A DNA stretch of 31,313 nt from a virus: positions 1 through 31,313 of IMG/VR virus record IMGVR_UViG_3300034523_000042; one strand, written 5' to 3'. Of the stretch, positions 1-31,313 are shown in pieces. The notes below the pieces were generated by a model. The model made no database searches. It was not told the origin of the DNA and saw only the letters and a program-made list of their open reading frames with translations. Position numbers and translations under genes: made by a program. Within the stretch, counting starts at the first letter, position 1, and each line of letters begins with the position of its first letter.

Positions 1-60
1 GAGGAGAAGTTGGAAAGCATCGTTGAACCGAATGCTACCGGTAAACACATGCAGGCCTGA
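1..60 (+). CDS. C-terminal end of an upstream phage gene (partial)
   Basis: Frame 1 is open from the first base to a TGA at 58-60 and encodes a short acidic-then-basic tail ending in KHMQA. It is followed within 10 bases by a strong SD for the next gene, so it looks like the end of the preceding gene in the same operon. Only 19 residues are visible, so the function cannot be read. By position in a lambda-like map it could be a Cro/CII-type regulator or another small early protein, but this is a guess from context. Confidence 0.4.
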   Translation, partial: EEKLESIVEPNATGKHMQA

Positions 61-79
61 AGGCCCTGAAGGAGGCTAT

Positions 80-325
80 GTGCCTGAAACCACGATCTGC
101 CACGGGATCGACGGGCGCCTCTACGAAAAGCTTGAACGACTGGCGAAGGCGGCAGGCAAGACGCCTGACGAATACGCCGCGGAGCTTGGAGCGGAGCGTT
201 TTTTCGAGAAAACCAGGCCAAGGGGCGCCGGGAAGATCCGGCATCTGCCAACAGCAAGGCGTGATCCGCCGAAGGCCGTATTAGGGCCTGAAAAAGGAGG
301 GACTGATGAAGACCTCAAACCATAA
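80..325 (+). CDS. Small early phage protein, possibly ribbon-helix-helix-like
   Basis: I chose the GTG at 80 because AAGGAGG lies at 69-75; an in-frame TTG at 23 and ATG at 32 would overlap the upstream gene and lack a good SD. The product is 81 residues. Residues about 10-40 read as an amphipathic helix, a short turn and a second helix (DGRLYEKLERLAKAAGKTPD, then EYAAELGAERFF), reminiscent of the RHH/CopG type of small DNA-binding protein. The tail is basic and proline-rich. No family is recognised with certainty. It sits upstream of the replication genes, where small regulators are common in lambdoid phages. Regulation by the terminator at 343-374 is possible. Confidence 0.6.
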   Translation: MPETTICHGIDGRLYEKLERLAKAAGKTPDEYAAELGAERFFEKTRPRGAGKIRHLPTARRDPPKAVLGPEKGGTDEDLKP

Positions 326-422
326 ACCCAAATCGCAGGCACAAAAAAGCCGGGGTGCGATCCCGGCTCTTTTAACTGCATACAGCAAAACAATCTGTGA
401 GGCCGATTATGCATACCTCTAA
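306..422 (+). CDS. Possible 38-residue small protein
   Basis: An ATG at 306 is preceded by an excellent SD (AAAAAGGAGG ending at 300, 5 bases away) and opens a 38-codon frame ending in TAA at 420-422. It overlaps the end of the preceding gene by 20 bases, a spacing typical of coupled phage genes. The peptide starts MKTSNHKPKSQAQ and is basic in its first half. The frame runs straight through the hairpin at 348-368, so either the ORF is fortuitous or translation affects that terminator. No homology is recognised. The SD is the main support. Confidence 0.35.
   Translation: MKTSNHKPKSQAQKSRGAIPALLTAYSKTICEADYAYL
343..374 (+). terminator. Intrinsic terminator before the replication genes
   Basis: A 7-bp GC-rich stem, AGCCGGG at 348-354 with CCCGGCT at 362-368, has a 7-base loop and is followed by CTTTT. 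The upstream A-run (343-348) makes it potentially bidirectional. It lies between the small early genes and the O-like gene, where lambda has tR1. An N-type antitermination system would be needed for full read-through; the antiterminator itself is not in the window. Confidence 0.7.
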
Positions 423-630
423 CACTGATGTACAGGCCCTCAATAATCCCGCGCCACGTTTTTCTATATCTGAAAACGTGGCGCGCAGCAATTTTCACCT
501 CAACGCCGCAATGAGCGCCGCGAAGCAGATTCGCTTCCAGTACTCCAAACCATCCAAGAATCAGCTCGTGCGTGAATGCCTTGATCAGCTCCAGGCATTC
601 CTGGCCTCGTCGAAAGGCGTCCGCTCATGA
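409..630 (+). CDS. Small phage protein upstream of the O-like gene
   Basis: The start is the ATG at 409, with GTGAGG at 397-402 as SD; the GTG at 397 is the alternative in-frame start but is part of that SD. The product is 73 residues, with many Asn and Ser residues in the first half and an amphipathic C-terminal helix (RECLDQLQAFLASS). Its stop overlaps the ATG of the O-like gene (ATGA), so the two are translationally coupled. The central codons are occupied by a perfect 13-bp inverted repeat (450-485), unusual inside a coding region. No family is recognised. Confidence 0.65.
   Translation: MHTSNTDVQALNNPAPRFSISENVARSNFHLNAAMSAAKQIRFQYSKPSKNQLVRECLDQLQAFLASSKGVRS
450..485. repeat. 36-bp inverted-repeat element, copy 1
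   Basis: CGCGCCACGTTTT at 450-462 is followed by a 10-base AT-rich centre and the exact reverse complement AAAACGTGGCGCG at 473-485. The element is preceded by TAATCC and followed by CAGCAATT. A second element with the same first 13 bases, the same last 7 bases and the same 36-base length lies at 8367-8402. It could be a protein-binding site, a REP-like palindrome or a hairpin in RNA. It lies inside a small coding frame without interrupting it. Confidence 0.7.
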
Positions 631-1634
631 GCAATGTCATTCCTCTCAAAATCACCGGGGGTTTCACCCGGATGGAAAACAAGCTCATCGAGGCCTTGAT
701 GGTTGTCGATCTGCCTGGGCGCGAACTGAAGGTTGCGCTGTACGTTGCCAGAGCCACCATAGGCTATCAGGTGGCAGAAGCGCGCATCCAGGCTACCGAG
801 ATATCCAAGGCGACCAACATTCACCCTGACGTGGCTTCCAAGGCCATCAGCCACCTATTGAAACGCCGCATCCTTTACCGGGTTGGCGGTGCGCGTGGCG
901 ATATCGGCATCAGCGAACCTTCTGAATGGATCTTCTACGACACCAAAACAGTATGTCCGAATCAGACCATATCGTCCGACTCGGACCATTCAGGCCGAGT
1001 CGTCAGCATTGCGAGACAGACCAAATCCGACGACTCCCTTCTCTATACAAAGAAAGAACCCCTAGTAACTGTTTCTACGAAACAGATTACTGCCCCCCAA
1101 GGGGCGGAACCCACTCAGCCTGAAATCAAAATCGAAAAACCGGCATCGCTGGTTTCGTTCGACGGTGAAGATTTTGAAGTCGACGCCACCCTGATCACCA
1201 AGTGGGCAGAAGCCTACTCGCCGATTGACGTTGAGGCCGAGATCAAGCGTGCCGCCGCTTGGGCCAGCGGGAGCAAGCCGAAGAAGGACTGGCGCCGCTT
1301 CCTGGTCAACTGGCTGGGCCGCGAGTTCAAGAAGAACCCAAGCGGGGCATCCGAGGCCGGCGTGCCGGTGGACAAGATCATCGACCTGTACCACAAGGTC
1401 TGCCCGAACCTGCCAGCCGTTACCGTGGCAAGCGACAGGGTTCTGCGAAGCATGATCGCCGAGCGCTGGAACGAGTCACCGCTGCACCAGAGCGGTCAGG
1501 GCTTCTGGCTCACGTTCTTCCAGAAGGCTAACAACCGCAGTCAGGTGTTCTTCCGTGGCGCCAACGTTGCGCCGCGCCTTGAATCCCTGGTCAGTCGCGC
1601 TGTTTTCCGTGAAGTCTCGGAGGCCGCCCAATGA
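627..1634 (+). CDS. O: Phage replication initiator, lambda O-like
   Basis: The product (335 residues) begins with a winged-helix segment at about residues 12-105 that matches the Phage_rep_O N-terminal pattern (GGFTRMENKLIEALM, then a region of the type LKVALYVARATIGY). In lambda this domain binds origin iterons. A polar linker follows (about 108-175), whose DNA carries iteron-like repeats. Residues about 180-235 contain W-A-A-W and FLVNWLGREF motifs, and residues about 250-335 resemble the C-terminal helicase-recruitment segment of phage O/DnaT-type proteins (DLYHKVCPNLP, then RWNESPLHQSGQGFWLTFF). Its stop overlaps the start of the helicase gene, giving the O-then-helicase order of lambda O/P-type modules, with a phage DnaB in place of a loader. 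Confidence 0.88.
   Translation: MSNVIPLKITGGFTRMENKLIEALMVVDLPGRELKVALYVARATIGYQVAEARIQATEISKATNIHPDVASKAISHLLKRRILYRVGGARGDIGISEPSEWIFYDTKTVCPNQTISSDSDHSGRVVSIARQTKSDDSLLYTKKEPLVTVSTKQITAPQGAEPTQPEIKIEKPASLVSFDGEDFEVDATLITKWAEAYSPIDVEAEIKRAAAWASGSKPKKDWRRFLVNWLGREFKKNPSGASEAGVPVDKIIDLYHKVCPNLPAVTVASDRVLRSMIAERWNESPLHQSGQGFWLTFFQKANNRSQVFFRGANVAPRLESLVSRAVFREVSEAAQ
955..1092. other. ori: Probable phage replication origin (iterons plus AT-richer segment) inside the O-like gene
   Basis: Two 19-base direct repeats lie end to end at 956-974 and 975-993 and agree at 14 of 19 positions; a degenerate third unit follows at 994-1012. Each of the first two carries a hyphenated dyad: GTCCGA-A-TCAGAC at 955-967 (5 of 6 pairs) and a perfect GTCCGA-C-TCGGAC at 974-986. 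CAGACCA recurs at 963 and 1017. An AT-richer stretch follows at about 1038-1092. Lambda ori has the same design: 18-19-base dyad-symmetric iterons in the linker-coding part of O, then an AT-rich unwinding region. Function is inferred; the repeats are seen directly. Confidence 0.6.
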
Positions 1635-2971
1635 TGGACCTCCATAGCCTTGAGGCCGAACACGGCGTGATCGGCGCCATGCTCTGCCAGCCGCATCTGA
1701 TCGACGTACTGAGTGATGACCTGTCCGCCGATGCGTTCGCATGGGAGGACAACGCCGAGCTGTACCGCCTGATCCTCGAAATGCACGCCGACGGTCAGCC
1801 GGTAGACGTGGTGACGCTTCATGATCGCCGCGCCGAGCTGTCGAGCGGTGTTCGCGTAGCTGCCTACGCCGCCGAAATCCAGGCCAGCACGCCAAGCGTT
1901 GCGAATGCCCAGGTCTACGCCAAGATCATTCGCCAGCGCGCCGTGTGCCGCCTGATGTCCGCCGCCGCCGCCCGCATCAACGAGATTGCCCACGAAGAGG
2001 CGAGCATCGAGGACAAGATTTCTCTCGCTCAATCCATCGTGCTTGGCCTGGACAGCACTGGCAGCGACGGTGAATGCCAGATGATTGGCGACATCCTGAT
2101 CGAACACGTTGAGGTCCTGCAGGATCGTCTGGACAAGTTCGCCGCCGGGATTGTCATCGACGGCCTGGGTACCGGCATTCCTGATCTGGACTCATACACC
2201 CAGGGCCTTAAGTCCGGCCAGATGATCGTGGTTGCCGGCCGCCCAGCGATGGGCAAGACCACTCTGGCAATGAACATCGCTGCCGACGTGGCGATCAACC
2301 AGAAAAAGCCCGTACTGGTGATCAGCCTGGAGATGAGTAAGACCCAGCTGATGGATCGACTGCTTGCGGCTGTCGGTGGCATTCCCCTCCCTTCGCTCAA
2401 AACCGGCGAGTGCAGCAACGATCACTCCACGGAACTGAACATGGCGGTCATGCGCCTGCGTGACGCGCCGATTGCGGTGTCGGACGTTCCGGTCATGACC
2501 ATGCCGCGCATCCGTTCGATTTCCCGTCGTCAGTCGCACCGAATGGGCGCGCTGGGCCTCGTGGTAATCGACTACCTGGGCTTGGTCGAGGGCGAAGGGA
2601 AGGGTAGGACAGAGGATGTCACCGCCATGTCTCGCCAGATCAAGCTCCTGGCTCGCGAGCTTGATTGTCCGGTGATCATCCTCTCCCAGCTCAATCGCGG
2701 CTGTGAGGGCCGTCCAGACAAGCGCCCGGTACTCAGCGACCTGCGCGAATCGGGCGCCATCGAGCAGGACGCCGACATCGTCATGTTTGTGTACCGGGAT
2801 GAGGTTTACCACCCAAACACCCAGGACAAGGGGATCGGCGAAATCATCATCCGCAAGAACCGAGACGGCGAAATCGGCACGGTCCCTACAGCCTTCCAGG
2901 GCGCCAAGTCCCGATTCCTCCCGCTGGCCAATCACGCCCGCCAAGACAACGTCGTGAAGGTGAATTTCTGA
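1631..2971 (+). CDS. dnaB: Replicative DNA helicase, DnaB family
   Basis: The 446-residue product has the full DnaB layout: an N-terminal helical domain (residues about 5-110, starting LHSLEAEHGVIGAMLCQPHL), a linker, and a RecA-like ATPase. Walker A is GRPAMGKTT at 203-211, followed by the DnaB signature VISLEMSK; Walker B is VVIDY at 311-315; the later ILSQLNR and DLRESGAIEQDAD blocks are typical of DnaB motifs H3 and H4. It would unwind phage DNA 5' to 3' at the fork after delivery by the O-like initiator. The start is the ATG at 1631 or 1634, with CGGAGG at 1619-1624. It overlaps the O-like stop and the start of the next gene. Length is normal for the family. Confidence 0.96.
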   Translation: MMDLHSLEAEHGVIGAMLCQPHLIDVLSDDLSADAFAWEDNAELYRLILEMHADGQPVDVVTLHDRRAELSSGVRVAAYAAEIQASTPSVANAQVYAKIIRQRAVCRLMSAAAARINEIAHEEASIEDKISLAQSIVLGLDSTGSDGECQMIGDILIEHVEVLQDRLDKFAAGIVIDGLGTGIPDLDSYTQGLKSGQMIVVAGRPAMGKTTLAMNIAADVAINQKKPVLVISLEMSKTQLMDRLLAAVGGIPLPSLKTGECSNDHSTELNMAVMRLRDAPIAVSDVPVMTMPRIRSISRRQSHRMGALGLVVIDYLGLVEGEGKGRTEDVTAMSRQIKLLARELDCPVIILSQLNRGCEGRPDKRPVLSDLRESGAIEQDADIVMFVYRDEVYHPNTQDKGIGEIIIRKNRDGEIGTVPTAFQGAKSRFLPLANHARQDNVVKVNF

Positions 2972-3621
2972 TGAGAGACAAGCAAACGATTTTCCGCTAC
3001 GGCGGTTACGAGATGCGCTCCCACTCGGAAACTCGTTGGGCGGCGATGATGGATGCGATGGGAGTGGTCTGGGTGTACGAGTCGCGCACCGTGGTCACAC
3101 GCCACGGCGGCTACATGCCTGACTTCTTCCTGCCGGCTGTTGGTGCATTTGTCGAAGTTAAAGGCCCCGTCCCGAGCCAGGTTGAGCGTGAAAAGGCGTT
3201 GGATGCCCAGCGGGCAACCGGCTTTCCGGTGGTGTTCGCTTACGGTCGTGCCGAGATGATTGGCGGCGAGCTTTTCCACGGGATGCTGAGCTATTTCAGC
3301 GAGCGTGGCGAGGTCAGCTACTCCACTGCCGAGATCGGCGCAGCGGTACGGCGGTGGTTCGGCATTCACACCTACGCCGCATATCTTTCAGCCGGCGAGC
3401 ATCAGCAGCGACCTGACTGCGTCTGTATTGGCGACATCGTCGAAGAGGTTATCACCGGCTGGATGGACCGTCAGGCGCGCGAGACGTACCTGAAGGGCGT
3501 CCACGGGCCAATCAACCAACGGAAGCTGGCCCAGCACCGCCAAGCCAGCCGCGCCGAGTGGGCGCTTTCTCAATTTTCGCAAAAAATCATCCAGTGCTGG
3601 AACGCACGGGAGGCCGCGTGA
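2971..3621 (+). CDS. Putative PD-(D/E)XK nuclease (TnsA/RecB-like fold)
   Basis: Residues about 13-66 have the order expected of a small PD-(D/E)XK nuclease: E20 in SHSETRWAA, then YMPDFFLP with D51, and VEVKG with E62 and K64. The rest (about 70-216) is helical and less conserved; FPVVFAYG after the core would be the last core strand. The gene directly follows the helicase with 1-base overlap, in the part of the operon where lambdoid phages keep recombination and resolution functions, so a role in processing replication or recombination intermediates is likely. It is not a lambda Exo or Rap type. The nuclease fold is a motif-based call; substrate is unknown. Confidence 0.7.
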   Translation: MRDKQTIFRYGGYEMRSHSETRWAAMMDAMGVVWVYESRTVVTRHGGYMPDFFLPAVGAFVEVKGPVPSQVEREKALDAQRATGFPVVFAYGRAEMIGGELFHGMLSYFSERGEVSYSTAEIGAAVRRWFGIHTYAAYLSAGEHQQRPDCVCIGDIVEEVITGWMDRQARETYLKGVHGPINQRKLAQHRQASRAEWALSQFSQKIIQCWNAREAA

Positions 3622-3809
3622 TGAAACGAGCAAACCCAGCACAGCTACGCCAATCCCTTGAGATGGCGAACACCATGGTCAAGCACGGAATCCGTTTCGT
3701 GTGCATGCCGGTGGTGGATGAGGCGGACATGGCCAATCTCGCCAGCCAGGCCGCTGAGCGCTTTGAGCGCCTGGCATTGATCGCAGAAGCAGCGGAGAAG
3801 CGGACATGA
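3621..3809 (+). CDS. Small phage protein of unknown function (62 aa)
   Basis: I chose the ATG at 3621, with GGGAGG at 3608-3613 as SD; it shares one base with the upstream stop. The product is short and mostly helical, with MKRANPAQLRQSLEMANTMV at the start, a conserved-looking turn RFVCMPVVDEAD, and a C-terminal Ala/Glu-rich helix. No signal peptide or membrane segment is present. It overlaps the next gene by 4 bases (ATGA). I do not recognise a family; operon position suggests an accessory role in the early region. Confidence 0.7.
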   Translation: MKRANPAQLRQSLEMANTMVKHGIRFVCMPVVDEADMANLASQAAERFERLALIAEAAEKRT

Positions 3810-4144
3810 GCAATCACACCAAAGAAGAATGGTTGGTAGACCGCCAGGACTATTGCGTCTGCGTCATGCGAGATGGCGATCCTCTTGAGATCGCCACCAT
3901 TGGCGCCATGGATCACAACGGCATCAAGTTCGTGATCGGCGACGAGAGCTGGGCGAATGCTTACCTGATGCGCACCGCTCCTGAGCTGCTGAAAACCCTG
4001 GAGGCGATGATGGACAAGGCCTACAAGCAGAACTGGAACGATCAGTATCCAGAGTTGCTGGAGCAGGCCGAGAAGGTCATTTCGCTGGCGAAGGCTGGAT
4101 CTGCGCCGGGTGATGGTGGTGAGTCCCTGGAGCAAGAGCTATGA
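3806..4144 (+). CDS. Conserved-type phage protein of unknown function (112 aa)
   Basis: The product is acidic and soluble. Residues about 8-60 look like a small beta-rich domain (EEWLVDRQDYCVCVMRDG, then IATIGAMDHNGIKFVIGDE), and residues about 65-100 form a helical segment (NAYLMRTAPELLKTLEAMMD) seen in many small phage early proteins. The pattern W-x3-R-x-D-Y-x-V with a later N-A-x-L-x-x-x-A-P-E-L is common to short prophage proteins that lack an assigned function. It is coupled to its neighbours by 4-base overlaps on both sides. Confidence 0.75.
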   Translation: MSNHTKEEWLVDRQDYCVCVMRDGDPLEIATIGAMDHNGIKFVIGDESWANAYLMRTAPELLKTLEAMMDKAYKQNWNDQYPELLEQAEKVISLAKAGSAPGDGGESLEQEL

Positions 4145-4476
4145 CTTACGTCCGCGAACAAACATCCGCTGAGCTTGCCGCACACATTCGCAGCTTGCAA
4201 AAAATGGCTGGCTGGTTCGATCCGCTTTCCGACCGACTCTGGCAAGAGGTTGAAGCACTCCAGGCCGAAGTCTCCGGCCTCAAGACCGGCTACGAAGCCT
4301 ACGAGCGGGTGAATGCTGGGTTGAAGGCTGAGTGCGAGGCGCTGCGCAAGGATGCGGATCGTTTTCGCCGTATGCGAGCAATGACCCTGGCGCAGATTGA
4401 GGACACTCAGGATGAATTCGACGCCGAGTTTGACCGCCAGCTCGACGCCGCCCTGGGCAAGGGAGACCGGCCATGA
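4141..4476 (+). CDS. Coiled-coil phage early protein (111 aa)
   Basis: Residues about 30-80 form a clear heptad-rich coiled coil (ADLx-type pattern: LWQEVEALQAEVSGLKTGYE, then AGLKAECEALRKDADRFRRM). The C-terminal third is acidic (TQDEFDAEFDRQLDAALG). No enzyme motif or membrane segment is present. Such short coiled-coil proteins are frequent in phage nin-like regions and have no general function. It starts with ATG overlapping the upstream stop and ends overlapping the start of the 28-residue membrane peptide. Confidence 0.75.
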   Translation: MTYVREQTSAELAAHIRSLQKMAGWFDPLSDRLWQEVEALQAEVSGLKTGYEAYERVNAGLKAECEALRKDADRFRRMRAMTLAQIEDTQDEFDAEFDRQLDAALGKGDRP

Positions 4477-4559
4477 CCACCTTCGGCGTATTCGTACTGG
4501 GTCTGCTGATCGGTGGAGCCCTGGTGTTCTACCTCGAAAGCCTGGAGAAGCGGCCATGA
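4473..4559 (+). CDS. 28-residue single-span membrane peptide
   Basis: An ATG at 4473 overlaps the upstream stop (ATGA), and the frame ends at TGA 4557-4559, which overlaps the ATG of ninB in the same manner. GGGAGA at 4461-4466 provides an SD. The peptide has one hydrophobic segment (VFVLGLLIGGALVFYL, residues about 6-21) and a short charged tail (ESLEKRP), the layout of a type I or II single-span micropeptide. Exact coupling on both sides makes it likely to be translated. Function is unknown; inner-membrane placement is inferred. Confidence 0.65.
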   Translation: MTTFGVFVLGLLIGGALVFYLESLEKRP

Positions 4560-4972
4560 CCAACCTCCAGATCCGCAATGAATCAGACCGCACCAGGGCT
4601 ATGGGCTACATCGCCGGGCTGGACCTGGCCAGGCCCAAGAAGTTGGCCATCACCGACGTGGACCGCAGCGGGGAGCAAAACAAGGCCTTGCACGCGGCCC
4701 TGTCCGATATCGCCGCCCAGGTAGAGCACGCAGGGAAGAAGTGGGACGTCCTGATCTGGAAACGCCTCCTGACGGCCGCCTGGCTGCGTGAGTCGGGCGA
4801 CCAGCCGCAGATGATACCCGCGGTAGACGGTAACGGATTCGACGTCATCTACGAGCGCACCAGCAAGCTCACCGTGAAGCAGTGCGGCGAGTTGATCGAG
4901 TGGGTTAATTGCTTCGGCGCCGAGCACCAGGTTCGGTGGACGCAGAAGGACAACTGGGGAGGTAGGTACTGA
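4556..4972 (+). CDS. ninB: NinB-type recombination protein
   Basis: The start is the ATG at 4556, overlapping the small membrane peptide; upstream in-frame codons have no SD. The 138-residue product has the NinB pattern: the RSGEQNKALHAALSDIAAQV block near residue 38, WKRLLTAAWL near 65-75, and TVKQCGELIEWVNCFGAEH near the C-terminus. Lambda NinB (Orf) binds SSB-coated single-stranded DNA and helps RecA-type or Red recombination load, replacing RecFOR. It lies in a nin-like operon with ninG downstream, as in lambda. Length agrees with the family (about 140). Confidence 0.9.
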   Translation: MTNLQIRNESDRTRAMGYIAGLDLARPKKLAITDVDRSGEQNKALHAALSDIAAQVEHAGKKWDVLIWKRLLTAAWLRESGDQPQMIPAVDGNGFDVIYERTSKLTVKQCGELIEWVNCFGAEHQVRWTQKDNWGGRY

Positions 4973-5214
4973 TGTGCATTTGGTTTGAAGTGAAGCCGCT
5001 CCATGATAATCCTGCCGAGGTCCATAACGCTGGGGGGCTTGCTGAAGCCGTCGGCTGCGCAGTTCGAGATCTGCCCACGATCAGCGATACCGATATGGAG
5101 CCAGGCGAGTGCCTGTGCGATCTGGACATCGAGGCATTTGAGTCGAAGTTCGGCTACCGCCATGAGGTTGGTGAAACCTCTTTCGACAATTATTTGGTCG
5201 AGGTGGCCGCATGA
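4972..5214 (+). CDS. Small acidic phage protein of unknown function (80 aa)
   Basis: The ATG at 4972 shares one base with the ninB stop; GGGGAGGTAGG just upstream (about 4957-4967) is a strong SD. The product is acidic, without a membrane segment, with MCIWFEVKPLHDNPAEVH at the start and a FESKFGYRHEVGETSFDNYL segment near the end. I recognise no family. It is placed between ninB and the zinc-binding protein and overlaps the latter by 4 bases, so it is part of the nin-like operon. Confidence 0.7.
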   Translation: MCIWFEVKPLHDNPAEVHNAGGLAEAVGCAVRDLPTISDTDMEPGECLCDLDIEAFESKFGYRHEVGETSFDNYLVEVAA

Positions 5215-5417
5215 ACTCACTCAGCTGTGAATGCCATCGCTGTATCGCTGAGCACAAGCTGGGCCAGCAGGTCGGATTCATGTGGTTGCCGCTCTCATCC
5301 ACGAAAATGATTCTGTGCCCTGTGTGCGGATGCAAGCGCTGCCCGAGGGCAAGCGATCATGACTTGGCTTGCACCAACAGCAATGCGCCTGGTCAGGCTG
5401 GGAGCGTGTACCAATGA
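5211..5417 (+). CDS. Small zinc-binding phage protein (68 aa)
   Basis: The product has two cysteine clusters: C6-x-C8-xx-C11 (CECHRC) and C36-xx-C39-x-C41-xx-C44 (CPVCGCKRC), followed by a conserved-looking tail DHDLACTNSNAPGQAGSVYQ. The second cluster with this tail (LACTxSNxPGQxGS) recurs in short nin-region proteins of lambdoid phages; the pattern suggests one or two structural zinc sites. Its biochemical role is unknown. It overlaps ninG by 4 bases. Confidence 0.75.
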   Translation: MNSLSCECHRCIAEHKLGQQVGFMWLPLSSTKMILCPVCGCKRCPRASDHDLACTNSNAPGQAGSVYQ

Positions 5418-6019
5418 CCATCGAACGGAAGCCGGCCAAGCCGAAAAAATGCCGCGTTGCTACGTGCAGGGCCTCATTCTTCCCTTCGCGGATGGGCCAG
5501 GCGGTGTGCAGTCCGGCCTGCGCAATGATCGACGCGCCACGGCATGAGCCGAAGGCGCGTAAGGCCCTGGCCGACATCGAGCGCGCCGAGATCAAGGTCC
5601 GCAAGGAGAAGCTGAAGAGTAGGGCGGATCACCTTCGCGAAGCCCAGGCCGCGGTGAACGAGTACGTGCGCCTGCGCGACGCGCACCTGCCGTGCATCAG
5701 CTGCGACTCAATGCCGAACGATAACGACCTGATGACGGGTAGCCGCTGGGACGCTGGGCATTACCGATCTGTCGGCGCCTGTCCTGAGCTTCGCTTCGAG
5801 CCGCTGAACATCCATCGCCAGTGCGTGAAGTGCAATCGCAACCTGTCCGGCAATGCGGTGGAGTATCGCATTCGCCTGGTGCAGCGCATCGGCGCCGAAA
5901 AGCTGGCCTGGCTGGAGGGCCTGCACGCGCCCAGCAAGTACACCGTGGATGAGATTAAGGCCATCAAGGCCAAATACCGGGCAATGACCAAAGAACTGAA
6001 AAAGGGGCAGGCAGCATGA
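5414..6019 (+). CDS. ninG: NinG/Rap-type recombination nuclease
   Basis: I chose the ATG at 5414 (overlapping the upstream stop); the longer frame from 5369 has an unlikely N-terminus. The 201-residue protein has an N-terminal zinc motif (C13-C18, C32-C36), a charged helix (residues about 48-80), and a NinG core with C94-xx-C97 (CISC), DAGHYRSVGACPELRF, and HRQCVKCNRNLSG with C137 and C140. Lambda NinG (Rap) is a structure-specific endonuclease that resolves recombination intermediates such as Holliday junctions and D-loops. It acts in the same early operon as NinB. Identification is from family motifs. Confidence 0.93.
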   Translation: MTIERKPAKPKKCRVATCRASFFPSRMGQAVCSPACAMIDAPRHEPKARKALADIERAEIKVRKEKLKSRADHLREAQAAVNEYVRLRDAHLPCISCDSMPNDNDLMTGSRWDAGHYRSVGACPELRFEPLNIHRQCVKCNRNLSGNAVEYRIRLVQRIGAEKLAWLEGLHAPSKYTVDEIKAIKAKYRAMTKELKKGQAA

Positions 6020-6702
6020 AACTGATCAACGCAAGGCAGGTATGGACAGAGGCTCAGCACGAATCGAATGCGTCGATCAGCGCAGTGGCAATCGATAGGG
6101 CGGAGTCGGCACCCGTCAAGACCGGAGGGCGCATCGGCAAGCGCGAGGCGTCATTCCCAGCCTTGGGCAGCGAGACGGGGGAGGAAGCAGGGCGCTTTAT
6201 CGTGCCTGGGCAGCGGATCAGCATCAGCGAAACCCGGCGCACATCCGCTGGCAACTCCACAGCCCGCGCCGCACACCTGGCAACCATAGGTAAAGTATTG
6301 CGCGCTATCGGCACCCTTCCATTCCAGGAGCAGCAGTTCGGGCACTACCTGTATCACCCATGCATGACGCTCGCTCACGTGCTCAACGCTGAGAAGCTGA
6401 TATGGCGCTGCGTTGACTTTTCCTGCCTGACCGAAGCCAAGGAGGCGAAAGTGCATTGCCTTGTGACGATGGCCCTGCAGTCTTACAAGGTCGAGGCTCA
6501 TGACGGCGCTCAGTGGGGTCCCGCTCGTATCGCCGAGGCCATGCTCACACTCTACGGGGTCCACATAGAGCCAAAAGTGTGGGATCGGGACTGGAAAGAA
6601 CCGTGGAATTTCCTGCGAGACGCCATTGAGGAAGTGGATATTCGTGTTCAGCAGCCTGTATGGCAGGTCATTCACGCAGAAAAAGACGATGAAGCGGCAT
6701 AA
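6016..6702 (+). CDS. Probable late-gene regulator in the Q (antiterminator) position
   Basis: The 228-residue product is the last gene of the early operon, 4-base coupled to ninG, and is followed at once by a possible promoter (6705-6734) and terminator (6779-6802). This is the lambda Q, pR', tR' arrangement. The protein has a polar, variable first 80 residues and a helical core at about 85-215, including GKVLRAIGTLPFQEQQFGHY, CMTLAHVLNAEKLIWRCVDF and a W/Y-rich C-terminal part. It lacks an obvious zinc finger, so it is not a close lambda-type Q. The assignment rests mainly on location; it could be an unrelated early protein. Confidence 0.5.
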   Translation: MKLINARQVWTEAQHESNASISAVAIDRAESAPVKTGGRIGKREASFPALGSETGEEAGRFIVPGQRISISETRRTSAGNSTARAAHLATIGKVLRAIGTLPFQEQQFGHYLYHPCMTLAHVLNAEKLIWRCVDFSCLTEAKEAKVHCLVTMALQSYKVEAHDGAQWGPARIAEAMLTLYGVHIEPKVWDRDWKEPWNFLRDAIEEVDIRVQQPVWQVIHAEKDDEAA

Positions 6703-6704
6703 AG

Positions 6705-6734
6705 TTGTTGTCATGTTGGGGTTTTTGGTGTAAT
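6705..6734 (+). promoter_or_regulatory. Possible late promoter (pR'-like)
   Basis: TTGTTG at 6705-6710 and TGTAAT at 6729-6734 are separated by 18 bases, a fair sigma70 match that starts two bases after the Q-position gene. Transcription would begin near 6741 and meet the hairpin at 6779-6802 within about 60 bases, as expected for a promoter controlled by antitermination. Sequence match only; no pause element was identified with confidence. Confidence 0.4.
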
Positions 6735-6778
6735 TTTCCCATAGTGCACAAGTAACGCGAAACGCACATGAAAATCTG

Positions 6779-6802
6779 AACCCGGCCAAGCGTCGGGTTT
6801 TG
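6779..6802 (+). terminator. Terminator downstream of the Q-position gene (tR'-like)
   Basis: AACCCG at 6779-6784 pairs with CGGGTT at 6794-6799, with a 9-base loop, followed by TTG after a 4-base T run (6798-6801). It is in the leader between the possible late promoter and the late genes. The stem is short, so efficiency is uncertain. Confidence 0.55.
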
Positions 6803-6897
6803 TGCGCCTGAACGACCGTTTCTTGTTTGTGCTTTTATTGCCGAAAAAAGTGACATAACCGCCAAATATAAATTTTTAAGAACGAATTGATAGCACC

Positions 6898-6926
6898 TTG
6901 ACTCATAGTGCCGTTGTTAATAAAGC
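6898..6926 (+). promoter_or_regulatory. Possible promoter of the pagL cargo gene
   Basis: TTGACT at 6898-6903 is a near-consensus -35; TAAAGC at 6921-6926 is at 17-base spacing but is a weak -10 (an alternative TAATAA is closer). The region from about 6700 to 6960 is AT-rich compared with flanking genes, as in many self-contained cargo units. The leader has no clear SD before the ATG at 6957. Confidence 0.35.
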
Positions 6927-6956
6927 GATCCTTTCTTAGAACTTATTGGTCACAAA

Positions 6957-7469
6957 ATGAAAAAAACAATCCTATCGGCTTTGCTTTTTTGCGCTGTTTG
7001 TAACGGCGCTCAAGCTGTAGAACTTTCAGGTGCCCTCGGCGCCACTAGTCAGGGAGGCTTGACCGCCCGTACAGCACTGGGGTTCAACTGGGACAAGGCG
7101 TGGTTGGAAAGCTCTACAGGTAAGCTGACCGGGTACTGGGACTTGGGTTACACATATTGGGAGTCGGGGAAGGAGGCTGGTGCTCGCCACTCTGTTTCCT
7201 TCTCCCCTGTGTTCGTTTACGAGTTTGGTCAAGGCGACATCAAGCCTTTCATCGAGGCCGGCGTCGGTGTCGCGATGTTTTCGGGTACCAACGCTGGTGA
7301 CCAGAAATTCGGATCTTCCTTCAACTTCGAAGACCGAATTGGCGCAGGCTTAAAGTTCGGTGATACGCAGAAGGTAGGTGTCCGGGCTACTCACTATTCA
7401 AACGCCGGCATCAAAGAACCGAACGATGGCATTGAGTCTTACGCACTTTTCTACAGTCATTCGATTTGA
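6957..7469 (+). CDS. pagL: Lipid A 3-O-deacylase, PagL family (cargo gene)
   Basis: The 170-residue product has a 20-residue signal peptide (MKKTILSALLFCAVCNGAQA) and then an 8-stranded-barrel-type sequence. The PagL active-site block THYSNAGIKEPNDGIE gives H146, S148 and E160; subtracting the signal peptide these become 126, 128 and 140, the numbers of the P. aeruginosa catalytic triad. PagL sits in the outer membrane and removes the 3-O acyl chain of lipid A. It is flanked by AT-rich DNA and by terminators on both sides and lies between the early operon and the lysis genes, so it is likely a lysogenic-conversion (moron) gene. It ends in Ile, not the usual aromatic residue. No clear SD is seen. 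Confidence 0.93.
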   Translation: MKKTILSALLFCAVCNGAQAVELSGALGATSQGGLTARTALGFNWDKAWLESSTGKLTGYWDLGYTYWESGKEAGARHSVSFSPVFVYEFGQGDIKPFIEAGVGVAMFSGTNAGDQKFGSSFNFEDRIGAGLKFGDTQKVGVRATHYSNAGIKEPNDGIESYALFYSHSI

Positions 7470-7479
7470 TGTGAACAGG

Positions 7480-7506
7480 AACCCGGCCACCGCGCCGGGT
7501 TTTTTA
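7480..7506 (+). terminator. Terminator after pagL
   Basis: AACCCGGC at 7480-7487 pairs with GCCGGGTT at 7494-7501 (8 bp, 6-base loop), and six T residues run from 7500 to 7505. The bases GGTTTTTTATTGCCT that close it are identical to the end of the terminator before the J-like gene (24852-24866). Confidence 0.88.
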
Positions 7507-7570
7507 TTGCCTAAATCTCCCAAACCCCTCAGAGCCTCTGACTTGTCACGCTGATGAGGGACCTATTCAG

Positions 7571-7602
7571 GGCTTCGCCGTCGTGCGAGGCCTTTACGTT
7601 TT
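7571..7602 (+). terminator. Second hairpin in the pagL-holin gap, weak terminator
   Basis: GGCTTCGC at 7571-7578 pairs with GCGAGGCC at 7585-7592 (one G-U), 6-base loop, followed by TTTACGTTTTC. The T-tract is interrupted, so this may be a weak terminator or an RNA structure. The remainder of the gap from 7507 to 7684 holds no supported gene; a long minus-strand frame there is antisense to the holin genes. Confidence 0.4.
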
Positions 7603-7684
7603 CGACCCCGCCGCACCCTTCGCACTGAGCAGGGAGTGCCGCCGGGGCTGACCTATTTCCATCATGCCCCACGGAGTCGAGCGC

Positions 7685-8023
7685 ATGGAGTATCTACAGC
7701 GCCTGCTCGACAAGATCGACAGGTTCGAATTGCTGATTGCGGGCCTGATTGGGGCTGTCGTTGCGAGCTGGTGGCACAAGGACGATTTGTCCGACTGGCG
7801 TGCTTGGGTGGTGTTCTTGGTCACCGGCGTCGCCTGTTCGCTGTACCTGACGAGCATGGTAAGCGCGTACCTGAATGTCACTGAGCCGAAGATCGTCGCC
7901 GGGATTGGTTTCCTCCTGGGCACCTTCGGTGGCTCGCTCCTGGCAGCAATCAACCGAGCCATCAAAGCCGCTGACCTCTGGGCGCTTATTCGCCAGCGGT
8001 TCGGGGGAGGCAATCCACCATGA
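7685..8023 (+). CDS. Holin-like membrane protein (three spans)
   Basis: I prefer the ATG at 7685, with GGAG at 7673-7676, over the ATG at 7664, which has no SD. The 112-residue product has three hydrophobic segments at about 15-30 (ELLIAGLIGAVVASWW), 40-60 (AWVVFLVTGVACSLYLTS) and 70-88 (KIVAGIGFLLGTFGGSLLAA) and a short basic C-terminus, the class I holin layout. Holins form lesions in the inner membrane that time lysis. It overlaps a second small membrane protein and precedes the terminase genes; the endolysin is far away at the window end. Which of the two membrane proteins is the holin and which a partner or antiholin cannot be told from sequence. Confidence 0.75.
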   Translation: MEYLQRLLDKIDRFELLIAGLIGAVVASWWHKDDLSDWRAWVVFLVTGVACSLYLTSMVSAYLNVTEPKIVAGIGFLLGTFGGSLLAAINRAIKAADLWALIRQRFGGGNPP

Positions 8024-8361
8024 ATCTTGAACTGATCAACTCCATCGCCTGCGGCCTGGTAGCACTGTGGGCAACCTGGTGCGTACTGAGCGGGAAGGTG
8101 AAGGACGGCATTCTCGGGAAGCTGATCTACACCACGATCGCCATCACGGGTTTCGTCGTGTCGGTGCGCAGCCAGAACATCTTCTTCGGCCCGACCACTG
8201 CTGGCCTGACGCTGCATGTCGCCCTGGCCATGGCCGGTGCCCGCCACATATTCATGGTCACCTACTGGCAGACGGTGAAGGCCTGGCTGTGCAAAACGCT
8301 GAACTGCGAGCAATGCATGAGCTGCCCGAAAGCGCCTGAAAGCATCGACCAGCCCAAGTAG
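8020..8361 (+). CDS. Second holin-like membrane protein with Cys-rich tail
   Basis: The 113-residue product overlaps the upstream holin by 4 bases. Hydrophobic segments are at about 7-24, 32-49 and 58-80; the tail (about 88-113) is cytoplasmic-looking, with four cysteines in a C-x5-C-x2-C-x2-C arrangement (CKTLNCEQCMSC). Small membrane protein pairs at this place are usual for Pseudomonas lambda-like phages and are taken to act in lysis, as holin plus antiholin or pinholin. The Cys cluster could bind metal or form disulphides; its role is unknown. No endolysin or spanin follows directly. Confidence 0.68.
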   Translation: MNLELINSIACGLVALWATWCVLSGKVKDGILGKLIYTTIAITGFVVSVRSQNIFFGPTTAGLTLHVALAMAGARHIFMVTYWQTVKAWLCKTLNCEQCMSCPKAPESIDQPK

Positions 8362-8366
8362 TAATC

Positions 8367-8402
8367 CGCGCCACGTTTTCGAATGCGCCAAGTCTTGGCG
8401 CG
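8367..8402. repeat. 36-bp inverted-repeat element, copy 2
   Basis: The element begins CGCGCCACGTTTT and ends TGGCGCG, like the one at 450-485, and is again preceded by TAATC. Here the right half is replaced by a perfect palindrome, GCGCCAAG-T-CTTGGCGC at 8385-8401. It occupies the gap between the holins and the small terminase gene, where a packaging start (cos or pac) or a regulatory site would be expected. A T-run is absent, so it is not a typical terminator. Confidence 0.65.
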
Positions 8403-8455
8403 CAATCATCTATTCCACCTCATCACGCGAGGCATGCAGTCTCAAAGGATCCCGT

Positions 8456-9103
8456 ATGGCGCTGACAGCAAAACAGCAGCGCTTTGTCGATGAGTACCTG
8501 ATAGACCTGAATGCAACGCAAGCCGCTATCCGTGCGGGTTACAGCGAAAAGACGGCTAGGTCCATCAGTAACGAGAACCTGACAAAACCTGACATCCAGG
8601 CAGCCATCGAAAAAGGCATGCAGGCTCGCTCAGGCCGGGTAGAGATTACCCAGGATATGGTGCTGCGCGAACTCGCTAAGATTGGCTTCAGCGACATCCG
8701 CAAGGTCGTGCGCTGGGGCGAGACTCAGGTCCGAATGGTCGACGGGGAAGATGACGGGCCGGAGGACATGGTTCCGTATCACGGGCTGGCACTCATCGAC
8801 TCCACCGAGATTGACGACAACACCGCTGGCGCTATCGCCGAGGTATCCCAGGGCAAGGAAGGGCTGAAGGTCAAGCTGCACGACAAAAAGGGCGCGCTGG
8901 TCGATATCGGCCGCCACCTTGGAATGTTCTCGCCGCCTGGCCATGCCGATCTCGACACCGAGCTCAAGCGCATCGAGGTCGAGAACAAGCGCCTGCTCAA
9001 CGAGAAGCTGCGCCGCGAACTGGAAGACCCGAATCAGGGCCTGCCCGAGCCCAAACAAGTAATCATCGGGGTAGAAGATGCAAGCGACCCTGAAGCTGAA
9101 TAA
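8456..9103 (+). CDS. terS: Terminase small subunit
   Basis: Residues about 3-60 match the Terminase_2 (PF03592-type) pattern: LTAKQQRFVDEYLIDLNATQ, then AAIRAGYSEKTAR, a DNA-binding helix-turn-helix that recognises the phage packaging site. The middle of the 215-residue protein is an oligomerisation region; the C-terminus is a charged helix (about 160-195). It works with the large subunit to start DNA packaging into proheads. The SD is AAAGGA at 8444-8449, before ATG 8456. It overlaps the large-subunit gene by 26 bases. Confidence 0.92.
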   Translation: MALTAKQQRFVDEYLIDLNATQAAIRAGYSEKTARSISNENLTKPDIQAAIEKGMQARSGRVEITQDMVLRELAKIGFSDIRKVVRWGETQVRMVDGEDDGPEDMVPYHGLALIDSTEIDDNTAGAIAEVSQGKEGLKVKLHDKKGALVDIGRHLGMFSPPGHADLDTELKRIEVENKRLLNEKLRRELEDPNQGLPEPKQVIIGVEDASDPEAE

Positions 9104-10358
9104 GCCGCAGTTCGAGTTCATCAGCCACCCCAAGAAGTTTTCAGCGTTCGTCGGCGGCTACCGTAGCGGCAAGACGTTCGTGGGATGCGTCCGAATGTGC
9201 ATCAACGCACTGGAGCACCCAGGCATTCCGCAGGGCTACTTCGCGCCGACCTATCCACAGATCGCGGACATCTTCTACGACACCATGCCGGTGGTGGCTG
9301 AGGCATTCGGCCTGTTCGCCGACATCGTGCCGAGCAAGAAGCGGGTGTACCTGCGCGACAACCGAGGCCGGTGCCTGTCGACTATCGTCTGCAAGAGCAT
9401 GGAGCACCCGCACCGCATCGTCGGCTTCAACATCGCTCATGCACTGGTCGACGAGATCGACTGCATGGCGATCAAGAAGGCTGACAGCGCCTGGAAGAAG
9501 ATCATCGCGCGGATGTCCACCGTGTGGCCGACCCGAGCAATGAACACCATCGACGTCACCACGACGCCGGAGGGCTTCAACTGGGTTTATCGCAAGTTCG
9601 TCAAGGAGCTGGCCGCCAACCCGAGCCAGCGCCCGCTGTACGGCATCGTGCACGCTTCGACGCGGCAAAACGCGAAGAACCTGCCGAAGGACTACATCAA
9701 GTCGCTGCGTGAGTCGTACCCGGCCAACCTGGTGGACGCATACATCGACGGCCTGTTCGTCAACCTGACGTCGGGCAGCGTCTACCCGAACTTCTGCCGC
9801 AAGCAGAACCACACCGACGCGACGATCCGCCCGGGCGAGCAGTTGCACATCGGCATGGACTTCAACATCAACCGGATGGCCGCGACGGTGCATGTCATTC
9901 GTGACGGCCTGCCGCTGCTTCTGGAAGAGGCCACGCACCTGTTCGACACGCCCGCGATGATCGTAGAGCTCAAACGGCGTTACCCGGGCCACAGCATCAC
10001 CGTTTACCCGGACGCCAGCGGCAAGAACCGCAAGAGCGTCAGCGGCAGCGAGTCAGACCACAGTTTGCTCCGCGCCGCCGGCTTTATGGTCATGGTTAAC
10101 CCGTCGAACCCGGCGGTTCGCGATCGGGTTCTAGCCGTGAACGCCATGTTCCTGAACATCGATCAGAAGCGCCGCTACCTGGTGAACACCGACAACTGTC
10201 CGGTGAGTACGCAGGTGCTCGAACAGCAGGCCTACAGCGAAAACGGCGAACCCAACAAGGACGGCACTGAAGACCCGGTCGACGCACTCGGCTACTTCAT
10301 TGTCCAGCGCTTCCCAATTGCGGGCAGCTACACACTCGCGAACGTGAGCGACCAATGA
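9078..10358 (+). CDS. terL: Terminase large subunit (ATPase and nuclease)
   Basis: The 426-residue protein has an N-terminal packaging ATPase with Walker A GGYRSGKT (residues 26-33) and Walker B ALVDEID (D125-E126), and a C-terminal RNase H-fold nuclease with the acidic residues D261 (GMDFN), D312 (YPDASG) and D402 (DPVDALGY). It translocates DNA into the procapsid through the portal and cuts concatemers. The start lies 26 bases inside terS, giving translational coupling. Length is usual for this type. Confidence 0.95.
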   Translation: MQATLKLNKPQFEFISHPKKFSAFVGGYRSGKTFVGCVRMCINALEHPGIPQGYFAPTYPQIADIFYDTMPVVAEAFGLFADIVPSKKRVYLRDNRGRCLSTIVCKSMEHPHRIVGFNIAHALVDEIDCMAIKKADSAWKKIIARMSTVWPTRAMNTIDVTTTPEGFNWVYRKFVKELAANPSQRPLYGIVHASTRQNAKNLPKDYIKSLRESYPANLVDAYIDGLFVNLTSGSVYPNFCRKQNHTDATIRPGEQLHIGMDFNINRMAATVHVIRDGLPLLLEEATHLFDTPAMIVELKRRYPGHSITVYPDASGKNRKSVSGSESDHSLLRAAGFMVMVNPSNPAVRDRVLAVNAMFLNIDQKRRYLVNTDNCPVSTQVLEQQAYSENGEPNKDGTEDPVDALGYFIVQRFPIAGSYTLANVSDQ

Positions 10359-11710
10359 GCGCATTCACTTATCTGAAAGACAGCCTGCAGAACCTGGTCG
10401 CAGGACTGGGTACTGCGCGCGACAAAGCATCGCACTCGCACTATGCCATCCCGGAGATGGACGACCAGCAACTGCTGAACGCCTTCCGTGGTTCGTGGAC
10501 GGCGCAGAAGGGCGTCACCATCCCCGCAGTGGACGCGTGCCGTAACTGGCGCAGCTGGCAGGCCGACAAGGAGCAGATCGAACTGATCGAGGCCGAGGAA
10601 GAACGCCTGAACGTCAAGGGCAAGATCCTTGAGGCCCTATTGAAGGCCCGCCTGTTCGGTGGTGCTGCTGTGTTCATCGGCACCGGCGAGCGTGATACCG
10701 CATCCGAGCTGAACCCTGAGCGCGTCAAGCAGGGGGGCGTGAAGTACCTCACTGTCATGACCCGCCGGCAACTGAGTGCGACCGAGATTGAACAAGATCC
10801 CCAGAGCCCTCGCTTCGGTAAGCCCAAGGCCTACCGGCTGCCGGGCAGCATGGTCGAGATACACCCGTCGCGCCTGGTGATCTTCATCGGGACGCCGCAC
10901 CCTGACCCAGAGCTGGCGGTGGGCACCGGCTTCGGCTGGGGCGACTCGGTGCTGCTGGCCGCCATGCCCGCTGTGCGTCACTACGACGAGACGGTGGCCA
11001 ACGTGGTGAGCCTGGTCTACGAGGCGAAGATCGACGTCATCAATATCCCAAACCTGATGGCGAGCATGCAGGACAAGAACTACGAGCGCTTGCTGCTGGA
11101 GCGCTTGCGCCTTGCTGCTACAGCCAAGGGCATCAATGGCACGTTGATCCTCGACGGCAATGAAACCCACAGCTCCAAGTCGGCCAGCTTCGGCAATCTG
11201 CCTGAGGTGATAGCCAAGACGGAGCAAGGCGTGTCTGGCGCGTTCGATATCCCCGGCACCCGCATGTTCGGCCAGTCCTCCACGGGCCTGGGCGCCAACG
11301 GCGAAGAGAACACCCGCAACTACTACGACAACGTCGCCTCACGCCAGAAGCTGGAGATCAAGCCAGCCATGAGCGTGCTGGATGAATGCCTGATCCGCTC
11401 AGCACTGGGCAGCCGCCCCAAGGAGATCCACTACTCATGGGCGCCACTGTGGCAGGCCACGGCCAAAGAGCGGGCTGACATCGGCAAGACCACGGCGGAC
11501 ACCATCAAGGCGCTGAAAGATTCCGGATTGTTCCCTGAAGATGCGCTCTCGGCTGCATCGGTGAACCTGCTGGTGGAGCTTAGCGTGATGCCTGGGCTGG
11601 AAGCGGCCATCGACCAGTTCGGGTCTGAGCTTCCGGACGAAGAGAGCGGCGTCGACCTCCCGGCGTCACCAGGCCCAGCAAAACCCGACACTGAGGAACT
11701 CGACCCATGA
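10355..11710 (+). CDS. Portal protein, DUF1073 type
   Basis: The 451-residue product matches the DUF1073 phage portal pattern: an N-terminal segment with AVDACRNWRSWQAD at about residues 50-65, a central LLKARLFGGAAVFIGTG block near 90-107, and a C-terminal part that contains GQSSTGLGANGEENTRNYYD near 305-325. It overlaps the terL stop by 4 bases. Portals form the dodecameric ring at one prohead vertex that TerL docks to and DNA enters through. The C-terminal tail (about 430-451) is acidic and proline-rich. Confidence 0.92.
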   Translation: MSAFTYLKDSLQNLVAGLGTARDKASHSHYAIPEMDDQQLLNAFRGSWTAQKGVTIPAVDACRNWRSWQADKEQIELIEAEEERLNVKGKILEALLKARLFGGAAVFIGTGERDTASELNPERVKQGGVKYLTVMTRRQLSATEIEQDPQSPRFGKPKAYRLPGSMVEIHPSRLVIFIGTPHPDPELAVGTGFGWGDSVLLAAMPAVRHYDETVANVVSLVYEAKIDVINIPNLMASMQDKNYERLLLERLRLAATAKGINGTLILDGNETHSSKSASFGNLPEVIAKTEQGVSGAFDIPGTRMFGQSSTGLGANGEENTRNYYDNVASRQKLEIKPAMSVLDECLIRSALGSRPKEIHYSWAPLWQATAKERADIGKTTADTIKALKDSGLFPEDALSAASVNLLVELSVMPGLEAAIDQFGSELPDEESGVDLPASPGPAKPDTEELDP

Positions 11711-12837
11711 TCTTTACCGATTCCGTGCCAGTCACGGGCGTGCGGCGCACCGAGGACGGTTACCTGGTGGCCGAGGCAAGGGTGGCGCGCACCGGTATCC
11801 AGGACTACCTGGGTACCGAGATTGACCCAGAAAACGAACACGGCCTGCGCGATAAGCCAATCGTGCGCGTGTACCGGCCCGAAAGCGCGGTGTTCCACGC
11901 TGACGCCATGCACTCATATGCATACCGGCCCATGACCAACGGACACCCCGGCGGCGAAGGCGTCAACTCGAAGAACTGGAAGGACGTCGCCATCGGCCAG
12001 ACCGGCGGCGAAGTTGTCCGCGACGGGCAGTTCGTCAAGGTTCCGCTGGTGCTGATGGATGCCAAGGCCATTGCTGACTACGAGTCAGGCAAGCGCGAGC
12101 TCTCCATGGGCTACGGCGCCGAAGTCGTGTTCCAGGACGGCGTAACCGGTGATGGCGAGCAGTACGACTGCTACCTCGGCCCCATGAAAATGAACCACCT
12201 CAGTCTTGAGCATCGCGCTCGGGGCGGCATCGATCTGCGCATCGGTGACCACAAACCAGACACCCCCAAAGGAGGCCATGACATGGCTGATGCACTGCGA
12301 AAACTCCTTGTCGATGGCATCTCCATTGATGTCACCGAGCAAGGCGCCCAGGCCATCGAGAAGCTGAACACCAAGCTTGCCGATGCTGCCACCGCCACCA
12401 AGACCCTTGCTGACGCGCACGCTACTGCGATCGCGCTGAAGGACGGCGAACTGGCCAAGAAGGATGCCGAGATCGACGCTCTGAAGGCCAAGCAACTCAG
12501 CGATGTCGATATCGACAAGCGCGTCACTGCCCGTGCCGACCTGATCAGCAAGGCCAAGGCGATCGCTGACGCCGACTACACCGGCAAGACCGACGCCGAT
12601 ATCCGCAAGGCCGTGGTCATCGCCAAGCTTGGTGATGCGGCCGTAGCCGGTAAGGCAGACGCCTATATCGATGCGCGCTTCGAGATCCTGGTGGAAGACG
12701 CCGCCAAAGACCCAGCCGTCGACCCCTTCCGCAAACACATGATTCAGCAGGACGGCAAGACCGTCGGCGACGAATCGGAAAAAGCACGTCTGCAGATGAT
12801 TGTCGACATGCAAACCGCCCACCTGCCGAAGGCATAA
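11707..12837 (+). CDS. DUF2213 prohead protease fused to a scaffold domain
   Basis: Residues 1-175 match the DUF2213 family, a phage head maturation protease type: RTEDGYLVAEARVARTG, later YRPMTNGHPGG with the histidine near residue 79, and SMGYGAEVVF near 132. Residues about 193-376 are helical with long Ala/Lys/Asp-rich coiled-coil parts (about 210-270), as in capsid scaffolds. A strong SD and an in-frame ATG inside the gene (12283) suggest that the scaffold part is also made alone. It lies between portal and cement/capsid genes as in lambda C/Nu3. Confidence 0.85.
   Translation: MIFTDSVPVTGVRRTEDGYLVAEARVARTGIQDYLGTEIDPENEHGLRDKPIVRVYRPESAVFHADAMHSYAYRPMTNGHPGGEGVNSKNWKDVAIGQTGGEVVRDGQFVKVPLVLMDAKAIADYESGKRELSMGYGAEVVFQDGVTGDGEQYDCYLGPMKMNHLSLEHRARGGIDLRIGDHKPDTPKGGHDMADALRKLLVDGISIDVTEQGAQAIEKLNTKLADAATATKTLADAHATAIALKDGELAKKDAEIDALKAKQLSDVDIDKRVTARADLISKAKAIADADYTGKTDADIRKAVVIAKLGDAAVAGKADAYIDARFEILVEDAAKDPAVDPFRKHMIQQDGKTVGDESEKARLQMIVDMQTAHLPKA
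12283..12837 (+). CDS. Probable internal-start scaffolding protein
   Basis: AAAGGAGG at 12268-12275 is a near-perfect SD, 7 bases before an in-frame ATG at 12283, which is codon 193 of the DUF2213 gene. The 184-residue product (starting MADALRKLLVDGISIDVTEQ) would carry only the coiled-coil scaffold part. Lambda C/Nu3 and several other phages make their scaffold this way from within the protease gene. The SD and the frame are directly visible; separate production is inferred. Confidence 0.6.
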   Translation: MADALRKLLVDGISIDVTEQGAQAIEKLNTKLADAATATKTLADAHATAIALKDGELAKKDAEIDALKAKQLSDVDIDKRVTARADLISKAKAIADADYTGKTDADIRKAVVIAKLGDAAVAGKADAYIDARFEILVEDAAKDPAVDPFRKHMIQQDGKTVGDESEKARLQMIVDMQTAHLPKA

Positions 12838-12847
12838 GGAGCACACC

Positions 12848-13327
12848 ATGGCTACTTACCAAACCACGTACACCAACGCTCCAGCCAAGGGCGTGCCCGG
12901 CCTGGTCGCCAACGAAGAGAAGTGCAACAAGATCAGTCGCACCGTCTCGAACGCTGAAGGCATTGTCTTCGGCGCGCCTGGCTTCCGTGTGGCTGGTGCT
13001 GGCAACGATCACAAGATCGCCGCCACTGGCACCCTGTTCCTCGGTCTGGCAGTTCTGAGCGCAGCCGTGCCGCCCGTGGCTACCGGCTCCACCCTGATCG
13101 ACGGCTACCCGCAAGACTTCACCGGCGCGTTCATGACCGACGGCCAGATGTATGTCACCGCCGGCGCCGCGGTAGTGCCGGGCGATGACGTTTACTACGT
13201 CGCCGCCACCAACCGTTACGTGACGACTGCCGCCGCTGGTGCCGTGCTGATCCCAGGCGCCTTCTTCGACACCACCGGTGCGAACGGCGACATCGTCGAA
13301 ATCTCCCTCAAACATCGGAGCGCTTAA
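12848..13327 (+). CDS. Head decoration or structural cement protein
   Basis: I chose the ATG at 12848 (AAGGAG at 12836-12841); the ORF upstream is open but overlaps the scaffold gene. The 159-residue product is Ala/Gly/Val-rich and beta-like (FGAPGFRVAGAGNDHKIAAT, then a C-terminal GAFFDTTGANGDIVEISL). It resembles phage structural cement proteins of the Gp24 kind encoded just before the major capsid gene. It probably trimerises or binds on the outer capsid. No lambda D similarity is visible. Confidence 0.7.
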   Translation: MATYQTTYTNAPAKGVPGLVANEEKCNKISRTVSNAEGIVFGAPGFRVAGAGNDHKIAATGTLFLGLAVLSAAVPPVATGSTLIDGYPQDFTGAFMTDGQMYVTAGAAVVPGDDVYYVAATNRYVTTAAAGAVLIPGAFFDTTGANGDIVEISLKHRSA

Positions 13328-13328
13328 C

Positions 13329-14291
13329 ATGCCTCAAGTTTTCGAAGACGCTCAGTCGGCGTTCCCGTTCGTTCTGGCCCAGGGCCGGAACATCGAAACG
13401 CGCATCTACACGCGCCGCTACCCGACGTTCAACTACGCCGCGAGCATCCCAGTAGTCACTGAAGGCGCTCCATGGGCCATCGGCACCACCTTCTTCACTG
13501 TCGATACTGCCGGTGAGGCCAAGTTCCTGTCGGGTTCTGGTACTGATATGCCGTTCAACTCGGCCACCCATGACCAGGCATCGCACGACTTCGCCATGAT
13601 CGGCTCCGGCTGGGAATGGAACTTGGAAGAAGTGAACCAGGCCCAGCTGTACGGCATCAACCTCAGTGGCACCAAGGCGGATTCCGCCGCCGACAAGGTA
13701 GAGCGCCTGCTGAACAGCATCGCGTTCGTAGGCAGCACCGAGAAGCGTTGGACTGGCCTGCTGAACGACGGCAACGTTTCGCGCGTTGACGCTGCTGCGT
13801 CCGGCACTGCTGGTTCGACCTACTGGTCAGCGAAAGACGTCGACCTGATCATGGCTGACGTGAACGGCTTGCTTGGTGGCATCCGTACCAACACTGCCGA
13901 AGTCGAGTGGGCAGACACCCTGCGCATGCCGCCTGATGCATTCCGAGCCGTGGCAACCAAACGCATGGGTGCTGGCGATGGCTTCATGACGGTGCTGGAA
14001 TACATGCGCCGCAACAACATCTACACCGCAGAAACCGGTCTGCCGCTGGACATCGCGCCGCTGCGCGAGGCCCGCAACGCTTCCGCTGACGGTGGTGGTC
14101 GTCTGGTTGCGTACCGCAAGGACCCGGAAGTGGTTCGCTTCCACCTGCCAATGCCGCGCCGTGTCCTGGCCCCGCGCCAGAAGTCCATCATGGGCTTCGA
14201 AACCGGCATCATCGCGCGTACTGGCGGTACCGAGATTCGTCTCCCGGGCGCCGTGGCGTACCTCGACGAAATCACCCCACCAGCAGCCTGA
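13329..14291 (+). CDS. Major capsid protein (DUF2184-like)
   Basis: I chose the ATG at 13329 with CGGAG at 13316-13320; the longer frame runs into the cement gene. The 320-residue product is the size of an HK97-fold major capsid protein and sits in the usual place after scaffold and cement genes. Features are the N-terminal FVLAQGRNIETRIYTRRYPT, a central WNLEEVNQAQLYG, and a C-terminal VRFHLPMPRRVLAPRQKSIM with the strongly conserved-looking MGFETGIIARTGG. It forms the icosahedral shell. Family name given on pattern; the fold is inferred. Confidence 0.85.
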   Translation: MPQVFEDAQSAFPFVLAQGRNIETRIYTRRYPTFNYAASIPVVTEGAPWAIGTTFFTVDTAGEAKFLSGSGTDMPFNSATHDQASHDFAMIGSGWEWNLEEVNQAQLYGINLSGTKADSAADKVERLLNSIAFVGSTEKRWTGLLNDGNVSRVDAAASGTAGSTYWSAKDVDLIMADVNGLLGGIRTNTAEVEWADTLRMPPDAFRAVATKRMGAGDGFMTVLEYMRRNNIYTAETGLPLDIAPLREARNASADGGGRLVAYRKDPEVVRFHLPMPRRVLAPRQKSIMGFETGIIARTGGTEIRLPGAVAYLDEITPPAA

Positions 14292-14303
14292 TAGGAGGTC
14301 GAC

Positions 14304-14690
14304 ATGAAAGTGACCAATAACTCGAAGGCGCTGCAGGGCGTGCACACCACGGATGGTGTCGTCTACATCCTGCCGGGCCAAACGCGGGACATTGACCTCA
14401 CTCCAGAAGGGCACAAGGGCGCATCGCGCCTCTCCTTCATGAGTGTTGAGGGCAAAGCGCCTGCCGGTGATGGCGACGAGCGAAACGAGCTATTCGCCAA
14501 GCTGAAAGCGCTGGGCATTGATGCCGCCGGCAACAGCAAGACCGAAACCCTCCAGAAGAAGCTGGACGAAGCCCTGGCGGCTGCCGAAAAGCAGAAGGTC
14601 ATGGACGAGCTGGCCGCGCTGAACGTCGAGTTCGACAAAGAAGCGAACCTGGAAGCCCTGCAGTCCGCACTTGCTGCCGCCAAGGCGTAA
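14304..14690 (+). CDS. Head-region protein with two HeH/LEM-like helical repeats
   Basis: SD TAGGAGGT at 14291-14298 precedes ATG 14304. The 128-residue protein has a beta-like N-terminal half (residues about 1-50, GVVYILPGQTRDIDLTPEGH) and then two helix-extension-helix units: about 58-92 (NELFAKLKALGIDAAGNSKT) and 97-128 (KVMDELAALNVEFDKEANLE). HeH/LEM units are often appended to phage head and neck proteins and may bind nucleic acid or partners. Its place right after the capsid gene suggests a head role. Function is unproven. Confidence 0.7.
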   Translation: MKVTNNSKALQGVHTTDGVVYILPGQTRDIDLTPEGHKGASRLSFMSVEGKAPAGDGDERNELFAKLKALGIDAAGNSKTETLQKKLDEALAAAEKQKVMDELAALNVEFDKEANLEALQSALAAAKA

Positions 14691-14704
14691 CACCCCGCAA
14701 AACC

Positions 14705-14721
14705 GGAGCGCATGACGCTCC
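14705..14721. other. Intercistronic hairpin in the head operon
   Basis: GGAGCG at 14705-14710 and CGCTCC at 14716-14721 form a perfect 6-bp stem with a CATGA loop. No T-tract follows, so it is not a standard terminator. The loop matches loops of the terminator set in the tail region. It may stabilise or separate the two messages. Confidence 0.45.
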
Positions 14722-14740
14722 ACCTATTCGAGATATCCCG

Positions 14741-15262
14741 ATGCCAGACTTTTACGGAAACGTCGCAGAAGCCGACGCCTATCACGCTGCGCGCGCGAAT
14801 ACCGCCTGGGCTGGCGATGACGTGGCGAAGCAGGCCGCGCTTATCCGGGCATCGGTCTACATCGACGGCCGCTACCGGAAGCTATTGGCATCTGGTGTGT
14901 GGCAGTCATTGTTCCCCGGCGTGAAGACCGAGGGCAGAGGGCAAGCCAGGGAATGGCCGCGCAAAGGCGCCTATGACTATGAGGGCAACCCGATTCCAAC
15001 TGACCAGGTGCCAGTCGAGGTTGAGCAGGCCACCTACGAGGCTTCGCTGCGTGAAATCGTAGAGCCTGGCAGCCTCAGCCCTGACTTCGTGTCCGCGTCA
15101 TTGGTCAAGCGCGAGAAGGTCGGCCCGCTGGAAACTGAATTCGCCGTATCGGTGGGTGCAGACGCTGCTGGATCGGTTCGCCCGGTGATCAGCATCATCG
15201 ACGAGATGATTGCCCCGGTGCTGGTGGCTCGCTACACGCTGCCTGCGGTGTTTACGGTATGA
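14741..15262 (+). CDS. Head-tail adaptor / DnaT-like phage protein
   Basis: The 173-residue product begins MPDFYGNVAEADAYHAARAN and matches the phage family annotated as DnaT-like ssDNA-binding or gp6-like. The core at about 25-75 is helical (KQAALIRASVYIDGRYRK), followed by a WPRKGAYDYEGNPIP loop and a further helical/beta part. Despite the DnaT-like name, genes of this family sit between capsid and neck genes and probably encode head-tail adaptors. It overlaps the next gene by 4 bases. The SD is weak. Confidence 0.78.
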   Translation: MPDFYGNVAEADAYHAARANTAWAGDDVAKQAALIRASVYIDGRYRKLLASGVWQSLFPGVKTEGRGQAREWPRKGAYDYEGNPIPTDQVPVEVEQATYEASLREIVEPGSLSPDFVSASLVKREKVGPLETEFAVSVGADAAGSVRPVISIIDEMIAPVLVARYTLPAVFTV

Positions 15263-16314
15263 CCCCGGCGCAGATCATCCAGGCCATCGAAGGAATGGAG
15301 CCTGCGATGCAGCGGGCCTATCTGGAGCAGGTCAAGACGGTGGTCAGCGCGGCAACGGTTGCAGAGGTCGAGCGCCTGATCGCTGATGAGGATGAAGAAG
15401 GCCTGGTCGCGCTGCTCAGCCTGGGCGCGCTGTCCGCGTTCCTTGAGCTGGCGCGGTCGGTGTTCATCGCCGGCGCCAAGTTCGAGGTCAAGGCGATCGC
15501 GATCCCGCGCGACCTTGGACGCTTCGAGTTCGATGCTCGTAAGCCTGCCGCCGAGCAGTGGATGTCGGCCAAGGCAGAAGAGATCAGGGCAAACGCCACT
15601 ATCGACGTGCGAGCAGCCATTCGCGAGGTCATGGGCAGTCGCAGCCGCGTCGTCGGGTGGCCCATTGCGCAGCCTGCTACTGCACAGGTTGAGGTAAGCG
15701 CCACACCAATGGTGCGTACCCCAAGGCACGCAGCGCTTGACCTGTTGGGCCGAGTTAGCGCGCAAACTGGTTCGCGTTCTGGTGGAGTTATCGGACTGCC
15801 CGGTAACTATGCGCAGTACGTTCTGAACGCACGTGCGCAGCTATTGGGCGGCAATCCCGACGAGATGCGCAAGTATCTTCAGCGCAAGCGCCGGGACCGC
15901 CGTTTCGACGGTATCGTGAACAGAGCGATAAAGGCGGGCACGCCGGTCGCACAGGCTGACGTGGACAAGATCGCCGGGCGCTACGCTGATCGCCTGATGA
16001 AGACGTACGCCGAGATGCTGTCCAAGGCTGAGGCGCTGGAGTCATTCGGTGCCGGTCGTGACCAGGTTTACGAGCAGCTCATTGCGCAGGGCCTGGATCG
16101 CGATTCGGTCACGAAGACCTGGCGCGACCGAGGCGACAAGAAGGTCCGCCACACGCACTCCGTGATGGGCGGCCAAGAGGTGCAGAAGGATCAGCCATTC
16201 CAGAGCCCCACCGGTGCGCTGCTTCGATATCCGGGCGATACCAGCCTGGGGGCCGGGTGGAGTGAGCGGGCCAACTGCAGATGCTCGGCCATCTACAAAA
16301 TAAGGCGCAAGTGA
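15259..16314 (+). CDS. Minor head / head morphogenesis protein (SPP1 gp7, Mu F-like)
   Basis: The C-terminal third of this 351-residue protein has the hallmark of Mu gpF/SPP1 gp7-type proteins: TWRDRGDKKVRHTHSVMGGQ, a SPTGALLRYPGD block, then GWSERANCRCSAIYKI at the very end. The N-terminal half is long helical, with an AxxE-rich part. These proteins bind the portal or are packaged inside the head and are needed for efficient infection. The gene is downstream of the adaptor rather than next to the portal, a less common place. Confidence 0.85.
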   Translation: MTPAQIIQAIEGMEPAMQRAYLEQVKTVVSAATVAEVERLIADEDEEGLVALLSLGALSAFLELARSVFIAGAKFEVKAIAIPRDLGRFEFDARKPAAEQWMSAKAEEIRANATIDVRAAIREVMGSRSRVVGWPIAQPATAQVEVSATPMVRTPRHAALDLLGRVSAQTGSRSGGVIGLPGNYAQYVLNARAQLLGGNPDEMRKYLQRKRRDRRFDGIVNRAIKAGTPVAQADVDKIAGRYADRLMKTYAEMLSKAEALESFGAGRDQVYEQLIAQGLDRDSVTKTWRDRGDKKVRHTHSVMGGQEVQKDQPFQSPTGALLRYPGDTSLGAGWSERANCRCSAIYKIRRK

Positions 16315-16700
16315 TGCCAGATATCTATGATCGCGCAAAGGCCCTGGCCACGCGGATGCTTGCGCCGCGCAGCAAGGGCGGGAAGGGCCTGGAACTGGTC
16401 CTGCGCCGCGAGACATTGGGCGAATACGACCCGGATGCGCCGCCGGAACCCAGCGAACTGGTCGTGAACGGCTCCGGCTTCCGAGAGGAATACGACAACA
16501 AGTACATCGATGGCACGCTGATCGTGCGCGGTGACGTCAAGCTGTTGGTCTCGCCGGTTCAGCTCAGTGGAGCGGATATGCCGACCCCGCTGAGCAACGA
16601 CCGAATCCAGTTCGACGGCACCACCTACACCGTCATCGCCGTCGGCCCGTGGAACTACGCCGGCCTGGCGGTTGGCTTTGAGCTGCAGGTGCGCAAGTAA
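16314..16700 (+). CDS. Probable head closure / neck protein
   Basis: I chose the ATG at 16314, which shares one base with the upstream stop; an ATG at 16281 lies inside the previous gene. The 128-residue protein is compact and beta-rich (GLELVLRRETLGEYDPDAPP, then GTLIVRGDVKLLVSPVQLSG and FDGTTYTVIAVGPWNYAGLA). The late strand pattern with IQFDGTTYTVIAVGP is common for head-closure (stopper) proteins. It lies just before the gp10-like tail completion gene, which supports the role. Confidence 0.65.
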   Translation: MPDIYDRAKALATRMLAPRSKGGKGLELVLRRETLGEYDPDAPPEPSELVVNGSGFREEYDNKYIDGTLIVRGDVKLLVSPVQLSGADMPTPLSNDRIQFDGTTYTVIAVGPWNYAGLAVGFELQVRK

Positions 16701-17137
16701 TGGCCAACCACATGACCAGCCGCTACGGCGGCCAGCAAGGCAGCTTTGCCGAGAGCTTGGTGGCATTCGCTGAGCAGACCAAGGAAGCCATCGACGATGT
16801 GTTCCGCGAGGTGGTGATCGAGATCGGCACTTCCGTCATCCGTCTGTCACCGGTGGATACCGGGCGATTCAAAGGCAACTGGCAGTTCACTGTGGGTGCC
16901 CCTTCAAATCAGAGCATGGACACCTTCGATAAGGCCGGGCACGAGACCATTGCCACCCTGGTGGCCGAGGTCAGCAAGTTGGAGGCCGGGCAGGTAGCGT
17001 ACATCGTGAACAACCTGGTGTACGGCATTCCGCTTGAGTATGGGCATTCCGACCAGGCACCGGCCGGCATGGTGCAAATAACGCTGGCCCGCTTCCAGCA
17101 GATCGTCGAAGAAGCCATCAGGAATAACCAGGTATGA
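16700..17137 (+). CDS. Tail completion / neck protein, HK97 gp10-like
   Basis: The 145-residue product has the HK97 gp10-like pattern: an N-terminal helix (ESLVAFAEQTKEAIDDVFRE), VIRLSPVDTGRFKGNWQFTV near residues 50-67, and the VYGIPLEYGHSDQAPAGMVQ block near 112-130. These proteins complete the neck between head and tail. It overlaps the stop of the previous gene by 1 base and the next start by 4 bases. Confidence 0.88.
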   Translation: MANHMTSRYGGQQGSFAESLVAFAEQTKEAIDDVFREVVIEIGTSVIRLSPVDTGRFKGNWQFTVGAPSNQSMDTFDKAGHETIATLVAEVSKLEAGQVAYIVNNLVYGIPLEYGHSDQAPAGMVQITLARFQQIVEEAIRNNQV

Positions 17138-17550
17138 GCCACAACATCATTTCAGCGGCTTTTGAGTCGCGCCTGCTGGCCTGGGCCAAGGCTCGATCCA
17201 AGCCACTGAAGGTGGTGGTGGAGAACGAGACCTACACACCGGCTACTGGCGAGACGTACCTGCGGGCCTTTACTCTGCCTGCGGTGACCGCCAGTAACAC
17301 GCTGGGCGGCGACCACCACCTTTACGTCGGCGTGTTCCAGGTCAATATCGTTGCGCCATCCGGCAAGTACCGGACTGAGGCCAGCGGCATCGTGGATGAA
17401 CTGGCCGCGCTGTTCCCGGTGAATCTGCGTATCCCCCGCGCCGGACTTGTAGCCATCGTGTTGAACCCGGTCGGACCTGGCCCAGGCATCGCTGACGGCA
17501 GTACCTACACCGTGCCTGCCTCGTTCCAGTATCGAGCCGACACCAACTAA
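17134..17550 (+). CDS. Tail terminator protein (DUF4128-like)
   Basis: The 138-residue protein follows the gp10-like gene and precedes the tail tube gene, where lambda U-like tail terminators lie. The sequence has ISAAFESRLLAWAKARSKPL near the start, a central GDHHLYVGVFQVNIVAPSGK strand region, and NLRIPRAGLVAIVLNPVGPG near 105-125, all DUF4128-like. It probably forms the hexameric ring that ends tail tube growth and joins the head. ATG 17134 overlaps the previous stop. Confidence 0.82.
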   Translation: MSHNIISAAFESRLLAWAKARSKPLKVVVENETYTPATGETYLRAFTLPAVTASNTLGGDHHLYVGVFQVNIVAPSGKYRTEASGIVDELAALFPVNLRIPRAGLVAIVLNPVGPGPGIADGSTYTVPASFQYRADTN

Positions 17551-17565
17551 TTCGCCCGTTGGGCA

Positions 17566-17594
17566 AACCCAGAACCAGCCAATGAGCGGGTTTT
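17566..17594 (+). terminator. Weak terminator-like hairpin before the tail tube gene
   Basis: AACCC at 17566-17570 can pair with GGGTT at 17588-17592 with a large loop, followed by TTG after TTTT (17591-17594). The loop CAATGA resembles the loops of the four terminator-SD linkers downstream, so this may be a decayed copy. A small separate hairpin GCCC-GTT-GGGC is at 17554-17564. Efficiency is doubtful. Confidence 0.3.
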
Positions 17595-17621
17595 GTCATT
17601 TCTGCAAAGAGGAAACAACCA

Positions 17622-18275
17622 ATGGCTTTCAACTTGCCCAACGGCTCCATCATGGAAATCGCATCGGTGTTCAGTGCTGCTGTGCTGGCCACTGCCATCA
17701 CTAACGCGAACCCAGCAGTGGTAAGCGCGGTAGGTCACAGCCTGGAGGACGGCGATATTCTCGTTGTTACGTCCGGCTGGACACGTCTCAATGATCGCGT
17801 TGCCCGTGTGGACGCAGCCTTGACTGACTCGTTCGCGCTGGAGGCAATCAACACCACCAAGACCAACGTCTATACCCCGGGCGCCGGCGTCGGCTCCGTG
17901 CGTGCCGTCAGTGCCTGGGCGCAGATTGCCCAAATCACCGAAGTCGCTACCAGCGGGGGCGATCAGCAGTTCACCACCTTCGGTTTCCTTGAAGACGACG
18001 ACGACCGTCAACTGCCAACCACCAAGTCGCCGATCAGCATGACCATCAACGTTGCTGATGATCCGCTGCTGCCGTATGTGCCCGTCTGCGAAGCAGCCGA
18101 TGAAGACAAGGAAGCGCGCGTGGTCCGACTGAAACTGCCGAACGGTTCAGAGATCTACTACAACGCGTACGTCTCGATCACATCCACACCATCGCTGTCT
18201 CGCAACAACATCATGACCCGTACCATCACCCTGTCACTGGCTTCGCGCCCGACGCGTTACCAGGCGGCGGTGTAA
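17622..18275 (+). CDS. Major tail (tube) protein
   Basis: AGAGGAAA at 17608-17615 precedes the ATG at 17622. The 217-residue protein is of the usual size for a siphovirus tail tube subunit and stands just before the chaperone genes. The sequence is beta-rich (residues about 1-80), has acidic GDQQFTTFGFLEDDDDRQLP near 115-135, and a C-terminal NIMTRTITLSLASRPTRYQA strand. Lambda gpV-like function: hexamers stack to form the tube on the tape measure. Confidence 0.83.
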   Translation: MAFNLPNGSIMEIASVFSAAVLATAITNANPAVVSAVGHSLEDGDILVVTSGWTRLNDRVARVDAALTDSFALEAINTTKTNVYTPGAGVGSVRAVSAWAQIAQITEVATSGGDQQFTTFGFLEDDDDRQLPTTKSPISMTINVADDPLLPYVPVCEAADEDKEARVVRLKLPNGSEIYYNAYVSITSTPSLSRNNIMTRTITLSLASRPTRYQAAV

Positions 18276-18278
18276 GCC

Positions 18279-18662
18279 ATGGCCAAGATCAAGATCGCTC
18301 CAAACCCAACGTTCAAGGCCAAGGTGCAGATCCCCCGCGTGGGTGGTGACGCGGTGGCGGTGGACTTCGAGTTCAAGTACCTCGACCGCATCGCGCTCTC
18401 GGCGCTGTTCGACCGCTGGAACACTGCGCGTGATGCGCACGCTACCAAGGTGCAAGACGAGGGCATGTCCTGGCAAGACGCCACGGCCTCGGAAATCGCG
18501 CTGCAGGTGAATCAGCTCAAGGACATCGTCAGCGGCTGGGGCTTCGATGAAAAGCTGTCCGATGAGTCCATGACTGCGCTGGTGACCAGCTGCATCGGCG
18601 CGCCGCAGGCAGTACTGGACGCCTACCAGGCTGCATACAAGCCGGCCCGTCTGGGAAACTGA
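18279..18662 (+). CDS. Tail assembly chaperone, lambda G-like
   Basis: The 127-residue, mostly helical protein follows the tail tube gene by 3 bases. It ends with TGA right after a slippery GGGAAAC (18653-18659), from which a -1 shift makes the longer G-T type protein. Residues about 30-125 form the helical core (KYLDRIALSALFDRWN, later EIALQVNQLKDIVSGWGFDE). Lambda G and GT act on the tape measure during tail initiation and are absent from the virion. Family placement rests on place, size and frameshift signal. Confidence 0.83.
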   Translation: MAKIKIAPNPTFKAKVQIPRVGGDAVAVDFEFKYLDRIALSALFDRWNTARDAHATKVQDEGMSWQDATASEIALQVNQLKDIVSGWGFDEKLSDESMTALVTSCIGAPQAVLDAYQAAYKPARLGN

Positions 18663-18973
18663 CCGGCGCTGCCCGCATCCTGTACGAGCAGGGGCCGTCA
18701 GAGGCTGACCTGGCGGCCTTTGGCATGACCAAGGCCGACATCCCCGATGAAGAGTACGAGGTCTGGCCAGACAACTGGCCGGCCTTCCTGCTGTTCGAGG
18801 CGATGTCCACGCAATGGCGTGTGGGTATGGGCGGCGCCGTGGGCCTGGACTACAACGCACTCAAGCCGGTGGCCAGCATGATCGGCCTCAAGCGCGCTGA
18901 ACTGTCGGAGGCTTTCCCTGACCTTCGGATGATGGAAGCCGAAGCGCTGCTGGTGATGAGCGAGAGCAAGTGA
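18279..18973 (+). CDS. Tail assembly chaperone G-T fusion made by -1 frameshift
   Basis: After a -1 shift at 18659, reading continues without a stop (LTGAARILYEQGPSEADLAA onward) to TGA 18971-18973, adding 104 residues for a total of 231. The T-like part starts without any separate SD and an internal ATG at 18725 has none either, so a shifted product is the simplest reading. Domain T (residues about 145-215) has WPDNWPAFLLFEAMSTQWRV and a MIGLKRAELSEAFPDLRMME end. In lambda the G:GT ratio matters for tail length and assembly. Confidence 0.85.
18653..18659 (+). promoter_or_regulatory. -1 programmed ribosomal frameshift slippery site
   Basis: In the zero frame the codons are CTG GGA AAC TGA, so G-GGA-AAC fits the X-XXY-YYZ slippery rule, with a stop right after. 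Lambda G/GT uses GGGAAAG at the same place. A possible GC-rich stem downstream (near 18671-18695) was not modelled. Confidence 0.88.
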
Positions 18974-18993
18974 GCAGCCTATCGGACCGTTCT

Positions 18994-19040
18994 TTGGCCC
19001 TCTCCCTAGATGGTGGTAGATTGCCGCCATCTAAAGGGAG
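18994..19040 (+). promoter_or_regulatory. Lipoprotein promoter within an inverted repeat that would pair with the SD
   Basis: TTGGCC at 18994-18999 and TAGATT at 19017-19022 have 17-base spacing. The -10 lies in the 13-base centre of an inverted repeat: CTCCCT-AGATGG at 19002-19013 against CCATCT-AA-AGGGAG at 19027-19040 (12 pairs with a 2-base bulge). The right arm contains the SD AAAGGGAG. RNA from upstream would have both arms and hide the SD; RNA starting near 19028 has only the right arm. Confidence 0.55.
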
Positions 19041-19046
19041 TTGACG

Positions 19047-19379
19047 ATGAAGCGATTGATGCTGGTGGGGATTATGGGCGCGGTTTTGTCTGCGTGCGGT
19101 AATAGCGACATAAATGGCGCCAGAGAAGAGGTGAAACGCAACCTCAATGACTCGGCGTCAGCTGAATTCAGGGGGGAGAAGGTTTATCGGCTTCCAGACA
19201 ATACGGTTGTTTGTGGCGAGGTAAACGCCAAAAACAGCTATGGAGGATATGCCGGCTTCTCCAAGTATGTCGTTGAGGGCGTCGGAACCAGGCCTGTGGC
19301 GAAGTTCGGCGAAAACATGCAGACAGACGTCAATATCACCTGTCAGTTTGCGGAACTGAATTCAAAGCTAAAGCAGTAG
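19047..19379 (+). CDS. Small outer-membrane-type lipoprotein (cargo gene)
   Basis: I chose the ATG at 19047, with AAAGGGAG at 19033-19040; TTG at 19041 would add two residues. The 110-residue product has a lipoprotein signal: a hydrophobic core (LMLVGIMGAVL) and lipobox LSAC with C17, followed by Gly, so export to the outer membrane is likely. The mature part contains an EVKRNLNDSASAEFRGEKVY stretch, then a VVCGEVNAKNSYGGYAGFSK block. It has its own promoter and terminator and lies between chaperone and tape measure genes, the classic place for a moron. The role (exclusion, envelope change or fitness) is unknown. Confidence 0.85.
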   Translation: MKRLMLVGIMGAVLSACGNSDINGAREEVKRNLNDSASAEFRGEKVYRLPDNTVVCGEVNAKNSYGGYAGFSKYVVEGVGTRPVAKFGENMQTDVNITCQFAELNSKLKQ

Positions 19380-19395
19380 TTCAAGTGAATCCAAT

Positions 19396-19420
19396 AGCCC
19401 GCCACTGAGCGGGCTTTTTT
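19396..19420 (+). terminator. Terminator after the lipoprotein gene, linked to the tape measure SD
   Basis: AGCCCGC at 19396-19402 and GCGGGCT at 19409-19415 form a 7-bp stem, CACTGA loop, then TTTTT. The next bases are GTGCCTGGAGAAAAGT and the ATG of the tape measure gene. This is one of four near-identical terminator-SD linkers. Confidence 0.9.
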
Positions 19421-19436
19421 GTGCCTGGAGAAAAGT

Positions 19437-22382
19437 ATGACGTCGATTGCTGAACTCGGCATTAAGGTCGATTCGACGGATGCTGCGCAGGCAAGCACCG
19501 ACCTAGACAAGCTCACTGCTGCCGGAACGCGCGCAGAAAAGGCGGCCGAGGGTGTGGCTCGCGGCGCCGACAAGGCGACTGCTTCGATGAAGAAGCAGAA
19601 GGACGAACTATCAGACCTGCTTGGCGAGATTGACCCAACAGTAAAAGCCTTGGGCCGTCTCGACGAACTTGAAACGAAGCTCGCCAAGCAAAAGAAGCTG
19701 GGAGCGCTGGATGCGTCTACCTTCAGCGAGTACCAGGGCAAGATCGATCAGTCGCGGGCGAACCTGGGCAGATTCGACGACAGCCTTACTCGCACCGGAA
19801 ACACGGCGAAGCAGACGGCGGCAGCGCTGCGCGGCGTGCCCGCTCAGTTCACTGACATTGCAGTCTCTCTCCAGGGAGGTCAGGCGCCGCTGACGGTTCT
19901 GCTACAGCAGGGCGGCCAGCTGAAAGATATGTTCGGCGGGATTGCTCCAGCGGCGAAGGCATTGGGCGGTTACGTCCTTGGCTTGATTAACCCTTTCACG
20001 CTTGCAGCGGCAGCCGTGGGCGCGCTGGGGCTCGCTTACTACAAGGGGAGCGAAGAGGCAGATGCTTACAACAATGCACTGATCCTAAGCGGCAACGTTG
20101 CAGGCACGAGTGCGGCCCAGCTGAGCGACATGGCTCGCCAGGTCAGCGCAACCGTGGGAACGACAGGGGCAGCTGCCGAAGTTCTGGCAAAGCTTGCCGG
20201 CAACGGCAGGATCGCTAGCGAAAGTTTCGGGCAGATCACCGAAGCATCTCTTCAAATGGAAAGGGCCACGGGTCGAGCCATTGACGAGACAATCGCGGAG
20301 TTTGCGAAAATAGCGAAGGACCCGGTCGCCGCGGCCAAAGAACTCAACGATCAGTACCATTTCCTCACCGCCTCGGTGTACGAGCAGATTGTCGCTCTCA
20401 AGCAGCAGGGCGATACCGTCGGTGCGGCAAAATTGCTGACGGATACCTATGCAAGCACGATTGAGACCCGCTCGGGTGAAATCACCCAGAACCTCGGCAT
20501 CATAGAGCGCGGCTGGAATGCAATACGGGATGCCGCCAAGGGCGCTCTGGATGCTACAAAGGAGATTGGCCGGACTCAAACCCTTGAGCAACAAGCCGAG
20601 GTCATTCGCCAAAGGCTGCAAACAGGGCAGGGCCGCGGCGGTCGCGCCGCCGCGATGGGAATCGAGACGCGCGATACCGCCAAAGACACCAAGGACCTTG
20701 CGTTTCTCGAACTCCAAATCGAAGCCGAGAAAGCCCGTACTAAGTACGCAGGCGACCGCCAAAAGATCCAGGACAAGGGCATCGAGGCCGAGCAGGAACT
20801 TGAGCGCATTCGTGTTGCGTCCTACACCAACAAGCAGAAGCGCGACAAGGAAGAGGAAGCGTACCTGCGCAAGATCGCTGCTTTGCGTGAGGCGAATCCA
20901 AACAGCCCACTGCTCGCCCAGAAGAACATTGATCGCGACCTGGCGAACATCCGCGACAAGTACAAGGACCCGAAGGGCGCAAGCACCCCGGTCGACCTGA
21001 CCACATTCAACGATTCGAAAAACCAGCTGAATGCCGTGCTCAGCTACTACAAGAGCGCGGAGAAGGAGCTGGAGTCCGCGCAGAAGGCCGGCATCATCTC
21101 CCAGGAGAGTTACACCTCCCAGCGCATTGCCTTACTCCAGCAGCAGGCTACTGAGGTCAAATCCTCCTACGAGGCGGAGATCTCGGCGCTTGAGGCGGCG
21201 AAGGGCAAGGCCGGCACGTCGGCAGCGCAGCGCATCCAGCTGGACCAGAAGATCGCCGACGCCAGGGCCAACATGGTCAAGGCTCAGAAGGAGTCGGAGA
21301 GCGAGCTTTCGGTTATCGCGACGAATGAGCAGGGGCGGCTCAAGAAGCAGGAACTCGCCATCAAGTCGTACACCGATGCGCTTGATCAGCAGAACGCGGC
21401 TTTGCAGCGCGCCGGCAGCCGGGCAGCGGAAGGTGTGGGCCTGAGCGACCGCCAGAACGCCATCAACGGCGATCTGAACGGTATTTCAGACCGTGCCAAC
21501 CAGCAGCGCCTGGATCTGGCGCGCGACAAGGCCGACGCGGCGCGCAACATGAGCGCCGAGGAGTACCAGGCCAAGCTTGAGGCGATCAATCGCAGCGAGC
21601 GCGACCTGACGCAGACCACGCTCAGCAACTATGAGCAGATGTCCGTGGCGCAAAGCGACTGGCGCAACGGTGCGACTTCTGCGTTCAGCAACTACTTGGA
21701 CTCGGCTCGGGATGTGGCTGGGCAGACTCGCAGCCTGTTCACCAACGCTTTCAGCTCCATGGAAGATGCAGTGGCCAGCTTCGTCACCAACGGCAAGTTT
21801 TCGTTCGCTGACTTCACCAAATCGATTCTCGCTGATATGGCGCGGATCGCCACGCGGCAGGCTGCTTCCGGCTTGCTGTCGGGCTTGGCGGGCACTGCAA
21901 TTGGTGCCTGGTTCGGTGGTGGTGGGTCGGCCGGTGCAACGAGCTTCGGCTCTGATATCGGCGGTGCGATCACGGCCAATGCCAAGGGCGGCGTTTACGA
22001 CTCCCCAAGCCTGTCGAGTTTCAGCAACCAGGTACACGACAAGCCGCAGATGTTCGCCTTCGCCAAGGGTGCGGGGATCTTCGCCGAGGCCGGGCCGGAG
22101 GCAATCATGCCGCTGACCAGGACGGCGGGCGGCGAGCTTGGGGTTCGGGCGCTGAGTGGCGGGGGTGGTAGCGGGGGCGGCGGTGGCAGCACCGAGTCGA
22201 AGACGGAGATCACCATCAACATCAATCGTAATGGTGAAGCTGATGCGACCGCAGATACTGCGATGGGTCAAAAGTTGGCCCCGCAGTTCCTTACCTTGAT
22301 CCGGGCTGAGATCGCAGCAAATGAGCGCAGAACGTTGAGCCCCAGCGGGGGCGCAACGTGGCGCGTGATCAATGGGAGGTAA
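19437..22382 (+). CDS. Tail tape measure protein, lambda H-like
   Basis: I chose the ATG at 19437 behind CCTGGAGAAA; the TTG at 19419 lies in the terminator. The 981-residue protein has a tape measure N-terminal region (residues about 1-300; AALRGVPAQFTDIAVSLQGG is characteristic), hydrophobic segments near 165-210 (GGYVLGLINPFTLAAAAVGA), long charged coiled coils at about 400-740, and a lambda-type C-terminal block (SFADFTKSILADMARIATRQ near 795-815). A glycine-rich tail follows at 910-930. At about 1.5 angstrom per residue, it would specify a tail near 150 nm. It also is ejected and helps DNA passage. Confidence 0.96.
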   Translation: MTSIAELGIKVDSTDAAQASTDLDKLTAAGTRAEKAAEGVARGADKATASMKKQKDELSDLLGEIDPTVKALGRLDELETKLAKQKKLGALDASTFSEYQGKIDQSRANLGRFDDSLTRTGNTAKQTAAALRGVPAQFTDIAVSLQGGQAPLTVLLQQGGQLKDMFGGIAPAAKALGGYVLGLINPFTLAAAAVGALGLAYYKGSEEADAYNNALILSGNVAGTSAAQLSDMARQVSATVGTTGAAAEVLAKLAGNGRIASESFGQITEASLQMERATGRAIDETIAEFAKIAKDPVAAAKELNDQYHFLTASVYEQIVALKQQGDTVGAAKLLTDTYASTIETRSGEITQNLGIIERGWNAIRDAAKGALDATKEIGRTQTLEQQAEVIRQRLQTGQGRGGRAAAMGIETRDTAKDTKDLAFLELQIEAEKARTKYAGDRQKIQDKGIEAEQELERIRVASYTNKQKRDKEEEAYLRKIAALREANPNSPLLAQKNIDRDLANIRDKYKDPKGASTPVDLTTFNDSKNQLNAVLSYYKSAEKELESAQKAGIISQESYTSQRIALLQQQATEVKSSYEAEISALEAAKGKAGTSAAQRIQLDQKIADARANMVKAQKESESELSVIATNEQGRLKKQELAIKSYTDALDQQNAALQRAGSRAAEGVGLSDRQNAINGDLNGISDRANQQRLDLARDKADAARNMSAEEYQAKLEAINRSERDLTQTTLSNYEQMSVAQSDWRNGATSAFSNYLDSARDVAGQTRSLFTNAFSSMEDAVASFVTNGKFSFADFTKSILADMARIATRQAASGLLSGLAGTAIGAWFGGGGSAGATSFGSDIGGAITANAKGGVYDSPSLSSFSNQVHDKPQMFAFAKGAGIFAEAGPEAIMPLTRTAGGELGVRALSGGGGSGGGGGSTESKTEITININRNGEADATADTAMGQKLAPQFLTLIRAEIAANERRTLSPSGGATWRVINGR

Positions 22383-22384
22383 CC

Positions 22385-22723
22385 ATGGCGATTGAAACGT
22401 TCACCTGGGCCACCCAGCACGGGGAGGCGCCGACGCTTGACTATAGGACCAGGGAATCGCGATTTGGCGGGGGCTATAAGCAAGTTGTCGGCGACGGGCC
22501 CAACAATAAAGAAGATGCATACCCCATAACCCACACAGGCAACACCGCCACGGCTCTGGCCATGATGGCGTTCTTCGACCGGCACCAGGGCGCCAAGGCA
22601 TTCCTGTGGACCACGCCCCTGGGCCAGCTCGGCCTGTTCACCTGCAAGAACCCAACCCCTACGCCCATGGGCGGGGGCGTATTCAAAGTGACAGCGACGT
22701 TCGAGCGCGCTTTCCACCCGTAA
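22385..22723 (+). CDS. Minor tail protein, lambda M-like
   Basis: I chose the ATG at 22385 behind GGGAGGT at 22374-22380; an upstream frame start lies inside the tape measure gene. The 112-residue product has the phage minor tail (lambda M) pattern: an initial ETFTWATQHG, DYRTRESRFGGGYKQVVGDG near 20-40, and an end of the type FKVTATFERAFHP. It joins the tail tip around the tape measure end. The gene starts 2 bases after the tape measure stop, and precedes L as in lambda. Confidence 0.93.
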   Translation: MAIETFTWATQHGEAPTLDYRTRESRFGGGYKQVVGDGPNNKEDAYPITHTGNTATALAMMAFFDRHQGAKAFLWTTPLGQLGLFTCKNPTPTPMGGGVFKVTATFERAFHP

Positions 22724-22733
22724 AGGCCAATCC

Positions 22734-23483
22734 ATGTCGCTGATCAATGCCATCCAGACTCTTGAACCTGGTAACGAAGTCATGCTGTTCGAGTTGGACG
22801 GCAGCGATTACGGAGCCGATGTCCTGCGCTTCCACGGCCATGCGATACCGCATACGCCTGCGGAGCTGCTGGCCGCCGGCGTGAATGCTGACCAGCTACC
22901 GGCCAAGTCGATATGGTGGAAGGGCGAAGAGTACGGCGCCTGGCCCATGCAGTACGAGGGTAGCGAGGCGAACGGCGACGGCACCGCCGTACGACCGAAG
23001 CTGTCGGTCGGCAATGTCAATGGGCGGATCACTGCGCTCTGCCTGGCCTTCGAGGATCTGCTCGAGTTCAAGCTGACCATCCGTAACACGCTGGTCGAGT
23101 TCCTCGACGCCGTGAACTTCGAAGGCGGAAACCCCACGGCCGATCCCACCCAGGAATCGATCGAGGTCTGGTATGTCGACCAGAAGACCAACGAGGACGG
23201 CGAGACGGTCAGCTGGGACTTGGCCAGCCCTGGCGATGTCGGCGGCGAAACCATCGGCCGGCAGATGACGACGTTGTGCCACTGGTGCCTCACCGGTGGT
23301 TACCGAGGTCCCAACTGCGGCTACACCGGGCCCTACGTCACTAAGGACGGGATCGTTACCGACAACCCTGAACTGGATGTGTGCGACGCCACCCTGGGCA
23401 AGGGCTGTATCCCGCGTTTTGGCGAGGGCAACCCCTTGCCGTTCGGTGGATTCCCCGCCGTTTCCTTGATAGCTCGGAGCTGA
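22734..23483 (+). CDS. Minor tail protein, lambda L-like (probable Fe-S protein)
   Basis: The 249-residue protein has the lambda L pattern: a beta-rich N-terminal half with LFELDGSDYGADVLRFHGHA and IWWKGEEYGAWPMQYEGSEA, and a C-terminal part with cysteines C182, C185, C195, C217 and C225. Lambda L binds a 4Fe-4S cluster with four C-terminal cysteines; here C185, C195, C217 and C225 have nearly the same spacing. It forms part of the tail-tip hub between M and J. The C-terminus holds NPLPFGGFPAVSLI, common in this family. Confidence 0.93.
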   Translation: MSLINAIQTLEPGNEVMLFELDGSDYGADVLRFHGHAIPHTPAELLAAGVNADQLPAKSIWWKGEEYGAWPMQYEGSEANGDGTAVRPKLSVGNVNGRITALCLAFEDLLEFKLTIRNTLVEFLDAVNFEGGNPTADPTQESIEVWYVDQKTNEDGETVSWDLASPGDVGGETIGRQMTTLCHWCLTGGYRGPNCGYTGPYVTKDGIVTDNPELDVCDATLGKGCIPRFGEGNPLPFGGFPAVSLIARS

Positions 23484-23485
23484 CC

Positions 23486-24241
23486 ATGCGCAAACACATC
23501 ATTGCAGCCGTCCAGGCGCATGCGGCTGCGGAGTACCCGAAAGAGTGCTGCGGGCTGGTACTGGCCGTGGGCAGGGCGCAGAAATACTTCCCGTGCCGGA
23601 ACATCGCCACCGAGCCGAACGAAGAGTTCAGGCTGGAACCAGAGGACTACGCTGCGGCGGAAGACCAAGGCGAGGTGATTGGCATAGTCCACTCGCACCC
23701 GGACGCCACCAGCAGGCCATCATCGCGCGACCTTGCTATGTGCGAGGCCACGGCGCTGCCCTGGCACATCTTGTCTTGGCCCGAAGGAGACCTCAGGACG
23801 ATCACGCCGTCGGGCGCCGTGCCGCTGCTCAAGCGACCGTTTGTTCATGGGGCGTGGGATTGCTGGGCTATATGCGCAGAGTGGTATCAGCGCGAGTGGG
23901 GGCTTGAGTTTGAAGCCTTCAAGCGCACCGATGGCTGGTGGGAGAGCGCAGAAAGCACCAGCCTGTACGAGGCGAACTACGCCGCTGCTGGCTTCGAGCA
24001 AGTCGACAGCCCACAGCGCGGCGACATGATTGTGATGGAGGTAGGCCGCACAGCTCACCCGAACCACGCAGGGATATACCTGGGGACTGAACCATCCCTG
24101 CCAGGTGAAGATTCCGGCGTGTTCGGCCCTGGGCCATTCGTTCTTCACCACCTCTACGGACGCCCGTCAGAGGTGATCGTCTACGGCGGACCTTGGCTGC
24201 AGCGCACCCGTTTGATTCTTCGACACAAGGAGGCCCGATGA
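23486..24241 (+). CDS. Tail tip protein, lambda K-like (JAMM plus NlpC/P60)
   Basis: I chose the ATG at 23486, 2 bases after the L stop; the longer frame is inside L. The 251-residue protein has an N-terminal JAMM/Mov34 metalloprotease-like domain with E20, H69-x-H71, S79 and D82, then an NlpC/P60 peptidase with C126 (WDCWAIC) and H194 (PNHAGIYLG), and a further His near HHLYGRP. Lambda K has the same two domains and acts in tail tip assembly and perhaps in cell wall digestion at entry. All key residues appear intact. Confidence 0.95.
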   Translation: MRKHIIAAVQAHAAAEYPKECCGLVLAVGRAQKYFPCRNIATEPNEEFRLEPEDYAAAEDQGEVIGIVHSHPDATSRPSSRDLAMCEATALPWHILSWPEGDLRTITPSGAVPLLKRPFVHGAWDCWAICAEWYQREWGLEFEAFKRTDGWWESAESTSLYEANYAAAGFEQVDSPQRGDMIVMEVGRTAHPNHAGIYLGTEPSLPGEDSGVFGPGPFVLHHLYGRPSEVIVYGGPWLQRTRLILRHKEAR

Positions 24242-24819
24242 GCGCCATCGTTTATTCGCCGATGACCACTATCAAGTTGTCCGGCTCGCTGGCCCAGAAG
24301 TTCGGCAGGCTGCACCGGCGTCAAATTGACTCGGGCGACACCTGGGAGGTTTTCCGGGCGCTGAATTCCACAATTGACGGATTCGAGGCGGAGATCCGCC
24401 GCCTTGATCGCCTAGGCCTTCGGTTCGCCATATTCCGCAACAGGAAGAACGTAGGGCCGGATGAGTTCGGTCGTGGAGGATCGAAAGAAATAAGGATTAT
24501 TCCAGTAGTAGAAGGCGGCAAGCGCGCCGGGCTGCTGCAGACCGTCCTTGGCGTGATTTTGATCGTTTTGAGCCCTTTCACAAATGGTGCAACGCTGGCC
24601 CCGGGGATTGCATTGGCCGCCGGCGGCGTGATCCAGATGCTGAGCCCTCAGGCCGCGGGCCTCAAGCAGAGCGCATCACCGGAAAACATGCCCAGCTATG
24701 CATTCGGCAGCGCAAAGAACACCACGGCCAGCGGCAACCCTGTCCCCATCTGCATCGGTGACCGCCGATGGGGCGGGGCGATTATCTCGGCATCGATCTA
24801 CGCCGAAGACAAGACATAA
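24238..24819 (+). CDS. Tail assembly protein, lambda I-like
   Basis: I chose the ATG at 24238 with AAGGAGG at 24227-24233; it overlaps the K stop by 4 bases. The 193-residue protein has the lambda I pattern: a ubiquitin-like N-terminal part (TTIKLSGSLAQKFGRLHRRQ, then RALNSTIDGFEAEIRRLDRL), a hydrophobic double segment at about 98-135 (LLQTVLGVILIVLSPF and LAPGIALAAGGVIQML), and a C-terminal GNPVPICIGDRRWGGAIISA block. It is needed for tail tip assembly between K and J, possibly not present in the virion. Confidence 0.93.
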   Translation: MSAIVYSPMTTIKLSGSLAQKFGRLHRRQIDSGDTWEVFRALNSTIDGFEAEIRRLDRLGLRFAIFRNRKNVGPDEFGRGGSKEIRIIPVVEGGKRAGLLQTVLGVILIVLSPFTNGATLAPGIALAAGGVIQMLSPQAAGLKQSASPENMPSYAFGSAKNTTASGNPVPICIGDRRWGGAIISASIYAEDKT

Positions 24820-24835
24820 CCACGACGCATCGAGC

Positions 24836-24860
24836 AAGCCGGCCATGAGCCGGTTTTTTA
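24836..24860 (+). terminator. Terminator before the J-like gene, linked to its SD
   Basis: AAGCCGGC at 24836-24843 pairs with GCCGGTTT at 24849-24856 (with one G-U), CATGA loop, and a T-run to 24859. It is followed by ATTGCCTGGAGGAAAGC and the ATG of J. Read-through by an antiterminated polymerase would be needed for J expression from the tail operon. Confidence 0.88.
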
Positions 24861-24876
24861 TTGCCTGGAGGAAAGC

Positions 24877-27800
24877 ATGGGCGCATCACAGAAGCTGGAA
24901 ATTCACGGTGCCAAAGGCGGCGAGAGCAAGCCCAAGTCTCCGGTAGAGGCACCCGACAGCCTGCGCTCCACCAACGTGGCCAAGATCCTGATCGCCGTGG
25001 GGGAGGGTGAATTTGACGGCACGCCCACCGCGCGCGACATCTTCCTCGACAACACTCCCATCCAGGATGCCAGCGGAAATTTCAACTTCACCAACGTGAA
25101 GTGGGACTGGCGGCCGGGCTCTGTGGAGCAGACCTACATTCCAGGCATCCCATCGGTCGACAACGAGACCTCTCTGAATATTGAGCTGCGCAGCGGTACG
25201 CCGTGGGTTCAGTCGCTGACCAATCTACAACTGTCGGCAGCACGTATACGCCTGGCCACGCCGCGACTGGCGAGCCAGGACGCAGAAGGCAACATCAACG
25301 GCTACCGTATTGAATATGCGGTCGATGTGGCAACCGACGGCGGGGCATATCAGCAGGTTCTGGTGGGCGCTATGGACGGAAAGACCACCACCCGCTACGA
25401 GCGGTCTCTGCGAATAGACCTGCCACCGGCTACCAGCGGCTGGCTGATCCGCGTTCGCCGCCTCACGCCAAACTCGCAGAACACCGACAAAGTCGCGGAC
25501 AGCCTCTTCATCGCCGGCTACACCCAGGTAATCGACGCAAAGCTGCGCTATCCGAACACTGCATTGCTGTTCGTTGAATTCGACGCCGAGCAGTTCACCA
25601 ACATCCCGGCCGTCACCGTGAAGTGCAAGGCCCGCCGCTGGCAGGTGCCGAGCAACTATGACCCTGTGTCCCGCAGCTACACCGGCGCATGGGAAGGCAC
25701 CATGAAGGAGGCCTGGACCAACAACCCGGCCTGGATCACCTACGGGATCTGCACCCAGGACCGTTTCGGCCTGGGCCGCCGCATCAAGCCGTGGATGGTG
25801 GACAAGTGGGAGCTGTACCGCATCGCGCAATACTGCGACCAGATGGTGCCCAATGGTGCTGATGGCGTTGAGCCGCGCTTCCTGTGCGACATGAACCTGC
25901 AGGGCAAGGCCGACGCTTGGTCACTGCTGCGCGACATCGCCGGTATCTATCGCGGGATGACGTACTGGGCCCAGGGCCAGTTGGTCATGCAGGCTGATAT
26001 GCCTCGGGCGCAGGACATCGATTACGTCTTCACCCGGTCCAACGTCATCGACGGCAAGATCTCCTACGGCAGCGCCTCGGCGAAGACCCGCTTCACTCGC
26101 TGTCTGGTCAGCTACGACAACCCGCTCAACAACTACGACACCGACGTCACGGTCTATTCAGACCTGCCGCTACAGCGCCGCCTGGGCGACAAGCCGACTG
26201 AGATCAGTGCCATCGGTTGCACCCGGGCATCTGAAGCCCAGCGCCGCGCTAAATGGCTGGTGCTGAGCAATAACCAGGACCGCACCATCAGCTTCAGGAC
26301 CGGCATGGAAGGCCGCATCCCGCTGCCCGGCTTCATTATCCCTGTTGCAGACTCGCTGCTGGCTGGCCGGGAGATCGGTGGGCGAATCGCGGCGGCGGCG
26401 GGCAAGGTCATCACCCTGGATCGCGACACCATGGCGAAGGCTGGCGACCGGCTGGTGATCAACCTCCCTGGCGGGCGTGCAGAAGGGCGCACCGTGGAGA
26501 GCGTGAACGGCCGCAACGTAACCGTGACCGTTGCCTACAGCGAGGCGCCGGCTGCACAGCTTCAGTGGGCAATCGACGCTGACGACCTGGCGATCCCTCT
26601 ATATAGAGTGATGAGGACCGCACGTACGCCTGAGGGCGATTACGACATCAGTGCCTTGCAGTACGAGCCAAGTAAGTTTCCCAGCATCGACACCGGCGCG
26701 CGCCTGGAAGAGCGCCCAATCAGCGTGATCCCAATCACCGTGGTTCCGGCGCCGGCCACCGTGACCATTACTTCGAACGTATCGATCGACCAGGGCCTGG
26801 CCATCAGCACCATGAACATCTCATGGCCAGCCGTTACCGGTGCCGTCGCGTACGACGTGGAGTGGCGCAAGGACAACGGGAACTGGATCAAGGTGCAGCG
26901 CACGGGTTCAACGAGCGTTGACGTCACCGGCATTTACTCGGGCGCCTACCTGGCCCGGGTGCGCGCCGTAAGTGCTTTCGACATCTCGTCGGTGTGGAAA
27001 AACTCCGTACTCACCGACCTGCAAGGGAAGGTCGGCCTTCCGCCGGCGGTGTCGTTCCTGACCACCACCAGCCTAGTTTATGGCATCGGTATCCAGTGGG
27101 GATTCCCACCAGGTGCCGAAGACACCCAGCGGACGGAGCTCTGGTACAGCTCGTCGCCGGACCTAACCACTGCGGAGAAGCTGAGCGACTTCAGCTACCC
27201 GCAAGCCAAGCACGAAATGCAGAATATCTTGGCAGGGGCGAGCTTCTACTTCTGGGCTCGCCTGGTGGACCGTACCGGCAACCTCGGACCTTTCTGGCCG
27301 ATCCCGGGCGCCGTGAATGGCCGGGCCAGTTCTGATCAGACGGAGTACGACAAGTACTTCGCCGAGAAGATTGGCAAGGGTGCGCTCTACCAGAGCCTGC
27401 GAGAAGAAATCGATCTGATTACTGGTGATGGGCCGGGCTCGGTCAACGACCGTTTAGAGAAAGCCAAGCAGGAGTTGGAGAACCTGATCTCTGAAGTGGT
27501 GGATGCACTGGAGTACGTTCCAACAAAGACCTACGCCAAGGGCGATATGGTTCGGGTGGGCCAGCAGCTATTCCAGGCGACCAAGGCGGTACCGGTCGAC
27601 ACCATTCCGCCTAACGCCAACTACTGGTTCAACCTAGGCACCATCGCCGAAACGAATGCAGCGATGGCCCTGGAAATCAGTCAGAACAAGTCCGCTATCG
27701 AGGAAGTGGACGGTAAGGTCACGGCCACTGCTGAACGCCTGGAAGGCGTCTATGCATTGGTGAAATCTGATTCTGCAGGCTCGGAGCAGGGCAGTGCGGG

Positions 27801-28575
27801 TGACGACACCGCCTCGGCCGGGGCCTGGTCGCTGATGTCCGCAATTGCTGAGCGGGATTTTGCTCAGTCGCAGCGGACGGATATTGTCGAAGCCAAGGTC
27901 CAAGAAAACACAGCCAGCATTCTGGATGTATCCAAAACGGCAGCGAGTGCTACGTCTGCTCTGGCAGAGCGAGTTACCACCATTGGGGCCAAGGTCAGCA
28001 GTAACGAGGCAGCTTTCAAGCAGGAAACCTCCGCGCTAGCAGACGCTGATAAGGCATTGGCTCAAAAGATTGAAACCGTGCAAGCGTCATCCGGCGAGAA
28101 CGCGGCTGCAATTCAGGTGGTTAGCAAGGCCCAAGCCACCACTGACGGGAAGGTTTCGTCGATGACGACGATCAAGGCCGAAACCACCAGCAACGGCAAG
28201 AAGGTGATTGCAGGGCTTTCCCTGGGCTCTGACGGCAATACATCGGAGATCCTCGCGTTTGCTCAACGCTTCGCAATTGTGGATGAGGTGAGCGGGCAAC
28301 TGATAACGCCATTCGTGGTGAGTGGTGGCCAGGTCTTCATAAACCAAGCGGTCATCAATAAGGTCTTCATCCAGGAGATCATTCTGGGAATGACGCTGAA
28401 ATCAGAGACGGTCGACTCCAAGGGGCGGCCGTTGCTGGAGATCAACGTCAAGGCCGGCACGTTCACGCTTCGCAGCGCCGGCACCGGTGGCTCGACACTG
28501 CTCAATAACGATGGCCTTTCGGTGTACGACATCAACGAGCTTCTGCGTGTGGTGGTGGGGAGGCTTTCGCCATGA
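24877..28575 (+). CDS. Central tail fibre / host-specificity protein, lambda J-like
   Basis: CCTGGAGGAAA at 24864-24874 precedes the ATG at 24877. The 1232-residue protein has the J-like hub region (residues about 1-600: KILIAVGEGEFDGTPTARDI, later FLCDMNLQGKADAWSLLRDI), a fibronectin type III domain at about 622-708 (GAVAYDVEWRKDNGNWIKVQ), a second at about 725-810, coiled-coil or helical segments at about 855-1080, and a DUF1983-like C-terminal domain (about 1090-1210; GLSLGSDGNTSEILAFAQRF). It closes the tail tip and contacts the host receptor. The stop overlaps the next gene. Confidence 0.96.
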   Translation: MGASQKLEIHGAKGGESKPKSPVEAPDSLRSTNVAKILIAVGEGEFDGTPTARDIFLDNTPIQDASGNFNFTNVKWDWRPGSVEQTYIPGIPSVDNETSLNIELRSGTPWVQSLTNLQLSAARIRLATPRLASQDAEGNINGYRIEYAVDVATDGGAYQQVLVGAMDGKTTTRYERSLRIDLPPATSGWLIRVRRLTPNSQNTDKVADSLFIAGYTQVIDAKLRYPNTALLFVEFDAEQFTNIPAVTVKCKARRWQVPSNYDPVSRSYTGAWEGTMKEAWTNNPAWITYGICTQDRFGLGRRIKPWMVDKWELYRIAQYCDQMVPNGADGVEPRFLCDMNLQGKADAWSLLRDIAGIYRGMTYWAQGQLVMQADMPRAQDIDYVFTRSNVIDGKISYGSASAKTRFTRCLVSYDNPLNNYDTDVTVYSDLPLQRRLGDKPTEISAIGCTRASEAQRRAKWLVLSNNQDRTISFRTGMEGRIPLPGFIIPVADSLLAGREIGGRIAAAAGKVITLDRDTMAKAGDRLVINLPGGRAEGRTVESVNGRNVTVTVAYSEAPAAQLQWAIDADDLAIPLYRVMRTARTPEGDYDISALQYEPSKFPSIDTGARLEERPISVIPITVVPAPATVTITSNVSIDQGLAISTMNISWPAVTGAVAYDVEWRKDNGNWIKVQRTGSTSVDVTGIYSGAYLARVRAVSAFDISSVWKNSVLTDLQGKVGLPPAVSFLTTTSLVYGIGIQWGFPPGAEDTQRTELWYSSSPDLTTAEKLSDFSYPQAKHEMQNILAGASFYFWARLVDRTGNLGPFWPIPGAVNGRASSDQTEYDKYFAEKIGKGALYQSLREEIDLITGDGPGSVNDRLEKAKQELENLISEVVDALEYVPTKTYAKGDMVRVGQQLFQATKAVPVDTIPPNANYWFNLGTIAETNAAMALEISQNKSAIEEVDGKVTATAERLEGVYALVKSDSAGSEQGSAGDDTASAGAWSLMSAIAERDFAQSQRTDIVEAKVQENTASILDVSKTAASATSALAERVTTIGAKVSSNEAAFKQETSALADADKALAQKIETVQASSGENAAAIQVVSKAQATTDGKVSSMTTIKAETTSNGKKVIAGLSLGSDGNTSEILAFAQRFAIVDEVSGQLITPFVVSGGQVFINQAVINKVFIQEIILGMTLKSETVDSKGRPLLEINVKAGTFTLRSAGTGGSTLLNNDGLSVYDINELLRVVVGRLSP

Positions 28576-28898
28576 CCTATGGGGTGAGGACGTGGAGCGA
28601 GAGTGGCGTGCTCGAAATGGATACCGACAGCTACACCTATCAGGTGCTCCACAATGCAGTCTATACGCTCGCCATGGGCGCCGTAGTTACAGCAAACATT
28701 GCCGGGTTCAATCCGGCAACATGCACAGCCGTCATACTTCCTACCCAGGCCGCAGCTAACAACTACTGCTACAGCGCTATGCCGTTTATGTCGGTAGGCG
28801 TCGGTTCGGTTGTTGTACGTTCAAAACACCCAAATGAACCTGGCGCTATAGGATCGACAATACAGTTCAGGTTGCTTGTAATGAGGTTCAAAAATTGA
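28572..28898 (+). CDS. Tail-tip or fibre-associated protein (108 aa)
   Basis: The 108-residue product is coupled to J by a 4-base overlap. It begins with a short beta motif (YGVRTWSESGVLEMDTDSYT) common to small proteins encoded after J-like genes, where the pattern G-x-x-V-x-x-x-x-G-x-x-x-x-D recurs. The middle contains hydrophobic strands, and no enzyme motif is seen. The next protein begins with a related motif (FGLSVVNDGSYVQIDSEQPR), so the two may be diverged copies. Likely a virion or fibre accessory protein. Confidence 0.72.
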   Translation: MTYGVRTWSESGVLEMDTDSYTYQVLHNAVYTLAMGAVVTANIAGFNPATCTAVILPTQAAANNYCYSAMPFMSVGVGSVVVRSKHPNEPGAIGSTIQFRLLVMRFKN

Positions 28899-29581
28899 AG
28901 TTCGGTCTATCTGTTGTAAACGATGGAAGCTATGTACAGATAGACTCAGAGCAACCTAGGCTTTGTGCGCTGTACAGTGGAACCTATCAGGCATCCGGCA
29001 GTTCGTCGGTGTCAGTGTCGTTCCCATCCGCCATAACCACGCCGGAGCCGCCGTGCGTATTCATTCAGAACAGCTCGGCTAGACCGAATGAGCTATACAC
29101 GAGCATGACCATAAGCGGCGGTCCTGGTGCTTGGACTGGGTTTTCAATAACGTCCCTGAACATTGACTTCAGGCCAACAGGCAAGTGGTTTGCGGCAGTG
29201 TTCGCGTCAATCACCAAGGCCGATTACGGGCTCAGGATGTGGGGCGCAAATGGCGTGTTGATTTTCGACTCAGGGGCTGCTCCGGTGATCTTCACGAGGG
29301 CCAATAACTCATGGTCATATCAGGGGCAGATAGTTCTAAATGCGACAGCACAGGCTTACTACTGGGCGAATGGATCTGTTGCGCCACTGCAATCTGATGA
29401 GTACTTTATGATCAACCCATTCTCGCGAGGAATACTACAGAACCACACAAACTGGCTAACATCAGCTGTAAGGTTCAACTATTCAGAGAACAGGCTACAG
29501 GTGTTTGGGATTAGCGCTCTCTCACCATGGACAAATATCGGCGCCCCCGGCGCTGTATTTGCCAGACTCCCCGGCACCTGA
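28895..29581 (+). CDS. Tail-tip or fibre-associated protein, TTG start (228 aa)
   Basis: The start is a TTG at 28895 overlapping the upstream stop (TTGA); GAGG lies at about 28882-28885. The 228-residue product is beta-rich with many Ser, Gly, Asn and aromatic residues (YSGTYQASGSSSVSVSFPSA; WTGFSITSLNIDFRPTGKWF), like receptor-binding or fibre-tip proteins. DNA is noticeably less GC-rich than J. Its stop lies about 28 bases before a terminator. Family unknown; the start motif resembles the previous gene product. Confidence 0.72.
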   Translation: MKFGLSVVNDGSYVQIDSEQPRLCALYSGTYQASGSSSVSVSFPSAITTPEPPCVFIQNSSARPNELYTSMTISGGPGAWTGFSITSLNIDFRPTGKWFAAVFASITKADYGLRMWGANGVLIFDSGAAPVIFTRANNSWSYQGQIVLNATAQAYYWANGSVAPLQSDEYFMINPFSRGILQNHTNWLTSAVRFNYSENRLQVFGISALSPWTNIGAPGAVFARLPGT

Positions 29582-29608
29582 TCGGATACTCATTAATCGA
29601 TCTAAACG

Positions 29609-29630
29609 ACCCGCTATGCGGGTATTTTTT
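29609..29630 (+). terminator. Terminator before the tail fibre gene, linked to its SD
   Basis: ACCCGC at 29609-29614 and GCGGGT at 29618-29623 form a 6-bp stem with a TAT loop, followed by ATTTTTT. Next come CGCCTGGAGAAAACT and the fibre ATG. It is the third of four similar linkers. Confidence 0.88.
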
Positions 29631-29645
29631 CGCCTGGAGAAAACT

Positions 29646-30527
29646 ATGGCAAGACAAGAAATTATTCTCGGTACGCCGCCTACAGGTCTCGGAGGCGACA
29701 CGCCGCGAGTGGCGAACTCAAAGATAAATGCAATGACCTCGGAACTCTACCAGGGCATTGGCACACCTACTTCGCCTCTTCCGGTTTCGAAAGGTGGGAC
29801 TGGGGGAACTTCACAAGCTACCGCGCAGACGGGTTTAGGTTTAGTCAAAGTTACCTCTAGTATTGATAGTACAAGCGGGAATCTGCTACTAGCAGGTTGG
29901 GGTGGTCTTGGGGGGCAATTGCAAAGTAGGTCATACACGCCCGACCAAATGTTTACTACCCAAGCCGGCGGTTCATTCTCATACGCTAATAACGGGGGAG
30001 CCTACCCGGCTGGTGTTACCGACGGCGCACTGATCAACATGGGGTATGACACCGCCGGTCAGTTTGCCTATCAACTTTTGGGTGATTGGCGTACGGGTAG
30101 TCTTTATAGAAGGGGGCGCGCTGCCGGTACTAGCGGTGCATGGGGGAAAATCTACGATTCTTTAAACTCCGTAGCTGATCCCATTAGCTCAGGCGGGCTT
30201 ATGTCCTCAGCTCTAATCGGAGGATACCTCGTAAACAGGTATGCGAACGGTGAGGTTAACGTAAGGGGGATAGCCCCTCTTACAGCTACGATTGCGGCTA
30301 ACGCTTTCACAACTATTTTTGTATCCCTACCCATTACTTTGGTTAACGGCGCTCTTGGAGCTGCATTTAAGTCTACTACCAACGCGCAACCACAAATAAC
30401 TTACGACTTCTACGGGGTGGTCGCTGAATACCTTTCAGACCTAAGCACGATAGCCTTCATCATCAGAAACGGGGCAACCGCTCAAACGTTTCAACCAACT
30501 ATTAACGTGTGGGGGCGCTGGAAATGA
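29646..30527 (+). CDS. Tail fibre protein
   Basis: I chose the ATG at 29646 behind CCTGGAGAAA; the upstream frame starts in the previous gene. The 293-residue protein has the typical fibre start LGTPPTGLGGDTPRVANSKI, followed by PVSKGGTGGTSQATAQTGLG near 50-70, the glycine-rich repeat motif seen in many phage side-fibre proteins. A GSLYRRGRAAGTSGAWGKIY segment near 160-175 is like the fibre GxW-K/R-x-Y/W motif. The C-terminal third is beta-rich and is probably the receptor-binding tip. DNA is AT-richer than the head and tail genes. Confidence 0.88.
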   Translation: MARQEIILGTPPTGLGGDTPRVANSKINAMTSELYQGIGTPTSPLPVSKGGTGGTSQATAQTGLGLVKVTSSIDSTSGNLLLAGWGGLGGQLQSRSYTPDQMFTTQAGGSFSYANNGGAYPAGVTDGALINMGYDTAGQFAYQLLGDWRTGSLYRRGRAAGTSGAWGKIYDSLNSVADPISSGGLMSSALIGGYLVNRYANGEVNVRGIAPLTATIAANAFTTIFVSLPITLVNGALGAAFKSTTNAQPQITYDFYGVVAEYLSDLSTIAFIIRNGATAQTFQPTINVWGRWK

Positions 30528-30898
30528 AAATTACAATGTTTCCTTTCTTGTCCGACTGGCCGCTTGAGGCTTCTGTTTCTGGTGATGTGATCACGATAAA
30601 CGGAGAAGAAATTGACTTGTCCGGTATTCCAGACGGATTCCGTTTACCGGGTGACGCTGTAGGCAATAAATTTTTTGTAGGAACCGAATATGTCGAGCGC
30701 ATCGGCAAAACTCTGCATTTTACTTTGCGTCTTCCAGTTCAGTGGGATAGCCCGGAAGAATACCGCAATCCTCCCGAACCTATCGTTATCGACGCCCGTA
30801 GCGGCCCGGTGAAGTTTCCCGATACCTCGCCTTTGGTGATCCCTGCAACTGAACTTCCTGATATCCGAGGAGGAAAAGAAAATGGTGGACTTGAGTAA
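30524..30898 (+). CDS. Fibre-associated phage protein of unknown function (124 aa)
   Basis: I chose the ATG at 30524, overlapping the fibre stop (ATGA). The 124-residue product begins MKITMFPFLSDWPLEASVSG, has ITINGEEIDLSGIPDGFRLP at about 25-44, and an HFTLRLPVQWDSPEEYRNPP block at 69-88. Such proteins commonly follow a Pseudomonas tail fibre gene and may be fibre-assembly or virion proteins. The C-terminus overlaps the next gene. No enzyme motif is visible. Confidence 0.72.
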   Translation: MKITMFPFLSDWPLEASVSGDVITINGEEIDLSGIPDGFRLPGDAVGNKFFVGTEYVERIGKTLHFTLRLPVQWDSPEEYRNPPEPIVIDARSGPVKFPDTSPLVIPATELPDIRGGKENGGLE

Positions 30899-31094
30899 GC
30901 TTGAACCGATTAAAACGGCGCAAGACATAACGGATGAATTGAGCCTGGGTCAGGCTCGGGCGTATCTGAGCCAGACCAACTGGCATGCCTTCGCTCTGCT
31001 TGAGGATGGCACACCGATTCCGGACGACATCAAAGACGCACGCGCAGCAGCTCGCGCAACGATCAATCGGTTGAGCCCTCCACCAGCGTCTTGA
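30882..31094 (+). CDS. Tail fibre assembly-like protein (70 aa)
   Basis: GAGGAGGAAA at about 30866-30876 gives a strong SD for ATG 30882, overlapping the previous gene by 17 bases. The 70-residue product has the short fibre-assembly protein pattern: RAYLSQTNWHAFALLEDGTP, then IPDDIKDARAAARATI, which resembles the C-terminal part of larger tail fibre assembly chaperones. It probably helps fold or trimerise the fibre encoded upstream. It ends before the fourth linker. Confidence 0.72.
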   Translation: MVDLSKLEPIKTAQDITDELSLGQARAYLSQTNWHAFALLEDGTPIPDDIKDARAAARATINRLSPPPAS

Positions 31095-31113
31095 GTTTTT
31101 GCCAAACACCGCC

Positions 31114-31137
31114 ACCCGCCACGAGCGGGTATTTTTT
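31114..31137 (+). terminator. Terminator before the endolysin gene, linked to its SD
   Basis: ACCCGC at 31114-31119 and GCGGGT at 31125-31130 form a 6-bp stem, CACGA loop, followed by ATTTTTTT. Next are GCCTGGAGAAAGTT and the endolysin ATG. It is the fourth of the similar linkers. Confidence 0.88.
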
Positions 31138-31152
31138 TGCCTGGAGAAAGTT

Positions 31153-31313
31153 ATGCCGATCACCGAGCAGCAATTGCTGCATATCCTCCCGAACGCCGGC
31201 CGCCAAGCCGGCGTTTTTGTTCCTGCCTTAAACACGGCCATGAGCCGTTACGGCATCGTGGGCACCGTGCGGGTGGCGGCGTTCATCGCCCAAGTAGGGC
31301 ACGAATCTGGACA
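31153..31313 (+). CDS. Endolysin, GH19 (chitinase-like) family, partial
   Basis: The ATG at 31153 is 7 bases after a strong SD (CCTGGAGAAA). The first 53 residues contain TEQQLLHILPNAGRQAGVFV, then LNTAMSRYGIVGTVRVAAFI and AQVGHESG, the start of phage GH19 endolysins; the Glu in HESG is the expected general acid/base. The enzyme would cleave the glycan backbone of peptidoglycan after holin action. The rest of the gene is beyond the window. A terminator-like hairpin lies inside codons 14-21. Confidence 0.9.
   Translation, partial: MPITEQQLLHILPNAGRQAGVFVPALNTAMSRYGIVGTVRVAAFIAQVGHESG
31192..31218 (+). terminator. Terminator-like hairpin inside the start of the endolysin gene
   Basis: AACGCCGGC at 31192-31200 and GCCGGCGTT at 31207-31215 make a perfect 9-bp stem with a 6-base loop, followed by TTTG (T-run 31214-31218). 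It forms part of the coding sequence for NAGRQAGVF. It may be fortuitous or an attenuation site controlled by translation. Confidence 0.5.

Follow-up and report, generated by a model that had tools for sequence, protein, structure and literature searches.

Why should the tape measure (TMP), J, tail fibre and endolysin genes of a single Pseudomonas phage each begin behind what looks like the same terminator? The original prediction for the window, the whole 31,313-nucleotide stretch of viral DNA analysed here (IMG/VR record IMGVR_UViG_3300034523_000042), had placed near-identical linkers before these four late genes, with three hairpin loops of the CA(N)xGA type and one TAT. All four linkers, and their loops, are found where they were claimed (Table 1). 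Each is built of a GC hairpin, a T-run and GCCTGGAG(A/G)AA ahead of the ATG, with exactly 14 nt from the G of GCCT to the start codon. Across the whole record, the pattern TTTTTN{0,4}GCCTGGAGRAA occurs at four sites on the plus strand and none on the minus strand, while the reversed pattern, used as a control, is absent from both this record and a set of 44 phage records.

As in an intrinsic terminator, the U-tract of the linkers stands directly behind the GC hairpin. Folding of the whole linkers gives energies no better than those of shuffled sequences (z -0.2 to -1.8), a result to be expected because the hairpins are short and the folded windows longer. At fixed register, 88.2% of the cells in the J hairpin are paired, compared with a shuffle mean of 83.9% and a maximum of 87.3%; this covariation is modest, as many of the rows hardly differ from one another and some have another loop length.

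Table 1. Positions and make-up of the linkers and associated features in the window
Feature	Position	Strand	Description
Linker 1	19396..19436	+	AGCCCGC-CACTGA-GCGGGCT hairpin (19396-19415), U-tract, GCCTGGAGAAAAGT; TMP ATG 19437
Linker 2	24836..24876	+	Hairpin AAGCCGGC-CATGA-GCCGGTTT (24836-24856), TTTATT, GCCTGGAGGAAAGC; J ATG 24877
Linker 3	29609..29645	+	ACCCGC-TAT-GCGGGT hairpin (29609-29623), ATTTTTTC, GCCTGGAGAAAACT; tail fibre ATG 29646
Linker 4	31114..31152	+	ACCCGC-CACGA-GCGGGT hairpin (31114-31130), ATTTTTTT, GCCTGGAGAAAGTT; endolysin ATG 31153
Accessory lipoprotein-like gene	19041..19379	+	Fills the slot ahead of TMP
pagL terminator	7480..7512	+	Trailer TTTTTTATTGCCT as in the linkers, without a start site; ordinary terminator
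Candidate Q-class late antiterminator	6016..6702	+	phrog_3373, unannotated; directly 3' of NinG
pR'-like promoter	6708..6736	+	TTGTCA-17-TAATTT; spacer with conserved TGNNGGGGTTTT; -10-like CATAGT downstream
tR'-like terminator	6780..6798	+	ACCCGGC-CAAGC-GTCGGGT, then TTTGTGCGCCTG

Source of the shared letters

The device is not peculiar to this genome. It also stands ahead of unrelated genes in many other phages, including P2, D3 and PAJU2, and a pattern scan of viral_contigs matched at least 120 stretches; among the matches listed, which comprise 134 sites, an ATG lies within reach of 129, and 124 of these have a hairpin as well, whereas shuffling the upstream sequence yields a hairpin at 8 of 258 sites (viral and genomic sites pooled). 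A literature search for GCCTGGAG named together with phage and terminator found no relevant paper. In relatives, the J linker can be seen by eye in all 80, 74 of which carry the exact GCCTGGAG. What had been described as near-identity is borne out for the four copies in the window, but the exact 8-mer is not fixed, taking the form [GA][CT]C[CTA]GGAG across relatives. Since exact GCCT is present at about half (61/123) of the starts in relatives, J excluded, that have GGAG and a terminator ahead, four identical copies in one genome are not very surprising.

Where, then, do the shared letters come from? Terminators from these phages chosen irrespective of any start codon have T at +9 in 77-93%, G at +10 in 57-58% and C at +11/+12, and Pseudomonas host terminators are similar (T+9 71%, G+10 67%, G+14 58%). 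GGAG occurs at 16 of 40 start-adjacent sites among the unselected phage terminators, compared with 2 of 79 others. In 202 of 219 linkers the stem ends 8-9 nt ahead of GCCT; 213 have G at base -10, and 218 have C or T at base -1. The usual terminator end in these phages and in Pseudomonas consists of a hairpin, a U-tract roughly 9 nt long whose last base is a pyrimidine, and G(+10)[CT]C[CT]. The pagL terminator, which ends in GGTTTTTTATTGCCT as the original prediction had it, illustrates that TGCCT is part of the terminator. Judged by its letters, the linker is two ordinary signals that abut, a terminator end and the SD GGAGAAA. The claim of a match longer than terminator or SD function calls for consequently fails, for T(+9)-G(+10)-[CT]C[CT] is the usual 3' context of terminators in phages and hosts alike, and the long match requires no recombination signal.

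Terminators at accessory-gene slots

An indication of what the joint is for comes from comparing gene content across 80 relatives, picked by their J protein alone. Where accessory genes occupy the slot between K and I, a terminator stands ahead of gene I in 46 of 47 relatives; where K and I are contiguous, it does so in 0 of 23. TMP behaves likewise, with a terminator in 9 of 11 relatives that carry accessory genes there and in 1 of 25 that do not, the one being a false call, although the relatives belong to a few clades, so the rule is backed by fewer independent events than these counts imply. In the sole exception at K-I (L414), hairpin and T-run are imperfect. Ahead of J, a terminator is found in 78 of 79 relatives, whether cargo is present or absent.

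Where cargo is present, the slots at K-I and between the chaperone gene and TMP hold extra genes between genes that are adjacent in relatives, as morons do, and the terminators just counted lie at their 3' ends. Among the cargo examined are anti-repressors, a superinfection-immunity protein and lipoproteins. In the window itself, the gap from the upstream tail gene to TMP is 463 nt, as against 60 nt or less in cargo-free relatives. It follows that linkers close moron slots, probably providing a terminator for the cargo and an independent restart for the structural gene. The joint thus marks the downstream end of cargo slots; all the ingredients are known, and the slot rule looks new. At the starts of K-I cargo slots the sigma70 promoter signal is not above that of shuffled sequence, a result that counts against the explanation given below and leaves autonomous cargo expression hypothetical.

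Antitermination and competing readings

With essential genes behind terminators, antitermination is needed, and the window contains a candidate for it. Behind gene 6016-6702 lies the layout of a Q-class locus, with a late promoter, a spacer element and a terminator, the -10-like pause element being a sequence match only; in relatives, the promoter is present 3' of the gene in 67 of 67 and the terminator in 66 of 67. An AlphaFold model of the protein, of medium confidence (pLDDT 69), was used for fold searches. Against 350,542 PDB chains the top two matches are lambda Q and AlpA, though at E = 0.7-0.9, and in BFVD the best match is 'Antitermination protein Q' (E 5.8e-4). From layout and predicted fold together, the gene probably encodes a Q-class antiterminator. 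The annotated antiterminator of PseuP_222 was dropped as a homologue, there being no similarity. Promoter-like sites in the late region are below chance, which counts for the antitermination explanation.

We consider it likely that the linkers combine a terminator with an independent start at the ends of accessory-gene slots. Each linker would close the 3' end of a late-operon slot where accessory genes are, or once were, inserted. In a lysogen, where antitermination is absent, it would stop cargo transcripts short of the TMP, J, fibre and lysis genes. Late in the lytic cycle, a Q-class factor, probably the product of gene 6016-6702 loaded at the promoter directly behind that gene, would modify RNA polymerase so that it reads through. 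The SD joined to the terminator would then restart translation of the structural gene, a restart needed because that gene can no longer count on coupling with its old neighbour. The suggestion of a shared expression device needing antitermination is in this respect well supported, since terminators abut starts, recur at slot ends and are accompanied in the record by a predicted Q-class factor.

Could the terminators instead be leaky attenuators that set late-protein stoichiometry, keeping TMP, J, fibre and lysin below capsid, rather than insulating cargo? Two observations count against the slot and antitermination explanation and in favour of this one: J retains its terminator with or without cargo, and P2 carries the same linker within its early operon, where we know of no antiterminator. 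For the P22 ant moron, too, an effect on transcription reading through into the tailspike gene has been reported (PMC2629481). However, stoichiometry needs are presumably equal in contiguous relatives, where the terminators of I and TMP are absent (one false call aside), and the candidate Q-class factor would render attenuators ineffective in the lytic phase; we therefore regard attenuation as rather unlikely. It is very improbable that the hairpin mainly serves the stability or processing of the upstream mRNA at its 3' end. Hairpins at 3' ends often protect RNA, and those described here are GC-rich and located at the ends of upstream genes, but the fixed-length U-tract and the G(-10), Y(-1), G(+1) register are features of termination for which stability has no need.

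The remaining alternative is that the linkers are homology handles for modular recombination: any two have about 20 nt in common, so crossovers would swap cargo and terminator while the SD of the next gene is kept. Upstream of J, homology is lost across 74-79% of linker junctions compared with 32-35% of other gapped junctions; at the J slot, a GCGGG...TTC type of terminator is present at 7 of 14 cargo-bearing loci and at 0 of 65 without cargo, the SD half being unchanged; and identical cargo is found in different slots. Yet downstream of J there is no excess (63% at linkers, 58-64% elsewhere), the J linker is itself a quiet boundary (13% loss), and where cargo is common to the TMP and I slots, the similarity already ends 0.5-2.5 kb upstream of the linker. 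The idea that linker junctions are hotspots of exchange in general was discarded, unstratified loss being 0.48 as against 0.67 at other gaps with an excess upstream of J only, and so was a conserved recombination sequence as the main reading, given that the letters are those of a terminator trailer and SD and vary between slots. The proposal of boundaries that guide recombination accordingly finds weak support in the exchange upstream of J, but not downstream of it, at J or in the breakpoints of cargo, and we judge homology handles to be quite improbable. A variant, itself unlikely, is that the linkers are docking joints: cargo would come in together with a terminator of its own, a crossover within the shared U-tract/GCCTGGAG stretch would swap the terminator half alone and leave the SD with the structural gene, and one short joint would thus allow cargo to turn over while essential late genes stay expressed under what would be a new family of Q antiterminators.

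If insulation of cargo slots is correct, an intrinsic terminator that runs directly into SD and ATG within a late operon offers a simple marker of slot ends in many phages, by which superinfection-immunity and anti-repressor cargo could be found without homology. It would also explain how insertion after insertion can be accommodated among essential late genes, as each one brings a stop while the fused start and antitermination restore expression. With the probable Q family (phrog_3373), antitermination could be tested directly in Pseudomonas.

Comparison with known systems

The start-associated sequences (SAS/ESAS) of cluster K mycobacteriophages are SD-like core repeats at many gene starts, with an inverted repeat ahead in about half (PMC3203893), and resemble the linkers in lying directly upstream of the starts of unrelated genes. 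The SAS consensus is GGGATAGGAGCCC and the linker core GCCTGGAGAAA, so the SAS core is not found here; ESAS are imperfect 17-bp repeats with a consensus for each subcluster, and the available parts of that report describe neither a terminator T-run nor a slot rule (PMC3203893).

The candidate antiterminator locus shares with lambda Q/pR'/tR' and Pseudomonas aeruginosa AlpA the succession of gene, promoter with spacer element, -10-like sequence and downstream intrinsic terminator (PMC6606751, PMC7969949, PMC9371919). No sequence similarity was found between gene 6016-6702 and lambda Q or AlpA, and the spacer elements differ, being GGGGTTTT here, GGGACG in AlpA and TGAGCA repeats in phage 21.

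Also close are the morons of lambdoid phages, whose definition and 3' terminators have been described (PMC4378225, PMC2629481). Lambdoid and P22-like ant morons are likewise extra, terminator-closed genes lying between late genes that adjoin each other in relatives, and the cargo is alike in comprising anti-repressors, superinfection immunity and lipoproteins. The slots described here differ in that promoters of the cargo are not demonstrable, that the terminator and the SD of the structural gene behind it are fused, and that one genome has near-identical joints at several of its slots, the one before J being kept even without cargo.

A composite signal at the close of cargo slots

The 31,313-base IMG/VR virus fragment derives from a Pseudomonas siphophage, with phiPSA1, MR15, phiAH14a and PseuP_222 matching parts of the record, and its plus strand carries all late genes, terminase through endolysin. 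All four linkers of the window have exactly the anatomy originally predicted: a hairpin, a T-run and GCCTGGAG(A/G)AA, with 14 nt from the G of GCCT to the ATG. The pattern TTTTTN{0,4}GCCTGGAGRAA has no match on the minus strand of the record, and its reversed control none in the record. A strong terminator-like hairpin, GAACGCCGGCCGCCAAGCCGGCGTTT, followed by TTTGTTCC, lies inside the endolysin gene itself, in the 5' portion of its coding sequence; the hairpin is also found in a relative, L363.

The linker is a composite of known signals, real and widespread, that closes moron slots. In 80 relatives picked solely on J protein similarity, which fall into few clades so that slot counts are not independent, hairpin, T-run and SD were seen by eye ahead of J in every case, with exact GCCTGGAG in 74. 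On gene maps the linker has fixed places before J, before endolysin and often before the fibre, and precedes I or the tape measure gene (TMP) in some relatives only, two places that obey a slot rule. Where K and I overlap by 4 nt, a terminator occurs in 0/23 loci; where 0.4-3.5 kb of extra genes separates them, one stands directly before I in 46/47, the sole exception being locus L414, whose hairpin and T-run are imperfect. Likewise, the 25 loci with contiguous tail chaperone and TMP have no terminator except one false call, compared with 9/11 bearing cargo there, the other two probably reflecting misplaced starts; L401, from the same group as the window, has neither cargo nor linker before TMP. 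Between I and J a terminator was called in 78/79 loci, with cargo (14) or without (65).

Ten cargo proteins were tested. Three belong to the BRO-N/anti-repressor proteins, and a fourth, a P63C protein, resembles anti-repressors more weakly; of the others, one hits Imm_superinfect ('immunity to superinfection') and one a phage lipoprotein family. The identified cargo genes are typical moron genes, as defined in PMC4378225 and PMC2629481; the second of these papers describes the ant moron of P22-like phages, located in their late operon. Promoters of the cargo's own were looked for at K-I slot starts and could not be shown. The window also carries, as cargo flanked by the late promoter region and the holin genes, a gene for a PagL family lipid A 3-O-deacylase; this enzyme may alter the host surface, and its gene ends in its own terminator.

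Coordinates of features in the window and in compared phages
Feature	Sequence	Position
Candidate Q gene	window	6016-6702
Promoter behind candidate Q gene	window	6708-6736
Terminator behind that promoter	window	6780-6798
PagL gene	window	6957-7469
Hairpin within endolysin gene	window	31191-31216
Terminator-SD joint, B/orf80	P2 (NC_001895; L249)	26980-27021
Common cargo segment, before TMP	L396	2067-3453
Common cargo segment, before I	L408	4184-5570

Origin and spread of the shared sequence

The original prediction held that the match is longer than a terminator or SD needs, a claim overturned by terminators at large. An unselected phage sample (CCCGC stem, GCGGG, five T; chosen regardless of downstream sequence and numbered from the stem end) comprised 40 start-codon-adjacent and 79 other sites. 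At both, T occupies +9 in 77-93%, G +10 in 57-58% and C +11/+12 in 37-57%, while GGAG follows in 16/40 versus 2/79; 86 Pseudomonas host terminators show T+9 in 71%, G+10 in 67%, T+13 in 44% and G+14 in 58%. Among linkers, 202/219 have a stem ending 8-9 nt ahead of GCCT, 213/219 a G at -10 and 218/219 a pyrimidine at -1. This register fits the RNA polymerase pause consensus, G(-10)Y(-1)G(+1), in which the release point falls immediately before the G of GCCT. Because the same trailer recurs in unselected phage and host terminators, TGCCT is the tail of an ordinary terminator and GGAGAAA the SD. The joint frequency of GCC[CT]GGAG in the unselected sample, 6/40, approximates the product of its separate frequencies (14/40 x 16/40), and since GCCT precedes GGAG at 61/123 other terminator-preceded starts in this phage group, four of four in the window is not extreme.

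At least 120 viral-contig stretches match the pattern. Among the matches listed, 129/134 viral-contig sites have ATG within reach and 124/134 a hairpin as well, against a hairpin in 8/258 shuffled-upstream controls (viral and genomic matches listed, together). Prophage-like copies come mainly from Pseudomonas, but also from Enterobacter, Halomonas (Vreelandella), Marinobacter and Proteus, and among the named phages that carry the linker are D3, PMG1, PAJU2, phiPSA1, phiAH14a, PseuP_222, HK75 and P2. In P2 it lies in the early operon between B and orf80, at a site marked as a putative terminator in that phage's record; we know of no antitermination there. The genes downstream vary among phages; therefore, the linker is not inherited along with any single gene family. 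Genome contigs L130, L164, L171, L177, L209 and L217 have GCCTGGAGAAAA after terminators with no ATG behind; a few may use GTG starts, and others resemble orphan joints or remnants.

Linkers at module joins

Whether such sequences guide recombination, a role that the original prediction offered as one possibility, receives a divided answer from homology loss scored at junctions moving outward from J. Upstream, loss reaches 74-79% across linker junctions versus 32-35% at other gapped and 14-16% at tight ones, as the prediction would have it; downstream, linkers (63%) do not differ from elsewhere (58-64%). Further against guidance, loss at J itself is 13% (mid-gene, 34%), and moved cargo stops matching before the linker. 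Cargo does move between slots: two compared loci, L396 and L408, have 1,388 bp in common at 91% DNA identity, encoding the same pair of BRO-N/anti-repressor genes. Their match stops ~0.8-1 kb short of the linker, and other between-slot matches 0.5-2.5 kb before it. In the J slot, a GCGGG...TTC terminator type occurs in 7/14 loci with cargo versus 0/65 without, and the SD half is identical in both: the terminator travels with the upstream gene and the SD stays with J. In essence, linkers sit at module joins, with nothing here to establish them as the cause of the joining.

A candidate late antiterminator

With essential late genes behind terminators, a way through is needed, and the predicted expression device needing antitermination is well supported, in part by a candidate Q gene in the record, with late promoter and terminator. 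Located after NinG, it found no match in a Pfam search and belongs to PHROG family 3373 (phrog_3373), which carries no function and has 118 relatives in viral contigs. A promoter (TTGACA-17-TACTTT or close variants) lies ~8 nt past the stop codon in 67/67 distinct relatives, followed in 66/67 by a terminator starting nearly always at ~+78. The -35/-10 spacer contains a conserved TGNNGGGGTTTT, also given as GGGGTTTT, and CATAGT, a -10 lookalike, lies downstream of this promoter. For an AlphaFold model of the product (pLDDT 69), the two best PDB matches are lambda Q (7ubn; E 0.74) and AlpA (7xya; E 0.89), and the best viral structure match is 'Antitermination protein Q' (E 5.8e-4). The modeled product is thus probably a Q-class antiterminator, phrog_3373 probably a new family of this class, and a Q-class antiterminator probably carries transcription past the linker terminators. 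Neither phrog_3373 as a Q family nor the slot rule is described in the literature searched, outside subscription journals; to our knowledge, both appear to be new. The region behind the candidate gene has the same arrangement as lambda pR'/tR' and the targets of AlpA (PMC6606751, PMC7969949, PMC9371919).
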